From Gemmatirosa kalamazoonensis (GTDB taxonomy: Bacteria > Gemmatimonadota > Gemmatimonadetes > Gemmatimonadales > Gemmatimonadaceae): DNA of 64,000 nt. A program made the position numbers and the translations under genes. How positions within the stretch are numbered: position 1 is the first letter of the stretch; every line of letters starts with the position of its first letter. This document shows positions 1 to 64,000 of this stretch, in pieces. The notes beneath the pieces were generated by a model that saw only the letters and a program-made list of their open reading frames with translations, did no database searches and was not told where the DNA came from. Location: positions 558,001-622,000 of the forward strand of contig NZ_CP007129.1 of the NCBI RefSeq assembly GCF_000522985.1, read 5' to 3'.

Positions 1-84
1 GAAGTACGTCGACTTCCCCGTGAAGGACATCCGCAACGGCGCTCGCTTCAAGGGATTCGTCGTCGAGGGGACCGTCGCCTTCTG
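1..84 (+). CDS. C-terminal end of an unidentified protein (partial)
   Basis: The second reading frame is open from the window edge and ends at a TGA at 82-84, giving a 27-residue tail that finishes VVEGTVAF. Alternating hydrophobic and charged residues would fit beta strands, but nothing here identifies the family. The first copy of the GCCTAAC motif (88-94) follows the stop directly. The next gene starts 83 bp downstream on the same strand, so the two could be co-transcribed. It is supported only by frame and codon use. Confidence 0.45.
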
Positions 85-167
85 ACGGCCTAACGATCTC
101 CCGCAACGCGCCGGCCGCGCGCCACGAGTCATACGGTGGTTGCGCGGCCGGCGCCGTGGAGGGGCTC

Positions 168-602
168 ATGCCGCATTCGATCGAGATCCTCCTCGTCGAG
201 GACAATCCCGGCGACGTCGAGCTGACGCGCGAGGCGCTGCACGAGAGCAAGCTGCACATCGACCTGCATGTCGTCGACGACGGTGACGAGGCGCTGGCGT
301 TCCTGCGGCACGAGGGCGCATACCGCGAGGCCCCGCGTCCGGATCTCATCCTGCTCGACCTGAACCTGCCGAGGACGGACGGCCGCGCCGTGCTGCGCGA
401 GGTGAAGAGCGATCCGGCGTTGCGTCCCATCCCGGTCGTCGTGCTCACGAGCTCCGGGGCCGACCGCGACATCGCGCAGGCGTACGCCCTGCACGCCAAC
501 TGCTTCGTGACGAAGCCGATCGGTCTCGACCAGTTCCTCACGATCGTGCGCTCGATCGAGCAGTTCTGGCTCACGATCGTCAAGCTCCCACCGGAGACCT
601 GA
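168..602 (+). CDS. Single-domain response regulator (Rcp1-like receiver)
   Basis: A 144-residue protein that is one CheY-like receiver domain with no output domain. It shows the acidic pair in [12 protein letters not shown] (residues 8-19), the phospho-acceptor Asp near residue 64 in [13 protein letters not shown], the Thr of VVVLTSSG and the conserved Lys in FVTKPIG. The [14 protein letters not shown] start is typical of Rcp1-type regulators that partner phytochrome or GAF histidine kinases. I chose the ATG at 168 because GGAGGGG lies 5-6 bases upstream; a GTG at 156 is the alternative. No kinase is adjacent; the multi-GAF kinase at 46-49 kb is the only one in the window. Confidence 0.9.
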
Positions 603-619
603 CGCCGCCGGGGTGCCGC

Positions 620-1396
620 ATGGTCGCGCTGCTCTCCCTCCTCGTCGTGCTGGTGGTCTCGCACCTCGCGATCCGGGCCGGCGCCGCCGCGCTGGCGCTC
701 ACCGGCATCGCCGAGGAGGCGGCGCGCTTCCAGGCGCAGTCCGCGTTCCTCGGCGTCGGCTTCACCACGCGCGAGTCGGAGCAGGTGCTCGACCACCCGG
801 TGCGCCGCCGCATCGTGATGCTGCTCATGCTGCTCGGCAACGCGGGCGTGGCCGCGAGCATCTCCAGCGTGGTGCTCGTCTTCGTCACCGGCGCGAACGG
901 CGAGAGCGAGTGGACGCGCGCCGTCGCGCTCGTCGGCGCGGTGACGGCGCTGTGGATCGTGGGGCGCAGCGCCGTCGTGGACCGCAACCTGACGCGCGCG
1001 GTACGGTGGGCGCTCAGGCGATGGACCCGGCTCGACGTGCGCGACTACGTGCGGCTGCTGCACCTGACGGGCGACTTCGCCATCGTGGAGCTGGAGGTGC
1101 GCCCCGGCACCTGGCTCGCCGGCCGCACGCTCGCGGAGCTCGACCTCCGCAGCGAGGGGCTGCTGGTGTTGGGCATCGAGCGCCCCGGCGGTGCCTATCT
1201 CGGCGTGCCGCGCGGGCCGACGCGCCTCCTCGTGGCCGACGTGCTGCTCGTCTACGGCATCGCCGGGCTCCTCGAGGATCTCGACCATCGCCCGGTGGGC
1301 GACGCGGGAGACCGCGCCCACGCCGCGGCGATGGAGCGTCAGATGCGCCGGCTCGGGCTGCGCGTCCCGAGCGTCACGGCCATCGCGCGCCGATGA
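620..1396 (+). CDS. Membrane protein with C-terminal TrkA-C (RCK_C) domain
   Basis: A 258-residue protein. An N-terminal hydrophobic helix (residues 2-28) is followed by a segment with GFTTRESE and two further membrane helices (about 70-90 and 100-120). A cytosolic C-terminal part (about 145-215: VELEVRPGTWLAGRTLAELDLRSEGLLVLGIERPGG) has the look of a TrkA-C ligand-binding domain, as in potassium channels and transporters that sense nucleotides. There is no K+ selectivity filter, so it is not a classical channel. It lies 17 bp after the response regulator on the same strand and is probably co-transcribed. The TrkA-C call is moderate; the transport substrate is unknown. Confidence 0.7.
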   Translation: MVALLSLLVVLVVSHLAIRAGAAALALTGIAEEAARFQAQSAFLGVGFTTRESEQVLDHPVRRRIVMLLMLLGNAGVAASISSVVLVFVTGANGESEWTRAVALVGAVTALWIVGRSAVVDRNLTRAVRWALRRWTRLDVRDYVRLLHLTGDFAIVELEVRPGTWLAGRTLAELDLRSEGLLVLGIERPGGAYLGVPRGPTRLLVADVLLVYGIAGLLEDLDHRPVGDAGDRAHAAAMERQMRRLGLRVPSVTAIARR

Positions 1397-1537
1397 GCCG
1401 CGGCGGTGGGGCCGGTGCGACGCGCACGCGCGCGACCGAGCCGTCGCGCAGCGTCACGCACGCGCACGTGTCGTCCACGCCCTCGAGGACGGGAACGACG
1501 AAGTCGCGCGCCTGTCCGGGAATCGCTGGCCCTGCGC

Positions 1538-2245
1538 TCAGTAGATGAAGACGCGCGTGCCGACGGGGATGAACTCGTACAGCCACGCCATGTCGACGTC
1601 GCCGACGCGGATGCATCCGTGCGTGACCGCCTGGCCGATCGACTCCTTCCACGGCGTGCCATGGATCGACACTCCATCGCCGAGGTCAAGACGATAGCGG
1701 CCGAGCTCTCCCGCGATCCGCCGGTTGCGCGTGCCGAGCGGCGGGATGAACAGCGCGCCGTCGAACACGATCTCCTCGTCGACCGGCAGCTCGGCGAACG
1801 TCCCGTCCGGATCCACGACGCCGACGACGGCGCGCCGGATCTCGAGCCGCCGGCCGTCGCTCAGCGTGACCGGCCGGTCGGCCGCGAGCCGCCTAACGGC
1901 GAGCCCGTGCTCGCGCGCGACCTCGTAGTAGTGCCACTCCGGCGGCGTCCACACGGGGAGCGAATCCTTGCGCACGACCCTCCGCTGGCCGCGCGGCGTC
2001 GCGAAGCGCCACCGCCTGGCCTCGTACTGCAGCACCGCGTCGCTGCCGACGGCGACGGGCGCGGTCAACAGCGTGTCGTCGTCGGCGATCGCCCACAGGC
2101 GGCGGTCGAGCACCGACACGACGACGCGCAGCCCCCGCGCGCGCTCCTGCGCCGCGCTCGATGTCCCACCGCGGGCGTGCGCCGCGGCGCCTAACAGCAG
2201 CGCGGCGAGGCCGGCGACTCGCAGCGATGGTGGGATCGGTCGCAT
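1538..2245 (-). CDS. L,D-transpeptidase (YkuD domain), exported
   Basis: A 235-residue protein with a signal peptide (MRPIPPSLRVAGLAALLLGAAAHARG). The C-terminal third has the YkuD catalytic signature: His in SIHGT, then about 15 residues later THGCIRVGDVDM with the nucleophilic Cys in HGCIR. Enzymes of this family make 3-3 peptidoglycan cross-links or attach proteins to the wall in the periplasm. An in-frame upstream start at 2281 exists, but the Met at 2245 puts the signal peptide at the N-terminus. It is convergent with the TrkA-C gene. Two GTTAGGC motifs fall in the coding strand (1891 and 2189). Confidence 0.88.
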   Translation of the reverse strand: MRPIPPSLRVAGLAALLLGAAAHARGGTSSAAQERARGLRVVVSVLDRRLWAIADDDTLLTAPVAVGSDAVLQYEARRWRFATPRGQRRVVRKDSLPVWTPPEWHYYEVAREHGLAVRRLAADRPVTLSDGRRLEIRRAVVGVVDPDGTFAELPVDEEIVFDGALFIPPLGTRNRRIAGELGRYRLDLGDGVSIHGTPWKESIGQAVTHGCIRVGDVDMAWLYEFIPVGTRVFIY

Positions 2246-2638
2246 GTGGCCCTCCGCTCGAGGACGTGCGCGCGTCCACACGACGGCGCACGCTCCGACG
2301 ATCGGCCCGCGGTCGGTGCGCGGCCATCGGGCATCGCCGGGCGGTCCGCGCGCGCGCGTCGGGCGTCGCCCGACGCCGACGCGTGCCGTACCCCGACAGC
2401 AGCCGAGTGCGCGCGCGGCGAACGTGGACCGAGAGGATCGCCGGAGGACCTCGGCCCGGGTTCAGATGACCTCTTCCACGATCAGAGCGTCGAGCATCGG
2501 CGGCGCGGACGTCGCGCAGTGGGTTGCGTGCGCCGGTGCTGTGGGGCGTGGTGACGGCGTGCGTGTCGGTGCTGCCGGTCATGGGGAGCGCGCTCGTGAT
2601 GCCATCACCATGAAGCAACCTGGAGGCTCGACGGAATC
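2246..2638. other. 393-bp intergenic region, no gene seen
   Basis: The region between the divergent L,D-transpeptidase and SDR genes. The open frames crossing it are Arg-rich with no family signature, so I treat them as chance. It must hold both promoters. I could not identify convincing -35/-10 elements by eye in this GC-rich sequence. The only clear signal is the GGAGG at about 2622-2626 serving the SDR start. Confidence 0.5.
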
Positions 2639-3436
2639 ATGACCAGCAACGGAACGATCTACGACATGCGCGACAAGGTCGCGCTGGTGACGGGCGCGAG
2701 CTCGGGCATCGGCCGCGCCACGGCGCTCGCGTTCGCGAAGGCCGGCGCCCGCGTCATGCTCGCCGACGTGCAGGACGAGGCGGGCGACGCCGCGGCGCGC
2801 GAGATCGCGGCGTGCGCCCGGCTCCGCGGCGGCGACGCGCGGTTCGTCCATGCCGACGTGTCGAGCGCGGCCGACGTGCGCGCGATGGTCGCCCACACCG
2901 TGGAGACGTTCGGCGGGCTCGATTACGCGTTCAACAACGCCGGCATCGAGGGCGCGCTCGCGCCGACCGCGGACTATCCCGACGAGACGTGGCAGCGCGT
3001 GCTCGCGATCAACCTCACCGGCGTCTTCCTGTGCATGAAGCACGAGATCCCGGCGCTGCGCGCGCGCGGCGGCGGCGCGATCGTGAACAACGCGTCGATC
3101 CTCGGGCTCGTCGGCTTCGCGAGCGCACCGGCGTACACGGCGGCGAAGCACGGCGTGCTCGGGCTCACGAAGGTCACGGCGCAGGAGCTGGCCACGGAGG
3201 GGATCCGCGTCAACGCGGTGTGCCCGGGCTTCATCGAGACGCCGATGGTGATGGAGCGCGGCGTGGCGCTCGCCCACGACGACGCGGCGCGCCGGGAGGT
3301 CGCCGGGCTGCACCCGATGAACCGGCTCGGCACGTCCGAGGAGATCGCGGCCGCGGTGCTGTGGCTCTGCTCCGGCGCCGCGTCGTTCGTCACCGGCGAG
3401 CCGCTCGTGGTGGACGGCGGCTACGTCACCCGTTAG
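2639..3436 (+). CDS. Short-chain dehydrogenase/reductase (SDR)
   Basis: A 265-residue classical SDR: NAD(P)-binding TGASSGIGRA near residues 19-28, NNAG motif in AFNNAGIEG, catalytic Ser in NNASILG, the YTAAK active-site Tyr-Lys pair, PGFIETPM and the C-terminal VDGGYVTR. The Asp in VMLADVQ after the second strand suggests NAD preference. The substrate cannot be told. The start ATG follows GGAGG. The stop codon TAG lies inside a CGTTAGGC motif (3431-3438), one of four genes here that end this way. Confidence 0.92.
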   Translation: MTSNGTIYDMRDKVALVTGASSGIGRATALAFAKAGARVMLADVQDEAGDAAAREIAACARLRGGDARFVHADVSSAADVRAMVAHTVETFGGLDYAFNNAGIEGALAPTADYPDETWQRVLAINLTGVFLCMKHEIPALRARGGGAIVNNASILGLVGFASAPAYTAAKHGVLGLTKVTAQELATEGIRVNAVCPGFIETPMVMERGVALAHDDAARREVAGLHPMNRLGTSEEIAAAVLWLCSGAASFVTGEPLVVDGGYVTR

Positions 3437-3469
3437 GCGCCGGCCGGCCGGCGGCCGGCATCCATCGCG

Positions 3470-3512
3470 CGTGGGCGGTCGCGGGATCCTGCGCGATCAC
3501 CCGCCGCCCACG
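3470..3512. terminator. Hairpin between convergent genes
   Basis: CGTGGGCGG at 3470-3478 pairs with CCGCCCACG at 3504-3512, around an internal GCGGGATC/GCGATC region. It lies between the end of the SDR gene and the end of the convergent small gene at 3517, so it could stop transcription from both sides. There is no U-tract, as is common in very GC-rich genomes. Confidence 0.45.
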
Positions 3513-3516
3513 TCGC

Positions 3517-3894
3517 TCAGCGCGGTGGAACGCGCAGCGCGAGGTGCTCGCCCGGCGCGACCTTCAGCAGCTGACTCGACAGATCCGGTCCGCCCTCGGG
3601 ATGCACGAAGACGCGGAGCGAGCTGTTAGGCAGAACCACCGACTGCGGGAAGCGCAGCGTGAGACGGCTGCACGCGGGGACCTGGCCGAGGCGGACGTCG
3701 TAGGTGCCCGGCTCGGCGAACACCGTCACCGGCACGCCGCGCGGGTTGTCCACCGTCAGCGTCGCCTCGAACAGGGCGTCGGGCGGGATGACCGCCACCA
3801 TCAACGCCGGCACCCGCCCGAGCCGGCGGTCGAAGCTGCCGTAGTCCACGTAGATCGTGGCCGGCGCGCTGCGCTGGTTCTGGACGGTCAACAC
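3517..3894 (-). CDS. Hypothetical protein with a twofold internal repeat
   Basis: A 125-residue protein with no recognised family. It contains two similar halves of about 40 residues: NQRSAPATIYVDYGSFDRRLGRVPA and NPRGVPVTVFAEPGTYDVRLGQVPA (here split only for comparison), each followed by a hydrophobic strand segment. This suggests a duplicated small beta sandwich. There is no signal peptide in this reading. The start is a GTG with GAGGA five bases upstream. It is convergent with the SDR gene and divergent from the sigma factor, and carries one motif copy (3625) as Pro-Asn. Confidence 0.6.
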   Translation of the reverse strand: MLTVQNQRSAPATIYVDYGSFDRRLGRVPALMVAVIPPDALFEATLTVDNPRGVPVTVFAEPGTYDVRLGQVPACSRLTLRFPQSVVLPNSSLRVFVHPEGGPDLSSQLLKVAPGEHLALRVPPR

Positions 3895-4122
3895 GTTCCT
3901 CGCGGCACCTGCGCCGCAGCGACGCCGCGCTGCGCATCGCGCACGGCGGCGCGCAGACGCTGCTCACGTTCCTGCCGTGACGCCCAGCGGCGATGCGCGG
4001 ACGGAAGAGACCGTGCCCGGCCTCGCCTGACGCAGCTTCCGGAGGCCGCCGACGGTCGACGCGCGCAGCGCGGTGCATGGTTCGCTAGGACCGCGCTGCG
4101 CTCGCCTTCTCGTCCTCCGGCC

Positions 4123-5019
4123 ATGACCGCGCTCCCCCTGAGCTCCGCCGACGACCGCTCGCACCGCCGGCGCGCCGAGCCGCCGACGGACGGCCCGTCG
4201 CTCGCGTCGTACCTGAACGAGATCGGCGCACACCCGCTGTTGTCGCGGGAGCAGGAGGCCGCGCTCGCGCGTCGCGTCGCGCGCGGCGGCGACGACGCGG
4301 GCGAGGCGCTCGACGCGCTCGTCAGCGCGAACCTCCGCTTCGTGGTCTCGGTCGCGAAGCGTTACCAGCACCTCGGGCTCGCGCTGTCCGACCTGATCGG
4401 CGAGGGGAACCTCGGCCTCGTGCGCGCCGCGCGCCGCTTCGACGCCACGCAAGGCGTGAAGTTCATCTCGTACGCGGTCTGGTGGATCCGACAGGCGATC
4501 TTCCAGGCGCTGGCCGAGCACTCGCGCATCGTGCGACTGCCGGTGCACCGTGCCGGCGCCGTGTTCCGCGTGAGCCGCCACGCGAGTGCGCTGCAGCAGG
4601 AGCTCGGCCGCGAGGCGACGGTCGCCGAGCTCGCGCGGCGCGCCGCGCTGACGGAGTCCGACGTCGAGATCGCGCTCGCCGTGCCGCAGCGTGCGCACGT
4701 GTCGCTCGACGCGCCGCTCGCGCGCGACGCCGACGATCCGCTGCGCGACCGTCTGGCCGACCGGACGACGCAGCCGCCCGACGAACCGGTCATGGAGCAC
4801 TTCCGCTCGACGCTCGTCGAGACGGCGCTCGCGTCGCTGCGTCCGCGGGAGGCGCGCATTCTCCGGCTGTACTACGGCTTCGACGGCGAGCCGCTGACCC
4901 TCGAGGAGATCGCCGCGCGCCTCGGCGTGACGCGCGAGCGCGTGCGTCAGATCAAGGAGCGGGCACTGTCGCGGCTGAGGAGAAGCGCGGCCGCCGCGTC
5001 GCTCGCGCAGCTGCGCTAG
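4123..5019 (+). CDS. RNA polymerase sigma-70 family factor (group 2-like)
   Basis: A 298-residue sigma factor with regions 1.2 to 4 but no region 1.1. Region 1.2 is SLASYLNEIGAHPLLS (about 28-43); 2.1-2.4 runs NLRFVVSVAKRYQHLGLALSDLIGEGNLGL to KFISYAVWWIRQAIFQAL; region 3 is HRAGAVFRVSR onward; region 4.2 is LTLEEIAARLGVTRERVRQIKERAL. This is the RpoD/RpoS/SigA-like layout. At this length it is probably an alternative stress sigma rather than the housekeeping one. The frame is open far upstream, but the family N-terminus fits the ATG at 4123. Its TAG stop overlaps the TAG of the convergent adaptor gene in a shared GCTAGC. Confidence 0.9.
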   Translation: MTALPLSSADDRSHRRRAEPPTDGPSLASYLNEIGAHPLLSREQEAALARRVARGGDDAGEALDALVSANLRFVVSVAKRYQHLGLALSDLIGEGNLGLVRAARRFDATQGVKFISYAVWWIRQAIFQALAEHSRIVRLPVHRAGAVFRVSRHASALQQELGREATVAELARRAALTESDVEIALAVPQRAHVSLDAPLARDADDPLRDRLADRTTQPPDEPVMEHFRSTLVETALASLRPREARILRLYYGFDGEPLTLEEIAARLGVTRERVRQIKERALSRLRRSAAAASLAQLR

Positions 5020-6194
5020 CGCGTCGTCACTCGCGCGCCGGGGCGCAGCTTGTCCGACGGGAAGACGACGACCGTGTCCGACTCGCGCAGCCCGCCGAGG
5101 ATCTGCGCGGCGCCGTCCCCGAGCTCGCCGAGCTCGACGTGCTGCACTCGCACGCGGCCGCCGCGCACCGCGTAGACGGCCCACGCGCGCCCGGCGCGCA
5201 CGAGCGCCCCGGCCGGCGCGGTGAGCGCGTCGGATGCCGACCACACGACGATGCGCACATCCACCCGAAAGCCGTCGCCGAGCGGCACGGTCGCGTTAGG
5301 CACGTCGACGATCACGTTCACGCGCTGCTCCTCCACGCCCAGCGCCGAGATCTTCGTCGACGCCGCGGGCTCGACGAGGCGCACGCGTCCCGTGTCCCGG
5401 CTCGCCGCGCGATCGGCGCCCCACCGTTCGACCACCACCGGCATGCCGGGGCGCACGCGCGCCGCGTCGCTCGACAGCACGTCCACGACGACCTCGAGCC
5501 CCCGCGTGTCGCCGATCTCCGCGATGACCGTTCCCGGCGCGACGACGCGCTCGCTCCGCTCGGGCAGCCGCAGCACGCGGCCGGCGGCCGGCGCGCGCAC
5601 CAGCACCACCGCGGCGCCCTCGCCGGCGTAGAGCAGCGCGGCCTGTGCCTGCGCGACGTCGGCGCGCGCGCTCGTCGCGCGGCCTCGGGCCGACGCGAGC
5701 GCCACCGCGCGCGTGACCGTGGCGAGCGCCGACTCCTCCGCGGCGCGCGGCGCGAGCGCGCCGGCGGCCACGAGTCGGCGTGTGCGCTCCTCGTCGCGTT
5801 GCGCCTGCTCGAGCGACGCCTCGGCGAGCGTCACCTGCGCCGCCGCCTCCGAGGCCGCCGCGCGCGCCGCGTCGAGGCGCGACCGGGCCTGCCGCGCCGA
5901 CGGCTCGTCGAGCGGCACGGGAGCGAGCCGCGCGACGACGTCGCCCGCGCGCACCACCGCACCCTCCGCGAACGGCAGGCGCGCCAGGCGCCCGGCCACC
6001 GGCGCGGCGAGCACGTAGCGGTCGCGCACGCGGGTGCGCCCGTCCGCGTCGACGGTCACGCGCATCGGCGCACGCCGGACGACGGCCGTCTCGACCTCGG
6101 CCGCCTTCGGGCGCAGCGCGCCCGTCACCGCCGCCACCACCGCGACCGCCGTCGCGGCGATCAGCGCGCGTCGCATCTTCGATCGCTTCTTCAT
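5016..6194 (-). CDS. HlyD/RND-type periplasmic adaptor (membrane fusion protein)
   Basis: A 392-residue protein with an N-terminal membrane anchor (MRRALIAATAVAVVAAVTGAL). A lipoyl-like half motif (YVLAAPVAGRLARLPFAEGAVVRAGDVVARL) precedes a long Ala/Glu/Arg-rich coiled coil (about 105-190), the second lipoyl half (VLVRAPAAGRVLRLPERSERVVAPGTVIAEIG) and beta-barrel domains ending in KLRPGARVTTR. It would link an inner-membrane exporter to an outer-membrane channel. The start is ATG 6194 behind GGGGAGGA. It is the last gene of an ATPase-permease-adaptor operon, a DevBCA/MacAB-like arrangement. The cargo is unknown. Confidence 0.87.
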   Translation of the reverse strand: MKKRSKMRRALIAATAVAVVAAVTGALRPKAAEVETAVVRRAPMRVTVDADGRTRVRDRYVLAAPVAGRLARLPFAEGAVVRAGDVVARLAPVPLDEPSARQARSRLDAARAAASEAAAQVTLAEASLEQAQRDEERTRRLVAAGALAPRAAEESALATVTRAVALASARGRATSARADVAQAQAALLYAGEGAAVVLVRAPAAGRVLRLPERSERVVAPGTVIAEIGDTRGLEVVVDVLSSDAARVRPGMPVVVERWGADRAASRDTGRVRLVEPAASTKISALGVEEQRVNVIVDVPNATVPLGDGFRVDVRIVVWSASDALTAPAGALVRAGRAWAVYAVRGGRVRVQHVELGELGDGAAQILGGLRESDTVVVFPSDKLRPGARVTTR

Positions 6195-6211
6195 GCGTCC
6201 TCCCCGACGCG

Positions 6212-8684
6212 TCACTCGCGCGTCTTCAGCACGGCGACCAGATCCATGCGGTTCAGGCGGCGCCGCATCGCGAGCCCCGCCAGCAGCGCGGCGGCGACCA
6301 CCACGGCGACGGCGCCGAGGTGCGTGCGCGCGACGACGACCGTCGGGAACCGCTGGTACTCCCCCTCGAACGCGCGCGCGATGAACGCCGCGAGCGCGAC
6401 GCCGAACAGCGCCCCGAACGGCAGCGCCGCGGCGACGACCGCGCCCTGCTCGCCGAACAGCATCGCCGCCACCTCGCGGCGCGAGAAGCCGAGCACGCGC
6501 AGGCTCGCCAGCTCGCGCCCGCGCTCCGAGAGCGCGATGCGCGCCCCGTTGTAGACGACGCCTAACGCGATCACCGCGGCGAACGCCACGATGATCGAGC
6601 CGGAGATGCGAATGCTCTCGGCCATCTGCCGCTCCCACGCGTCGATCATCGCCCGGCGCGACGACGCGCCCGCGACGGCCGGCAGGCGCTTGAGGCGCGC
6701 CAGCACGGCGTCCGCCGCCGCGGGGTCGATGCGCAGGTACGCGCCGCTCACCAGCGCGCCGTCGCCGACGAGCCGGTCGAGCGCCGCGCGGTCCATGTAC
6801 ACGTTGGCACCCACCATCTCGTCGACGAGGGCGACGACGACGACCGCGCGCGTGCGGCCGCGCTCGAGCAGCTCCACGCGGAGCGTGTCGCCGGTCGTCA
6901 GGCCGAGCAGTCGCGCGAGGCTCGTCGTGAGCACCGCGCCGGCCGGCGGCACGCGGTACACGGCGCCCCACTGGTCGGTCACGCGGTGGAGCCGCGCGTC
7001 CGGCTCGACGCCGGTGAGGGCGACGGTGCGCACCACCGCTCCACCGCGCACGCGCGCCGGAACCGCGCGGAACGGCTCCACCGCGAGCACGCCCGGCACG
7101 CGCAGCAGCTCGCGCGCCGCGGCGACCGGGCGCGCGTGGGTGAAGGCGACCGTGACGTCCTCGCGCTGCGCGACGCGAAACAGCACGTCCGCCATGTTGT
7201 ACGCCGCGTCGAACACCGACATCGTGCCGGCGAGCATCCCGGTCGCCAGCGCGACGCCGAGCGCCGACGACGCCGCGCGCAGCGGCTTGCGCTCGATGGT
7301 CCGCAGGACCATGCGCGTCGCCGGCGACAGCGCGCCCTCGAGCCCGAGCCGCTCCAGCAGGAGCGGGCGGTAGCGCTCCGGCGACTCGGGGCGCAGCGCC
7401 TCCGCCGGCGGCAGCCGCACCGCGCCGCGCACCGCGGCGAGCGCGCCGGCGAGCGCGGACACGCCGCTCGCCGCCACGGCCACCGCCGTCGACACGACGT
7501 CCACGCGGAACGCGAGCGTCGGAAAGCGGAACAGCCGGCCGTACGACGCCGTGTAGCCGGTGCCCATCCACGCGCCGACGGCGATGCCGCCGAGCGCGCC
7601 CAACACCACCGCCACACCGGCGAACGCGAGGAAGTGCGCTCCCACCTCGCGGTCGGTGTAGCCGAACGCCTTCAGCGCCGCGATCTCGCTCCGCTGGGTC
7701 GCGACGAGCCGCGCGAGCACCACGTCGAGCAGGAACGCGGCGACGAGCAGGAAGATGAGCGGCAGCGTGATCCCGAACACGCGGAGCTGCCGGAACTCGT
7801 CCTCCAGGATGCGGTGCGAGCGCTGTCGCTCGCGGCCGACGGCACCGAGTCCCCCGTACGGCGCGAGCAGCGAGTCGAGCGACGCGATCACCGCGTCACG
7901 GCTCGCGCCCGGGGCCAGTGTGAGCGCCACGTCGTCGAACGCGCGGCGCATCCCCGCCGCGGCGTCCACGGCAGCGCGCGACATCCACAGCACGCCGAAC
8001 GCGCGCGCGTCCATCGTGAACGTGCCCGCGGCGGAGAGCTCCCACGCGAACTCGGGGCGATGGCCAGCCCGACCACGCGCAGCCGCCGCCAGCGGCCGTC
8101 GAGCACCGCGCCGAGGCTGTCCCCGACCTGCAGGTGATTCGCCTCGGCGAAGCCGGCGCCCAACACCACCTCGTCGGTGCTGCGGGGCCGCACCATCCGG
8201 CCACGGACGACGTGCACGCCGTCGAGCGCCGGCTCGCCCTGCTCCGGCACCGACAGCAGCAGCCCTCCCGCCGGCAGGGCGAGCCCCGGCACGTCGAGCG
8301 ACACGCGCAGCGTCGCGCGCGTCTCCACCGTCGCGACGCCGGGGATCGCCGCGATCCGCGCGGCGAGCGCGTCCGGCGCCCGCGTGGCCGAGGCGAACAC
8401 GTCGGCGAACCGGTAGCGCGCGTAGAAGTCGTCGCGTGCGCGCGCGATCGCCCGCATGGAGCCGTACATCGCGACCACCGTGGCGACGCCGCACGACACG
8501 AGCGCCGCGATGGACAGCACCTGGCCGCGCAGCCGCCACACGTCGCGCAGCAGCTTGCGGTTCAACGCGGAGAGGAGTGTGGGCTCGGCCGTCGCACGCG
8601 GAGCCGCGGAAGCCGCGGAGCCCTGCGCAACGGTCGTTGCAGGTCTCCGCGTCCTCCGCGCCTCCGCGTGAGATGCCGTTACCA

Positions 8685-8685
<1 letters not shown>
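6212..8685 (-). pseudogene. FtsX-family ABC exporter permease, split by an apparent frameshift
   Basis: Two overlapping frames each encode half of one permease of about 820 residues. The N-terminal half (start ATG 8685) has a first helix at VLSIAALVSCGVATVVAMYG and a periplasmic MacB-like domain reaching VVGLAIAP. The C-terminal half, in the next frame, resumes at EFAWELSAAG and carries helices, a second periplasmic domain and the final helix before VLKTRE. One extra C in the coding strand near 8053-8057 (a run of four G on the plus strand) would restore a continuous reading. The start overlaps the ATPase stop as TGATG. The first 30 or so residues are encoded by a palindromic repeat. It could be a true break or a sequence error. 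Confidence 0.8.
8594..8672. repeat. Imperfect palindrome made of GCGGAG-type units (family A)
   Basis: The arms at 8594-8626 and 8639-8672 are built from repeated CGCGGAGNN units and pair around a short loop. The reverse complement of 8639-8672 matches 61397-61430 at 32 of 34 positions by my alignment, so this is one copy of a dispersed repeat. It lies inside the start of the FtsX permease gene and supplies its first 30 or so residues, which have no counterpart in the family. Confidence 0.75.
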
Positions 8686-9455
<770 letters not shown>

Positions 9456-9638
9456 GGATCCTCCGGATGCCGATCGTGCACGCGCTGCACGGTGTGCCGC
9501 GACGCGTCGCGCTGCCGCCGGCGAACCGCCGCCCGCGTGTCAGGCGACCGACGACGACGATCCGGGTGACGCCCGATCGCCCCGCGCCGCGCGCGACGCG
9601 AACGTGAAGGCGAACGACACATCGCCGCCGAGGTCACC

Positions 9639-10307
9639 ATGCGATCGATCCGCAAGCTCGCCGAGTCGCTGTGGGGCGCCGTCCAGATCGCGACCCAGCT
9701 CGCCCTCGGCCCCGTGCTGCATCGCTGGCGCACGCGGTGGGGCGCCACGGACGCCGAGGCGCACCGTCCGCTCCCCGGCGACGACCTCGTCTCGCGTCCG
9801 GACTGGGACTACACGCACGCCATCACCATCGACGCGCCGCGCGCCGCCGTGTGGCCGTGGCTCGTACAGCTCGGACAGGCACGCGGTGGCTTCTACAGCT
9901 ACGAGGGGCTTGAGAACCTCGTCGGCTGCGGCATCCACAACGTGGAGGAGATCCGCCCCGAGCTGCAGCAGCTGCACGAGGGCGACATCGTGCGGCTGCA
10001 CCGCACCGGCTACGGGCCGGCGGTCGTCGAGCTCGAGCCGCGGCGCGCGCTCGTCCTCGGCGGCGACCCCGACGCGCACGGCTCGCGGGCCGTGTGGTCG
10101 TTCCATCTGGTCGAGCTCCCCGACGGCCGCACGCGGCTCATCGAGCGTGGACGCAACCGCGTGGGGCGCGGCCTGCTCGCGACGCTCGGCTTCGGCCCGT
10201 ACCTGCTCGACCCGGTCGGGTTCGTGATGAGCCGCAAGATGCTCCGCACGATCAAGCGGCTGGCGGAGACGGTCGGCCGCGCGGCAGGCTCGTCGAGAAG
10301 ACCGTGA
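9639..10307 (+). CDS. SRPBCC-fold protein
   Basis: A 222-residue protein with a hydrophobic N-terminal stretch (WGAVQIATQLALGPVLH). A START/SRPBCC-type domain follows: DYTHAITIDAPRAAVWPWLVQLG, then GGFYSYEGLENLVG, then a strand-rich C-terminal half ending in helix SRKMLRTIKRL. The family binds hydrophobic ligands in a cavity; no ligand can be inferred. Start ATG has GAGG upstream. It stands alone between the divergent exporter operon and the USP gene. Confidence 0.72.
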   Translation: MRSIRKLAESLWGAVQIATQLALGPVLHRWRTRWGATDAEAHRPLPGDDLVSRPDWDYTHAITIDAPRAAVWPWLVQLGQARGGFYSYEGLENLVGCGIHNVEEIRPELQQLHEGDIVRLHRTGYGPAVVELEPRRALVLGGDPDAHGSRAVWSFHLVELPDGRTRLIERGRNRVGRGLLATLGFGPYLLDPVGFVMSRKMLRTIKRLAETVGRAAGSSRRP

Positions 10308-10481
10308 CGATGGAGCTCGCGCCGGTGCTCACCGGACTCGCGCTCGCGGGAGGCGCCACCGTCGGGTGATCCCCGACGCGCCCCGCCCCTTCGACCGACT
10401 GCGCCGGCGCGGCCCCGGTCGCACGCTGTGGGGCAGATCGGAACCGCTCGCCGTTCCCACTCTTCGCACGGGAGTCTCACC

Positions 10482-11789
10482 ATGTCCTCCACCGTGCCGG
10501 CAGATCGCAGCTCGCCCGCCGAGCCGCGCGCGACGGGCCGCGCACTGCGTGGCCCCGTCGTTCTCGCCTGCGACGGCCGCGCGCCTAACGACGCGGCGGC
10601 CCTCGCCGCGCGCGCCGCGGCCGAGCGCCTCGGCGCCCCGCTCGAAGTCGTCGCGGCGCTGCGGCCGCTGCCCGTCCCCGTCGGACCGGATTTCGCGCCG
10701 ATCCCGCCGGAGGTCGACGCGGCGCGCCGGGGCGCGCTGCGAGAGGCCGTGGTCGCGCGCCTGGAGCCGGTGCTCGGCTCGCAGGCGCGCTGGCGGATCA
10801 CGGTGCGCGACGGCGCGCCCGGCGGTGTCATCGCGGACGTGGCGCGCGAGCGACGGGCGGCGCTCATCGTGCTCGGCACCGGCGCGCACGGCGTCGCCAA
10901 CCGACTGCTCGGCGAGGAGATCTCGCTGCAGGCCGTTAGGCACTCGGGCGTGCCGGTGCTCGCGCTGGCGCACGATGCGGCCGGCCCGATGCGCCGCGCC
11001 GTGGCGGCGATCGACTTCAGCGCGTCGAGCGTGCACGCCGCGCGAACGGCACTCGCGCTCCTCGACCCCGGGTCGCACGGCGGCGCGGTCCTCACGCTCG
11101 TGCACGTGCGCTCGCCCCGCGAGCGGTCGCCGCTGCTGCCGCCGTGGGAGAGCGCGCACGACGCGTTCGTCGGGGCGCTGTTCACGCGGCTGTGCGACAT
11201 GCTGCGGCCGCACGTACCCGACGGCGTGACGGTCGAGACGTACGTCGCCACGGGCGGCGTGGTGGAGTGCATCGACAGCGTCGCCACGTACCTCGGCGCC
11301 GACCTCGTCGCCGTCGGCACGCACGGACCCGGATGGGTGGAGCGACTCTTCGTCGGCAGCGTCGCGACCGACGCGCTGCGACGGCTCGACACGAGCGTGC
11401 TCGTCACCCCCCCGCCGGCGGCGGCCGAGCGCGTCCGGCTCGAGCTCCAGCTCCACGGCCGTGTGGCCATGGAGCGTCACGACGACTGGCGGCACGCGCT
11501 CGACGTGCTCTCGCACCGCAACCTGCGCCGGCGCGTGCGCCTCGAGGTCGTCGACGAGCACGGGAACGAGTATCACGTCGACGCGTATCGCTTTCACGGC
11601 GCGACCTACGACCCCCACGACCGGCGCGTGGGCATCATGCTCGGCGACGCCGACGACCGCGCGCACCATCTGACGCACGCGATCACCGGCGTGCGGTCCG
11701 TCGAGATCGTCGGCGAGGACGACCGGCGGGATCACGCGCTGCTCGTCGCGAGCGGACGTGGGGAGGCCACGCTCACGTTCCTGGATTGA
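10482..11789 (+). CDS. Tandem universal stress protein fused to a DUF5335 domain
   Basis: A 435-residue protein in three parts. USP domain 1 (about 22-165) ends with LIVLGTGAHGVANRLLGEE; USP domain 2 (about 168-300) has VAVGTHGPGWVERLFVGSVATD, the glycine-rich ATP-binding type. A C-terminal part (about 310-435) with HDDWRHALDVLSHRN, EVVDEHGNEYHVDAYRFHGATYDP and VASGRGEATLTF resembles DUF5335, usually a separate small protein near stress genes. Domain 1 lacks the full G-x9-GS motif. The start ATG has GGAG nine bases upstream. It is followed by a USP remnant. The DUF5335 name is from memory of the family. Confidence 0.82.
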   Translation: MSSTVPADRSSPAEPRATGRALRGPVVLACDGRAPNDAAALAARAAAERLGAPLEVVAALRPLPVPVGPDFAPIPPEVDAARRGALREAVVARLEPVLGSQARWRITVRDGAPGGVIADVARERRAALIVLGTGAHGVANRLLGEEISLQAVRHSGVPVLALAHDAAGPMRRAVAAIDFSASSVHAARTALALLDPGSHGGAVLTLVHVRSPRERSPLLPPWESAHDAFVGALFTRLCDMLRPHVPDGVTVETYVATGGVVECIDSVATYLGADLVAVGTHGPGWVERLFVGSVATDALRRLDTSVLVTPPPAAAERVRLELQLHGRVAMERHDDWRHALDVLSHRNLRRRVRLEVVDEHGNEYHVDAYRFHGATYDPHDRRVGIMLGDADDRAHHLTHAITGVRSVEIVGEDDRRDHALLVASGRGEATLTFLD

Positions 11790-11955
11790 CGGTGCTCGCG
11801 CGGCGCTGCGACATCCGATCGCGCGCGAACGCGTCGATCGCGTGCTGCCCGGCAGCGTGACGACGGAGCTCGTGCACCACGCACGCCGCTCGCTGCTCGT
11901 CGTGCCACCACCGGCCGACACGCGCTCGACCCGGCTCGACGTGCGCCGCGTCTGA
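11790..11955 (+). pseudogene. Remnant of a universal stress protein C-terminus
   Basis: Directly after the USP-DUF5335 stop, the frame ending at the TGA at 11955 encodes RVDRVLPGSVTTELVHHARRS and LLVVPPP. That is the glycine-serine nucleotide-binding end and last strand of a USP domain. No start or N-terminal domain precedes it; the frame enters from the end of the previous gene. It looks like the tail of a deleted third USP domain or gene, left after the DUF5335 part was joined or an internal deletion occurred. Confidence 0.55.
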
Positions 11956-11980
11956 CCACACCCGACGGCGAGCATCGGTC

Positions 11981-12646
11981 ATGCGCCTCCCCTTCACCAC
12001 CGAACAGTTCCTCGACGTCTTCGGCCAGTACAACGAGACCGTGTGGCCGGCGCAGTGGCTGCTCGTCACGCTCGCCGCGTTAGGCATCGCCGCGGCGCTT
12101 CGCGGCAGGCCGGCGGCGAGTCGTGTCGTGAGCGCCGTGCTCGCGATCCTCTGGGCGTGGATGGGACTCGCCTACCACCTCGCGTTCTTCCGCGCGATCA
12201 ACCCGGTGGGCGCGAGCCTCTTCGCCGCGTTCTTCGTCGCACAGGCGGCGCTGCTGGCGTGGAGCGGCGTGGTGCGCGGCCGCCTGACGTTCCGCGTGCG
12301 GCACGACGCGGCGGGCCTCGCGGGCGCGGCGCTCCTCGTCTACGCGCTGATCGTCTACCCGCTGCTCGGCAGCACGCTCGGCCACGCCTATCCCGAGGCG
12401 CCGACGTTCGGTCTCCCGTGCCCGACGACGATCTACACGCTCGGCCTCCTCCTCTGGGCATCGCCGCGCGCTCCGCTGACGGTGCTCGTGATCCCGGTGC
12501 TGTGGGCGCTGGTGGGCACGTCGGCGGCGTTGCAGCTCGGCATGGGCGAGGACTTCGGTCTCCTCGCGGGCGCCGCGATCACCATCGTTGTCCACGGTGT
12601 GTCGGTCGTCGGCCGACACCAGTCACGAGCGGACGCCGCATCTTGA
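11981..12646 (+). CDS. DUF6064-like integral membrane protein
   Basis: A 221-residue protein with about six or seven membrane helices. It begins MRLPFTTEQFLDVFGQYNETVWPAQW, and conserved-looking loops include YHLAFFRAINPVG and PTFGLPCPTTIYTLG. This matches my memory of DUF6064, a family without known function. It lies between the stress genes and Hsp20 on the same strand. A motif copy at 12079 encodes Leu-Gly in the second helix. Confidence 0.7.
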   Translation: MRLPFTTEQFLDVFGQYNETVWPAQWLLVTLAALGIAAALRGRPAASRVVSAVLAILWAWMGLAYHLAFFRAINPVGASLFAAFFVAQAALLAWSGVVRGRLTFRVRHDAAGLAGAALLVYALIVYPLLGSTLGHAYPEAPTFGLPCPTTIYTLGLLLWASPRAPLTVLVIPVLWALVGTSAALQLGMGEDFGLLAGAAITIVVHGVSVVGRHQSRADAAS

Positions 12647-12702
12647 TCGGCGGCGCCGAGCCATCCGGACCCGGCGCCGCACCAGCGCACGAAGGAGGCG
12701 TT

Positions 12703-13197
12703 ATGAAAACGCGTCTACTGCCCCGGCGCCTCGCGTCGAGGTTCCACCCATCGCTCGGCGCGGAGCTCGACCGGCTCGATGCGGACATCCGTGGGATCTT
12801 CGAGAACCCGTTCCGGTCGATGGCGCAGCTCTTCGCCGAGGTGCCGCAGCCGATCGGCTGGATGCCGCCGGTCGAGATCGCGGAGGACGGCGACAAGCTG
12901 ACGATCTCCGCGGAGCTGCCGGGCATCGATCCGGCGAACGTCCACGTCGAGCTGGACGGCAACCTGCTCACCATCCGCGGCGAGAAGGAGGAGGAGCACA
13001 CCGAGGACGAGAAGGCGAAGAAGTTCCACGTCGTGGAGCGCGCCTACGGCACGTTCCTGCGCTCGTTCACGGTGCCGAGCAACGTCGACACGGCGAAGGT
13101 GAGCGCGACGTTCGAGAAGGGCGTGCTGAAGGTCGAGATGCCGACGATGAAGGAAGCTCGCCAGCGCGGCCGCGAGATCGCGGTCACGGCGAAGTGA
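12703..13197 (+). CDS. Hsp20-family small heat shock protein
   Basis: A 164-residue alpha-crystallin-type chaperone. The N-terminal arm has RLDADIRGIFENPF and PIGWMPPVEIAEDGDKLTISAELPGID. The crystallin domain spans about 58-155, with VELDGNLLTIRGEKEEEHTE and FEKGVLKVEMPT; the C-terminal tail carries EIAVTA in place of a strict I-x-I motif. It holds unfolding proteins in the cytosol. The start is preceded by a near-perfect GAAGGAGG. It sits 28 bp before the VIT-type gene on the same strand. Confidence 0.93.
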   Translation: MKTRLLPRRLASRFHPSLGAELDRLDADIRGIFENPFRSMAQLFAEVPQPIGWMPPVEIAEDGDKLTISAELPGIDPANVHVELDGNLLTIRGEKEEEHTEDEKAKKFHVVERAYGTFLRSFTVPSNVDTAKVSATFEKGVLKVEMPTMKEARQRGREIAVTAK

Positions 13198-13225
13198 CGG
13201 CACCGCTGCGCGACGACGATCGCTC

Positions 13226-13930
13226 GTGACCATGCCCCGTCTGCCTCACGTCGAGCGGCACTACACGGAGCGCATCGGCTGGCTGCGCGCCGCGGTGCTC
13301 GGCGCGAACGACGGCATCGTCTCCACCGCGGCGCTGGTCGTCGGCGTCGCCGCGGCGGAGAGCGGTCGCAGCGCGGTCCTCGTCGCGGGCTTGGCCGGGC
13401 TCGTCGCCGGCGCGATGTCGATGGCGGCCGGCGAGTACGTGTCGGTGAGCTCGCAGTCCGACACGGAGAAGGCGGACCTCGCGCGCGAGCGGCGCGAGCT
13501 CGCCCAGGATCCGGAGAGCGAGCTGCGCGAGCTGCAGGGGATCTACGTCGCGCGGGGACTCGATCCCGCGCTCGCCTTGCGGGTCGCCGAGCAGCTCACG
13601 GCGCATGACGTGTTGACGGCGCACGCGCGGGACGAGCTGGGCATCACCGAGGCGCAGGCGGCCCGCCCGATGCAGGCGTCGCTCGCGTCGGCGGCGACGT
13701 TCTCGGTGGGGGCCGCGCTGCCGCTGGCGGTCGCGGCCCTCGTGCCCGTGCGTCTGGTCATCCCGGTGGTCGCGGCGAGCTCGCTCGTCTGCCTCGCGGC
13801 GTTAGGCGCGCTCGCCGCGCACGCCGGCGGCGCGAGCCGCGTGCGCGGCGCGGTGCGCGTCACGTTCTGGAGCGCGCTGGCCCTCGCGCTCACGGCGCTC
13901 GTCGGCCGCGTGTTCGGCGCCACGGTCTGA
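13226..13930 (+). CDS. VIT1/CCC1-family metal ion transporter
   Basis: A 234-residue protein (GTG start, or ATG at 13232). The first helix region WLRAAVLGANDGIVSTAALVVGV and helix 2 GLVAGAMSMAAGEYVSVSSQSDTEKADL are family hallmarks. A cytosolic Glu-rich segment (about 75-145) with RERRELAQDPESELREL is followed by three C-terminal helices. VIT/CCC1 proteins export Fe2+ or Mn2+ from the cytosol. The rest of the neighbourhood (Hsp20, USPs) suggests a stress role. It is convergent with the DUF2231-like gene. Confidence 0.88.
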   Translation: MTMPRLPHVERHYTERIGWLRAAVLGANDGIVSTAALVVGVAAAESGRSAVLVAGLAGLVAGAMSMAAGEYVSVSSQSDTEKADLARERRELAQDPESELRELQGIYVARGLDPALALRVAEQLTAHDVLTAHARDELGITEAQAARPMQASLASAATFSVGAALPLAVAALVPVRLVIPVVAASSLVCLAALGALAAHAGGASRVRGAVRVTFWSALALALTALVGRVFGATV

Positions 13931-13949
13931 CGGCCGCGGCGCCGGCACG

Positions 13950-14471
13950 TCACGGCGCGGGTGGTCCACCGGGCCGCGGCCCGCGCGGCGGCTCGACGAT
14001 CATCGCGTCGGCCGCCGTCGCGCCGGGCCGCAGCTCCGAGTGGCGGATGCGGCCGCCGAGCAATCCCGTGTACACCATCATGCCGCTCACCACGGCGGCC
14101 CCCGCGATCGCGACGAGCGTCGCGCCGCCCGGCACCGGCGTACGGCGCCAGCGCACGAGGGCGCCGAGGGCGAGCACGCCGAGCACCCCGGCCGCGATGA
14201 GCGACGCGTCGCCCATCTCCTCGTGGTCGTGGATCATGGCGCGACGCACGCCCGGGTATCCGCGAATCGCGTCCTCCGCCGGCTCGCCCGTGACGTTCGC
14301 CGCGGCGGCCGCGAGCCCGGTGCCGACGAGCACCACGAACGCGGTGCGCCGCAGCACGTCCGGCGCCCACCGGAGCGAGCCGACGAGCAGCGCGAGGCCG
14401 AACAGCGCCCCGAGAATCGGCACGTGATTCGTGAGCAGGTGGACGTGCACGCCGGAGAAGAAGTCGCTCAT
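13950..14471 (-). CDS. DUF2231-like integral membrane protein
   Basis: A 173-residue protein starting MSDFFSGVHVHLLTNHVPILGALFG, with four predicted helices, a His-rich loop (MIHDHEEMGDAS) and a Pro-rich tail ending GPPAP. The HVHLLTNHVPI start and repeated His resemble small membrane proteins of the DUF2231 type, some of which may bind heme. No reaction can be assigned. It is followed upstream by a small two-helix membrane protein on the same strand. Confidence 0.6.
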   Translation of the reverse strand: MSDFFSGVHVHLLTNHVPILGALFGLALLVGSLRWAPDVLRRTAFVVLVGTGLAAAAANVTGEPAEDAIRGYPGVRRAMIHDHEEMGDASLIAAGVLGVLALGALVRWRRTPVPGGATLVAIAGAAVVSGMMVYTGLLGGRIRHSELRPGATAADAMIVEPPRGPRPGGPPAP

Positions 14472-14488
14472 GGGAGCCGGGCTCGCGT

Positions 14489-14677
14489 TCAGAGATCGGG
14501 TGGATGGGAGCCGTCGCCCGCGCCGGCACGACGCCGCCCAGCGAGCAGGAAGAACAGGGCGACGGCCAGCCAGAAGCCGACCGTCATCCAGCTGCGCCGC
14601 TCGAGCGCCTCGAGCAGCGAGAGGCCGAAGAACAGCGCAAACACGGTCATGCGCTGGCTCGCGGGAGATTCGCGCAT
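14489..14677 (-). CDS. Small membrane protein, 62 residues
   Basis: It has two hydrophobic segments (TVFALFFGLSLLEAL and WMTVGFWLAVALFFLLAG) separated by ERRS and ends in a polar tail. It is not a recognised family. The start is preceded by GGAGGTACC. It lies 17 bp before the DUF2231-like gene in the same direction and is probably translated from the same message. Confidence 0.6.
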   Translation of the reverse strand: MRESPASQRMTVFALFFGLSLLEALERRSWMTVGFWLAVALFFLLAGRRRAGAGDGSHPPDL

Positions 14678-14728
14678 GGTACCTCCGAGCGTGGAATCGA
14701 TGTTCCGCCCGCCACGCCGATCGGAAGT

Positions 14729-15772
14729 CTACACCGACGGCGCCGGGTCTCTCCTGAACGCGGCCGAGTTCCCGGGCCCCGGAGGCCACGCGGATGCGGG
14801 CTCCGGGCAGCACAGCACCGAGCCCGCCGGCAACCGCACGCTCGTTAGGCGCACGACGTCCGCCGCCACGCTGCCCACGAGCAGCCGCTCGACGAGCCCC
14901 GGCCCGTGCGTTCCGACGGCGACGAGGTCCACGCCCGCGCGCTCCGCGTAGTCGAGCACCTCCGCCGCGGGGTCGCCGACGAGAACCGCCGTGCCGATCG
15001 TGACGTCGCGTCGGCCGCGTGCGTAGCAGCAGTCGTCGTCTCCGACCGTCCCGAACCGCAGTCCGAAGGCGAGCCGCCGCAGCAGCTCGTCCGCTCCGGT
15101 CGCGGGCACCTGCTCCGCCGCCCTCGGCCGCCTCGGCTCGGGTCGCGACCGCACGTGCACGAGCGACAGCGTGCCGCCCGGCACGACGAGCTGCGCCGCG
15201 ATCGCCGCCGCGCGCACGCTCGCGGCGCTGAAGTCCACGGCGGCCACGGCGTGCCGGATCACACCGTCCGCGTCCGGTCCCGCGGCGACGACCGGCCGGT
15301 CGCCACTCCGCAGCACCTGGAGTGCCGTCTCCGATCCGAACAGCCGGTCCACCAGCCGGTGCCGGCCGATGCCCAGCACGACGAGCGCGGCACGCCGTTC
15401 GTCGGCGACCCGGGCGATCGTCTCCGCGGGCACGCCGAACGTCACCTCCGCGGGCCACGGCGCGGCGACCACCGCGTCGATCTGGTCCCGCAGCACCTCG
15501 TGCGTCGCGGCGGCGCGCTCCGCCTCCAGCGCCTCCATGCACGCCACCGGAGCGTCGACGTAGACCGGGAACGGCTCGAGCACGTCGAGCACCTCCGGCG
15601 CCCCGCCTAACCGTTCGGCGAGCCGCCGCGCGACGAGCAGCGCGGACGCCGCGGCCGCGCGGCCGTCGGTGGCCACGAGAACCGGCAGTGCGCTCGGCGG
15701 CGTGAACGGCGGCGCGGTCGGATGCACGGCGCACGACGCCGACGAGTCGACCGGGCTGACGGTAGCGGACAT
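14729..15772 (-). CDS. Tandem universal stress protein
   Basis: A 347-residue protein with two USP domains: about 30-170, with LPVLVATDGRAAA and VVLGIGRHRLVDRLFGSETA, and about 175-325, with AVAAVDFSAASVRAA and VAVGTHGPGLVERLLVGSVAADV. The second has the G-x2-G-x9-GS nucleotide-binding pattern. The layout parallels the protein at 10482 but without the DUF5335 part, so the two are probably paralogues. ATG 15772 was chosen over an in-frame start at 15931 because the latter adds an Arg-rich stretch. A motif copy (14844) encodes Arg-Leu-Thr. Confidence 0.85.
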   Translation of the reverse strand: MSATVSPVDSSASCAVHPTAPPFTPPSALPVLVATDGRAAAASALLVARRLAERLGGAPEVLDVLEPFPVYVDAPVACMEALEAERAAATHEVLRDQIDAVVAAPWPAEVTFGVPAETIARVADERRAALVVLGIGRHRLVDRLFGSETALQVLRSGDRPVVAAGPDADGVIRHAVAAVDFSAASVRAAAIAAQLVVPGGTLSLVHVRSRPEPRRPRAAEQVPATGADELLRRLAFGLRFGTVGDDDCCYARGRRDVTIGTAVLVGDPAAEVLDYAERAGVDLVAVGTHGPGLVERLLVGSVAADVVRLTSVRLPAGSVLCCPEPASAWPPGPGNSAAFRRDPAPSV

Positions 15773-15887
15773 GGGACCCCTCTCGACGCGGGTGACGCCT
15801 GCATCGTAGCGTCGCCGGTACCGACGGGCAGTCGGGTGATGCCGGTGGCGTTGTCGGGCAATCGCCGCGCGGCGTGTACGGAGACGG

Positions 15888-18287
15888 TCACTCCACGGTG
15901 AGCGTGACGATCGGATCGACGCGCGCGGCACGCCACGCCGGAACGAAGCACGCCACCGCGGCAGTCAGCACGAGCACGACGGCGCTCGCGACGAGCGTCG
16001 CCGGGTCCGACGACGACACGCCGAACACGAACTGCCGCATCGCCCGCCCGAGCCACAGCGACGCGACGGTGCCGAGCAGCGCGCCGGCGCCGGCGAGCGC
16101 CGCGCCCTCGCGCACGACCGCGCGCACGACGTGCCGTCGGGCGGCGCCTAACGCGAGGCGGATGCCGAACTCCCGCGTGCGGCGCGACACGAGGTACGCG
16201 AACAGCCCGTACGTGCCCACCGCTCCGAGCAGCAGCGCCGAGAGCCCGAACGTCGCGGCGAGCAGCATGCGGAAGCGCGGCGTCGTCAGCTCACGGTCCA
16301 TCCGCTCGGACATCGTCACGAGCGTCTTCGGCTCGAGGTCGGGATCGAGCGCGCGCAGGCGGGCGCGCACCGCCGCCGCGACGCTCGCCGGCGGCACGCC
16401 GGTGCGCACGACGACGTACGTGAACGGGCGCGGCAGCTGCCGGTTCGACCAGTAGAGCTGCGGCTGCACCGGGGCGCCCGGGTCGACCGGCGGCACGTCG
16501 CGCACGACGCCGACGATCTCGAAGCGCACGCCGCTCTCGGACATCGTGAGCCGCTGGCCGACCGGGTCCTCGCCGGGCCAGTAGCGCCGCGCGAGCGACT
16601 CGTTCACGAGCGCGACCGCCGGCCCGTCGAGCACGTCGCTCGCCTGCAGGTCGCGTCCGCGCACGACGGGCACCCCCAGTGCCCGGAAGAATCCGGGGCT
16701 CACGTCGAAGTAGCGCACGGACGCGCCCTCGGGCGTCGGCCGGCCGACGAGCCGCACCTCCTCCGTCTCCATGCCGCCGAACAGCGGGCCGCCGGAGGCG
16801 GTGCCGACCGCCGTGACGCCGGGGACCGCACGCAGCTCGCGCTCCACGCGGTCCCACAGCGCCGCGACCCCGGCCTGCCCGCGGTAGCGCTCCGTCGGCG
16901 CGAACACGGAGAACGTGAGCAGCCGCTCGCGGTCGAAGCCGGGGCGCCACGACGCGAGCGCGCCGAACGACCGCGCGAGCAGGCCGGCGCTGGACACCAG
17001 CGTGAGCGCGAGCGCGAGCTCGCCCGTCACCAGCAGGGCGCCTAACGGCGACCGGCGCGCGGCGACGGAGCGTCCGCCGTCGCGCAGGCAGTGGGCGAGG
17101 TCGACGCGCGAGGCGCGGAGCGCGGGTACGAGCCCGAACACGATCGTGGTCAGCGTCGCCAGTGCGAGCGCGAACGCGAGCACCCGGCCGTCCACGCGCA
17201 CGTCGGCGACGCGCGGGAGACCCTCCGGCGCGAGCGCCTTGAACGCCGACACCGACCACCACGCGAGCACGAGCCCGAGCGCCGCGCCGGCGAGCGCGAG
17301 GACGAGGCTCTCGACGAGGAGCCCGCGCACGACGCGGCCGCGGCTCGCCCCGAACGCGGCCCGCAGCGCGACCTCGCGGCCGCGCGCCACGCCGCGGGCG
17401 AGCAGCAGGTTCGCGACGTTCGCACACGCGATGAGCAGCACGACGCCCACCGCTCCGAGGAACAGCAGCAGCATCGGGCGCACGCCGCCGATCACGAGGT
17501 CCCGCAGCCGGACCATCTGCAGCCCCCAGCCGGGCGTCGCGTCGAAGTGCTCGCCGCGGAGCGCGCTCGCGATGCCCGCCAGCTCGGCGCGCGCCGTGCC
17601 TAACGATGCGCCGTCGCGCAGACGGCCGTACGCGACGAAGCCGCGCCACGCGCGGTGCTTCTCGGCGCGCGGGTCGATGTGCAGCGGCCGCCAGAGCTGC
17701 ACGAAGTCGTACGGCGGCGGCGCGAAGCCGGGCGCGAGCACGCCGACGACCGTCACCGGCGTGCCGTCGAGCACGATCGCGCGGCCCACGACGTCGCGCG
17801 AGCCGCCGAACCGGCTGCGCCAGATCTCGTCCGTGAGCAGCACGACGCGGCTCTCGTCGCCGACGAGGTCGGAGCGGTCGATCAGCCGCCCGAGCTCTGC
17901 CCGGGCGCCGAGCGCGCGGAACATCTCCGGCGTCGCGATGCCTCCCGGGACGCTCTCGGCCCCGCGCGTCGTCGTCAGGTGGTACGGCCACGACCGGCCG
18001 ATGCCGATCACCTCGATGCTCCGCGCGCGCGCCGCGATGTCCTCGACGTTGGGCGGCGACACGCTGCACCAGTCGGGCGTCGCGCCGGGATACTGCTCGC
18101 AGATCGTGATCAGCCGGTCGGCGCTCGGGAACGGGAGTGGCCGCAGCAGGATGCCGTCGACGACGCCGAACATCGCGGTCGTGACGCCGATGCCGAGCGT
18201 CAGCGTGAGGATCGCCGTGACGCTGAACGCCGGCTGCGCGCGCAGCCCGCGCAGCGCCTGCCGGAGATCGGAGAGGAGGGCGTGCAT
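15888..18287 (-). CDS. ADOP-type (MacB/FtsX) ABC permease
   Basis: A 799-residue permease of the acidobacterial duplicated orphan permease style. The N-terminal MHALLSDLRQALRGLRAQPAFS and first helix AILTLTLGIGVTTAMFGVVDG are followed by a MacB_PCD periplasmic domain, three helices, a second periplasmic domain (about 450-650) and three C-terminal helices ending in VDPIVTLTVE. It has no ATPase neighbour, as is usual for ADOP proteins. It starts 13 bp after the 113-residue Cys protein and may be the tail of the Rnf transcript or an independent gene. It carries three in-gene motif copies, all as TTA-GGC Leu-Gly. Confidence 0.9.
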   Translation of the reverse strand: MHALLSDLRQALRGLRAQPAFSVTAILTLTLGIGVTTAMFGVVDGILLRPLPFPSADRLITICEQYPGATPDWCSVSPPNVEDIAARARSIEVIGIGRSWPYHLTTTRGAESVPGGIATPEMFRALGARAELGRLIDRSDLVGDESRVVLLTDEIWRSRFGGSRDVVGRAIVLDGTPVTVVGVLAPGFAPPPYDFVQLWRPLHIDPRAEKHRAWRGFVAYGRLRDGASLGTARAELAGIASALRGEHFDATPGWGLQMVRLRDLVIGGVRPMLLLFLGAVGVVLLIACANVANLLLARGVARGREVALRAAFGASRGRVVRGLLVESLVLALAGAALGLVLAWWSVSAFKALAPEGLPRVADVRVDGRVLAFALALATLTTIVFGLVPALRASRVDLAHCLRDGGRSVAARRSPLGALLVTGELALALTLVSSAGLLARSFGALASWRPGFDRERLLTFSVFAPTERYRGQAGVAALWDRVERELRAVPGVTAVGTASGGPLFGGMETEEVRLVGRPTPEGASVRYFDVSPGFFRALGVPVVRGRDLQASDVLDGPAVALVNESLARRYWPGEDPVGQRLTMSESGVRFEIVGVVRDVPPVDPGAPVQPQLYWSNRQLPRPFTYVVVRTGVPPASVAAAVRARLRALDPDLEPKTLVTMSERMDRELTTPRFRMLLAATFGLSALLLGAVGTYGLFAYLVSRRTREFGIRLALGAARRHVVRAVVREGAALAGAGALLGTVASLWLGRAMRQFVFGVSSSDPATLVASAVVLVLTAAVACFVPAWRAARVDPIVTLTVE

Positions 18288-18300
18288 GGGAGCGCTCCGG

Positions 18301-18642
18301 TCAGTGCACCATCGCGTGCAGCGGTCCGGTCGCGCCGCACTCGGTGCACGTCAGGTAGCCGCGGCCGACCACGCGCAGCTCGGTGCGTCGGTCGCAGCCG
18401 TCGCACAGGCCGCGGACCGTCGCGTGCCGCTCCGGCACGAGTCCGGCCTTCGCCTGCAGCGCGTCCATCACCGTCGGCGCCTCCGCGCCGAGCGGACAGC
18501 GCCCCTCGCACCCCTCGCCGAGGTCGAGGCAGATCAGCTCCGCGTCGTGCAGCGACGCCTGACCGTCGTGCAGCGGTTCGTCGGTGAGCAGCGCGCGCAC
18601 GTCCATGTCGCGCACCGAACAGTGGATCGTTGCCTCGCGCAT
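18301..18642 (-). CDS. Cys-rich 113-residue protein at the end of the Rnf operon
   Basis: Unrecognised family. Two Cys groups are visible: CLDLGEGCEGRC (about 38-49) and a C-terminal zinc-ribbon-like pair, CDGC (about 80-83) with CTEC (about 98-101). The first half, rich in Asp and His, reads VRDMDVRALLTDEPLHDGQ. There is no signal peptide or membrane helix, so it is cytosolic. It starts 25 bp after rnfA with GGAGGACACC upstream. The position suggests a link to the Rnf/2-oxoacid oxidoreductase system, perhaps metal handling or regulation, but this is inference. Confidence 0.65.
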   Translation of the reverse strand: MREATIHCSVRDMDVRALLTDEPLHDGQASLHDAELICLDLGEGCEGRCPLGAEAPTVMDALQAKAGLVPERHATVRGLCDGCDRRTELRVVGRGYLTCTECGATGPLHAMVH

Positions 18643-18667
18643 GGTGTCCTCCTTGGTGAGCGTGCGG

Positions 18668-19243
18668 TCATGCCGTCCCCATCCCCGCGAATCCCATGAA
18701 CACGAGCGAGAGCATGGCGACGATCAGGAACACGAGCGCCGGCCCCCGCGCGATCGCCGGCACGGGCGCGAACGCCATCCGCTCGCGGATGCCGCCGACG
18801 AGCGAGAGCACGGCCGTGATCCCGAGCCCGCCGCCGACGGCGAACACGAGCCCCTGGAGCAGCGTGTAGCCGCGGTTCGTCTGGAAGATCGTCATCCCCA
18901 GCACCTGGCTGTTGCTGGCGATGAGGGGAAGGAAGATGCCGAGCTCCCGGTACAGCGGGGGGCTCACCTTCTTCACGAACAGCTCCACGATCTGCACGAT
19001 CGACGCGATCGCGACGACGAAGGAGATCACGCGCAGGAACGGCGCGGCGTCGAGCACGAACGCGTTCAGCGCCCACGCCGCGAGGCTCGCGAGCACCATC
19101 ACGAACGTCGTCGCGAGCCCGAGCCTGAGCCCCGTGACGCTCTTGTTCGTCACGCCGATCACCGGGCACAGGCCCAGGAAGTACACGAGGACGAAGTTCG
19201 TGACGACCGCCGCCGACACGAAGATCCAGAACATGTCGCTCAT
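18668..19243 (-). CDS. rnfA: Rnf complex membrane subunit RnfA
   Basis: A 191-residue, six-helix subunit. With RnfE it forms the inverted-symmetry membrane core holding an Fe-S centre between the two subunits in Rnf/Nqr pumps. The N-terminus FVLVYFLGLCPVIGV has the first ligand Cys (Cys26), and LATTFVMVLAS and GGIRERMAFAPVP are typical. The second ligand region, TNCAVLG in E. coli RsxA (from memory), reads SNSQVLG here, with Ser112 (codon AGC) instead of Cys. The start overlaps the rnfE stop by four bases (ATGA). It is the last classical subunit in the operon. Confidence 0.95.
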   Translation of the reverse strand: MSDMFWIFVSAAVVTNFVLVYFLGLCPVIGVTNKSVTGLRLGLATTFVMVLASLAAWALNAFVLDAAPFLRVISFVVAIASIVQIVELFVKKVSPPLYRELGIFLPLIASNSQVLGMTIFQTNRGYTLLQGLVFAVGGGLGITAVLSLVGGIRERMAFAPVPAIARGPALVFLIVAMLSLVFMGFAGMGTA

Positions 19244-19959
19244 ACGAGTGCGGCCTCCCGCTCCCGCTCCCGCTCCGTCGTGCGCGGCGGCGAGACGACC
19301 GTCGCCGCGGCCGGCGCCGCCCGACGCTCGCGCGCCAGCTTCCGCAGGCCGTGCCAGTTCGCCACGAGCAGCAGCACGCCGATCATGAAGAAGCCGCCCG
19401 GCGGCAGGAGCATCACGACCCACGGCTCGAACGCGTGCGGCATGACCTGCACGCCGAGGAACGTGCCGTTGCCGAGCACCTCGCGCGGGATGCCCATCAG
19501 CAGCAGCGCGATCGTGAACCCGGTGCCGTTGCCCAGCGCGTCGAGGACCGAGAGCGCGATCGGCTGCCGTGACGCGAACGCCTCCTGTCGGCCGAGCACG
19601 ATGCAGTTCGTGATGATGAGCGCGATGTACGGCCCCATCGCCTTGTGCACGTCCGGCACGAGCGCCTCGAGCGTCATGTCGGCGATGGCCAGGAAGGTGG
19701 CGATGATCAGGATGTACGTGGTGATGCGGATCTGGTGGGGGATGATCCTCCGCAGCGTCGACACGATGACGCTCGACCCGACGAGCACGAACGTCGTGGC
19801 GAGGCCCATCGCGAGGCTGTTGGCGACCGCGTTGGTCACCGCGAGCGCGGAGCAGAGCCCCAGCGTCTGCACCAGCACCGGGTTCTCGTGCCACAGCCCG
19901 CGCGTGAGCACGGCTCCCGCGCTCGTCGGCGCCGACGACTCCGCTCTGATCATGCTCAT
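19240..19959 (-). CDS. rnfE: Rnf complex membrane subunit RnfE
   Basis: A 239-residue, six-helix partner of RnfA. It shows LTRGLWHENPVLVQTLGLCSALAVTNA with Cys36 and IITNCIVLGRQEAFA with Cys119, the two expected cluster ligands. LDALGNGTGFTIALLLMG and LLPPGGFFMIGVLLL are further family landmarks. The C-terminus has a repetitive Glu-Arg tail (TEREREREA) encoded by four CTCCCG-type units. The start lies 17 bp after apbE and the stop overlaps rnfA, which supports one transcript. Confidence 0.95.
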   Translation of the reverse strand: MSMIRAESSAPTSAGAVLTRGLWHENPVLVQTLGLCSALAVTNAVANSLAMGLATTFVLVGSSVIVSTLRRIIPHQIRITTYILIIATFLAIADMTLEALVPDVHKAMGPYIALIITNCIVLGRQEAFASRQPIALSVLDALGNGTGFTIALLLMGIPREVLGNGTFLGVQVMPHAFEPWVVMLLPPGGFFMIGVLLLVANWHGLRKLARERRAAPAAATVVSPPRTTEREREREAALV

Positions 19960-19975
19960 GGGCGCGGCCTCCTCG

Positions 19976-20956
19976 TCAGATGATGCGGGCGAGCTGCGCG
20001 CCCGGGAGGTTCCGCGCCAGCTCGCGCACGATCTCCGGCTCGCTCATGCCGAACAGCGCCGTCGTCGCCGCGTCGGCGCGCATCACGGAGTCGGCGACGA
20101 TGGAGAGGCTCTGCATCGCCGTCGCGCGCGGCCGCGCGGTGGCCGGATCCATGATGTGGTGGTACCGGCGCCCGCGGTATCGGAAGAACTGCCGGTACGT
20201 GCCCGACGTCGCGACGGCGCGGTCGGCCAGGCGCAGCGTCCCGGCGAGCGCGCGCTCGTCGGTCGGCGACTGGATGCCGATCGTCCACGGCGCGTCGTCC
20301 GGCGCGGTGCCTAACGCGTACAGATCGCCGCCGGCCACCACGACCGCCTTCGCCACGCCGTGGCGTCGCAGCGCCGCCACCGCGCGATCCACCCCGTACC
20401 CCTTGGCGACGCTGCCGAGGTCGAGCCGCGCGCCGTCGTCGTGGTAGCGCAGCACGTGGCCGCCGCCGCGCGTGCCCAGCTCCACCGCGCGGTGGAACCG
20501 GCGCCCCGCCAGCTCGGCCACGCGGTCGTCCGGCGGCGGCTCGTGGCGGTGCTTCACGTCCCAGAGCACGCACACGGCGCCGACCGCCGGGTCGTAGCGG
20601 CCGTCGAGCGCGTCCGCCCAGCGCAGCCCTTCGGCCGCGACGTACGCCGTCTCCGGCGTCACCGCGACGGCGTCGCGCATCGCGAGGCGGTTCGCGCGGC
20701 CCACGTCCGACGTGTCGGTGAAGCGCGTCATGGTCCGCTCCACCCACCGCAGCTCGGCCACCGCGGCGTCGATCGCCGCGTGCGCGTGCAGCGGGTCGCG
20801 GTCCACCACCGCGAACTGCGCGATGGTGCCCATCACGGGGACGCTGCGCCGCACCACCCCCGCGGGACGCCGCCGGGCGAGCGGCACCGCCGCGACGACG
20901 AACGCGCCCACGGCGAGACCCATGAACTCGCGGCGGCCGATCTCTGTGCTGGTCAT
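19976..20956 (-). CDS. apbE: FAD:protein FMN transferase ApbE
   Basis: A 326-residue exported enzyme that attaches FMN to Thr of flavoprotein subunits, here presumably RnfD and RnfG. A twin-arginine-like leader (GRREFMGLAVGAFVVAAVP) precedes the ApbE domain: VMGTIAQFAV, MTRFTDTSDVGRANR, DLGSVAKGYGVDRAV, VAGGDLYALG, HHIMDPATARP and the Mg-binding SVMRADAATTALFGMS. It sits inside the rnf operon with its start overlapping the 48-residue Cys-rich gene by four bases. A motif copy (20309) encodes the Leu-Gly of YALGTA. Confidence 0.94.
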   Translation of the reverse strand: MTSTEIGRREFMGLAVGAFVVAAVPLARRRPAGVVRRSVPVMGTIAQFAVVDRDPLHAHAAIDAAVAELRWVERTMTRFTDTSDVGRANRLAMRDAVAVTPETAYVAAEGLRWADALDGRYDPAVGAVCVLWDVKHRHEPPPDDRVAELAGRRFHRAVELGTRGGGHVLRYHDDGARLDLGSVAKGYGVDRAVAALRRHGVAKAVVVAGGDLYALGTAPDDAPWTIGIQSPTDERALAGTLRLADRAVATSGTYRQFFRYRGRRYHHIMDPATARPRATAMQSLSIVADSVMRADAATTALFGMSEPEIVRELARNLPGAQLARII

Positions 20957-21099
20957 CGCTTCGCTCCCCTGGATTCGCAGCCCCCGTCGCCCGTGCACCC
21001 CGCGCAGCGTCCGTCGCAGCCGTCCCGGTCGCGCGGACGCAGCGCGCTGAACAGCCCGAACAGCAGCGCCGCGCCGATCACGCCCACGATGGTCGTCAT
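20953..21099 (-). CDS. 48-residue Cys-rich membrane peptide (NqrM-like candidate)
   Basis: One membrane helix (TIVGVIGAALLFGLFSAL) is followed by RPRDRDGCDGRCAGCTGDGGC and a short basic end, with four Cys in a CxxxCxxC plus CxxxxxC pattern. The start overlaps the rnfG stop (TGATG) and its stop overlaps the apbE start (ATGA), so it is a real translated gene. NqrM (DUF539), a single-helix four-Cys protein next to apbE in nqr operons, is needed to mature the Fe centre of Na+-NQR. This gene could play that part for RnfA/RnfE. It is shorter than NqrM, and FeoB-associated Cys-rich proteins also look like this. Confidence 0.7.
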   Translation of the reverse strand: MTTIVGVIGAALLFGLFSALRPRDRDGCDGRCAGCTGDGGCESRGAKR

Positions 21100-21764
21100 C
21101 ACGGCCTGGCCTCCTCGCGATAGGCGTCCATGAGCGGCTGCCAGCGCGCGATCGCGTCGTCGATGATGCGGATGACCGCGCGCGACGAGATCGTGGCGCC
21201 GGTGATCATCACGACGTCGTTCGGCGTGGTCTTGCCGCGGTCCTTCTTCACGCCGGCGACCGGCGCGACGACGTTCGCGAACCCGTTCACGAACGCGCTG
21301 TCCTTGTCGATCTTGTCGCCGAGCCCCGGCGTCTCCTTGCTGGAGATGACGCGCATCGCGATGAGCGTGTGCGCCGCGGCGTCGTAGCCGAACATCACGG
21401 TCACGGGATCCTGGAAGCCGTTCCCCGTGGCGCTCACCGCGAAGCCGATGCGCTTCCCCGTCGCGTCGTGGCCGAGGTAGATCTTCTCGAGCCCCTTCGC
21501 GCTCGTCCCCGCCGGCAGCGTCTTCACGAGCGCGCCCTTGGCGAGATAGAGCGTGTCGAACGACCGCGGCGCCTCGAGGACTTCCTGGATCGCGGCGCGC
21601 ATCACCTCGCTCTTGTGGTGCTCGATGCGCGGCAGCGTGAGTCGGTACGCCGTCACGATCAGCAGCCCGGCGAGCGCGCCGGCCGTCGTCATCAGCGACA
21701 GCAGCCGCCACGACGGGACGTCGCGGCCGAGCACCGGCGGCGCGGACGTCATCCCCATGCTCAT
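21099..21764 (-). CDS. rnfG: Rnf complex flavin subunit RnfG
   Basis: A 221-residue protein with one N-terminal membrane helix (LLSLMTTAGALAGLLIVTAY) and a periplasmic FMN-binding domain. It has HTLIAMRVISSKETPGLGDKI and the covalent flavinylation motif ITGATISSRAV, where the Thr of GAT is the FMN attachment site used by ApbE. The DSAFVNGFANVVAPVAGVKKD region is typical. Both ends overlap neighbours (ATGA with rnfD, TGATG with the small Cys-rich gene). FMN in RnfG passes electrons in the membrane arm between the RnfB/RnfC side and RnfD. Confidence 0.94.
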   Translation of the reverse strand: MSMGMTSAPPVLGRDVPSWRLLSLMTTAGALAGLLIVTAYRLTLPRIEHHKSEVMRAAIQEVLEAPRSFDTLYLAKGALVKTLPAGTSAKGLEKIYLGHDATGKRIGFAVSATGNGFQDPVTVMFGYDAAAHTLIAMRVISSKETPGLGDKIDKDSAFVNGFANVVAPVAGVKKDRGKTTPNDVVMITGATISSRAVIRIIDDAIARWQPLMDAYREEARP

Positions 21765-22777
21765 GCGGGCACCTCCTTCGCGGCGCGCACGCGCGTGCCG
21801 AACGGCCGCGGCTGCGTCACGCGGTTGATGAACGGCACGAGCGCGTTCATGAGCAGGATCGCGTACATCACGCCCTCGGGCAGCCCGCCCCACGTGCGGA
21901 TGACGACGACCAGCACGCCCACGCCGGCGCCGAACAGCCACCGTCCGCGGTCGGTCACCGGGGCGGTCACCATGTCGGTCGCCATGAACACCGCGCCCAA
22001 CACGAGCCCACCGGAGAAGAGCATGAACGGCGCGGACGCGTAGCGCGCCGGGGCGACGGCGTGCAGCGCCGCGGCGAGCAGCGCCACCGTCGCGAGGATG
22101 CTCGCCGGGATGCGCCAGTTCAGATACCCGCGCAGCGCGAGATAGCCGCCGCAGAGCAGGATGACGAGTGCCGCCGTCTCGCCGAGCGAGCCGCCCGTCG
22201 TGCCGAGCACGAGGTCGAGCAGCGGGGTGCCCCGGTGCTCGAACTTCAGGAGGCCTAACGGCGTGGCGGCGGTGATCGCGTCCACGGCGCCGCCCTTCAG
22301 CAGCGGCAGCGCGAAGTTGTCGCCCCGCAGCGCCCACCACGACCCGCCGACCTTCGGCCACGTCGTGATCGCGACCGGGAACGCCGCCTGGAGGAACGCG
22401 CGGCCGAGCAGCGCGGGGTTGAAGATGTTGTACCCGAGCCCCCCGAACAGCAGCTTGCCGAAGCCGATCGCGAATGCGCCGCCTAACGCGGCCATCCACA
22501 GCGGCATGCCGGCGGGCAGCGTGAGGCCGAGCAGGATGCCGGTGATCGCGGCCGAGCCGTCGCGCAGCGTGCCTCCCGTGCCGAACGCCCGCTCGGTGCC
22601 GACGGCGCCGACCACCGCCGCGGCGACGACGAGCAGCGCGCTCGGCCCGAAGAGCCACGCCGCCGCGAGCACGATCGGCGCGAGCGCCCCGACGACGTTC
22701 CACATGATGGTCGCCGTGCCGTCGCGTCCCTTGATGTGCGGCGACGCGGCGATGACGAGCGTGGGGTCGCGTGTCAT
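21761..22777 (-). CDS. rnfD: Rnf complex membrane subunit RnfD
   Basis: A 338-residue protein with about nine or ten helices. Landmarks are VIAASPHIKGRDGTATIMWNV, NIFNPALLGRAFL, the flavinylation site DAITAATPLGLL (Thr before P-L), and SGGLVLGAVFMATDMVTAPVT. RnfD carries a covalent FMN and is the likely ion-translocating subunit, homologous to NqrB. The start overlaps the rnfC stop (ATGA). Two motif copies (22253, 22491) encode Leu-Gly, one inside the flavinylation segment. Confidence 0.95.
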   Translation of the reverse strand: MTRDPTLVIAASPHIKGRDGTATIMWNVVGALAPIVLAAAWLFGPSALLVVAAAVVGAVGTERAFGTGGTLRDGSAAITGILLGLTLPAGMPLWMAALGGAFAIGFGKLLFGGLGYNIFNPALLGRAFLQAAFPVAITTWPKVGGSWWALRGDNFALPLLKGGAVDAITAATPLGLLKFEHRGTPLLDLVLGTTGGSLGETAALVILLCGGYLALRGYLNWRIPASILATVALLAAALHAVAPARYASAPFMLFSGGLVLGAVFMATDMVTAPVTDRGRWLFGAGVGVLVVVIRTWGGLPEGVMYAILLMNALVPFINRVTQPRPFGTRVRAAKEVPA

Positions 22778-24153
22778 GCGCCCGTCCCCGCCATCACGCG
22801 TCGCCGGAGTGCCGACTTGCTCGCCGCGAACAGCTGCGCGAGCGGGATGTTCGACGGGCAGACGTAGCTGCACGACCCGCACAGCATGCAGTCGCTCAGG
22901 TGCTCGGCCGCCATCTCGTCGTGGCGGCCGGCGCGCGCGAGGTCGCCCAGCAGCGACGGGTTGAGGAACATCGGGCACGCGTCGAGGCACCGGCCGCAGT
23001 GGATGCACGGCAGCGCGGCCTGGTCGCGCACCTCGTCGTGCGTGAGCACCACGACGCCGGTCGTGCCCTTGAGGATCGGCGCGTCGAGCGTCGACACGGC
23101 GGTGCCCATCATCGGCCCACCGAACAGCACCTCCGCCGCGTCGTCCGTCAGGCCGCCGCAGTGCGCGAGCAGGTCGCCCACCTTGGTGCCGACGGGGACG
23201 ATCAGGTTCGCGGGACGCCGGACGCCGTGGCCGCTCACCGTCACGATGCGCTCGACGAGCGGCAGCCCGGTCTCGAACACCTCGGCGATGGTGGCGATCG
23301 AGCCGACGTTCTGCACGATCGCGCCGACGCTCGCCGGCAGCTGGCCCGACGCGACCTCGCGGCCGAGCACCGACTTGAGGAGCATCTTCTCCGCGCCCTG
23401 CGGGTACTTGACCGTGAGCGGGAGGATCTCGACGTCGTCGTTGCGGAAGCCGTTGCCGTTCGCCGCGCGCAGCGCCGCGATCGCGTCGGGCTTGTTGCGC
23501 TCGACGCCGATCACGCACCGCTTCGCGCCGAGCGCGTGCATCATGATGCGCACGCCGAACAGCACGCGGCGCGGATACTCCACCATGATGCGGTGGTCGG
23601 TCGTGAGGTACGGCTCGCACTCGGCGCCGTTCACGACGAGCGTGTCGATCGCGGCGTCCGCCGGCGGCACGAGCTTGACGTGCGTCGGGAATGCCGCGCC
23701 GCCGAGCCCCACGACGCCGGCGTCCTGCACGGCGCGCACGACGGCGGCGCGCGTCAGGCCGTCCCACTCCGGAACGACGCGCGGCCGCGCGATCTGCGCC
23801 GACCACCTGTCGACCGCGATGCGGACCGCGGTGCACATCGAGCCGTCGGGGTGCGGCCACAGCGCGACGTCGACGACGCGTCCCGACGCGGACGCGTGCA
23901 CGGGCGACGACACGAAGCCGTCCGCCTCCGCCACGACGTCGCCGCGCTCGACGTGCGCCCCCTTGCGCACGATCACGCGCGCCGGCTTGCCGGCGTGCTG
24001 CCGGACGGGGAGCACGACCTCGTCGGGGTACGGCATGCGGCGGATCGGGAGCGCCGCCGTGAGCTCCTTCGACTCCGGCGGATGAACCCCGTGCGCGAAC
24101 GCGTGCGCGCTCGCGCGGAACCGCGTCAGAAGGCCTGCGCGCGCTTCAGCCAT
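22774..24153 (-). CDS. rnfC: Rnf complex NADH/ferredoxin-facing subunit RnfC
   Basis: A 459-residue soluble subunit. An N-terminal lipoyl-like domain (KPARVIVRKGAHVERGDVVAE) precedes an NADH/FMN-binding SLBB-Nqo1-like core (VVGLGGAAFPTHVKL, VVNGAECEPYLTTDHR, GVERNKPDAI) and two [4Fe-4S] motifs, CIHCGRCLDACP (about 375-386) and CMLCGSCSYVCP (about 415-426). It takes electrons to NAD+. The chosen ATG at 24153 overlaps the end of nifJ by 28 bases. Homologues vary in the N-terminus, so the start is less certain than the rest. Confidence 0.94.
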   Translation of the reverse strand: MAEARAGLLTRFRASAHAFAHGVHPPESKELTAALPIRRMPYPDEVVLPVRQHAGKPARVIVRKGAHVERGDVVAEADGFVSSPVHASASGRVVDVALWPHPDGSMCTAVRIAVDRWSAQIARPRVVPEWDGLTRAAVVRAVQDAGVVGLGGAAFPTHVKLVPPADAAIDTLVVNGAECEPYLTTDHRIMVEYPRRVLFGVRIMMHALGAKRCVIGVERNKPDAIAALRAANGNGFRNDDVEILPLTVKYPQGAEKMLLKSVLGREVASGQLPASVGAIVQNVGSIATIAEVFETGLPLVERIVTVSGHGVRRPANLIVPVGTKVGDLLAHCGGLTDDAAEVLFGGPMMGTAVSTLDAPILKGTTGVVVLTHDEVRDQAALPCIHCGRCLDACPMFLNPSLLGDLARAGRHDEMAAEHLSDCMLCGSCSYVCPSNIPLAQLFAASKSALRRRVMAGTGA

Positions 24154-27100
24154 TTGTCGAGATCCTTCTCCTTCGGATTGAGCGGCGTCCCCGGGTGGAT
24201 CGCCGAGACCGGGCACTTCTCCGCCGCCATGACGAGCTGCGCGAACGTGCCGGCCGTCGCGTCCTTGACGTAGGCTTGCTTGTCGGCGTTGTAGGCGAAG
24301 AGCTTCTTGTTCAGGTTGATGCACTCGTTGCACGTCGTACAGCGATCGGACTCGATGTACGCATCGACGGCGAGCGCGTCGACGGCGGCGTTGCCCCGTG
24401 CTTCGGCGACGGCCATGGGAGATTCGGCGATCGGCTTCGCGACGATCGGTGGCTGGGACTCTTCGTTTTTCACCGCAGAGGACGCAGAGGACGCGGAGGA
24501 CGACGCTGCTTTGGTGGTTTCCTCTGCGGCCCTCTGCGTCCTCTGCGGTTCGATGCTTTCGGCGGCACCGCCGTCAGGCACCCGAGCGAGCAGCTCGCGC
24601 ACGGTCATCTCGCCGCGGCTGGAGCGCAGCAGCGTCTCCGCGAGCCGAGTCGCGATCGTCTGCGGGTAGCTCGCCTTCAGCTCGGCGATCTTCGCCTCGT
24701 ACTCGCGCCGCGCCGCGTCGAGCCGCGCCTCGAGCGCCGCCTCGAGCGACTCGGCCACGCGCTCGCGCACCGTGTCGCTCACGCGGACGCCGGCCAGCTC
24801 GCGGAGCTGCGCCCAGAAGAGCTGGCGCTCCTCCGCCAGCCGCACCATCTCGTCCGACACGCTCCACCGCGCGAGCGTCCTCTCGCGCGTGAGCACGTAC
24901 ACGAACGGCCGCCGCCCGGCGCGCGCCTCCGCCGACGCGGCGAGGTACTCGTGGAACGGCATCGGCGCGTCGTCGTCCTGCGCGATCGGCGTGAAGTGCT
25001 TGCGGAAGCGTCCCTCCGTCGCCGCCCAGTCGGCCGTCGTCAGCGGGAGCTCCATCGAACGAGCGGCGCCGTCGGCGTCCACGTACTCCAGCGTGTACGT
25101 CGGCCACGCGTCGTCGAGCGACGGATTGCCGTCGAGCGAGAGGCACTGCGCGAAGCTCGGCCCCGCGTCCGGGTCGAACGTCACGAACGGGAAGGCGCGC
25201 GACTCGAGCGCGAGGCGCGCCGCGTGCTGCGCCGAGTCGTCGGCCAGCCCGTGCTCCACTGGGCACGGCGTGTAGATGTTGAACAGCGCCGGTCGGCGCT
25301 TCTGCAGCCCGCGCAGCACGCCGGCCATCAGGTGCGACGCCGACGCCTGTGACGACTGGTGCACGTACACGCCGCGGTGCGCGAGCGCGATGAGCGCGAG
25401 CTCCTTGCGCACTTCCGTCTTGCCGTGCGTCGCCGCGCCGTACCATGCCATGTCCGACACCTGGCCGGTGAAGCCGCTCGTGCACGCCTGGCCGCCGGTG
25501 TTGGAGTAGACCTGCGTGTCGAGCACGATGACGCGGATCGGCTTCGCGCTCGCGAGCAGGCGCGAGAGGTTCTGGAACCCGATGTCGAGCATCGCGCCGT
25601 CGCCGCCCATCGCCACGATCGGCGGGCAGAGCGCGAACTCGTCGTCGGTGAACGTCCGCCAGTCGAGGTCCGCGAGCTCCCGCTCGGTGGACTGCGCGTC
25701 GTACGTCCCGCCCAGCAGCGTCTCCGCGCGCCTCACCGCGGCGAAGCCGTCCGCCATCTTCCGCATGTGCCCCTCGAACACGCCGATGGCGAGCGACGGG
25801 CTGTCCTGGAAGAGGTGGTTCGCCCACGGGAACGGGTACGGGTTGAACGGGTACGTGCTCGCCCACACGCTCGAACAGCCGGTGCTGTTGGCCATCGCGA
25901 GGTGCGCGCGGCCGCGCGTGCTCGGGCCCTCGGCGTAGCGCCAGCGCAGGTCCTTCAGGTCGTGGATCGCCCGCGTCAGGCGCTCCATCTCGCCGCGCTT
26001 CTCGTCGTCGAGGTCGAGCGTGAGATGCCCCCCCACGCGCATGACCGCGTCGAGGTCGGCGTCGGCCGAGAGCAGCCCGCGCGCCTTCGCGTCGAGGCCG
26101 GCGATCAGCTCGCCGAGCCGCGCGATCTGCCGCTCCACGCGCGGCCGCATCATCGCCTCGATCGCCGAGACGACGAGGTGCACCGCGGTCTTCTCACCGC
26201 ACCCCATGCATGCGCCGTCGCCGCCGGCCATCGAGCGGTAGCTCTCCTTCCGGAGCAGAAGCGTCGGCAGCACGCCGATCCCCTGATCGATGTCCGACAC
26301 GTTCACGAACCGGCTCGGCGTGTCGGGAAGGCGCTGCCAGATCCGCCAGTTGTCGCGGAGCGTCGCGACCGTCGCGTCGTCCTGCCTCACGGTCACGAGC
26401 GCGCCGTCGGGGCACACGTCGACGCACAGGTTGCATCCCTTGCACGCCTCGGGGTTCACCGTCACCGAGAGCAGCCCGCCGCTCCCCTTCTGCCGGCGCT
26501 CCGCGCCGTCCCAGAACGTCTTCGTCTTCGCGAGCGGGAACTCGGCGATCGCGGCGCGCACGAGCGCCAGCTCCTCCTCGACGGTCGCGCGCTTCGCCGC
26601 GTCGGGCACGAGCTTCGGCAGCACGTTCGTCGCCGCGGCCGCGAGCGTGTCGGCGAAGCTCGTGAACGCCTCCGCGCCGACGAGGCGGCGCACCTCTCTG
26701 CCTAACGGCTTGAGGAGCGGCTTCACGCGGTCGATGGTGCCGCGCGTCGCGGCGTGGGCCGCGGCTGCCGCGAGCACCTCCTCGGGATCGCTCACGAGCC
26801 CCGGGATCGCCGCGTCGGGGCACTGCGTCCAGCACTGCGCGCAGCCGGTGCACTTCTCGGCGAGGAACCGCGGCACCTCGAGGCGCACGTCGGTCATGTC
26901 GCGCACGGCGCTCGTCGCCGCGGGGATCGCGCCGATCGCCGCGAACGGGTCGGCGATGCCGTCCTGCCCGAGCTTGCACGGCACGCACACCTGCTCCCAG
27001 AACCGCCCCGGATTCCCGACGCCCCACTCGGCGTCGGGCGCATCGAGCAGGGCGGGCATCGCGGGCACCGCGCCGGGCGCGGCGTCGTCGGCGAGCGCGA

Positions 27101-29243
27101 CCGGCGTCACCTCGCGCACCTCCGTCGCGCCGCGGCGGATGACGCGCAGGTTGTCCTCGACCACGCGCTCGCCCTTCGCGCCGAACTTCTTCGCGAGCTG
27201 CTTGCGGATCCCCGCGAACAGCTTCTCGTCCGCGACGCCCTCGCGCGCGAGCAGCGGCGACGTCTCGAAGAACGCGCCCATGAACGCCGCGCCCTGCATG
27301 CGGTACCGCAGCTCCGCGTCGCTCGCCTCGCTCTGCGCGATCGCGAACGCGTCGAGCACGAAGACCCTGACCTTCCTCGCCACGATCTCGCGCCGCGCGC
27401 GCGCCGGCAGCGCCGCCCAGAAGTCCGCGGGCGCGAGGTCGCTCTGGATCACGAACACGCCCCCGTCGCGGATCCCGGCGAGCGGGTTGGAGTGGCGGAA
27501 CACGTTCGGGTCGGGCGACAGCACGACGTCGACGTGCGTCAGCTCGCAGTTGAGCCGGATCGGCTCGTGCGCGAACGTCGCGTAGAACGTCGTCGGCTGC
27601 CCCTTCTTCTCCGAGCCGTACTTCGGGTTCGCCTTGATGTGCATGCCGAGCAGCTCGAAGACCGTCATCGCGACGTTCTTCCCCATCGTGATCGCGCCCC
27701 AGCCGCCCACCGAGTGGATGCGCAGGGAAACGGAGCCGTTAGGCATCAGATCGAGGTCGCCGGCGCTCGGCAGCGACAGGTCGGCCAGGTGCGGGTAGCT
27801 CTCGAGGAGCTGCTCCTGCCAGATCTGGAGCTTGGGCAGCCGCGTCTCGGGCCGCACGAAATCGACGCCGAGGTAGAACTGCCGTCGGTGCGCGCCGGCC
27901 GGCGTCATGTTCAGCACGGCCGCCGCGATGTCGCCCGGCTGCAGGTCGCGGCTGCCCAGCCCGAAGCAGCCGGCGTAGAACTCGGGCACCTCGTCGGCGT
28001 CGACCGCGGCGACGCGCGGGTGCGGCAGCACGGCGTTAGGCGCCGCCGCCAGGGCACGTCCGTTCTCGACCCCCTGCCCCATCGCCGCGCGGATCTCGCG
28101 CAGCAGCGGCGGGTCCACGGCGAGCGGCTGGTCGGTGCGCTCGAGCACCACGACGGCCTTCTTGCCGGCGAGCAGCCGCGTGACGAGATCCGCGGGGAAC
28201 GGCCGGAACATCGTGAGATTCAGCACGCCGGCCTTCAGCCCGTGCGTCGCGCGCAGCCAGTCGGCGACCGCCTCGGCGTTCGACACGACGCTGCCCTGCC
28301 CCACGACGACGTACTCCGCGTCCGCGAGGCGGTAGCCGCTGCACCGCGCATGGCGGCGTCCGGTGAGGCGCGCGAACTCCTCCATCGCGCGGTCCGTCAG
28401 CTCGGCGACGTGGTCGAAGTAGAACGGCCGCTGCGCGGCGACGCCCTGCGCGAAGCTGTCCTGGTTCTGCACCACGCCGAGCATCGCCGGGTGGTCCACG
28501 GCGAACAGCTCGGGGATGCGCCGGCGCTTCGCGCCGAACACGAGCCGTTGGGCGGGCGTCGGCGCGTCGATCACGTCGGACGGATCACCGAGGAACTCGC
28601 GCACGAGGCCCGGCTCGGGCGCGCGCATCGTCTCGAGCACGTGGCTCGTAAGGAACCCGTCCTGCGCGACGATCCCCGGGTTCAGCGACAGCTCGGCGAC
28701 CCGGTGCGCGATCAGGTTCAGGTCCGCCGCCTCCTGCACGTCCTTCGCGAAGAGCTGGAAGAACCCCGTGTCGTCGACCGCGTGGTAGTCGTCGTGCCCC
28801 GCGTGCACGTTGAGCGCGTGCTTCGTGATCGCGCGCGCGGCGATGTTCAGCACGTACGTGAGGCGCTTCCCGACCGCGGGATAGAGCGACTCGTGCATGT
28901 ACACGACGCCCTGGCCGCTCGAGAAGTTCGCGGCGCGCAGGCCGGTCATGCTCATCCCGGCGGTGACCGCGGCGGCGGCGTGCTCGCCCTCAGGCTCGAA
29001 GAACAGCAGCTTGCGGCCGTTGACGTTGCGCTTCCCCTCGGCCACGGCGGCGGCCCACCCCTCGCCCATCTGCGTGGAGGGCGTGATGGGGTAGGCGCCG
29101 GCACCCTCGCTCGCCGCGGTCTCGACGAGCACGACGGCCGTGCTGCCGTCCATCGCGCTCGGCGTGCCCGGATAGCGAGGCGGGGCGGCCGGCACGTCAG
29201 GCTTCGGCGCTGCGGCTCTCGCCGCCTTCCCGAACGTGATCAC
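24126..29243 (-). CDS. nifJ: Giant pyruvate:ferredoxin (flavodoxin) oxidoreductase with C-terminal ferredoxin domain
   Basis: A 1705-residue PFOR, about 500 longer than the usual 1170-1200. Order: pyrimidine-binding domain (AYPITPSTQMGE, about 50), domain II, gamma-like domain (GWGAITMGKNVA, about 510), EKR/ferredoxin region with CTGCAQCWTQCP (about 796) and CKGCNLCVDVCP (about 933) some 135 residues apart, then the TPP domain (GACMGCGEKT near 1009, GGDGAMLDIGF near 1214, DTQVYSNTGGQ). Added are a helical extension, a Ser/Ala/Glu linker encoded by a palindromic repeat (1565-1591) and a terminal ferredoxin-like module with CTTCNEC (near 1636) and EKCPVSAIHPG. It oxidises pyruvate to acetyl-CoA. 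GTG start overlaps the rnfB stop (GTGA). Confidence 0.94.
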   Translation of the reverse strand: MITFGKAARAAAPKPDVPAAPPRYPGTPSAMDGSTAVVLVETAASEGAGAYPITPSTQMGEGWAAAVAEGKRNVNGRKLLFFEPEGEHAAAAVTAGMSMTGLRAANFSSGQGVVYMHESLYPAVGKRLTYVLNIAARAITKHALNVHAGHDDYHAVDDTGFFQLFAKDVQEAADLNLIAHRVAELSLNPGIVAQDGFLTSHVLETMRAPEPGLVREFLGDPSDVIDAPTPAQRLVFGAKRRRIPELFAVDHPAMLGVVQNQDSFAQGVAAQRPFYFDHVAELTDRAMEEFARLTGRRHARCSGYRLADAEYVVVGQGSVVSNAEAVADWLRATHGLKAGVLNLTMFRPFPADLVTRLLAGKKAVVVLERTDQPLAVDPPLLREIRAAMGQGVENGRALAAAPNAVLPHPRVAAVDADEVPEFYAGCFGLGSRDLQPGDIAAAVLNMTPAGAHRRQFYLGVDFVRPETRLPKLQIWQEQLLESYPHLADLSLPSAGDLDLMPNGSVSLRIHSVGGWGAITMGKNVAMTVFELLGMHIKANPKYGSEKKGQPTTFYATFAHEPIRLNCELTHVDVVLSPDPNVFRHSNPLAGIRDGGVFVIQSDLAPADFWAALPARARREIVARKVRVFVLDAFAIAQSEASDAELRYRMQGAAFMGAFFETSPLLAREGVADEKLFAGIRKQLAKKFGAKGERVVEDNLRVIRRGATEVREVTPVALADDAAPGAVPAMPALLDAPDAEWGVGNPGRFWEQVCVPCKLGQDGIADPFAAIGAIPAATSAVRDMTDVRLEVPRFLAEKCTGCAQCWTQCPDAAIPGLVSDPEEVLAAAAAHAATRGTIDRVKPLLKPLGREVRRLVGAEAFTSFADTLAAAATNVLPKLVPDAAKRATVEEELALVRAAIAEFPLAKTKTFWDGAERRQKGSGGLLSVTVNPEACKGCNLCVDVCPDGALVTVRQDDATVATLRDNWRIWQRLPDTPSRFVNVSDIDQGIGVLPTLLLRKESYRSMAGGDGACMGCGEKTAVHLVVSAIEAMMRPRVERQIARLGELIAGLDAKARGLLSADADLDAVMRVGGHLTLDLDDEKRGEMERLTRAIHDLKDLRWRYAEGPSTRGRAHLAMANSTGCSSVWASTYPFNPYPFPWANHLFQDSPSLAIGVFEGHMRKMADGFAAVRRAETLLGGTYDAQSTERELADLDWRTFTDDEFALCPPIVAMGGDGAMLDIGFQNLSRLLASAKPIRVIVLDTQVYSNTGGQACTSGFTGQVSDMAWYGAATHGKTEVRKELALIALAHRGVYVHQSSQASASHLMAGVLRGLQKRRPALFNIYTPCPVEHGLADDSAQHAARLALESRAFPFVTFDPDAGPSFAQCLSLDGNPSLDDAWPTYTLEYVDADGAARSMELPLTTADWAATEGRFRKHFTPIAQDDDAPMPFHEYLAASAEARAGRRPFVYVLTRERTLARWSVSDEMVRLAEERQLFWAQLRELAGVRVSDTVRERVAESLEAALEARLDAARREYEAKIAELKASYPQTIATRLAETLLRSSRGEMTVRELLARVPDGGAAESIEPQRTQRAAEETTKAASSSASSASSAVKNEESQPPIVAKPIAESPMAVAEARGNAAVDALAVDAYIESDRCTTCNECINLNKKLFAYNADKQAYVKDATAGTFAQLVMAAEKCPVSAIHPGTPLNPKEKDLDKWLKRAQAF
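24471..24549. repeat. Palindrome of CGCAGAGGA-type units inside nifJ (family B)
   Basis: The arms at 24471-24500 and 24520-24549, each of about three tandem 9-base units (CCGCAGAGGA, CGCAGAGGA, CGCGGAGGA), are nearly perfect reverse complements around a 19-base loop. The element lies in frame within nifJ and encodes the linker PQRTQRAAEETTKAASSS before the added ferredoxin domain. The unit design matches family A. Similar Thr-Gln-Arg-rich insertions are familiar from other soil bacteria (memory, not searched). Confidence 0.85.
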
Positions 29244-30154
29244 TGGGCGGTCTCCGTGAGGGCGTCTCCACGCTCCGCGCTCCACGCTCCCCGCTCGCTT
29301 CGTTCTGCACCGATGCCGAGCGTGGAGCGTCGAGCGGGGAGCGTGGAGGGATTCTCGAACTGCGCGCGCGTCATCCACACGATGGCGCCGGTCGGGCAGC
29401 GCCCGACCGCGTCCGGCGCGGCGAGCGCGTTCAGCTCGTAGTTCACCACCGCCACGCCGCTCTCCACGCTGATCAGTCCGGGCGCGGCGTCGAGGACGCA
29501 TCTGCCGCACGCCGTGCACGCGACCTTGCACGCGTCGAGCGCGTCGTCGCCGGCGACGAGGTTCCTGCACTGCACGAGCAGGCGGTGGTCGAGCGGGTGC
29601 AGCGTGAGGAGGCCCTTGGGGCACGGCTCCACGCACTTGCCGCACGCCGTGCACGCGTCGACGTCGACGAGCGGGATGCCGTCGTCGCTCATGCGCATCG
29701 CGCCGTACGTGCACGCCGCGACGCAGTCGGCGAGGCCGAGGCACCCCCAGGCGCACCCCTTCCCGCCGCCGGCGACGGCTGCCGCCGCGGCGCACGTCGG
29801 GAAGCCGCGGTACTGGGCCTGCTGGGCCGCGACGTGCGCGCCGCCGGCGCAGTGCATGCGCGCCACGACCTTCACCGCCTGCCCCGCCTCGACACCGAGG
29901 TACGCCGCGATCGCGGTGCGCTGGTCGTCGTTCGCGACGTTGCACCCGGACGGCTGCCTCTCGCCGCCGACCAGCAGCTCGGCGAACGCGCGGCACCCCG
30001 GCACGCCGCACGCGCCGCAGTTCGCGTTAGGCAGCATCGCGGCCACGGCGTCGATGCGCGGATCCTCCCACACGCGGAGCTTGCGGTTCGCGAGCGCGAT
30101 GAGGACCGCGAACACGAGCCCGATCCCGCCGAGGATCGCGACGGCGGTGATCAT
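29240..30154 (-). CDS. rnfB: Rnf complex iron-sulfur subunit RnfB
   Basis: A 304-residue protein. An N-terminal membrane helix (AVAILGGIGLVFAVLIALA) precedes the RnfB 4Fe-4S domain (NANCGACGVPGCRAFAELL plus a later Cys). Ferredoxin-like clusters follow: CAWGCLGLADCVAAC, CTACGKCVEPCP, CKVACTACGRC and RCPTGA. It is the ferredoxin-oxidising entry of Rnf. The last 30 or so residues (from about STLPARRSTLG) are encoded by a palindromic repeat and have no family counterpart. rnfB is usually grouped with the other rnf genes, but here nifJ separates it from rnfC. It starts by ATGA overlap with the preceding gene. A motif copy (30026) encodes the Pro-Asn just before the first Cys. Confidence 0.95.
   Translation of the reverse strand: MITAVAILGGIGLVFAVLIALANRKLRVWEDPRIDAVAAMLPNANCGACGVPGCRAFAELLVGGERQPSGCNVANDDQRTAIAAYLGVEAGQAVKVVARMHCAGGAHVAAQQAQYRGFPTCAAAAAVAGGGKGCAWGCLGLADCVAACTYGAMRMSDDGIPLVDVDACTACGKCVEPCPKGLLTLHPLDHRLLVQCRNLVAGDDALDACKVACTACGRCVLDAAPGLISVESGVAVVNYELNALAAPDAVGRCPTGAIVWMTRAQFENPSTLPARRSTLGIGAERSERGAWSAERGDALTETAQ
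29266..29348. repeat. Palindrome of CTCCACGCTCC units at the end of rnfB (family C)
   Basis: The arms at 29266-29296 and 29318-29348, each a run of CTCCACG/CTCCNCG units, pair across a 21-base loop. The element lies within the last codons of rnfB and adds an Arg/Ser/Glu-rich tail to the protein. The unit sequence differs from families A and B but the architecture is the same. Confidence 0.8.
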
Positions 30155-31185
30155 AGCCCCGCCTCCGCGAGGAGCCACCGGACGAGTGCATCGGGACTCG
30201 GGACTCGGCCCGACGGGACTCGGGCCGACGGGACTCGGGACTCGGGACTCGGGACTCGTGGGCTGACAGCGCCCGAGTCCCGAGTCCCGAGTCCCGAGTC
30301 CCGACCGCCCAGGGCCGCGAGCTGCGCCAACTCCTCGCGCAGCTGCCACGCGCTCCGGTCGCCCGATCCGGTCGCGGGCGCGGCGGCCGGGAGCGCGTGC
30401 ACGGCGAGGCGCTCGGCGAGCGTGCCGCCGGCCGTCGGGTCGTGCACGAACCGCGCGGCGCTCTCCGGCACGAGCGCGGCGACCGCTGGCCCGTCGAACG
30501 ACGCCACCGTCGCGAGGTCGTTCGCGTTCGCGGTCTGCATCACGAGCACGCCGGGCGTGATCAGCCGGACCAGGGGCGCGCCCGCCGAGGCGCCGCGCAC
30601 CACCAGCACGAGCTTCATCTGCCCGTCGAGCAGCTCGGCCAGCGACACGGCCCGCAGGTCGGCGTCGTCCACCTCGATGACCAGCGGCGGCGCGAGGTCG
30701 CGCGCCGCAGCGTTCCACCGCGCGAACGGCAGGCCGTCGAGCGGCGGCGCGTGCGTCTCGGCGCGGTACACGCCGGCCCGCACGGCGCGGAACACGCGCC
30801 CCGCGGCGTACGCCCGGCCTAACGACGTGACGGCGCGCTGTACGGCAGCGTGGAGGTCTCCGCCGGGCGGGACGTCCACCGCGAACGCCGCGTCGCCGGC
30901 CGCGTGCAGCGTGCGCAGCACGTCGCCCGCGCGCCGGAGCGCGAACGACGACTCGGGCGCGAGGGCCGGCGCGGTATCGAACAGCGCGGCGAACCGCGCG
31001 GCGTCCACGCGCCCGCGCGCGAAGGCGCCCAACGCCGCGAGCGCCGGCGTCTCCGCGTCCGCCGCGCGGTGCGCGTCGAGGTACGCGTCGATCTGCTCCG
31101 CCGCCGCGACGACCGCGGCGCGGAACCGCTCGCGCGGCACGGCGGTCGCCGCGAGCGCGACCGCGATCTGGTCGTCAGACGGCAT
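30151..31185 (-). CDS. Protein of unknown function between korB and rnfB
   Basis: A 344-residue protein I do not recognise. The body (about 1-295) is Ala-rich and looks globular. An N-terminal helical part (PRERFRAAVVAAAEQIDAYLDAHR) is followed by an alpha/beta-looking segment, LVIEVDDADLRAVSLAELL, KLVLVVRGASAGAPLVRLITPGVLVMQTAN and VASFDGPAVAALVPESAARFVHDP. There are no Cys, signal peptide or membrane helices, so it is soluble. The final 50 residues are largely encoded by a GGGACTC repeat, ending with a short helix DALVRWLLAEAGL. It overlaps korB by 11 bases and rnfB by four, so it is firmly in the operon; a role in the 2-oxoacid oxidoreductase/Rnf junction is inferred from position only. 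Confidence 0.75.
   Translation of the reverse strand: MPSDDQIAVALAATAVPRERFRAAVVAAAEQIDAYLDAHRAADAETPALAALGAFARGRVDAARFAALFDTAPALAPESSFALRRAGDVLRTLHAAGDAAFAVDVPPGGDLHAAVQRAVTSLGRAYAAGRVFRAVRAGVYRAETHAPPLDGLPFARWNAAARDLAPPLVIEVDDADLRAVSLAELLDGQMKLVLVVRGASAGAPLVRLITPGVLVMQTANANDLATVASFDGPAVAALVPESAARFVHDPTAGGTLAERLAVHALPAAAPATGSGDRSAWQLREELAQLAALGGRDSGLGTRDSGAVSPRVPSPESRVPSARVPSGRVPSPDALVRWLLAEAGL
30192..30303. repeat. GGGACTC heptamer array with inverted half (family D)
   Basis: GGGACTC units run from 30192 to 30258, some separated by short spacers, and the reverse complement CGAGTCC repeats four times from about 30273 to 30303, so the two halves can fold into a long hairpin. It is inside the coding region upstream of rnfB and encodes repeated Arg-Val-Pro-Ser and Arg-Asp-Ser-Gly runs. 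There are no unique spacers, so it is not CRISPR. Confidence 0.85.
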
Positions 31186-32137
31186 GCTTGTCGAGCTCCT
31201 GGTCGAGGAGCGCGCGCCGCTCGGCGGCGGTCCGCGGCGGCACGCGCCGGATCACGTCGTAGCGCGCGCAGCGCTCGTTGCGGTAGAAGACACCGAGCCG
31301 GATCCGCTCTCCGGGCGTCGCGAGCTGCCGCGCGCGCTCGAGGTCGCGCGGGTCGTGCGCGACGCGGTGCGTGTAGGTGCGCTCCAGCTCCGGTGCCGTG
31401 ACGCCGTCGTCGTGCACGAGCAGCTCGATGTTCTCCGGCCGCTGCACCGCGCGCTGGTAGATCCCCGGCGTCCAGATGGGGCAGCGCTGGAGGACGCGCA
31501 CGAACGCCAGCCCGTCGTGGTGGTAGGCCGCCTTCAGCGTCGCCGCGAGGTGCGCCGGCACCCACTCGGCCGTCTGCGCCACGAACGACGCGTTGGTCAC
31601 GCCCAGCATCAGCGAGATCGGGTCGAGCGCCGGCAGCCAGCTCCCCTTCGGCTGCGTGTTGCTCGGGTGGCCCTGCGGCGTCGTCGGCGACGTCTGGTTC
31701 TTCGTCAGCCCGTAGATCGCGTTGTCGAGCATCAGCGCGACCATCTTCACGTTGTAGCGCAGCGCGTGCACCCAGTGCCCCGCGCCGATCGACGTGCAGT
31801 CGCCGTCGCCCATCACGACGAACACGGTGAGGTCGGGCCGGTGCAGCTTCACGCCCGTGGCCACGGGGAGCGCGCGGCCGTGGATGCCGTGGAAGCCGTA
31901 CGTCTTGAGGTAGTGCGGGAAGCGGCTCGAGCAGCCGATCCCCGACACGAACACCGTCTGCTCGGGCCGGAGCTGCTCGGCCACGAGCAGCTTCTCGACC
32001 GCGGTCAGCACCGAGTGGTCGCCGCAGCCGGGGCACCACCGCGCCTGCGCGCCCTCGTAGTCGGAGAGCCCGTAGTCGCGGTCGTCGTCCGGCCCCCAGA
32101 CCGCGCTCGTGAGCGGGCAGCACGTCTCGGCGCTCAT
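31175..32137 (-). CDS. korB: 2-oxoacid:ferredoxin oxidoreductase beta subunit (KorB type)
   Basis: A 320-residue TPP-binding subunit: WCPGCGDHSVL (about 34-44), SGIGCSSRFPHYLKTYGFHGIHGR, the TPP/Mg motif GDGDCTSIGAGHWVHA, and DNAIYGLTKNQTSPTTP. The last three fit 2-oxoglutarate-type enzymes. The two Cys of CPGC, with a Cys further on, may hold a [4Fe-4S] cluster. Its start overlaps the korA stop (ATGA), so the two are translated together. It reduces ferredoxin by oxidative decarboxylation of 2-oxoglutarate or a related 2-oxoacid; substrate is inferred from family resemblance. Confidence 0.92.
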   Translation of the reverse strand: MSAETCCPLTSAVWGPDDDRDYGLSDYEGAQARWCPGCGDHSVLTAVEKLLVAEQLRPEQTVFVSGIGCSSRFPHYLKTYGFHGIHGRALPVATGVKLHRPDLTVFVVMGDGDCTSIGAGHWVHALRYNVKMVALMLDNAIYGLTKNQTSPTTPQGHPSNTQPKGSWLPALDPISLMLGVTNASFVAQTAEWVPAHLAATLKAAYHHDGLAFVRVLQRCPIWTPGIYQRAVQRPENIELLVHDDGVTAPELERTYTHRVAHDPRDLERARQLATPGERIRLGVFYRNERCARYDVIRRVPPRTAAERRALLDQELDKHAV

Positions 32138-34050
32138 GCGTCACCTCGCGTCGTGTTAGGCACCTTCGCGCGGATCGCATCGAGGATCGCGCCGGGGTGC
32201 AGCGGCTCGCCCGGCACGCGCGTCCAGCAGTCGACGTCCACGAGCGTCGACGCGCGCAGCAGCCACGCGAGCTGGCCGAGGCGCCGATTCTCCGGCGTGA
32301 TGTACGGCGCGTCCGGCTCGTCGCTGTAGTTCAGCTCCACCGTGCACACGCGCCGGAAGCGCGAGAGGATCTCGCGCAGCCCGGGCGGGAGCGGCGACAG
32401 GAAGGTCAGATGCAGCGACGAGACGCGCAGCCCCGCGGCGCGCGCGCGGGCGACCGCCTCCTCGATCGCGCCGCGCGTGCTCCCCCACCCGACCACCAGC
32501 AGGTCGCCGCTCTCGTCCCCGTTCACCGTCGGCGGCAGCAGCGTGCGCTGGAGCACCGCGAGCTTGCGGCTCCGCATCGCGGCGCTGTGCTGATGGATGC
32601 CGCCGCCGTACGCCACCTTGCTGCGCGCGTCGTGCTCGAGCCCCGTGACCGTGTGCATCCCGTTCGGCTGCCCCGGGATCACGCGGCGCGACAGCCCCGT
32701 CGCCTCGTCCCAGTCGTAGGGCTTCGTCCCCTCGGGGACCGCGTCCTGGTCGAGCGCCGCACGCATCCACCGCTCGTCGAGCGCGGGGCGCGGGAACGGC
32801 GCCACGCCGGTCGCGAGGTTCGCGTCGGACAGCACCACCACGAGACAGCGGAACGTCTCGGCGATGCGCCGCGCCGTCACCATCACGTGGAAGCATTCCT
32901 CGAGCGTCGACGGCGCGAGCACGACCTTCGGCGCGTCGCCGGGCTGGCCGTGGAGCACCGCGAGCAGGTCCGACTGCTCCACCTTCGTCGGCAGCCCGGT
33001 GCTCGGCCCGCCGCGCTGCACGTCGACGACGACCAGCGGCGTCTCCGTCATCACCGCGAGGCCGAGGAACTCCGTCTTCAGCGCGAGCCCGGGGCCGCTC
33101 GTGATCGTCAGCGCGACCTTCCCCGCGTACGACGCGCCGAGCGCCACGCCCGCCGCCGCGATCTCGTCCTCCGCCTGGTGCACGATGCCGCCGAACCGCT
33201 CGAACGTCTCGCTGAGGGCGTGCGACGCCGACGTCGCTGGCGTGATCGGGTACATGGCGCACAGCTCGAAGCCCGCCGCCACCGCGCCTAACGCGATCGC
33301 CTCGTTGCCGTTCATCACCACCATCGGCACGTCCGTGCCGCCCTGCGCGGAGCGCGGGGGCACGTCGACGCGGAAGTCGAGGTTCGCCTCCGCCCACGCC
33401 CACCCGAGGTCGAGCAGCGCCACGTTCTGCCGGTAGCTCTCCTCCGACTTCTTGCGGAAGGTCTGCGCGATCTGCTCGAGCAGCCGCGCGCGGTCGCGCC
33501 CGTAGATGCACGCCAGCATCCCGAGCGCGAACATGTTCTTTCCCTTGCGCGCATTGTCGACGAGCGTGAGACACTGCTCGTCCATCGGCACCTCGACGAC
33601 GCGGTAGGCACGCGTCGCGAGCTCCGCGAGCGCCGCCGCGTACGCGGCGCGCACGTCCTCGTCGGGGTGCGACGCCCACGCGCGCTCGAGCAGCACGATC
33701 GCGTCCGGCGCGAGCGCGCCGAGCCGGTGGCGCGCGAGCAGCACCTGCTCGTTGAACGCGACGACCAGGTTCGTCTCGTCGCCCCAGTTCGTCACCGGGC
33801 CGGTGCCGATGCGGATGCGGTTTCCGCTCGCGCCCTCGGGGATGCGCGGCGGCGGCTGGATCTCGGCGGGGATGATCTCCACCGTCCACACGCCGTTCCC
33901 CATCTTCGCCGACACGGCGGCGAAGATCTGCCCGCACTTCTGCGCGCCCTCGCCGGAGTCGGAGACGATCTCCACGGTGTGCTCCGGGCAGCGCAGCACG
34001 TGTGGCGTGCGCGGTGGGGCTGCACTCGTGGGCATGAGCGTCGACGTCAT
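32134..34050 (-). CDS. korA: 2-oxoacid:ferredoxin oxidoreductase gamma-alpha fusion subunit (KorA type)
   Basis: A 638-residue fusion. The N-terminal gamma domain (about 10-210) has SDSGEGAQKCGQIFAAVSAKMG and ERAWASHPDEDVRAAY. The alpha domain (about 225 on) has GNEAIALGAVAAGFELCAMYPITPATSASH, ITSGPGLALKTEFLGLAVMTE, DVQRGGPSTGLPTKVEQSDL and a C-terminal transketolase-like domain with LVVGWGSTRGAIEEAV. QRGGPSTGLPTK is diagnostic of the 2-oxoglutarate/2-oxoacid class. It is the first gene of the ferredoxin block, 146 bp after the upstream USP gene, and that gap probably holds its promoter. Confidence 0.92.
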   Translation of the reverse strand: MTSTLMPTSAAPPRTPHVLRCPEHTVEIVSDSGEGAQKCGQIFAAVSAKMGNGVWTVEIIPAEIQPPPRIPEGASGNRIRIGTGPVTNWGDETNLVVAFNEQVLLARHRLGALAPDAIVLLERAWASHPDEDVRAAYAAALAELATRAYRVVEVPMDEQCLTLVDNARKGKNMFALGMLACIYGRDRARLLEQIAQTFRKKSEESYRQNVALLDLGWAWAEANLDFRVDVPPRSAQGGTDVPMVVMNGNEAIALGAVAAGFELCAMYPITPATSASHALSETFERFGGIVHQAEDEIAAAGVALGASYAGKVALTITSGPGLALKTEFLGLAVMTETPLVVVDVQRGGPSTGLPTKVEQSDLLAVLHGQPGDAPKVVLAPSTLEECFHVMVTARRIAETFRCLVVVLSDANLATGVAPFPRPALDERWMRAALDQDAVPEGTKPYDWDEATGLSRRVIPGQPNGMHTVTGLEHDARSKVAYGGGIHQHSAAMRSRKLAVLQRTLLPPTVNGDESGDLLVVGWGSTRGAIEEAVARARAAGLRVSSLHLTFLSPLPPGLREILSRFRRVCTVELNYSDEPDAPYITPENRRLGQLAWLLRASTLVDVDCWTRVPGEPLHPGAILDAIRAKVPNTTRGDA

Positions 34051-34196
34051 CGGTCACCTCGATCGCGCCGGTTGCGGAGGGTCGGTGCGATCAAGAATTG
34101 GACGTCGCGCCCGCTGCGTCGGTCGGGGACCGGGGCGGCTCCTGTCGGAGATCCCCTGATTCGGGGCGCCGGCGGTTCGCCGCTGTTAGGCGTGCG

Positions 34197-35138
34197 TCAC
34201 GCCGGCGCGCGACCCCCGAGATGGGCGAGAATCGGCGCCACCACCGCGTCCTCGTGCACCACCTGCTGCGGCATGTGATGGAGCAGCACCGCGGACGGCG
34301 CCGTGCGGAGCACCTCGTCCGCCACGCTGCCGTGCACGAGCCGTCCGAGGGGCCCGCGGCCGTGCGTCGCCAGCGCGATCAGGTCCGCGCGGTGCTCGGT
34401 CGCGGTCTCGACGATCGCCCTCGCCGGCGGCTCGCCGCTCCGCGTGGCGACGGCGACGTCCAGCCCCGTCGGGCGCACCCGCTCCGCCAGCTCCTGCAGG
34501 TACGCGTTCGCCAGCCGTTGCTCGACGCCGAGGTCGCGGTCGTACTCGGCCGGCGTGGCGAGGGTGCGCACGAGCGGGTGCAGCGACGGCACCACGTGCA
34601 GCAGCGTGTACTCCATCCCCGTCGTGCCGAAGAGGTCGACCAGCGGCGTGATCACCGTCTCGCTCTCCGGCGAGCCGTCCACCGCGACGAGCACGCGCCG
34701 GAGCTCGGGTCGCGCGTTGCCGTCGGCCGTGATCGTCGACGGGCGGGGGCGCAGCGCGAGCACGGGGATGGTCGCGTGCCTCACGAGGGCGTCCGTCACG
34801 CTCCCGAGCCACAGCCGGCGCACGCCGCCGCGGCCGTGCGTCGTCATCACCACGAGATCCGGCGCCGTCTCGCGCACGTAGGCGACGAGCATCTCCGCGG
34901 GCGCCCCGTCGATCAGGCTCGTCGTGACCGGCACGGCGTCCGTCGCCTCGAGGCGGCGGCGCGTCGCGTCCAGGTACCGCCGCAACAGGGCACGACGCTC
35001 GCCGAGCGCGGGCGCCGGCGCGTGATGCACCGACAGCAGCTCCACGCCGGCGCCGATGCGGTCCGCGATGCTCATCGCGAACGGAATGGCGTACTCGGCG
35101 AGCAGCGAGCCATCGAGGGGAACGAGGACGGTGAGCAT
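34197..35138 (-). CDS. Tandem universal stress protein
   Basis: A 313-residue protein with two complete USP domains: about 1-145, starting MLTVLVPLDGSLLAE and ending VVMTTHGRGGVRRLWLGSVTD, and about 150-290, starting RRVLVAVDGSPESE and ending LIALATHGRGPLGRLVHGSVAD. Both have the G-x2-G-x9-GS ATP-binding signature, unlike the paralogue at 10482, whose first domain is degenerate. It is upstream of korA and downstream of a CBS gene in the same direction, so it may share control with the 2-oxoacid/Rnf genes. A motif copy lies just after the stop (34186). Confidence 0.9.
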   Translation of the reverse strand: MLTVLVPLDGSLLAEYAIPFAMSIADRIGAGVELLSVHHAPAPALGERRALLRRYLDATRRRLEATDAVPVTTSLIDGAPAEMLVAYVRETAPDLVVMTTHGRGGVRRLWLGSVTDALVRHATIPVLALRPRPSTITADGNARPELRRVLVAVDGSPESETVITPLVDLFGTTGMEYTLLHVVPSLHPLVRTLATPAEYDRDLGVEQRLANAYLQELAERVRPTGLDVAVATRSGEPPARAIVETATEHRADLIALATHGRGPLGRLVHGSVADEVLRTAPSAVLLHHMPQQVVHEDAVVAPILAHLGGRAPA

Positions 35139-35174
35139 GCTGTTCTCCTCATGCGGTCAAGATGCGGTCACGCG

Positions 35175-35774
35175 TTAGGCACGCCGTGCCCGGCCGAAGA
35201 CGAAGGTCCGACGCACCAGTCGCCCGTCGCCCAGGGCCCGCGCGATGTTCGTGGTCGTGACGATGCCCACCAGCGTGTCCCCCTCCATCACCAGGAGCCG
35301 ATGCACGTCGGCCTCGCGCATCCGTGCGACCGCCGTCCATACGTCGGCCGTCGGTGGAAGCGCCTGCACCGATCGCGTCATCACGTCGTCGACGGTGTAC
35401 GCGGCGAACGGGTCGCGGTCGGCGCGCGCCGACTCGTCGTGCGACTCGATCACGTCCGCGTCCGCCGCGGACCATTGCTCCGCGAAGAACCGGGCGGAGG
35501 GGTCGTCGTCGAGCGGATCGTCGGGCTGCCACGTCGAGGGATCGGCGTCGGCGTCCGACTCGCGCTCCTCCTCACGCTCGGTCGCCTCGATCGGCGGCGA
35601 CGCGAGAAACGCGAGGATGTCCGTCGCCGAGACCACACCCACCACCCGGTCCCCGACCACCACCGGCGCACCGCCGACGTGCCGGGACACGAGGACGTCG
35701 GCCGCCTCCTGCAGCGACGTGCTCGGGCTCACGGTGAGGACGTCCGTCGTCATGATGTCGCGCAGCCGTAGCAT
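35175..35774 (-). CDS. Protein with two CBS domains split by an acidic insert
   Basis: A 199-residue protein. CBS 1 (about 5-60) has IMTTDVLTVSPSTSLQEAADVL and GDRVVGVVSATDIL. An acidic insert of about 60 residues (EREEERESDADAD and on) precedes CBS 2 (about 130-190), with VDDVMTRSVQALPPTADVW and GDTLVGIVTTTNIARAL. CBS pairs bind adenosine nucleotides and sense energy state. The stop codon TAA is supplied by a GCCTAACG motif (35174-35180). It sits 36 bp before the USP gene, and both may report energy state to the downstream oxidoreductases. Confidence 0.88.
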   Translation of the reverse strand: MLRLRDIMTTDVLTVSPSTSLQEAADVLVSRHVGGAPVVVGDRVVGVVSATDILAFLASPPIEATEREEERESDADADPSTWQPDDPLDDDPSARFFAEQWSAADADVIESHDESARADRDPFAAYTVDDVMTRSVQALPPTADVWTAVARMREADVHRLLVMEGDTLVGIVTTTNIARALGDGRLVRRTFVFGRARRA

Positions 35775-36097
35775 GGCCTCCTCCGTCCGCGGGTCGCCGC
35801 ACGTCGCACGCGACGCTCGTCGCGCGCGCCGGGCTGCTCGTTGACGACGCTACGCCGGCGGGACGCGGCTGTCTGTCAGGGCGCAGCGGACGGTATCCAC
35901 GCGGCTCCCTGACGAGGCGACCCCAGGTCCCGTCGCGACGGCGTCTCCTCGGGATGCCACGGGCAGCACCGGACGCCGCTGTGCGTGAACGCCGCACACG
36001 CTGTCTGGCCGTCGCCGACGCCGGCACGACGAGCGTGCGCGCAACGTTGCACCGGTGACGCATCGGCACGCATCGGGATGCCTAACGAGGAACGAGT
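35775..36097. other. 323-bp intergenic region between divergent genes
   Basis: It separates the CBS gene (minus) and the membrane protein at 36098 (plus), so it should hold both promoters. ORFs across it are Arg-rich and unsupported. A motif copy lies at 36080-36086, followed by GAGGAACGAGT before the ATG at 36098, a usable ribosome site. I saw no convincing operator. Confidence 0.5.
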
Positions 36098-36787
36098 ATG
36101 ACGACCATGACGTTCGGTCAGCCGTTCGCCGCCGGCTACCCGGCGGCGACCCGCCGCGTCGGCTTCTGGTCCGCCGCGTGCGCGACGGTCTTCGCCGTTG
36201 CGTACGCCGTCGGACAGATCGCGGAGTGGCTGGGCTGGCTCGGCTCGCGCGGCGGGCCCGAAAGCAGCAGCACGCCGCTCGGCCTCGTGGTGCTGCTCAC
36301 GCCGTCGCTGCTCCTCGGCTCCGCGTTCGTCGTCCTGCTCGTGAGCGTGGACCAGGTCGCACGCCCGGAGCGGAAGATCTGGAGTCAGGCCGCGCTCGCG
36401 TTCGGCATCGCGTACGCGGTGCTGATCAGCATGAACTACTTCGTGCAGCTCACGCTCGTCGCACCGCGGCTCGCGCGCGGCGACACGCGCGGGATCGAGC
36501 CGTTCCTGTTCGTGCCGTTCGCGTCGTTCCTGTACGCGGTCGACATCCTGGGCTACAGCTTCATGAGCGTGGCCGCGCTGCTCGCGGCGCGCGTGTTCAC
36601 GGGCCGTGGATTGGAGCGCCGAGCGCGGTGGTTCCTGACGGCGACCGGGCTGCTGCTGCCGTTTCTCGTGGGCCAGATGTACTGGCATCCGCTGATCTGG
36701 GGCGCGGCGCCGTGGGCGGTGACGTTCCCGGGCGCGACGTGGAGCCTGGCGCTCCTGTTCCGCCGCGGTGAGCGGGTGGAAGGGTGA
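36098..36787 (+). CDS. Hypothetical six-helix membrane protein
   Basis: A 229-residue protein with six likely helices (about 20-45, 58-85, 96-120, 140-162, 175-195, 205-222). It has a cluster of aromatic residues (MNYFVQLTLVAPRL and FLYAVDILGYSFMS). It lacks a recognised signature and is most like small uncharacterised membrane proteins of soil bacteria. The start is preceded by GAGGAACGAGT. It is followed by a small helical protein on the same strand. Confidence 0.65.
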   Translation: MTTMTFGQPFAAGYPAATRRVGFWSAACATVFAVAYAVGQIAEWLGWLGSRGGPESSSTPLGLVVLLTPSLLLGSAFVVLLVSVDQVARPERKIWSQAALAFGIAYAVLISMNYFVQLTLVAPRLARGDTRGIEPFLFVPFASFLYAVDILGYSFMSVAALLAARVFTGRGLERRARWFLTATGLLLPFLVGQMYWHPLIWGAAPWAVTFPGATWSLALLFRRGERVEG

Positions 36788-36905
36788 CCCGGGAGGCCCC
36801 GGTGTGACGAGTGGGGGCCCCCGTGTTCCACGCGAATCGGCCGCGCTCGTTACCTTGCGTTGTCGCCCGTTAGGCAGCCGAGCCTCCTTCCGACGCCGAT
36901 CCCCG

Positions 36906-37235
36906 ATGCCGCCGTCGCCACACTCCATCAGCGAGGAACAGAGCACCGCCGTGCGGCGCGCCATCGGCGCCGCCGTCGGCGAGGCCGGCACGCCACGCAC
37001 GCCCGAGGTCCAGCGATGCCTCACCGGCATCGTGCAGGGGCTGCTCGACCGCGGCGCGAGCGCCTCCGAGGTCCACGGTCTGCTCGCCGCGCTCTTCGCC
37101 GAGGTGCGCGCGCTTTACGAGGACCTCGCCGTGCGCGGGGCGCTCGAGGTCCTGCACACCGAGATGCGCTCGTATGCGCTCGCGCACGAGCGCCGGCGGC
37201 CGTCGGACGATCGGTGCGAGGGCTGCGCGCCGTAG
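36906..37235 (+). CDS. Small helical hypothetical protein
   Basis: A 109-residue, mostly helical protein (EEQSTAVRRAIGAAVGEAG, VQRCLTGIVQGLLDRG, EVHGLLAALFAEVRALYEDLA, LEVLHTEMRSYALAHE) with a C-terminal DDRCEGCAP. No family recognised. A longer in-frame start at 36768 would overlap the previous gene, so the ATG at 36906 is preferred. A motif copy lies 31 bases upstream (36869). Confidence 0.5.
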   Translation: MPPSPHSISEEQSTAVRRAIGAAVGEAGTPRTPEVQRCLTGIVQGLLDRGASASEVHGLLAALFAEVRALYEDLAVRGALEVLHTEMRSYALAHERRRPSDDRCEGCAP

Positions 37236-37277
37236 ATTCGAGCCGTCACCCGCGGCGTCGAGTCGTTAGGCCGCGCG

Positions 37278-38738
37278 TCAGTCGCGGAGGTAGTGGCAGG
37301 TGTACCCGCCCGGGTGCTTGCGCAGGTAGTCCTGGTGGTACGACTCCGCGCTGTACCACGTGGAGGCCGGCTCGATCGACGTCGTGATCGGCCGCTTCCA
37401 CTTGCCCGAGGCCTGCACGCGCGCGATCACGCGCTCCGCCGTCTCCCGCTGCTCCGGCGACTGCGGGAAGATGGCCGAGCGGTACTGCGTGCCGACGTCG
37501 TTGCCCTGGCGGTTGAGCGTCGTCGGGTCGTGCAGCCGGAAGAACCACTGCTCGAGCAGCTCCTCGTAGCTGAGCACCGTCGGGTCGAACGTCACCCGCA
37601 CGGCCTCCGCGTGCCCCGACTTGCTGTCGTGCGTGTCCTCGTACCGCGGATTCTTCAGCCAGCCGCCGGTGTAGCCGGCGTCGGTGTCGATGACACCGGG
37701 CACGTCGCGCAGGATGTCCTCGACGCCCCAGAAGCAGCCGCCGGCGAGCACGGCGACTTCCGTCTGCCGCTCCGTTTCGGCCTGGTCACTCATCTCTCGC
37801 GCTCCCATTGGAACCTCCGGAACGGTAGTCGCGCCGCGTTCACGGCGCGAACGGAAGTAGGCCGCGATCTCCGCGTACTGCTTCCGGGGTCCGCTGCCCT
37901 GCCGCTGCGACACGTAGTATTCCGCCCATCCCAGCGGCGTGCCGCCCCAGGCGGTGTCCCGCGCGTTCAGGTCGGCGCCGCCGTCGACGAGCGCCTGCAC
38001 GGCGTCGAGCGCACCCGACGACACGGCGTGGTGCAGCGGCGTTCCGTGCGGGTACAGGCCCGCGCTCGGAGCGTTCACGTCCACGCCGGCGCGGAGCATC
38101 CGTCGCAGCGCCCGATCGTTCCCGTTCAGGGCCGAGAGCACGAACGCGAACTGACGGCCCGGTACGCTCACCGTCGGCAGCAGCCGTTCGACATCGTCCC
38201 ACCAACCGAGGATGAGCGCCACCTCGAGGGTGACCGTCGCACCGCGCCTCACGAGGTGCTCGGCGGCGGCGACGTTGCCGTTCACGAGCGCGTTGTTCTG
38301 ATTGCCGTCGAGCGCCGCGCCCGCGTCGACGAGCACGTCGATCAGTCGCAGCTGCACGCCGCGCTCGCGCGCGATCCACGACCACGACACCAGAGTGAGC
38401 GCGTAGTCGAGCTGCTCCTGCAGATTCGCCTCGCTCTCGCGCCTGGCGGCATCGATGATGGCCTGCGCCACGGAGGCGATGTCGTCGGGGAGCGTGCCGT
38501 TCCGAACGGGATCCTCCGCCACGAACCACAGCAGGTAGGGCCGCTGGAAGAAGCCGTCCAGCGCATGGCCCACCCGGTCGCGCAGCCAGGGGCCCGGCGA
38601 CTCGAGACGCTCGCGGACCAGGGCCGGCGTCGCCGCGACGAGCTGCTCGAGCCGCGCGACGTCGCCGGCGTCGATCGCCGCCACCGCTTCGCGAAAGCGC
38701 GCGTCGAGCGACGCGTCGTCATCGTCAGGAGTGTGCAT
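37278..38738 (-). CDS. Ankyrin-repeat protein fused to methionine sulfoxide reductase MsrA
   Basis: A 486-residue open frame without an internal stop. The N-terminal 310 or so residues hold a helical part and ankyrin repeats: AVSSGALDAVQALVDGGADLNARD is one, with degenerate ones at NGNVAAAEHLVRRGATVT and NGNDRALRRMLRAGVDVNAP (each read in pieces). The C-terminal 176 residues are MsrA, with catalytic GGCFWGVEDILRD, GYTGGWLKNPRYED and the end GGYTCHYLRD. Inside, GGAGG lies five bases before an ATG at 37808, so MsrA may also be made alone (37278-37808). MsrA repairs oxidised methionine; the ankyrin part would give it a partner. Confidence 0.85.
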   Translation of the reverse strand: MHTPDDDDASLDARFREAVAAIDAGDVARLEQLVAATPALVRERLESPGPWLRDRVGHALDGFFQRPYLLWFVAEDPVRNGTLPDDIASVAQAIIDAARRESEANLQEQLDYALTLVSWSWIARERGVQLRLIDVLVDAGAALDGNQNNALVNGNVAAAEHLVRRGATVTLEVALILGWWDDVERLLPTVSVPGRQFAFVLSALNGNDRALRRMLRAGVDVNAPSAGLYPHGTPLHHAVSSGALDAVQALVDGGADLNARDTAWGGTPLGWAEYYVSQRQGSGPRKQYAEIAAYFRSRRERGATTVPEVPMGAREMSDQAETERQTEVAVLAGGCFWGVEDILRDVPGVIDTDAGYTGGWLKNPRYEDTHDSKSGHAEAVRVTFDPTVLSYEELLEQWFFRLHDPTTLNRQGNDVGTQYRSAIFPQSPEQRETAERVIARVQASGKWKRPITTSIEPASTWYSAESYHQDYLRKHPGGYTCHYLRD

Positions 38739-38742
38739 CGAT

Positions 38743-41700
38743 CTACCGCGCCCCAGCCTGGCCTGGAACATCGGCGACGTTGTCGTCGCGCTCGCGCTCG
38801 ATGAGCTTGCGGAACGGATCGATGCCGGCGCGCGCGGGCCGACGGGGCACGGTGAGCACGATCGTCTGCTTGCCGGTGTGGATGCGATGCTGCGCGAGGT
38901 ACAGGGTCTCGCCGAGCGAGCCCCCGCCCGCCGAGGCGCCGAACGCACCGATCTCGACGAGATCGTTCATCGCCACCGGCGTCTGGTTCCCGATGCTGTC
39001 CGCGCGCGCCTTCGACGCGTCGACGAACAGCGTCACGCGATACGCGCCGCCGCCGGTGGGCTCGGCCCGCGCCGAGTCGGTGCGCACGCTCCACAGCGTG
39101 ATGTGCTCGAAGAGGTCCGACAGCAGCGGCCGCAGCGAGTCGGGCGTGACGGCCTGCAGCTCGGCGTACAGAGCGCGCGACGTCGGCGGCGGCGCGTCGG
39201 GGCCGGCGAACTTCTCGCGGAACCGCCGCAGCGCCCCGTTCATGGCGTCGGCGCCCAGGCGCTCGCGCAGCGTGTACATCGCCACGGCGCCCTTGAAGTA
39301 GTACACGTACGACTGGTTCACGACGTCGAGCAGCGGCGCCTCGCGGTTCGTGTAGACGCTCCGGCCGGTGAGGTACTGGGCCATGTTGTAGTCGTAGAAG
39401 CGGCGCGCCATGTCGGCGCCGTACGCCGTCTCGAGCACCATCATGGAGCTGTACTGCGCCAGCGTCTCCGAGACGAACGACGCCCCGGCCGCGCCCGCGG
39501 GGATCACCTGCCCGCCCCACCACTGATGCGCCGTCTCGTGCGCGACGACGAAGAACGGCCGATCGACGTCGCCGGAATCGACCCGCGTGAGGAACGCGCT
39601 GCCCTCGGAGAACGCGATCATGTGCGGGTGCGCGCGCGCGAACGACGCGTAGCGCGGGAACTCGACGATGCTCAGCTCCCGGAACTGATAGGGCCCGAAG
39701 TGCTCGGAGTAGTACGCGAGCGACGCCTGCATGCTGCGGATCATCCGGTCGACGTTGACGTCGTGCGTCGGATGGTAGTAGACGCGCAGCGGGATGCCGT
39801 TCCAGCGGGCCTCGCGCACCGCGTACTCCGCGGAGAGCACCGCGCCGCCGTAGCGGGTGGGCGCCTCGGTGCGGTACTGGAAGTAGCGGCGTCCACGCTC
39901 GCGCCACTCGCGCACGAGCGTGCCCGACGTCACCGCGATCTGGCGCGCATCGGTGCCGACGATCGTCTCCGCGTCCACGAGCTCGACGCCGCGCGCCCCC
40001 GGACCGGTCGCACGCGTCTCGACGTCTCCGGCGGTCGGCGGCGGCGTCCGCGGCGGGAGGCCGTGCTCGCGGCGCTCGCGCTCGTCCGCCAGCTCGCGGC
40101 CGCGCAGATAGCCGAGCGCCGGCAGCCAGGTGCGATCGACGTACGCGCCGTTAGGCGTCACCGCCGTCGGCGCGCCCGCGTTCCGGAACCCCCGCGGGTG
40201 GGACGCGACCTCGAAGCTCATGGCGAGCGAGTCCCCCGGCGCGAGCGGACGCGCGAGCGCGTAGATGCGGTAGCGGCGCGCGCTGTCGTCGACGACGAGA
40301 CGCGTGGCGCGGTCGAACCGCAGCGCGCGCGTCTCCACGTCGGGGCTCGGCAGCACGTGCAGCGAGTCGATCGGCCGCGTCGTGCGGTTCACGAGCTGGA
40401 ACGTGCCGCGGAGCTCGGCCGCCCGCTGCGCCGGATACAGCTCGACGCGCATTCGCGCCGCGACGAGGCTCGGCTCCGGCGCATCCTCGAAGCGCTTGTA
40501 TCGCCGCTCGTACTCGGCGCGGTGGGCCGCGATCTCGTCGGGATCGCCGTAGTCGTTCAGGACGTTCGTGTTGTAGAAGACGAAGCCGCCCAGCGACACG
40601 ATGAGCGCGAGCGCGAGCGCGGCGGCGCGCACCGCCGGACCACCCAGGCGCTGGCGGGCGAGCGCGAGCCGCGCACGCCAGCCGATCTCCCGTCCACGCA
40701 CCCAGAACAGGCTCGCCGCCACGGCGAGCAGCAGCGCCCACGCCGCCCAGTACAGCTTGAACCACACGAGCCCAGCGACGAACGGCGCGAGCCCGTTCAG
40801 GTCGGACCACACCCATCCCGGGTCCGAGCCGTAGATGAGCAGGTGATGGCGGAGGCCGATGAGCCCCGCGGCGAGCGTCGACGCGAAGTAGAGGACGACG
40901 ATGAGATGGCCGACGTACTTCTGGTTCACGATGACGTGCACCGCCATCGCGAGAGCGGCGAGCAGCACGTAGTCGACGAGCTTGATGCCGAAGAGGAGCT
41001 CGAGGTACACCCCGAGCTCGTAGCGGTGATATCCGCGCAGTGCCTGCAGCAGGACGCCGGCGCCCATGAGCACCGCCTGCAGCGCGACGAGCATCCCGAC
41101 GAGCGCGAGAAAGCGGCCGAGCAGCGCCACGCCGTTCGGCACCGGTGCGACGGCCGCGATGTCGCCCATGCCGACGTCGCGCTCGCGCCACACGAGCTCT
41201 CCGGCGAAGATCGCGATCAGCAGCGCCATCACCGGCGCGAGCGCCGCGCTCAGCACCGTGCCGGCGATGAGGTGCGTGACGGGCCACGTGGACGTGCCGT
41301 AGACCTCCGACCCGACGTCCCAGCCGAACGTGAACACGAAGAGCAGCGCGCCGGCGAGGACGACGAGGAACGCGCGCGTGGCCGCGATCTCGCGCCACGC
41401 ACGCGCCGCGACGGCGAGCGTCTGCCGCACCCGCCCGGCGGTCGAGAACGAGCGAGCGGCGTCGGGCGCGTGCCCCCCGATGGGGCCGACGCGCGCCGGC
41501 GCCGTGTCGACCAGCGCGCGCCGCCGCCACCAGCGACGCCGCGTCGCGTCGCCCTGGTGCCCGAAGCGAAAGCGCGCGACGAGCAGCGCGAGCACGCCCG
41601 CCGCCACCGCGAGCCACAGGGCGCGGTTCCAGAGCAGCAGGTGCGGCCACCCGACGAGCCGCGCGTCGCGCTCGACCGGCGTCCAGTACTGCGTCGTCAG

Positions 41701-42333
41701 CGCCACCGCTCGCGTGCCTAACGGATCGACGAGCGCCGAGAGCGTCGCGTTGGACGGGCCGGTGATCTTGCCGGCGATGGTGCCGAGGACGAACAGCGCG
41801 ATGCCGCCCAGGTAGGTGGTGAGCGACTGCCGCGTGAGCGCCGCGACGGCGAACATGAACGCGCCGATCAGGACGAGGTTCGGGAGCAGCAGGAGCAGAT
41901 ACGCCTGCACGTATGCGGCCGGCTGCACGGGCCCGAACTTTCCCGCCGCCATGTACGGCATCACCGACGCGAGCAGGAGCCCGAGCGGCACGCCGAGCAG
42001 CAGCACGGCGTTCACGGCGAGCCCGCCGAGGAATCGGCCGGCGAGGTAGTGCGCCTCGCGGAGCGGCGACGTGAAGAACAGGGCGTGCATCCGCGACTGC
42101 ACGTCGCGCGCGGCGGCGTCGCCGAAGATCCCCGCCGTCACCAGCATCCCGAGCGTGCCGAGGATCGCCGAGGCGTTCATCACCATCACCGGCGCGTTCA
42201 GGTACTGCCTGCTCCCGTTGATCGCGTGCATCGTCAGGAACGGGAGCCCGAACAGCACGAGCGCGTACACCCAGGTCGACGGCTGCCGCAGACGGTACTC
42301 GACCTCGAAGCGGAATACTTCGCGGAGCGTCAC
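38743..42333 (-). CDS. ABC-2 permease fused to M1-family aminopeptidase
   Basis: A 1196-residue membrane protein. Two blocks of six or so helices (about 20-260 and 330-600) are ABC-2 permease-like, followed by an M1 peptidase domain (about 650-1190). The zinc motif VAHETAHQWWGGQ has its third ligand in FVSETLAQYSS, and YYFKGAVAMYTL lies near the active site. Such ABC permease/M1 fusions are known. GTG start at 42333 overlaps the ATPase stop (GTGA), so it works with the ATPase at 42330-43265. Cargo unknown. Two motif copies inside. Confidence 0.9.
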   Translation of the reverse strand: MTLREVFRFEVEYRLRQPSTWVYALVLFGLPFLTMHAINGSRQYLNAPVMVMNASAILGTLGMLVTAGIFGDAAARDVQSRMHALFFTSPLREAHYLAGRFLGGLAVNAVLLLGVPLGLLLASVMPYMAAGKFGPVQPAAYVQAYLLLLLPNLVLIGAFMFAVAALTRQSLTTYLGGIALFVLGTIAGKITGPSNATLSALVDPLGTRAVALTTQYWTPVERDARLVGWPHLLLWNRALWLAVAAGVLALLVARFRFGHQGDATRRRWWRRRALVDTAPARVGPIGGHAPDAARSFSTAGRVRQTLAVAARAWREIAATRAFLVVLAGALLFVFTFGWDVGSEVYGTSTWPVTHLIAGTVLSAALAPVMALLIAIFAGELVWRERDVGMGDIAAVAPVPNGVALLGRFLALVGMLVALQAVLMGAGVLLQALRGYHRYELGVYLELLFGIKLVDYVLLAALAMAVHVIVNQKYVGHLIVVLYFASTLAAGLIGLRHHLLIYGSDPGWVWSDLNGLAPFVAGLVWFKLYWAAWALLLAVAASLFWVRGREIGWRARLALARQRLGGPAVRAAALALALIVSLGGFVFYNTNVLNDYGDPDEIAAHRAEYERRYKRFEDAPEPSLVAARMRVELYPAQRAAELRGTFQLVNRTTRPIDSLHVLPSPDVETRALRFDRATRLVVDDSARRYRIYALARPLAPGDSLAMSFEVASHPRGFRNAGAPTAVTPNGAYVDRTWLPALGYLRGRELADERERREHGLPPRTPPPTAGDVETRATGPGARGVELVDAETIVGTDARQIAVTSGTLVREWRERGRRYFQYRTEAPTRYGGAVLSAEYAVREARWNGIPLRVYYHPTHDVNVDRMIRSMQASLAYYSEHFGPYQFRELSIVEFPRYASFARAHPHMIAFSEGSAFLTRVDSGDVDRPFFVVAHETAHQWWGGQVIPAGAAGASFVSETLAQYSSMMVLETAYGADMARRFYDYNMAQYLTGRSVYTNREAPLLDVVNQSYVYYFKGAVAMYTLRERLGADAMNGALRRFREKFAGPDAPPPTSRALYAELQAVTPDSLRPLLSDLFEHITLWSVRTDSARAEPTGGGAYRVTLFVDASKARADSIGNQTPVAMNDLVEIGAFGASAGGGSLGETLYLAQHRIHTGKQTIVLTVPRRPARAGIDPFRKLIERERDDNVADVPGQAGAR

Positions 42334-43265
42334 GAAATCACCCGGGACGCTGCTGCCTCGGCGCGGGCGCCCTGGTGGCCGCCCATCACGCTGAAGTAGA
42401 CGTCCTCGAGGTCCGGCTCCGTCGCCTCGAAGTCGGGGCCGGGGAGCGACTCGTCGTACACGTGCACGAGCGTGCGTCCCGACTGCAGCTTCGTGCAGAT
42501 CACGCGGTGACGGCGCTCGATGTCCGGCAGCTCGGCCCTCGACACGACGCGCCGCCACACCCGGCCGCGCAGCGCGGCGATCGCGGCGAGCGGCTCGGCC
42601 TCGAGATGGATCTCGCCCCTGTCGATGATCGCCATGCGGCTGCACAGCTCCGCGACGTCCTCCACGATGTGCGTGGAGAGGATGACCACGGCCTGCTCGC
42701 CGATCTCGCTGAGCAGGTTCAGGAATCGCACGCGCTCGGCCGGATCGAGCCCCGCGGTGGGCTCGTCGACGATGATGAGCGAGGGGCCACCGAGGAGCGC
42801 GACGGCGATGCCGAAGCGCTGACGCATGCCGCCCGAGTAGCCGCCCAGCCGCTCGCGTCGCACGTCCCAGAGATTGGTCTGCCGCAGCAGCGCCTCGACG
42901 ACGCGGCGGCGTGCGGCTCGATCGGTGAAGCCCTCGAGCACCGCGAAGTGGTCGAGCAGGCGCTCGGCGCTCACGCTCGGGTACACGCCGAACTCCTGCG
43001 GCAGGTAGCCGAGCGTGCGGCGCACGCGGTCCTTTTCGCGCACCACGTCGATGGATCCGTCCGGGGCCGATCCTGGCTCGCCGAGTGTGATGGATCCGGT
43101 GTCCGGCTCCTGCAGCGTGGCGATCGTGCGCATCAGCGTCGACTTGCCGGCGCCGTTCGGTCCGAGGAGGCCGTACATCCCGCGCGGGATGTCGAGATTG
43201 ATGTCGCGCAGCGCACGCACGCCGTTCGCGTACGTCTTGGAGACACCACGGATTGCCAGGTGCAT
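42330..43265 (-). CDS. ABC-2 type transporter ATP-binding protein
   Basis: A 311-residue ATPase: Walker A GPNGAGKSTLM (about 35-45), Q-loop YLPQEFGVYPS, signature YSGGMRQRFGIA, Walker B LIIVDEPTAGLDP, switch LSTHIVED, and a C-terminal regulatory part (about 225-311). YLPQEFGVYP and the partner permease place it with ATPases next to ABC-2/M1 fusions. The stop overlaps the permease GTG start. It is the first gene of the pair. Confidence 0.94.
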   Translation of the reverse strand: MHLAIRGVSKTYANGVRALRDINLDIPRGMYGLLGPNGAGKSTLMRTIATLQEPDTGSITLGEPGSAPDGSIDVVREKDRVRRTLGYLPQEFGVYPSVSAERLLDHFAVLEGFTDRAARRRVVEALLRQTNLWDVRRERLGGYSGGMRQRFGIAVALLGGPSLIIVDEPTAGLDPAERVRFLNLLSEIGEQAVVILSTHIVEDVAELCSRMAIIDRGEIHLEAEPLAAIAALRGRVWRRVVSRAELPDIERRHRVICTKLQSGRTLVHVYDESLPGPDFEATEPDLEDVYFSVMGGHQGARAEAAASRVIS

Positions 43266-43368
43266 CGATCCGGGGAGGGGGGCGGCGGCGGGAGGGACGA
43301 GGGCTTCGACCCGGGTGTCGTGGCCGTACGGGGCGCGACGGGCGGAGGTGTCAGCCCGCCGCTCGCCC

Positions 43369-43740
43369 TCAGTACGGGAGCTCGTCCGGCTGCCGCCCCA
43401 CGTAGTCCGGCGCCGGATCCTCGGCGAACTGCACGGCGTCGACGCTCGACCGGCCGTCGCGGAGCGCCCTGGCGACGCGGTGCATCCCGTCCATGACGGC
43501 GCCGTCGGCCGCGAGAATGATCGGGTACCGCAGGTCGGCCGCCTCCATCAGCTGCGCGTGCCCGACGAACGAGCGCCACGTCGGCGGCTCGTCGTCGCCG
43601 AACACCGGCCCGTCGATCTCGCGAATCTCGGCGAGCGGCACCGCGCGCGTCGGGAAGTGCGCGGTGAGGCGCACGAGCCGGTCGACGTCCCACGCGAGCA
43701 GCCCGTCCGGCGAGGCGCGGAAGTAGTACTGCTTGCGCAT
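43369..43740 (-). CDS. ParB-like/Srx-fold small protein
   Basis: A 123-residue protein starting MRKQYYFRASPDGLLAWDVDRLVRL. The central region reads DLRYPIILAADGAVMDGMHRVARALRDG, the ParB N-terminal-like pattern of a strand, then a (D/N)GxHR loop. It lacks a DNA-binding HTH domain, so it is not a partition ParB; small ParB-like proteins of this kind often have nucleotide-dependent roles. A motif copy ends the upstream gap (43749). Function unknown. Confidence 0.6.
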   Translation of the reverse strand: MRKQYYFRASPDGLLAWDVDRLVRLTAHFPTRAVPLAEIREIDGPVFGDDEPPTWRSFVGHAQLMEAADLRYPIILAADGAVMDGMHRVARALRDGRSSVDAVQFAEDPAPDYVGRQPDELPY

Positions 43741-43749
43741 GCGCCCCCG

Positions 43750-44079
43750 TTAGGCGGCCCGCCGAGGTTGTGCACCGAGCGCGGCGCCCGCGGTGGCGCA
43801 GCCGGCGAGGACGACGGCGACCGCCCCGACCCCGAACGGGGCCCGCGCTCCGAACAGGATCGCGACGACCGCCGCCGCGCCGGTCGCCGCCGCGAGCGCC
43901 GCGCCGACGGCGGGCCCGCGGCCCCAGCGCGCCGGCGCGGCGACCACGACCAACCGCGCCACCAGCGTCGCGGCGAGCGCCATGCACAGCATTCGCAGGT
44001 CGTGCCGCACGCTCAGCGCCGCGATCGCGCCGGCGACGAAGGGCGCCGCGGTGAAGAGCAGAGCGAGGAGGCGTCGCAT
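43750..44079 (-). CDS. Small integral membrane protein
   Basis: A 109-residue protein with four hydrophobic helices (LLALLFTAAPFVAGAIAAL, MLCMALAATLVARLVVV, AVGAALAAATGAAAVVAILFG, VGAVAVVLAGCATAGAALGA) and an Arg-rich end. No family recognised. ATG 44079, preceded by GAGGAGGCG, was preferred to an in-frame start at 44181 that adds an Arg-rich stretch. It is in line with the ParB-like gene downstream (9 bp apart). Confidence 0.5.
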   Translation of the reverse strand: MRRLLALLFTAAPFVAGAIAALSVRHDLRMLCMALAATLVARLVVVAAPARWGRGPAVGAALAAATGAAAVVAILFGARAPFGVGAVAVVLAGCATAGAALGAQPRRAA

Positions 44080-44202
44080 GGCTCGAGAGAGTCCTGGTGG
44101 ATCTCGGCGCTTCGGAGACTGCCTAACGCGCTCGCACTCCCTGGAACGCCGCGTTGGCGTCGCCCGCTTCGCCAGTTGCAACGACCCGTCCCGCGCCCCG
44201 CG

Positions 44203-45090
44203 CTACTGCGGCGTCTTCAGCGGATCCTTGCTCCGCTCGTAGAACTCGTTCTGCAGCCGCAGGCTCTCCTGGTCCGCCTTCACCGCGCGGATCGACTGCA
44301 CGATCGCGTTGATCCAGTTCTTCGCCTCGAACTCGCCGAGCTCGCGCGACGCGACCGCGCCCTCGCCGGCGTAGTGGTTCGGGAACCGCGCGTACCACCA
44401 GATGCCGGTGTAGAGACCGTCCGGCAGCTTCGCGCGCCCCTGATCGGCGCCCGACTCCTGCGCCGCCCGGTCCAGATGCACGAGGTCCGGACGCACGATC
44501 AGGCTCATGGACGTCTCGCTCTCGCCGGCGTGCATGTCGCCCGCCCGGCTCGACTTGTGCTGCGGCTCGCCGGGGCCGCTGCGCGCGAGTCCCTGCACGT
44601 AGGTCACGTAGTCGTGCGGCGTCTCGAGCTGCGACTGCGCGAAGTACGGGAGCAGGCTGTTGTTGCCGCCATGGCCGTTCACGATGATGATCTTCTTGCA
44701 GCCGTTGCGCGCCATCTCGTCCGTCGTCTCCTGCAGCAGCTGCAGCTGCAGGCCGCGGCTGTACGCGATGGTGCCCGGCTCGTGCTTCGCCTCGAAGATC
44801 TGGCCGAAGTAGTACTCGGGAAACACCACGGCGTACTCCTGCTCGGCCGCGTGGAGCGCCGCGTAGCGCGCGCTGAGCAGGTCGTTGCCCAGCGGAAGGT
44901 GCGGCCCGTGCTTCTCCAGGATGCCGAACGGGAGCAGGCACGTCCCCTGCGCGCGCGTGATCGCGTCGCGGAAGTCGGCCGCGGTCAGCTCCTCCCAGTG
45001 CACGGAGAGCTTGGCCGGTGCCGCAGGTTGCTGCGCGCCGGCGATCGACGCGACGAGCAGAGCGATGAAGAGCGATGACGGGGTGCGCAC
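44203..45090 (-). CDS. Exported creatininase-family amidohydrolase
   Basis: A 295-residue protein with a signal peptide (SLFIALLVASIAGAQQ) and creatininase motifs: LLPFGILEKHGPHLPLGND, FGQIFEAKHEPGTIAYS, IIIVNGHGGNNSLLPYF and HAGESETSMSLIVRPDLV. These carry Glu, His and Asp metal ligands. The family cleaves amides or lactam-like rings; the substrate is not predictable. The GTG start at 45090 follows GGAGGACAC. Confidence 0.87.
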   Translation of the reverse strand: MRTPSSLFIALLVASIAGAQQPAAPAKLSVHWEELTAADFRDAITRAQGTCLLPFGILEKHGPHLPLGNDLLSARYAALHAAEQEYAVVFPEYYFGQIFEAKHEPGTIAYSRGLQLQLLQETTDEMARNGCKKIIIVNGHGGNNSLLPYFAQSQLETPHDYVTYVQGLARSGPGEPQHKSSRAGDMHAGESETSMSLIVRPDLVHLDRAAQESGADQGRAKLPDGLYTGIWWYARFPNHYAGEGAVASRELGEFEAKNWINAIVQSIRAVKADQESLRLQNEFYERSKDPLKTPQ

Positions 45091-45202
45091 GTGTCCTCCG
45101 CAGCGGGTGTGCGGCTGATTGTAGCAGACGGTCGCCAGCGGGGCGAGCCGCGGCGTCGGCGCCGTCGGACCGATGGGCACCCGCGTCAGCTGCAACGATC
45201 CG

Positions 45203-45742
45203 TCAGGTGACGGCCTCGCTCGTGTCCGGCTTCGGCAGGCGCGCGCGCAGCCAGCGAATCTGGCCGCGATGATTGACCTCGTCCTCCGCGACGTGGAACC
45301 ACGCCCAGTGCGCGTTGATCGCCGGCGCCGGCCCCACGGAGCGCTCGAGCCAGTCGTCGTCGCGCGCGGCGAGCGCCTCCAGCGTGCTCCGACGCGCCGC
45401 CGCCAGCGCGTCCAGGTAGTGCTCGAGCGGCTCGCCCCGCAGCGCACGTCGCCCCGCGGCGCCGAGCTGCAGGGCCGTCGACCACTGCGCCTGCTCCTGC
45501 GCCGAGAGGAGCCGTGCCTCGAACGTCAGCACCTGGTACGAGCGCTCGACCGCGGCCATGTGGGCGAGCAGCGCGCCGATCGAGTTGCTCTCGGCGTCGT
45601 GCAGGTGATCGAGCTCGGGGATGGTCAGACCCCGGACGGCGGCGAGCGTGGTGGATCGCGCGTAGCTCAGCATGCCGACCAGCCGTCCGATCGTCGGCGT
45701 GTAGCCGGCGATCGGCTCGATCCGCAGAGGCGAGGGAAGCAT
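45203..45742 (-). CDS. DinB-family protein
   Basis: A 179-residue four-helix-bundle protein. Three possible metal-binding His are in IGALLAHMAAVERSY, HWAWFHVAEDEVNHRGQIRW, which fits the DinB/DUF664 pattern; related proteins bind bacillithiol or similar thiols, or have unknown function. It is 11 bp downstream of the VOC gene in the same direction. Confidence 0.82.
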   Translation of the reverse strand: MLPSPLRIEPIAGYTPTIGRLVGMLSYARSTTLAAVRGLTIPELDHLHDAESNSIGALLAHMAAVERSYQVLTFEARLLSAQEQAQWSTALQLGAAGRRALRGEPLEHYLDALAAARRSTLEALAARDDDWLERSVGPAPAINAHWAWFHVAEDEVNHRGQIRWLRARLPKPDTSEAVT

Positions 45743-45753
45743 CGACCGATTCG

Positions 45754-46191
45754 TTAGGCCGCGGGCGGGTCCTCCGCGCCCGTGGACGGCTCGTCCGGCG
45801 CCGGCTCCCACAGCTCGAACCGGTTCCCCTCCGGATCGGCCGCCCAGCCGAAGCGACCGTAGCCCGCGTCCTCGATCTTCTCGGAGACCCACCCGCCCGC
45901 CGCCCGCAGCTGCTCGAGCATCGCGTCCAGGTTCGCCACGCGGTAGTTGATCATCCACCCGGCCGTCCCGGTGCCGAAGTACGTCGTGTCGGCCGGGAAC
46001 GCCGACCACACCGTCTGCACCTGCGCCCCGCTCGCGTCCCGGCCGTCCGGCCCCGCCTCGAACACGGCATGCGTCTGCCCCGCGCCCACCTCGACGCCGA
46101 GGTGCTCCCGATACCAGGCCGCGAGCGCGACCGGGTCGCGTGCCTTGAAGAACACGCCGCCGATGCCGGACACCCGAATGCGGTCGGTCAC
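45754..46191 (-). CDS. VOC-superfamily (glyoxalase-like) protein
   Basis: A 145-residue protein with two beta-alpha-beta-beta-beta units: VSGIGGVFFKARDPVALAAWYREHLGVEV and NYRVANLDAMLEQLRAAGG... with DPEGNRFELWEP at the end. The Glu in RFELWE is the usual metal ligand; the first ligand His is not at the standard place, so its chemistry is unclear. The TAA stop lies in a GCCTAACG motif (45753-45759). Confidence 0.85.
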   Translation of the reverse strand: MTDRIRVSGIGGVFFKARDPVALAAWYREHLGVEVGAGQTHAVFEAGPDGRDASGAQVQTVWSAFPADTTYFGTGTAGWMINYRVANLDAMLEQLRAAGGWVSEKIEDAGYGRFGWAADPEGNRFELWEPAPDEPSTGAEDPPAA

Positions 46192-46333
46192 TGCATCTCC
46201 CGTGTGAACGTGTGAGCCGCCTAACTCCGGCGGTGAACTTGCAGGCGCCCCACACGCGCTGCAAGCACGAAGGTTCGAGTGAAGGTCCGCCGTCGCGTTC
46301 CCCGGCGAATCTGCATCGAGGCACGACGACCCG

Positions 46334-49084
46334 TTAGGCCTCTCCGTCGCGACGGTCGCTGCCGCTGCGGCGCTCCTCTTCCGTGCGCCGCTCGTCGTGC
46401 GTGCGACGATCCACGCCCTCGCCCGTCGGCCCGTCGGCGCGACGCAGCACGACGATGAACGTCGAGCCCTTCCCCACCGTGCTCCGCACGCGCAGCTCGC
46501 CGCCCATGCCGCGCGCGAGGTCGCGGCTGATCGCGAGGCCGAGCCCCGTGCCGCCCGCCTCGCGCGTCAGCTCGCTCCGCACCTGCACGAACGGCTCGAA
46601 GATGGTGTCCAGCTTCTCCGCGGGCACGCCCACGCCGGTGTCGCAGACGCGCAGGTACGCGCGGTCTTCCGGCGGCGCCGCGTCGGGACGCGCATCCCCC
46701 GCGTCGACGGCGTCGTCCTCGACCAGCTCCACCGTGATCCGCCCCGGCGCCCCGCCGCGCCCGGACGGCGTGAACTTCGCCGCGTTCGACAGCAGGTTGA
46801 TCAGGATCTGCGCGAGCTTCTCCTTGTCGGCCCACACGGGCACCGGCGGCCGTCCCACATCCTCCGGCAGCCGCACCTCGAGCGCGAGATCCCGGGCGGC
46901 GATCTGCGGCCCTACGATCGCCAGCACGTCGTGCACCACGTCGGCCACGAGCACCGGCCGGACGTCGTACTCCACCCGACCGCTCTCCAACCGCGCGTAG
47001 TTCAGCACGTCGTTGATGAGGCCTAACAGATGCCGCTGCGCGCGCGTGATGCGCTCGAGCGCCTCGCGCTGCGCGTCGCTCACGGGTCCGTGCAGCCCGA
47101 GCGCGATCAGCTCCGCGTGCCCCGCGATCGCGTTCAGCGGCGTGCGCAGCTCGTGGCTCATCGTCGCCAGGAACTGGCTCTTCGCCTGGTTCGCGTCCTC
47201 GGCGTCGGCGCGCGCGCGCTCGGCCTCGCGGTAGAGCCGTGCGTTGTCCACCGCGGTCGCCGCGCGGTGGGCGAGATCCTCGGCGAGCGCGCGGTCCGCC
47301 TCGTCGTAGCGCCGGCCCGAGTCCGCCATCACCAGCGTGAGCGCGCCCAGCGTCATGCGGCGCGCCACGAGCGGCACGACGATCGCCGCGCGGAAGCCGA
47401 CCTGCCGCAGCAGCTCGAGCTCCTCGGGCGTGCGCGCCACGGCGGCGAGCAGCTCGTCGGGGATGTCGGGATAGAACTCCGTCACGCCCTCGCGCAGCAC
47501 GCGCGGCAGCCCGGTCGGCTGCGACCAGTCCTGCGGGATGCGCTGCTCCAGCTCGCGCGCCCACTCGACCTTCGCCGGATCCTCGTGCGCGACGGCGAGC
47601 CGCTGCACCGCCGGCGGCCACGGATCGCGCGCGCCTAACGGTCGCGGCTCCACGAGCACGTCCACCGCGCACCAGTCGGCGAGACGCGGCACCGCGGCGG
47701 CGGCGAGCGCACGCAGCGTCGCCTCGTAGTCGAGCGACGCGGCGAGCAGCCGGCTCGCCTCGGCCAGGAACGCGCTGGCCTGCCGCGCGCGGCGCTCGGC
47801 CTCGTACGCGCGTGCGCGCTCGAGCGCGAGGCCGCACTGCCCGCCGAGCGTGGCGAGGAAGGCGCGCGTCGCCTCGTCGAACTCCACCGGGCGGAGGAAG
47901 CTCGCGCTCAGACCGGCGATGACCCGACCGCCGCTCACGATCGGGATCGCGGCGAACGCCTCGTACGCCGCGCCGGCCGAGTCGGCGTCGGGGTACAGGC
48001 GCCGCCACTCGTCGCGCGAGCCGACGAGCTGCGGCTCGCGCGTCACGACCGCGTCGGACAGCGGCCGCCCCGGGTGCAGCGGGAAGCGCCGATACTTCGC
48101 GACGAGCGAGTCCGGGTAGCCGACCGTGCGCACGATCTCGAGCTCGGCCCGCTGCGGCGCGTCTGGCGTGTCGGGCGCGTCGGCGAGCGTGTGCACGAGG
48201 GCCAGCGCGCCGGCATCGGCGCCGATCGCGGCCAGGCCGTCGCGCAGGATGACGGCGGCCACCTGCTCGGGCGTGACGGCGGTGCTGAGCCCCGCGGCCA
48301 CGGCGAGCAGTCGCAGGTCGCGGTCCGCCGCGCGCTGCAGCTGCGCGTTCGTGTGCTCGAGCTCCTCGGCGAGCGTCTGCGCCTCCTCCATCTGGTGCTC
48401 GAGCTCCAGCGCCTGCTCCTGCAGCTGGTGCGCGTACGCCTCGGACTCGGCGTGGGCCTCGCGGAGCTGGTCCTCCACCTGCCGCCGCGTCGCCGCCGCG
48501 GACAGCACGTTCGCGATGCCCTGCAGGAAGTGCAGGTCGTCGCTCGTGAAGCGCCGCCGCCGGGCCGTGTGCGCGCCGAGCACGCCGTACGAGCTGCCGC
48601 CCGGCCCGTAGAGGATCACGCTGATGCCGCTCACGACGCCGTGCTCGCGCAGCAGCGGCGGATCCTCGAGCCGCGCCTCGGTGCGCAGGTCGTCGACCAC
48701 CACCGGCGCGCGCGTCAGCAGCGCGTACCCGGCCTGCGACTCGCGGCCCACGTGAATCGTCGCGTTGCCGACCACGCCCTCCCGCCACCCGACCCCGGCG
48801 ACGATGCGCGCCGTCTGCCCGTCGGGGAGCAGCTCCAGGATCTTCACGAACTCGACGTCGAGCGCGTCCGCGACCGCCTGGGCCGCCTCCTGCCGCAATC
48901 CCGAGAGGCTGAGCCCAGCGAGCGCCCGGACGCCCAACTCGGCGACCGCCGCCTGCTGGCGCGCGCGCAAGCCCGCGCGATCGTCCGCCCGCTCGTGGTC
49001 GGCGTCGGGCGCCCGACCGGCTCCCGGCACGGTGTCCACTGAGTCGTCCTCCCGATGGGAGCTGGTCGGGCGGCGGTGATGCAC
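46334..49084 (-). CDS. Hybrid-less sensor histidine kinase with three GAF domains
   Basis: A 916-residue cytosolic kinase. GAF 1 (about 55-200), a coiled coil (about 200-250), GAF 2 (about 260-440) and GAF 3 (about 455-620) are followed by HisKA with FLATMSHELRTPLNAIAGHAEL (His near 643) and HATPase_c: LINLLSNAAKFTPSG, VCDTGVGVPAE and GGTGLGLAISRDL. There is no receiver or membrane helix, so it senses a soluble or gas ligand. A strongly charged tail (RRTHDERRTEEERRSGSDRR) follows. The TAA stop lies in a motif (46333-46339). No adjacent regulator; the receiver at 168 could be a partner. Confidence 0.9.
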   Translation of the reverse strand: MHHRRPTSSHREDDSVDTVPGAGRAPDADHERADDRAGLRARQQAAVAELGVRALAGLSLSGLRQEAAQAVADALDVEFVKILELLPDGQTARIVAGVGWREGVVGNATIHVGRESQAGYALLTRAPVVVDDLRTEARLEDPPLLREHGVVSGISVILYGPGGSSYGVLGAHTARRRRFTSDDLHFLQGIANVLSAAATRRQVEDQLREAHAESEAYAHQLQEQALELEHQMEEAQTLAEELEHTNAQLQRAADRDLRLLAVAAGLSTAVTPEQVAAVILRDGLAAIGADAGALALVHTLADAPDTPDAPQRAELEIVRTVGYPDSLVAKYRRFPLHPGRPLSDAVVTREPQLVGSRDEWRRLYPDADSAGAAYEAFAAIPIVSGGRVIAGLSASFLRPVEFDEATRAFLATLGGQCGLALERARAYEAERRARQASAFLAEASRLLAASLDYEATLRALAAAAVPRLADWCAVDVLVEPRPLGARDPWPPAVQRLAVAHEDPAKVEWARELEQRIPQDWSQPTGLPRVLREGVTEFYPDIPDELLAAVARTPEELELLRQVGFRAAIVVPLVARRMTLGALTLVMADSGRRYDEADRALAEDLAHRAATAVDNARLYREAERARADAEDANQAKSQFLATMSHELRTPLNAIAGHAELIALGLHGPVSDAQREALERITRAQRHLLGLINDVLNYARLESGRVEYDVRPVLVADVVHDVLAIVGPQIAARDLALEVRLPEDVGRPPVPVWADKEKLAQILINLLSNAAKFTPSGRGGAPGRITVELVEDDAVDAGDARPDAAPPEDRAYLRVCDTGVGVPAEKLDTIFEPFVQVRSELTREAGGTGLGLAISRDLARGMGGELRVRSTVGKGSTFIVVLRRADGPTGEGVDRRTHDERRTEEERRSGSDRRDGEA

Positions 49085-49302
49085 GAAGACAGGACCGTCG
49101 CGACGGAGCGTGTGACGGGTGAGCGAGCGGACCGCACGGGATGCTGCGCCCGGCGCAACTTCGAGGCCGCGTCGTGGTGATCCACCCTACACGATCGCCC
49201 CCAGCGTCGGAACCGGCCCCTTGCGTCTCGTCCGAGGAAAATGCACGCTCGCGCACCGGCATCAGCCCGCAGGTGCACGCCAGCCCTTCATCCGGAGGCG
49301 CC

Positions 49303-50211
49303 ATGCGTCGGTCCCTGTGCTCCCTCGTCACGCTCGTCGGCGCGCTGTACTCGATGGCCTGCGCCGGCGATGCGACACCCACGGCCCTGTCGCCTGCGCC
49401 GTCGCGCCCCGCCCTCTCGAGCGGCGTGCCGGACCTCAGCGCGCCGCCGGATCTCATCGTCGACTCGAAGGCGACGCAGAACAACTGGGTCACCCGCGTC
49501 GAGGACTTCCCGGCGGACTTCTGCAGCGTGATCGAGGGCGGCGTCACGCCGGGCACGCACACCGTCATCCGCTTCACGGTCACGACGCCGAACATCGGCA
49601 AGGGCGACGTGTTCGTCGGCAGCCCGCTCGCGCACATGGACCCGAACGGCGACGGCGATTTCTCCGACCAGGACGGGCTGTTCGAGTTCGCGTCGTGCCA
49701 CCAGCACTTTCACTTCCAGCACTACGCCACGTACAAGCTGATCGGCGCAGACGGTCAGGTGTGGAAGGCGGCGAAGCGCGGCTTCTGCATGCTCGACACC
49801 GACCCCTACAACGTGAACAACGGCGACGGCACGTGGACGTACCGGAGCTGTGGCACGCTCACGCGCGACGGCTTCCAGGGCGTGAGCTCGGGCTGGGCCG
49901 ACACCTACGTGTTCAAGTTAGGCGGGCAGTACTTCGTGCTCGACGGCGGCGACGGACAGCCCGTCGTCCCACCCGGCGTGTACACGATCCAGGTCGAGGT
50001 GAACCCGGCCTTCGCGCCCGACAGGCGAGGCAACTGCCCGCGGGTGAAGGACCCGGCGACGGGCCTCTGCCACAACTTCGCCGAGGCGCGCTACGACAAC
50101 AACGTCGGCTCGGCCACGGTGATCATCACCGACCACCCGGGGCGCAGCGGCTACGGCCCGCTGAAGAACGACAACTCGAAGATCACGAAGGAGGACGAGA
50201 TCGAGAAGTGA
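49303..50211 (+). CDS. Lysyl-oxidase-like lipoprotein
   Basis: A 302-residue exported protein. The signal ends in SMACAG, a lipobox. The body shows a lysyl oxidase copper-like motif FASCHQHFHFQHY with HxHxH spacing, then KRGFCMLDTDPY, GVYTIQVEVNPAF and C-terminal Asn/Asp-rich repeats. An EF-hand-like loop DPNGDGDFSDQDG is present. The family uses copper and a Lys-Tyr quinone; I cannot confirm the crosslinked pair. It is divergent from the kinase and its last 29 bases overlap the convergent gene. SD GGAGGCGCC. Confidence 0.82.
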   Translation: MRRSLCSLVTLVGALYSMACAGDATPTALSPAPSRPALSSGVPDLSAPPDLIVDSKATQNNWVTRVEDFPADFCSVIEGGVTPGTHTVIRFTVTTPNIGKGDVFVGSPLAHMDPNGDGDFSDQDGLFEFASCHQHFHFQHYATYKLIGADGQVWKAAKRGFCMLDTDPYNVNNGDGTWTYRSCGTLTRDGFQGVSSGWADTYVFKLGGQYFVLDGGDGQPVVPPGVYTIQVEVNPAFAPDRRGNCPRVKDPATGLCHNFAEARYDNNVGSATVIITDHPGRSGYGPLKNDNSKITKEDEIEK

Positions 50212-51486
50212 CGCGATCCGCCGACGCCGGCTTCTTCGACGGGTTCTTCGACGGCGTCTTCGGCTTCTCCGACGGTGGCTCGGGCTTCGGGTGGCTCATG
50301 CCGGGCATCGGCGGCATGCTGTCGGGCGACACCGCGCGGTGCGCGCTGTCGCCGGGCTCCGCGCCGTGCCGCATGCCCCGCATGTCGGTCATCTCGCCGT
50401 ACGGCATGCTCACCATGTGGCCGGTGCGGTCGTCGTGGTGCATCACCGCACCGTACGTCACGGTGGGCGTCGGAAGCTGCGACATGAAGCCCACGGCCGG
50501 CCCGCCCATGTTCTCGATGCCCATCTCGCGCGCCATCGTGCGCCACGCGTCGACGCTCGCCATCACGAGCGTCGTGTCGTCCCGGAAGCGCCGCGCGGCG
50601 AGCAGGATCTCGGCCCGCTTCGCGCGGCGGGGCACGGCGGGGTTCGCGAGGATGTCGCTCACCACGTCGTGCATCGAGTGCAGGTTGTCGAAGATGATCG
50701 CCGCCTCCGGGTAGCGCGTCGCGAACGTGGGCGCGACCGCGGCGGTCATCGGCATCTGGTACGGCAGCGTGCGCGGCGGATCCGCGAGCATCTGCCAGAA
50801 GCGCGCGACCGTCGCGCGCACGCCGGCCTGCCGCTCCGCCGAGCCGCGGCCGACCACGAGCGGCTCGTAGAGGCCGATCTGCATCCAGTGGTAGGCCCAG
50901 ATCAGGCCATTGAACTTCGGGTACGTCTTGCGGAACGCGAGCGAGTACGGTTGCTCCTGCATGAGCACCATCGACTTCGGCTTCGAGCTGAACGCGAGGT
51001 CCGGTCGCGTCCTGTAGTACGCGAGCAGTCGCGCGACCTCGCGGTCCTTCGCCGCGTCGTCGAGGCGCTCGTCGGCGAGGACGTCGTAGAGCTGGCGGTG
51101 GAGGATGTGCGCCCAGTCGAACATCGCCTTCGCCTCGGGCGCGAGCTTCGCGTACTCGACCTCGATCGCCTGCTCGGCCAGCGGCACGCGCGGCGGGCGG
51201 ATCAGCACACGCGTCGTGAGGACGTCGTACTGCGTCTCCTCCAGCAGCGACGCCGGCGCGTCGGGCTTCGTCCACAGCGTCTCGTACAGGATCGCGTGGC
51301 CGTAGTCGAAGCCGTTGAACAGCCGGTCGGCGCCCTGATACTGGTTGCGGAAGTACCAGTTGTGCGGCGCCTGGAGGTAGAACGTCTCGTACGTCGTCGA
51401 CCACTGCGCGCGCGCGCGGGCGACGCGCCGCTCGCGGCCGCGCCTAACGCGGAGAGGGCGACGGACAGCAGTCGGCGGGTGCGCAT
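50183..51486 (-). CDS. Exported His/Met-rich protein, reading frame shifted at a GC tract
   Basis: The signal peptide MRTRRLLSVALSALGAAASG starts at 51486 in one frame. The conserved-looking body QWSTTYETFYLQAPHNWYF and on lies in another frame and has no start codon before 51208. The frames meet in a (CG)n tract near 51404-51420, and removing one GC unit gives ...ASPARA-QWSTTYE, a perfect signal cleavage. The body (about 400 residues) is an unknown family with WAYHWMQIGLYEPLV and IIFDNLHSMHDVV and a C-terminal metal-looking MHHDDRTGHMVSMPYGEMTDMRGMRHG (given in parts). Its start overlaps the upstream beta-barrel gene (TGATG). Confidence 0.7.
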
Positions 51487-52304
51487 CAGCGGGCGCTCCA
51501 CGGCAGGCCGAACGCCCATGCCCCGCCGGCGGTGAGAGACCAGGCGGGGTCGTCGCCCGTGAGACGCCGTCCGACGCCGCCGTCGATCGCCCAGCGCGGC
51601 GTGAGCTGGTAGCGTGTGCCGACGCCGGCGTGCCATTCCACGTCGGCGCCGTCGTGCAGCGGCCTGCGTGCGTACACCTCGCCGGTGACCAGCATCGAGC
51701 GGAGCGGGAACGTCCTGTCGATCGCCGCGCCGGCGAGCCAGCGCGAGACCTCGACGGCCCGCGCGCCGGCGGCGGCGGCCGTCGCCGCGCGGCCGAACGT
51801 GTACTGGCCGTTCGCGTGCACGCGGGCCCAGCGGAACGTCTTCGTCGCGATGCCGGTGAGCGACGAATACACCCGGTCGGGCCCGAGCGCGCCCGCCGGC
51901 AGCAGCAGGTCGCCGCGGATGCCTAACGCCGGCAGCCTCGTCTCGACGTTCAGGTTGTGGAGCACCGACACGTCGATGCCGGCGAGGCTCGTCGTGTGCG
52001 TGCCGAGCCCGCCGTCGACGTAGACGAGCGGCGCGCCGACTTCGAGCTGGGTCCGCGGGAGCACGCCGAGCGCGATCTCGGGCTCGAGCCCCCAGCGATA
52101 GACGCCGCCCTTCGCGCGCTCGAGCCGCAGCGGCGCGGCCTGCAGCTCCACGCCGCGGCGCTCGATCGCGTACGCGTCCTCGATGCGCACGGGGCGGCCC
52201 GCGTCGGTGTTGTAGTAGTCGGTCTGCGCGAGCGCGATGCCCGGCACCGCCCCCGCGACGAGCGCGGCGCCGAGCGTGCGGCGCGCGCGTGAGATGGTGG
52301 TCAT
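51486..52304 (-). CDS. Putative outer-membrane beta-barrel protein
   Basis: A 272-residue protein with a signal peptide (LGAALVAGAVPGIALA). Many alternating hydrophobic strands follow with a final aromatic-rich strand (SLTAGGAWAFGLPWSAR), typical of bacterial outer-membrane barrels. There is no known family. A DYYNTDAGRPVRIEDAYAIER start resembles hypothetical proteins near metal-efflux genes. It precedes the His/Met-rich gene with overlapping stop/start and follows a His-rich gene, suggesting one small metal-related operon. Confidence 0.6.
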   Translation of the reverse strand: MTTISRARRTLGAALVAGAVPGIALAQTDYYNTDAGRPVRIEDAYAIERRGVELQAAPLRLERAKGGVYRWGLEPEIALGVLPRTQLEVGAPLVYVDGGLGTHTTSLAGIDVSVLHNLNVETRLPALGIRGDLLLPAGALGPDRVYSSLTGIATKTFRWARVHANGQYTFGRAATAAAAGARAVEVSRWLAGAAIDRTFPLRSMLVTGEVYARRPLHDGADVEWHAGVGTRYQLTPRWAIDGGVGRRLTGDDPAWSLTAGGAWAFGLPWSAR

Positions 52305-52421
52305 GCGACTGCCTCGATACGTCCCGAGTCTGCGCGCATCCCGGGGCCGCGGACGCGGCGGGGCTGCGCGCGGTGAGCGTCGGCCCCGCGCTCCGGTTGG
52401 GTCACGGAGCGCGGCGCTCGC

Positions 52422-52790
52422 TCAGGCTCGCGGCGGCGGCGGCTCGGGTGCGGCTCGCGCGGAACGATGCAGGTGCTCGTCGGCGACGACGATCCGCGTG
52501 CGCCCGGCCGTGAGCGTCACCGCGAGCTCCGAGGTCTCCGCGGATGCCGCGGCGACGGTGCACCCGTCGGCGACCGCGCACGGCGCGCCGTCGTGCTGGT
52601 GCCGCGGCGCATCCTTCGGCGCGTGCTCGCCGTGATGCGCGGTGGACGCCGCGTGCGCGTGCGGCATCCGATCGCCATGCTCGGCGGCGCACGCGGCGCA
52701 CCCCATGCCGCCGAGCACGGCGACGTGGAGGATCAGCAGCTCGAGCGCGAGCGCGACGAAGCGGCGGGAGCGTCTCACGAGGGAAGTCAC
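52422..52790 (-). CDS. His/Cys-rich exported small protein (DUF2946-like)
   Basis: A 122-residue protein. An N-terminal hydrophobic segment (FVALALELLILHVAVLGGMG) is followed by CAACAAEHGDRMPHAHA, a run with many His (STAHHGEHAPKDAPRHQHDG) and later CAVADGC. The layout resembles DUF2946 proteins found near copper genes. The GTG at 52790 was chosen. It is first in line with the beta-barrel and His/Met-rich genes, so a shared role in metal handling is plausible but unproven. Confidence 0.55.
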   Translation of the reverse strand: MTSLVRRSRRFVALALELLILHVAVLGGMGCAACAAEHGDRMPHAHAASTAHHGEHAPKDAPRHQHDGAPCAVADGCTVAAASAETSELAVTLTAGRTRIVVADEHLHRSARAAPEPPPPRA

Positions 52791-52864
52791 CACGTGCAAG
52801 GTACACGCTTTCCGCGCGCGGTGGCCGGCGTAGATTGTCGGCCCCATCGGCTCCGGAGCGACGC

Positions 52865-53500
52865 GTGAGCGACTGCTGCGACTGCTACACCTCCAAGTTC
52901 GACGACGCGCGGGCCGCCGACGACCTCGCGCGCTACCACCGCGAGGGCCCCAACGACACCACCCGCCGCCTCCTCGACGTGCTGCGCGCCGAGGGCGTCG
53001 AGGGCGCGACGCTGCTCGACATCGGGGGCGGCGTGGGCGTCGTGCAGCACGAGTTGCTGGGCGGCGGCGTGCGCGAGGCCGTGGCCGTGGACGCGTCGCG
53101 CGCGTACCTGAGCGTCGCGCGCCGCGAGGCCGAGCAGCGCGGGACCGCGCAGCGATCGACGTTCCTGCTCGGCGACTTCGTCGCGCTCGCGCCCGAGATC
53201 GCGCCGGCGGACGTCGTCACGCTCGACCGCGTGATCTGCTGCTACGGCGACATGGAGTCGCTCGTCGCGGCGTCCGCGTCGCGAGCGCGGCGCCTGTACG
53301 GCTTCGTCGTGCTGCGCGACACGTGGTGGGTGCGAGCCCGCGAGGCGTTCGACAACCTCGCTCGCCGGCTGCGTGGCGTCGCGTTCCGGAGCTACGTGCA
53401 CTCGCTGGATGCGATCGACGCGGCGGTGCGGCGGCAGGGATTGCGCCCGCGCTACTCGGCGCGGACGCTCGTCTGGGAGATCGCGGTCTACGAGCGGTAG
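52865..53500 (+). CDS. SAM-dependent class I methyltransferase with N-terminal Cys cluster
   Basis: A 211-residue protein with SAM motif I LLDIGGGVGVVQHEL (about 52-66), motif II AVAVDAS and post-I VVTLDRVICCYGDMESLV, and an N-terminal CCDCYTSKFDD that is unusual for the fold and may bind metal or a prosthetic group. Similar proteins are small-molecule methyltransferases of unknown substrate. The GTG start has GGAGCG upstream. It is divergent from the His/Cys-rich gene. Confidence 0.8.
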   Translation: MSDCCDCYTSKFDDARAADDLARYHREGPNDTTRRLLDVLRAEGVEGATLLDIGGGVGVVQHELLGGGVREAVAVDASRAYLSVARREAEQRGTAQRSTFLLGDFVALAPEIAPADVVTLDRVICCYGDMESLVAASASRARRLYGFVVLRDTWWVRAREAFDNLARRLRGVAFRSYVHSLDAIDAAVRRQGLRPRYSARTLVWEIAVYER

Positions 53501-53549
53501 GCCGTCGGCGCTTCGGATCTCCTGGAGGTCCTGCGTTGGGCCCGCGTCT

Positions 53550-53819
53550 TCACTTCGCGCGCTTCCGCGCGGCCCGCTGGCGGGCCCGCTGCTTCGCGAG
53601 CGTCGGCTTCAGATACCGTCGGTACCCGTCGGGACTCATCCACCCCTTCGGACACTCGACGCGCTTCAGCTCTCCGGCGCGCAGCTCGAGGAACTGGTGC
53701 GTCTTGCTCGTACGTCGCTCCACGCGAATCCGATAGGTGCCCTTCTCGATCGCGCGCACGCGGCCCGTCCGGCCGTCGGGCACACGAACGCAGTCACCGA
53801 CCGCGAAGCGTCCGCTCAT
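53550..53819 (-). CDS. Small basic KOW-like protein
   Basis: An 89-residue protein with a KOW/SH3-like start (GDCVRVPDGRTGRVRAIEKG), a middle strand (TYRIRVERR), then MSPDGYRRYLKPTLAKQ and a basic tail (RARQRAARKRAK) suggesting nucleic-acid or ribosome contact. Unidentified family. It lies convergent to the methyltransferase. Confidence 0.5.
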   Translation of the reverse strand: MSGRFAVGDCVRVPDGRTGRVRAIEKGTYRIRVERRTSKTHQFLELRAGELKRVECPKGWMSPDGYRRYLKPTLAKQRARQRAARKRAK

Positions 53820-53960
53820 GAGTCCTTCGCTGCGCAGGTGTCCGCCGACGGCGAGGTCTTGGCGAGAGCGTGTCCGGTCGCGCCTGACGTCGGCAACATC
53901 AGAGCTCCATCAGGTCCTTCGCGACCACGATGCGGCCGCCGACGTGCGCGCGCGCGCGTG

Positions 53961-54275
53961 TTACACCTCGGCGGCGTCGAACAGGTACATCTGCACGTCG
54001 TCGTCCTCGGGCGCCAGCACGCGCCGATCCGCCGCGCAGGCCTGGCCCTCGGGCGTCGCGAATGCGCGGCGGAGGGCCGCCAGGTCGTCGAAGTACAGCG
54101 TGCCCACGAGGTACGGCTCGGGATCGCCCGCGGGCGTGAGGATCGGCCGTCGACTCACCTCGTACTTCCGCAGCCCGGGCAGCCGCTTCGCGAGCGGCAC
54201 GTGCACGTCGAAGTAGTGGGCGTCGAACGCCGCCGGATCCTTCGGCGTCCGATAGATCACGATCATGCGGGCCAT
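53961..54275 (-). CDS. EthD-like dimeric alpha/beta-barrel protein
   Basis: A 104-residue protein with the EthD/ferredoxin-like fold: MARMIVIYRTPKDPAAFDAHYFDVHVPLAKRLPGLRKYE (read in parts) and YFDDLAALRRAFATPEG. EthD proteins act in dimers, some as decarboxylases or degradation helpers; substrate unknown. ATG 54275 was chosen. Confidence 0.8.
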   Translation of the reverse strand: MARMIVIYRTPKDPAAFDAHYFDVHVPLAKRLPGLRKYEVSRRPILTPAGDPEPYLVGTLYFDDLAALRRAFATPEGQACAADRRVLAPEDDDVQMYLFDAAEV

Positions 54276-54348
54276 GGTGCGGTCGATGGAGGGTGATTGC
54301 CGCGCGACGCCGGAATGATGCGCGAAGGGTCGCGGCAGCTGCAACGAC

Positions 54349-54966
54349 TCAGTGCCGCGCCGCGCGCTCCTCGTGCTCGGTCAGCAGGCACCCCGCGAAC
54401 GCCGTCGTCTCGAACCGCGCGTTGACCGCGACGTGCGGTCGATACTGCGCGCGGACCTCGGCCAGGGGGCGGACCATCGCCGCCCGCGTCCGCGCGACCG
54501 ACTCGAGCACGAACTCCACGCCACCCTCGCGGAAGACGACCCACGCGTGGTGCGCCGGGTCGTCGCGCGTCACGTCCCACCGGCCCGCGACCAGCTCCGC
54601 GTCGACGCCGAGCTCCACCAGCTTCCGCCACGCCCACAGCGCGTGGTCCTCGCAATCGCCCTGACGCAGCCGCTCGAACGTCCCCGGGTGCTGCCAGAAG
54701 TCGGACTCGTTGAACAGCTCGCGGTCGCTCGCGTACGTGCACCCCAGCAGCCAGTCGCACACCTCGTCGATCGAGCGCACCTGCACCTGGCTCTCGCGCT
54801 CGAAGTACCAGTGGAAGTCGCGCACCGAGCCGCGGCCGAACGCGCCCACCGGCAGCGTGGCCGTCGACCGCTCCCACGGATCGTCCACGCGCACACGCGG
54901 GCGCATCCGCTCGACGAGCGGCGCGAGCAGGCGGGCGAGGAGGCGCGGGATCGGCTCCGCGGGCAT
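54349..54966 (-). CDS. Transglutaminase-like cysteine protease-fold protein
   Basis: A 205-residue cytosolic protein with the Cys-His-Asp triad of the transglutaminase-like fold: RQGDCEDHALWAWRKL (Cys) and HHAWVVFREGG (His), then VNARFETTAF. The EVCDWLLGCTYASDRELFN region is unremarkable. Its end nearly meets the EthD gene. Substrate unknown; some such proteins are bacterial transglutaminase-like cysteine proteinases. Confidence 0.68.
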   Translation of the reverse strand: MPAEPIPRLLARLLAPLVERMRPRVRVDDPWERSTATLPVGAFGRGSVRDFHWYFERESQVQVRSIDEVCDWLLGCTYASDRELFNESDFWQHPGTFERLRQGDCEDHALWAWRKLVELGVDAELVAGRWDVTRDDPAHHAWVVFREGGVEFVLESVARTRAAMVRPLAEVRAQYRPHVAVNARFETTAFAGCLLTEHEERAARH

Positions 54967-54972
54967 CGCGCG

Positions 54973-55506
54973 CTACCTCTGGTGCAGGCGCCGAAGCATC
55001 GCCAGGAGGTCGGTCGGCGGATCCGGATAGCGGAAGTTCTCGAGCCGCCAGCCCGACGCGCCGCGCATCACCTCGACCACGACGTCGGCCCGCGTGTGCC
55101 GCGCGCAGCCGCCCTCCCCGACGACGTCCACGAGGAACCGATCCCCTGCCCGCCGGGCACGCCGCACGACGTAGTGCTCGCACGGGTCCTGCGCGTTCAG
55201 GAACGGATCGCCGTCGAGGCCCACCACCTCGTCCGGGCTGCGCGCGCTCGCCACCGAGTCGCGCCGAAGCGCCGCCACGATCGCCGGCGCGAACAGCGTG
55301 CGGCGTTCGTGAATGGCGCGCATCCACGCGGGCCCGGCTCCGCTCGCCGTGGCGAGTGGCGTGTACCACGTGTAGAACGCCTGCACGACCCGCCCGACCG
55401 AGTCCGCGGTCGCGTCTCGGCTGGGCTGCGCTGCCGCCTGCAGGCCCCCCAGCGTCACGGCGGCAGCCGCGAGGGCACGCGATCCGAAGGAGGTTCGCCG
55501 AGCCAT
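54973..55506 (-). CDS. Exported NTF2-like (DUF3828-type) protein
   Basis: A 177-residue protein with a signal peptide (ALAAAAVTLGGLQAAAQ). A region with VVQAFYTWYTPLA and DVVVEVMRGASGWRLENFRYP matches the NTF2-like fold of DUF3828. It is adjacent to the VOC gene (start immediately after its stop). Function unknown. Confidence 0.6.
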   Translation of the reverse strand: MARRTSFGSRALAAAAVTLGGLQAAAQPSRDATADSVGRVVQAFYTWYTPLATASGAGPAWMRAIHERRTLFAPAIVAALRRDSVASARSPDEVVGLDGDPFLNAQDPCEHYVVRRARRAGDRFLVDVVGEGGCARHTRADVVVEVMRGASGWRLENFRYPDPPTDLLAMLRRLHQR

Positions 55507-55926
55507 TCATCCCCCAGTGTGCTGGTTCTCGCGAAACCAGATCAGCTCCACCGGCGCCCCGTCGACGAGGATCATCGCGGCGCGCACGCCGTCGGACGGC
55601 GATCCCGGCGGGTGGATGACCTCCTGCCCCTCGAGCGCGGCGTCGAGATCGTCGACCTCGAACGCCACGTGGGGCAGGCACTTGATCGCGGGGTGGAGCG
55701 GGCTCTCGTCGGAGTACCGCATCCACTCGATGCCGAACGGGCTGGAGGAGAAGCCGGAGACGTGCAGCCCGAACGCCGCCAGGTGCGTCTCGTTAGGCCG
55801 GGGCTCGTGCGTCGGAATCCCGATGTGGTGAAACCGCCAGCGCAGTCGCGAGACGACGGGAGGAGGCTCGTGATCGAGTCGGTGCACGGAGCGCACGAGA
55901 GCAGCGAGCGTCGGCTCGGCCGTCAT
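55507..55926 (-). CDS. VOC-superfamily protein
   Basis: A 139-residue protein with RFHHIGIPTHEPRP near residue 31, HVAFEVDDLDAALEGQ, and VDGAPVELIWF; the HIGI His and the final Glu are VOC metal-ligand positions. The substrate is unknown. It starts beside the next gene's stop region, and a motif copy (55792) encodes Pro-Asn. Confidence 0.85.
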   Translation of the reverse strand: MTAEPTLAALVRSVHRLDHEPPPVVSRLRWRFHHIGIPTHEPRPNETHLAAFGLHVSGFSSSPFGIEWMRYSDESPLHPAIKCLPHVAFEVDDLDAALEGQEVIHPPGSPSDGVRAAMILVDGAPVELIWFRENQHTGG

Positions 55927-55947
55927 GACGACGACTCCAGGTCGGGT

Positions 55948-56349
55948 TCAGCGATGCGTTAGGCGGTGCGCCACGACGTGTCGCTCCAGCGTGCTGTCGG
56001 CGAGCCTGAGCGCGCCCTCGAGCCGACCCTGCGCGACCCAGAACCGCCAGACGCCCACCGCGATGCGGCAGGTGGCCTCCGAGCGCCCGGACGTCCGCGC
56101 CACGGCGACGCGGCACGCGAGGGGGCCCATGTCGACGGTGTCCGCCCCGGCCACGCGCGCTCCCTGCATCGTGACCGCGCCGACGCCGGTGGAGTCGATC
56201 CGATACACCACGTGCTCCAGGTGACACGTGGGACGAGCGACCACGCACACGGATTCACCGGCCCAGCGTCCGAGCAGCTCCGACGCCGGCTGCGACCGAC
56301 CGGCGAGTGCCAGGACCCACGACGCGACGAGCGGAAGTACGTGGTGCAT
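55948..56349 (-). CDS. Small exported hypothetical protein
   Basis: A 133-residue protein with signal peptide MHHVLPLVASWVLALAGR and a mature part rich in strands (SVCVVARPTCHLEHVVYRI and RIAVGVWRFWVAQG). There are Cys pairs that could form disulfides. No family seen. The start follows GGGAGGAAGC. A motif copy (55958) encodes Arg-Leu-Thr near the end. Confidence 0.55.
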   Translation of the reverse strand: MHHVLPLVASWVLALAGRSQPASELLGRWAGESVCVVARPTCHLEHVVYRIDSTGVGAVTMQGARVAGADTVDMGPLACRVAVARTSGRSEATCRIAVGVWRFWVAQGRLEGALRLADSTLERHVVAHRLTHR

Positions 56350-56377
56350 GCTTCCTCCCTCGGAGACGCCGTGCACC

Positions 56378-57259
56378 TCAGCGCCGCACGGAGTCCGCGC
56401 GCAGGATGACCCAGGCGATCTCCGCGCCGCGCGGCGCGCTCGGGCCGAGGACCGTGTACCCGCTGACGCGCCACGGGGCGGCCCGCACCCCGGGCATGAT
56501 CTGCGCGAACGCCGTGTCGACGTGCATCCCGAACGCGCGCCGGCGACCCATGGCGTGGTGCGTGAGCCGGCAGTCGGCGTCGAACACCAGCGCCACCGTC
56601 GCGAGGCTGTCGCCCGGCGTGAGCGCGGCCGATTCGGGGTACAGCGCCCGCACCATCGCCTGCAGCGTGTCGGCGCGCAGGGGGAACGCGCCCGGCTCGC
56701 AGGCCGACGCCTGCACCGTGGGCTGCGCGCCCGCCACGGCCACCGCGGCCGCGATGCCGAGAACCAGCGAGCCACCTGCCACGTCTCGGACGATCCGCCT
56801 CATGTCTGCTCCCGCGCGAGGGTCGACGACTCCGGCCCTAACGTTGCCGCCCGGAGTACGTTGCGCCAGGCCGGACGGACCGATGGATCGTGAGCGCGGC
56901 CTAACGCCGGGGGATGAGGTCGGACTCAGGCACGGCACGCAGTCGACGACGTCCACGCGAGTGGTTCGCCCCTCGGCCACGCTGACGCGCACCTCTCGGC
57001 GCCCGGCCGGGCCTCCCGCGTTCACGTACGCGCGGAGGGTGAACGTCCCGGGGGGCAGCACGAACTCGGCCATGCCGTTCCGATCCGTCGCCTGCGCTGC
57101 CCCGAGCTCGACGATCTCGAGCCTCCGGCCTGCGAGCGCCTCGTTCTGCCAGTGAACGAATACCTGCAGTCGACCTCTGCTCGGCGCTTCCGTGGACCGC
57201 CCGCAGGAGAGGCTCGCGGCGCACAGCGCTGCGAGGCCGAGCACCATCGCTCGCCTCAT
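56378..57259 (-). CDS. Two-module open frame: lipoprotein and exported protein, possibly two genes
   Basis: One uninterrupted 293-residue frame. The first part (about 1-105) is a lipoprotein (lipobox SLSC) with a carboxypeptidase-regulatory-like fold: RLQVFVHWQNEALAGRR and NGMAEFVLPPGTFTLRAYVN. The second part, after Arg/Pro-rich sequence, begins at an internal ATG at 56803 with its own signal peptide (GSLVLGIAAAVAVAGAQP) and a globular domain with PLRADTLQAMVRALYPES. GGAG precedes this ATG, so two proteins or a fused one are possible. A motif copy (56899) lies in the linker. Confidence 0.55.
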   Translation of the reverse strand: MRRAMVLGLAALCAASLSCGRSTEAPSRGRLQVFVHWQNEALAGRRLEIVELGAAQATDRNGMAEFVLPPGTFTLRAYVNAGGPAGRREVRVSVAEGRTTRVDVVDCVPCLSPTSSPGVRPRSRSIGPSGLAQRTPGGNVRAGVVDPRAGADMRRIVRDVAGGSLVLGIAAAVAVAGAQPTVQASACEPGAFPLRADTLQAMVRALYPESAALTPGDSLATVALVFDADCRLTHHAMGRRRAFGMHVDTAFAQIMPGVRAAPWRVSGYTVLGPSAPRGAEIAWVILRADSVRR

Positions 57260-57305
57260 GTCCTCCTCCTCGGGTTAGTCGATCACGGGAGGCAATCCGG
57301 TCGGA

Positions 57306-58286
57306 CTACGTTCGTCCCTGCGCGCAGCCGTTCGACAGGTGCGCCACGAGTCCGGCGACGCCGTGGAACTCCGCGTTGCGGCCCGCGCGCTCGTTCGCAC
57401 ACCGCAGCGCGTCGGCCAGCGCGTCCCCGGCGAGCAGCCGCGCGAACGCCGTCGCGCCCCACACGTCGCCGCACCCCGTGGGATCCACCTCCGGCCCGCG
57501 GCGCACCGCGTCGGACGCCAGCGCGATGCCTAACGCCTCGCTCGACGCGCCACTCGACGCGCCGGCCGACGTGTCGCCGAGTCGCCGGAAGCCCGGCGCC
57601 GCGTGGTACACCACCCCGCGCGGTCCCAGCGTCACCATCGTGGCGCGCGCCCCCGCGCCGAGCGCCAGCGCGGCGAACGCGTCGGGATCGGGCGCCAGCA
57701 TCGACATCTCGTCCTCGTTCACCTGGATGAAGTCGAAGCAGCGACACCATGCCGTCGCGCGCTCGAGCGGCCGGAGCTGCCGCATGCCGGTCGACTGCAC
57801 GGCCCACAGCATCATGTGCAGGTCGACGTAGATCGGACCGGCGAAGCTCGCGCGCAGCCGCTGCGCGACGTCGAGATCGATCTCCCAGCCGCTCAGGAAG
57901 TTCACGTACAGCGCATCGATCCGTGCCGCCTCGAGACGCGGCGCGAGCTCGTCCCACCGCCATCCCGGCACGCCGCCGCTCATGAACTCCGTGCGGTGCT
58001 CGTCGTCGTGGTAGCGAAGCTCGGAGCGGTTGTTCGGCTCCGGCACCTCGACGAGCGCGGCGTCCGCCGCGGCGTGGCGCAGCCCCGACACGAACGCCCG
58101 CCCCGGCTCGGCCACGTCGTGCCCCACCTTGATGAGCGGCACGATCTCCCAGTCGTCGGCGAGCGCGGCGTCGAGACCGCTCAGCGCGTACGCGAGCCCG
58201 CCCCACCCCTCCACGCGCTCGCTCTTCGGCGGGCTGCCGTAGATCACGTCCCACACCAGAGTGCCGATCACGCCGAGCCGGGGCAT
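57306..58286 (-). CDS. PfkB-family carbohydrate/nucleoside kinase
   Basis: A 326-residue kinase: GVIGTLVWDVI at the start, FEFMSGG-like HRTEFMSGGVPGWRWDEL, and the C-terminal ATP/catalytic motif DPTGCGDVWGATAFARL with the catalytic Asp. Substrate could be a ribose-like sugar or nucleoside. ATG 58286 was selected over one at 58361 because the family starts at this point. Confidence 0.87.
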   Translation of the reverse strand: MPRLGVIGTLVWDVIYGSPPKSERVEGWGGLAYALSGLDAALADDWEIVPLIKVGHDVAEPGRAFVSGLRHAAADAALVEVPEPNNRSELRYHDDEHRTEFMSGGVPGWRWDELAPRLEAARIDALYVNFLSGWEIDLDVAQRLRASFAGPIYVDLHMMLWAVQSTGMRQLRPLERATAWCRCFDFIQVNEDEMSMLAPDPDAFAALALGAGARATMVTLGPRGVVYHAAPGFRRLGDTSAGASSGASSEALGIALASDAVRRGPEVDPTGCGDVWGATAFARLLAGDALADALRCANERAGRNAEFHGVAGLVAHLSNGCAQGRT

Positions 58287-58391
58287 CGCGAGCGGAAGGG
58301 GAAGGGTTCGCGCAGGGTCGTGCAGCGCGACGCAAGATAACCGCGCGTGGAACGCCATCATCCCCTTCCACCCCGGAGGCCTACGCGACTC

Positions 58392-58419
58392 GCCCGGCGT
58401 CCGATCCCGGACGCCGGGC
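58392..58419 (-). terminator. Perfect 12-bp hairpin downstream of the ferritin-like gene
   Basis: The arms GCCCGGCGTCCG (58392-58403) and CGGACGCCGGGC (58408-58419) are perfect inverted repeats around the loop ATCC, six bases after the ferritin-like gene's stop. No U-tract, so strength is uncertain, but the placement suits transcription termination. Confidence 0.6.
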
Positions 58420-58424
58420 CTCGC

Positions 58425-58925
58425 TCAGTCGCCCTGCAGCGCGTCGACGTTGATCGTGCTCTCCGCCAGCGCGCTGAGGAGCTGGTCGGTGTCGCCTTCC
58501 TCGTCCTCGGTCTTCTGCAGCAGCGCGACGTCGCTCTCGCGGCCGAGCAGCCGCGCGTACGTCTTCACGCAGCCGTAGCCGGCGATCTCGTAGTGCTCCA
58601 CGCGCTGCGCGTCGGCGATGAGCGCGGCGTCGAGCACGTCGGAGCTCGCCTTCTCCTCCATCGTCTTCTCGCCTTCCGCGATCAGCCCCTTCATCCCCTC
58701 GCACGGCTCGCCGCTCGGGTCCTCGCCGAGTCCGCCGAAGATGCGCTCGAGCCGGCGGACGTGCTCCTTCGTCTGCTTGGCGTGCGCGCGGAACGCCTTC
58801 TTCAGCTCCGGGTGCGATGCCGCCGCCTCCATCTTCGGCAGCGCGTCCAGGATCTGCTGCTCCGCGTCGTACAGGTCGCGCAGCTGGTCGACGTACAGGT
58901 CGTGCAGAGAATCGAGCGACGGCAT
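58425..58925 (-). CDS. DUF892 (YciE-type) ferritin-like protein
   Basis: A 166-residue four-helix protein: LHDLYVDQLRDLYDAEQQILDALPKM, HAKQTKEHVRRLE, DAALIADAQRVEHYEIAGYG and LLQKTEDEEGDTDQLL. Glu and His positions match the ferritin-like diiron family DUF892. Often a stress-induced protein. It is adjacent to the PfkB gene and terminated by the hairpin at 58392-58419. Confidence 0.92.
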   Translation of the reverse strand: MPSLDSLHDLYVDQLRDLYDAEQQILDALPKMEAAASHPELKKAFRAHAKQTKEHVRRLERIFGGLGEDPSGEPCEGMKGLIAEGEKTMEEKASSDVLDAALIADAQRVEHYEIAGYGCVKTYARLLGRESDVALLQKTEDEEGDTDQLLSALAESTINVDALQGD

Positions 58926-58974
58926 CGGGTGTCTCCTCCGAAGTGGGTGATGCGCGGCGATTCCGCGACGGCGC

Positions 58975-59664
58975 TCAGCGCCCGAGCGACGGGCCGCTGC
59001 CGTCGGCACGCAGCGCGACGGCCACGGTGACCTCCGCGTCGGCGGACAGCCCCGCGGCGAGCAGCGCGAACCACACCGCGCCAATGGTGACGCCGCGCCG
59101 GTACGCGGCGTCGACGATCAGCAGGTGCCTAACGGTCACGAGCGGCGGGTCGAGCGGCGGCGAGACGTGCACGAACGGCGCGAGCTCCCCCGGCGTCATC
59201 GCGCGCCGCGGCGCCCCGTCCCACCGCGTCTCGGCGTGGAGTCGCGTCACGCACGGGCTGAGGTTCGCCATGCGTGGCCGCGCGGCGCGCGCGGCCGCGG
59301 CGTAGGGCGCGTTCAGCGCGCGGCGCCACGGCGCGCGTACCATCGCGTCGGCGTCGACGCCGGCGATCGCGTCGCGGAACGCGCGGAGCGTCGCGCCGAG
59401 TGCGTCGAAGTACTCGAGCGCGAGCGACGCGGTGTCGCGCTCGCTCTCGTCGATGCGCACCGCCCGGTGGAGCGGGTCGAGGTACGCGAGACCGTTCGGC
59501 GGATCCGCGCCCCACGGGTCGAACGCCGCGAGGGAGACGAGGCGGAATCGGCGCGGCGCGCCGCCCACGACCACGTAGCCGACGCTCTCGTCCGCGGCGA
59601 CGCCCGTCGTGCTCCTGCTCCCGACCTCCTCGACCATGCTGCTGCTGCTGCCTCGCGAGACCAT
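58975..59664 (-). CDS. Hypothetical protein
   Basis: A 229-residue protein not recognised. It has an alpha/beta look: RFRLVSLAAFDPWGADPPNGLAYLDP, then helices (EYFDALGATLRAFRDAIAG), ending with VTVRHLLIVDAAYRRGVTIG and VTVAVALRADG. No signal peptide. It is divergent from the GH51 gene and downstream of nothing informative. A motif copy (59127) encodes Val-Arg. Confidence 0.5.
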   Translation of the reverse strand: MVSRGSSSSMVEEVGSRSTTGVAADESVGYVVVGGAPRRFRLVSLAAFDPWGADPPNGLAYLDPLHRAVRIDESERDTASLALEYFDALGATLRAFRDAIAGVDADAMVRAPWRRALNAPYAAAARAARPRMANLSPCVTRLHAETRWDGAPRRAMTPGELAPFVHVSPPLDPPLVTVRHLLIVDAAYRRGVTIGAVWFALLAAGLSADAEVTVAVALRADGSGPSLGR

Positions 59665-59845
59665 CCGTCCTCCGCGCGTGTCGTGGTCCCGCGGACGGCG
59701 AGAGTCCCGTGCCAGCGAGTCGGCGGCACCCCTGAATCGTTAGGCGGCACAGGCGAGCTCTGCGATTGCGGCCGGGGGGCCCCCTCGCTTAACGTGGCCG
59801 GTGGGTCCGGTACGCGCCCCCTCCACCCTCGGCTCGCCTTTCCTC

Positions 59846-61384
<1,539 letters not shown>

Positions 61385-61396
61385 GGACGAGCTAGT

Positions 61397-61557
61397 CTCA
61401 CGCGGAGGCGCGGAGCACGCGGAGAACTGCCTCTTCGAACAGCAAAGAAGTGGGGATGAAAGGATCCGCAGGATCCTGGGATCCTTTCATCCTTTCATCC
61501 CCAGGTCTTTGCTGTTGATGTGCTCCCGCGTCTCCGCGGCTCCGCGCGAGACCTCGA
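61397..61557. repeat. Composite palindromic repeat, family A copy plus nested AT-rich palindrome
   Basis: An outer arm at 61397-61430, CTCACGCGGAGGCGCGGAG and on, matches the 8639-8672 repeat (reverse complement) at 32 of 34 positions, and the other end (about 61531-61553) has the CTCCGCG type units. Inside lies a second palindrome: GCAAAGA...GGGATGAAAGGATCC (61441-61467) pairs with GGATCCTTTCATCC...TCTTTGC (61479-61513). It sits between the GH51 and araA genes. Confidence 0.75.
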
Positions 61558-61584
61558 TAGGCACAGGTCACCGAGAACCCGAAA

Positions 61585-63084
61585 ATGATCGATCTGCAGC
61601 ACTACGAAGTGTGGCTCGCGACCGGAAGCCAGCACCTCTACGGCCCCGAGACGCTGGAGCGCGTGGCCGAGCACGCACGCGCGGTCGCCGCGGCGCTCGA
61701 CGCCGCGCCGGCGATTCCCGTGCGCGTCGTGCACAAGCCGGTGCTGAAGTCGCCCGACGAGATCCACCGTCTGGTGCTGGAGGCGAACGCGGCTCCGGGC
61801 TGCGTGGGCATCGTCGCGTGGATGCACACGTTCTCGCCGGCGAAGATGTGGATCGGCGGTCTTCGCGCGCTCCAGAAGCCGCTCGCCCACCTGCACACGC
61901 AGTTCAATCGCGACCTGCCGTGGGCCGACATCGACATGGACTTCATGAACCTGAACCAGTCGGCGCACGGCGACCGCGAGTTCGGGTTCATCGGCGCGCG
62001 CATGCGGCTCGATCGCAAGGTGATCGTCGGGCACTGGGAGGCGCCGGACGTGCAGGCGTCGCTCGGCGCGTGGACGCGCGCGGCATGCGCGTGGCACGAC
62101 GCGCAGGGCGCGCGGTTCGCGCGGTTCGGCGACAACATGCGCGAGGTCGCCGTCACCGAGGGCGACAAGGTCGCGGCCCAGCTCCGACTCGGCTACTCCG
62201 TGAACGGCTTCGGTGTGGGCGACCTCGCGCGGTACGTGACCGACGTCGCGGACGCGGACATCGACGCGGCGGTCGCGCAGTACGACGAGCAGTACGCGGT
62301 CGCGTCGTCGCTGCGCCGCGGCGGCGACCGGCACGACGCGCTGCGCGACGGCGCGCGCCTCGAGCTCGGCCTGCGCCGGTTCCTCGAGGCCGGGGGCTTC
62401 AAGGGCTTCACGACCACGTTCGAGGATCTGCACGGCCTCGCGCAGCTGCCCGGCCTCGGGCCGCAGCGGCTGATGGCCGAGGGCTACGGCTTCGCTGCGG
62501 AGGGCGACTGGAAGACCGCGGCGCTCGTGCGCGCGATGAAGGTCATGAGCGCCGGCCTCACGGGCGGCACGTCGTTCATGGAGGACTACACGTACCACCT
62601 CCATCCCGACGGCCAGAAGGTGCTTGGCGCGCACATGCTCGAGATCTGTCCGTCGATCGCCACGTCGAAGCCGTCGCTCGAGGTCCATCCGCTGTCCATC
62701 GGCGGCAAGGCGGATCCCGTGCGTCTCGTGTTCGACGCGAAGACGGGGCCCGCGGTGAACGCGTCCGTCGTCGAGATGGGCGACCGGTATCGCATGATCG
62801 TCAACGTGGTCGACGTCGTACCGACCGACGAGCCGCTGCCGAAGCTGCCCGTCGCGCGCGCGCTCTGGCGCCCGCGTCCGGACCTCGCCACGTCCGCCGC
62901 GGCGTGGATCTACGCCGGCGGCGCGCACCACACCGGGCTCAGCCTCGATCTCACGACCGAGCATCTCGCCGACTTCGCCGAGATGGCGGGAATGGAGCTG
63001 CTCGTGATCGACGAGGACACCACCGTGCGCGAGTTCAAGAAGGAGCTGCGGTGGAACGACGTGTACTACCGTCTGGCGCGCTGA
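61585..63084 (+). CDS. araA: L-arabinose isomerase
   Basis: A 499-residue enzyme converting L-arabinose to L-ribulose. It has [18 protein letters not shown] at the start, [49 protein letters not shown] (catalytic Glu and metal ligands) and C-terminal [22 protein letters not shown]. Matches the family in length and motifs. It is 200 bp downstream of GH51, separated by a palindromic repeat that may affect transcript stability. Confidence 0.97.
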
Positions 63085-63122
63085 CGCCGACGCGCGCACG
63101 CCCGACTCCACGTTCTTCCGTC

Positions 63123-63209
63123 TTCAATTCGAGGAATCTCGAGAATTCAAGGAAAGCCTCTTCAGCGACGAACGGGATTCGTCGAATTCTCCCGATTCCT
63201 TGCATTGAA
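63123..63209. repeat. AT-rich inverted repeat after araA
   Basis: A 27-base arm at 63123-63149 (TTCAATTCGAGGAATCTCG and on) matches the reverse complement of 63183-63209 at 22 of 27 positions around a 33-base loop. Its base composition is far more AT-rich than the surroundings, and GAATTC and CTCGAG-like pieces repeat. It lies between araA and the next gene; it could be a transcription or RNA-structure signal or a mobile-element relic. Confidence 0.65.
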
Positions 63210-63255
63210 ACCCGAAGCAGTGGAGTCCTGCCCGTCGGATGAACGACCTGATGGC

Positions 63256-64000
63256 ATGATGAGACGAGCCTGCCCCGTGGCGCGCGCACTCCTGGTGGTC
63301 ATCGCCCTCGTCGCGTCGGAGGCCGGCGCGCAGCGCGCGAGCCTCGCGCCGACGCCGCCGATGGGGTGGAACAGCTGGGACTCGTACGGCACGACGGTCA
63401 CGGAGACGCAGGTGAAGGCACAGGCCGACGTGATGGCGCGCGATCTCGCGCCGTACGGCTGGCGCTACGTGACGGTCGACATCCAGTGGTATCAACCCAC
63501 CGCGCGCGGGCACGACTACCAGCCCGGCGCGCGGCTCGCCATGGACGACTATGGGCGCCTCGTGCCGGCGCCTAACAAGTTCCCGTCGGGCTTCAGGTCC
63601 CTCGCGGACTACGTGCACGCGAAGGGGCTCAGGTTCGGCATCCACATCATGCGCGGCATCCCGCGCCAGGCCGTCGCGGCGAACACGCCGATCCTCGGCA
63701 CGGCGTACCATGCGCGCGACGTCGCCGACACGACGAACCCGTGCCGCTGGAACCCCGACATGTGGGGCGTCGACGTCACGAAGCCCGGCGGGCAGGCGTA
63801 CTACGACGCGATCGCCGCGCTCTACGCGTCGTGGGGCGTCGACTTCGTGAAGGCCGACGACATGGGAAGCCACGCGTTCCAGCCGTCGGAGATCGCCGCC
63901 CTGCGCCGCGCGCTCGACAGGACCGGCCACCCGATCGTGCTCAGCATCTCGCCCGGCCCCGCCCCGCTGGACCAGGCGGCGTTCTTCGCCGAGCACGCCG
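63256..64000 (+). CDS. GH27-type alpha-galactosidase, N-terminal part (runs off the window)
   Basis: Open from ATG 63256 (or 63259) to the window edge, 248 residues. A signal peptide (CPVARALLVVIALVASEAGA) precedes a GH27-like start: PPMGWNSWDSYGTTVTE, WRYVTVDIQWYQPTA, PNKFPSGFRSLADYVHAKGLRFGIHIMRG and VDFVKADDMG, which carries the nucleophile Asp region. Substrate is likely an alpha-galactoside or related sugar such as arabinopyranoside. It continues the arabinose cluster. A motif copy (63570) encodes Pro-Asn. Confidence 0.88.
   Translation, partial: MMRRACPVARALLVVIALVASEAGAQRASLAPTPPMGWNSWDSYGTTVTETQVKAQADVMARDLAPYGWRYVTVDIQWYQPTARGHDYQPGARLAMDDYGRLVPAPNKFPSGFRSLADYVHAKGLRFGIHIMRGIPRQAVAANTPILGTAYHARDVADTTNPCRWNPDMWGVDVTKPGGQAYYDAIAALYASWGVDFVKADDMGSHAFQPSEIAALRRALDRTGHPIVLSISPGPAPLDQAAFFAEHA

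Follow-up and report, generated by a model that had tools for sequence, protein, structure and literature searches.

An apparently unique RnfA variant with serine at a cluster-ligand cysteine position in the Rnf complex of Gemmatirosa kalamazoonensis

Introduction

In Rnf and Nqr, the AE1 cluster is thought to relay electrons and also to trigger ion translocation; the four cysteines that hold it are described as invariant and essential. In A. woodii, the ligands of this intramembrane [2Fe-2S] cluster are C25 and C113 of RnfA and C25 and C108 of RnfE; in the model for this complex, electrons pass from RnfB through AE1 to RnfG, and Na+ is attracted, once AE1 is reduced, to a site to which T111 (RnfA) and V106 (RnfE) contribute their backbones and T110 its hydroxyl (PMC11889175). 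A T110G mutant does not grow, and a growth phenotype is absent in T111G (PMC11889175). The second of the RnfA ligands is called an “invariant cysteine” in C. tetanomorphum (PMC9588780), and the ligand pairs of V. cholerae Nqr are NqrD-C29/NqrE-C120 and NqrE-C26/NqrD-C112 (PMC9325719).

Changes to these residues have been made in the laboratory. Cysteine mutants at the AE1 cluster of A. woodii Rnf lose activity, growth and the cluster itself (PMC11889175), and NqrD-C29A of V. cholerae Nqr is cluster-less (PMC10643135). According to Fadeeva et al., as cited in PMC9325719, the conserved cysteines of Vibrio Nqr are needed for folding or stability. The V. cholerae variant NqrE-C120S, the laboratory equivalent of the natural serine described here, appears among the constructs of PMC10643135.

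Results

The rnf operon of Gemmatirosa kalamazoonensis

The genome of the soil bacterium G. kalamazoonensis KBS708 consists of a 5,312-kb chromosome and elements of 1,106, 1,041 and 21 kb; the assembly, polished with Quiver, is based on PacBio data at a depth of about 100x (PMC3974934). The window, i.e., the whole stretch of 64,000 nucleotides analysed here, carries an rnf operon that is located on the 1.1-Mb megaplasmid (1,106,233 bp). Its genes are as follows.

29240..30154, minus strand: rnfB, polyferredoxin subunit, conserved Cys 20/20
24126..29153, minus strand: por, large fused 2-oxoacid (pyruvate):ferredoxin oxidoreductase within the rnf operon, conserved Cys 22/22
22774..24153, minus strand: rnfC, conserved Cys 10/10 kept
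21761..22777, minus strand: rnfD, FMN attachment motif AATPLG intact
21099..21764, minus strand: rnfG, FMN attachment motif ITGATISS intact
19976..20956, minus strand: apbE, flavin transferase, between rnfG and rnfE
19240..19959, minus strand: rnfE, ligands Cys36 and Cys119 kept (its only two Cys)
18668..19243, minus strand: rnfA, RnfA/NqrE family, 191 aa, Ser112 variant, matching PF02508 and TIGR01943

All frames of this rnfB-por-rnfC-rnfD-rnfG-apbE-rnfE-rnfA series are open, and a single operon encodes subunits B, C, D, G, E and A together with ApbE. Overlaps of 4 bp join rnfG to rnfD, rnfD to rnfC, and rnfE to rnfA, where the start of rnfA sits on the stop of rnfE (ATGA). Every gene of the operon has a GC3 of 0.94-0.98, against GC2 of 0.42-0.56. 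The 4Fe-4S motifs of RnfB and RnfC are intact (30/30 conserved Cys), as are the covalent FMN motifs of RnfD and RnfG. The whole genome encodes one RnfA and one RnfE, which belong to its sole Rnf complex; no second, canonical RnfA was found in it, and there is therefore no canonical backup. Complex I is present.

General decay of the Rnf complex was considered and rejected, since all eight genes from rnfB to rnfA are intact, RnfD and RnfG keep their covalent-FMN motifs, and 55 of the 56 conserved cysteines across RnfA, RnfE, RnfB, RnfC and POR are retained, the missing one being RnfA Cys112. The suggestion in the initial annotation of a degenerating Rnf thus finds no support for the complex as a whole, with its other ligand cysteines and its frames in place, and could hold for the RnfA/RnfE step only.

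Several features of the operon and its flanks may be recorded in their own right. The por product has 1,675 aa and its gene lies between rnfB and rnfC, a por-rnfC arrangement that recurs across Gemmatimonadota and in metagenome-assembled genomes (MAGs) labelled as three other groups; the presence of por inside the rnf operon suggests a dedicated oxidoreductase feeding Rnf. A second POR_N domain is encoded close upstream on the same strand (32623-33288) within a 639-aa open frame, probably the alpha subunit of a 2-oxoacid:ferredoxin oxidoreductase. Directly upstream of rnfB, and overlapping it, is a gene for a 344-aa protein (30151-31185) that has no Pfam or NCBIfam match; homologues with 42-51% identity over part of its length adjoin the rnf-por cluster in six relatives. 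Directly after rnfA there is a gene for a Cys-rich, zinc-ribbon-like protein of 113 aa (18301-18642), with no family match, that is kept downstream of the cluster in five relatives (37-41%). The N-terminus of ApbE has a twin-arginine-like signal (RREFMG).

Family membership and fold of RnfA

The protein is RnfA by fold, profile and operon. It matches PF02508 over its full length (E 6.8e-47, 160 bits, cut-off 23.8), and its best NCBIfam match is TIGR01943 (E 1.4e-57), where its 195.2 bits lie under the curated cut-off of 229.3. Six Cys-bearing relatives also miss that cut-off (215.6-226.4 bits), which places the whole subclade below it. Since RnfA proteins of this por-linked subclade (L003, L004, L019-L022) score slightly under the curated TIGR01943 value, automatic pipelines may under-annotate them. 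An AF2 single-chain model of moderate quality (pLDDT 68, TM 0.83 to 7zc6_A) has the six transmembrane helices of the family, with the first helix broken at residues 24-25; a break in the fourth helix was not seen in this moderate model.

The ligand site

The reading frame of rnfA runs on the minus strand from 19243 to 18671, with the stop at 18668. The features of the ligand site are listed below.

19166..19168, minus strand: codon of RnfA Cys26, first ligand, kept
18908..18910, minus strand: Ser112 codon AGC, in place of the second cluster-ligand Cys, otherwise invariant in RnfA
18893..18919, minus strand: remodelled stretch of half-helix IV, residues 109-117, A-S-N-S-Q-V-L-G-M

Around the ligand site RnfA reads LPLIA-S-N-S112-Q-V-LG, and the Ser112 motif is LPLIASNSQVLG. 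In phmmer comparisons with PDB chains, Ser112 aligns with the invariant second cysteine of RnfA from C. tetanomorphum, A. vinelandii and A. woodii and of NqrE from V. cholerae; the matched motifs are TTNCAVLG (7zc6, 8ahx and 9eri RnfA) and VNCAIFG (V. cholerae NqrE). Only three of the four ligand cysteines for the intramembrane [2Fe-2S] are thus present. Cys26 is the sole cysteine of RnfA, and a scan of both RnfA and RnfE found no replacement cysteine elsewhere in either protein. In terms of sequence, RnfA is confirmed to have lost a ligand cysteine of the cluster, one of four, and it is by this one feature, a four-Cys site usually taken as defining, that Gemmatirosa RnfA fails.

The initial annotation had placed a serine at a ligand cysteine position within 18890-18920, which agrees with the codon found here, and its residue numbers for the retained RnfA Cys26 and RnfE Cys36 and Cys119 are correct. 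Its assignment to Gemmatimonadota also holds. The centre that the four cysteines hold is a [2Fe-2S] cluster rather than a single Fe (PMC9325719, PMC10643135, PMC11889175). Its alternative, a cysteine supplied from elsewhere in the structure, is excluded within RnfA and RnfE.

The serine does not stand by itself. Seven positions within residues 109-117 are invariant among 12 relatives that have this gene cluster, and six of them differ in G. kalamazoonensis, with T109A, T110S, A113Q, I114V and L117M accompanying Ser112.

Distribution of the serine

Genomes were searched in the family (179) and order (288) and in samples of the class (394) and phylum (249). Among 124 distinct RnfA/NqrE-type sequences, mostly from Gemmatimonadota but also including three MAG loci of other phyla and six phylogenetically distant copies from plasmid records, 123 have Cys at the aligned position and Gemmatirosa kalamazoonensis alone has Ser. 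The next residue, 113, is Ala in 121, Cys in two and Gln in one, again Gemmatirosa. The RnfE-type paralogues keep Cys at their matching position without exception (79/79). A second Ser-bearing RnfA was found neither in these family, order, class and phylum sets, nor in the six plasmid-record copies, nor in a pattern scan of 84,980 species genomes; a scan of viral contigs for the variant also returned nothing. Because the peptide-pattern scan of those 84,980 genomes yielded no near relative of the protein either, Gemmatirosa RnfA is a singleton so far, in a genus represented by a single genome. Ser112 RnfA is therefore apparently a unique natural variant of a known machine, as judged from these sequences. 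In one sequence of the set, RnfA of genome G460 (L141), the motif is TTNCCVLG, with a second Cys right behind the ligand Cys.

All of the relatives read at family, order and class level carry Cys here. The initial annotation took such a result as a sign of a single mutation or error, but this does not follow, because neighbouring invariant residues have changed as well, in steps of more than one base, and unusual substitutions are numerous elsewhere in RnfA.

Divergence of the cluster-holding subunits

RnfA is the fast-evolving subunit of what is, by its sequence, an otherwise normal complex. Compared with the 12 relatives, 18 of its 80 invariant positions are changed, the maximum for any other member being seven when each was left out in turn. 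The corresponding counts are 2/137 for RnfC and 2/106 for RnfD, and RnfE (7/54) has a milder acceleration than RnfA. In maximum-likelihood trees, the Gemmatirosa terminal branch accounts for 0.60 of a total length of 2.36 in RnfA (25%) and for 10-14% in each of RnfE, G, D, C, B and ApbE. Changes in RnfA are densest at 109-117, with six in nine residues (P about 0.006 on shuffling among invariant columns). Those in RnfE include P37S, at the residue following Cys36, and V116I, near Cys119; position 117 is Thr in Gemmatirosa and Val or Ala in the relatives. Given the acceleration of RnfA and these RnfE changes near Cys36 and Cys119, both subunits that build the cluster site have changed, RnfA the most.

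Discussion

A possible remodelled, serine-ligated cluster

Ser112 appears to be a genuine product of evolution in a single subunit, not an error. We consider the chances about even that this is a bona fide lineage-specific Rnf variant in which AE1 and the ion site are remodelled, probably with a 3-Cys/1-Ser cluster. By analogy with the Nqr pairing, RnfE Cys36 would share one iron with RnfA Ser112, and RnfA Cys26 the other with RnfE Cys119; the cluster would be kept by three Cys and the oxygen of Ser112. Electrons would still pass from RnfB through the cluster to RnfG, and the potential of the cluster, the charge distribution of its reduced state and its ion coupling would be altered. The more polar neighbours Ser110, Gln113 and RnfE Thr117 may help to make room for the oxygen ligand, or for an ion or proton site that has changed. 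Tuning of the redox potential by Ser112 is plausible. Rather more tentatively, the complex may be the first natural Rnf or Nqr with a Ser-ligated intramembrane [2Fe-2S], with compensation in half-helix IV and with pumping at a shifted potential or with another coupling ion.

Serine ligation appears to be the most economical reading. It is favoured by the uniqueness of the serine at a site that is a ligand Cys in four solved complexes, by the intact operon and kept cofactor motifs, by the RnfA fold and the acceleration specific to RnfA with its clustering at 109-117, and by the lack of a canonical backup. Serine replacements in [2Fe-2S] ferredoxins usually retain the cluster and lower its potential. 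Engineered Ser-ligated [2Fe-2S] ferredoxins, which also count in favour of Ser ligation here, are those of Fujinaga (1993) and Cheng (1994), as listed in PMC9737848 (refs 53 and 93). Counting against it are the A. woodii Cys mutants (PMC11889175), NqrD-C29A (PMC10643135), the Vibrio results of Fadeeva et al. in the form in which PMC9325719 cites them, and the occurrence of the serine in one genome alone. The A. woodii AE1 Cys removals and NqrD-C29A are, however, changes without compensation.

The chief alternative is a complex that lacks its cluster or is impaired: AE1 would be lost or labile, the transmembrane step would suffer, and constraint on RnfA, and partly on RnfE, would have relaxed in a bacterium equipped with complex I. 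Conservation of the other subunits would then reflect either the recency of the change or another role for them, e.g., cytoplasmic electron transfer by RnfB/RnfC with POR. We regard this as rather unlikely but deserving of weight: in the systems tested, removal of cysteines that bind AE1 is inactivating (PMC11889175, PMC10643135), the acceleration is greatest in RnfA and next in RnfE, the two cluster-holding subunits, and the RnfA acceleration could equally mean relaxed constraint. Yet RnfA keeps 62 of its 80 invariant positions, in an open frame with strong codon-position structure, and its changes gather at the ligand site instead of being spread evenly. RnfD and RnfG, moreover, evolve at normal rates with their FMN motifs intact, and both are meaningful only with transmembrane electron flow. 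A different departure from serine ligation would have Ser112 as a mere spacer, with the thiolate replaced by another atom (Gln113, Asn111, or water/hydroxide) or with a different metal centre. Gln113 in place of a nearly invariant Ala beside the site, and the polar groups added by Ser110 and RnfE Thr117, would fit such a centre, which we nonetheless consider quite improbable; Ser112 lies exactly at the ligand position of the helix break, Ser is the usual isosteric replacement, and extra Cys are absent from RnfA and RnfE.

The origin of the gene is a separate matter, compatible with any of these mechanisms. Replacement of an rnfE-rnfA block from an unsampled divergent lineage, with Ser as the state of the donor, could account for a gene order that differs exactly at rnfE-rnfA/apbE (rnfG-rnfE-rnfA-apbE in all 12 relatives, rnfG-apbE-rnfE-rnfA in Gemmatirosa), and the RnfE tree placement lacks resolution. 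In a tree without NqrE, on the other hand, RnfA groups with the same clade as RnfC and RnfD (support 73, vs 100), an agreement that favours change in place, and no donor was found in the 84,980 species genomes (by peptide pattern), 72,556 plasmids or the phylum sample; we think replacement improbable. When NqrE is included, Gemmatirosa RnfA is drawn to the NqrE group, which is taken as long-branch attraction because it joins its expected clade once NqrE is left out. Sequencing or assembly error, finally, is extremely unlikely. One base, TGC to AGC, is enough for Ser alone, and there is a single genome, but the change of the neighbouring Ala to Gln needs at least two base changes, several other neighbours differ and the frame is intact; the conversion of the usually invariant Cys-Ala-Ile to Ser-Gln-Val would have required several base errors in an assembly of about 100x.

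If a natural, intact complex lacks one AE1 Cys, it offers a ready-made test of how much the ligation can vary with pumping preserved; alternatively, it would exemplify a pump whose redox gate subunit is the first to go.

Comparison with known systems

Gemmatirosa RnfA resembles that of the A. woodii (9eri) and C. tetanomorphum (7zc6) Rnf complexes in fold, length and the FLG(L/I)C motif, and has half-helix motif two in the same place within a full RnfB, C, D, G, E and A set. It differs from both (C25/C113 there) in having ASNSQVLG for TTNCA(V/I)LG; the A. woodii residues T110 and T111 of RnfA and V106 of RnfE correspond to Ala109, Ser110 and Thr117. The subunits of A. vinelandii Rnf1 (8ahx) and V. 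cholerae NqrE (7xk3, Cys26/Cys120) are homologous and of the same topology, aligning over residues 7-188 or 9-188, but all four ligands are Cys in A. vinelandii Rnf1 and V. cholerae Na+-NQR. Closest in organization are the rnfB-por-rnfCDGEA-apbE clusters of other Gemmatimonadota (L120-L128), which have the same genes, including the pyruvate:ferredoxin oxidoreductase-like gene within the operon, and which recur in MAGs labelled Gammaproteobacteria, Phycisphaerae and Deltaproteobacteria (L019-L021). Their subunits are mostly 40-72% identical to those of Gemmatirosa. In contrast to Gemmatirosa, these clusters have Cys throughout and apbE after rnfA, and their RnfA proteins are 58% identical to Gemmatirosa RnfA, compared with 71% among themselves.
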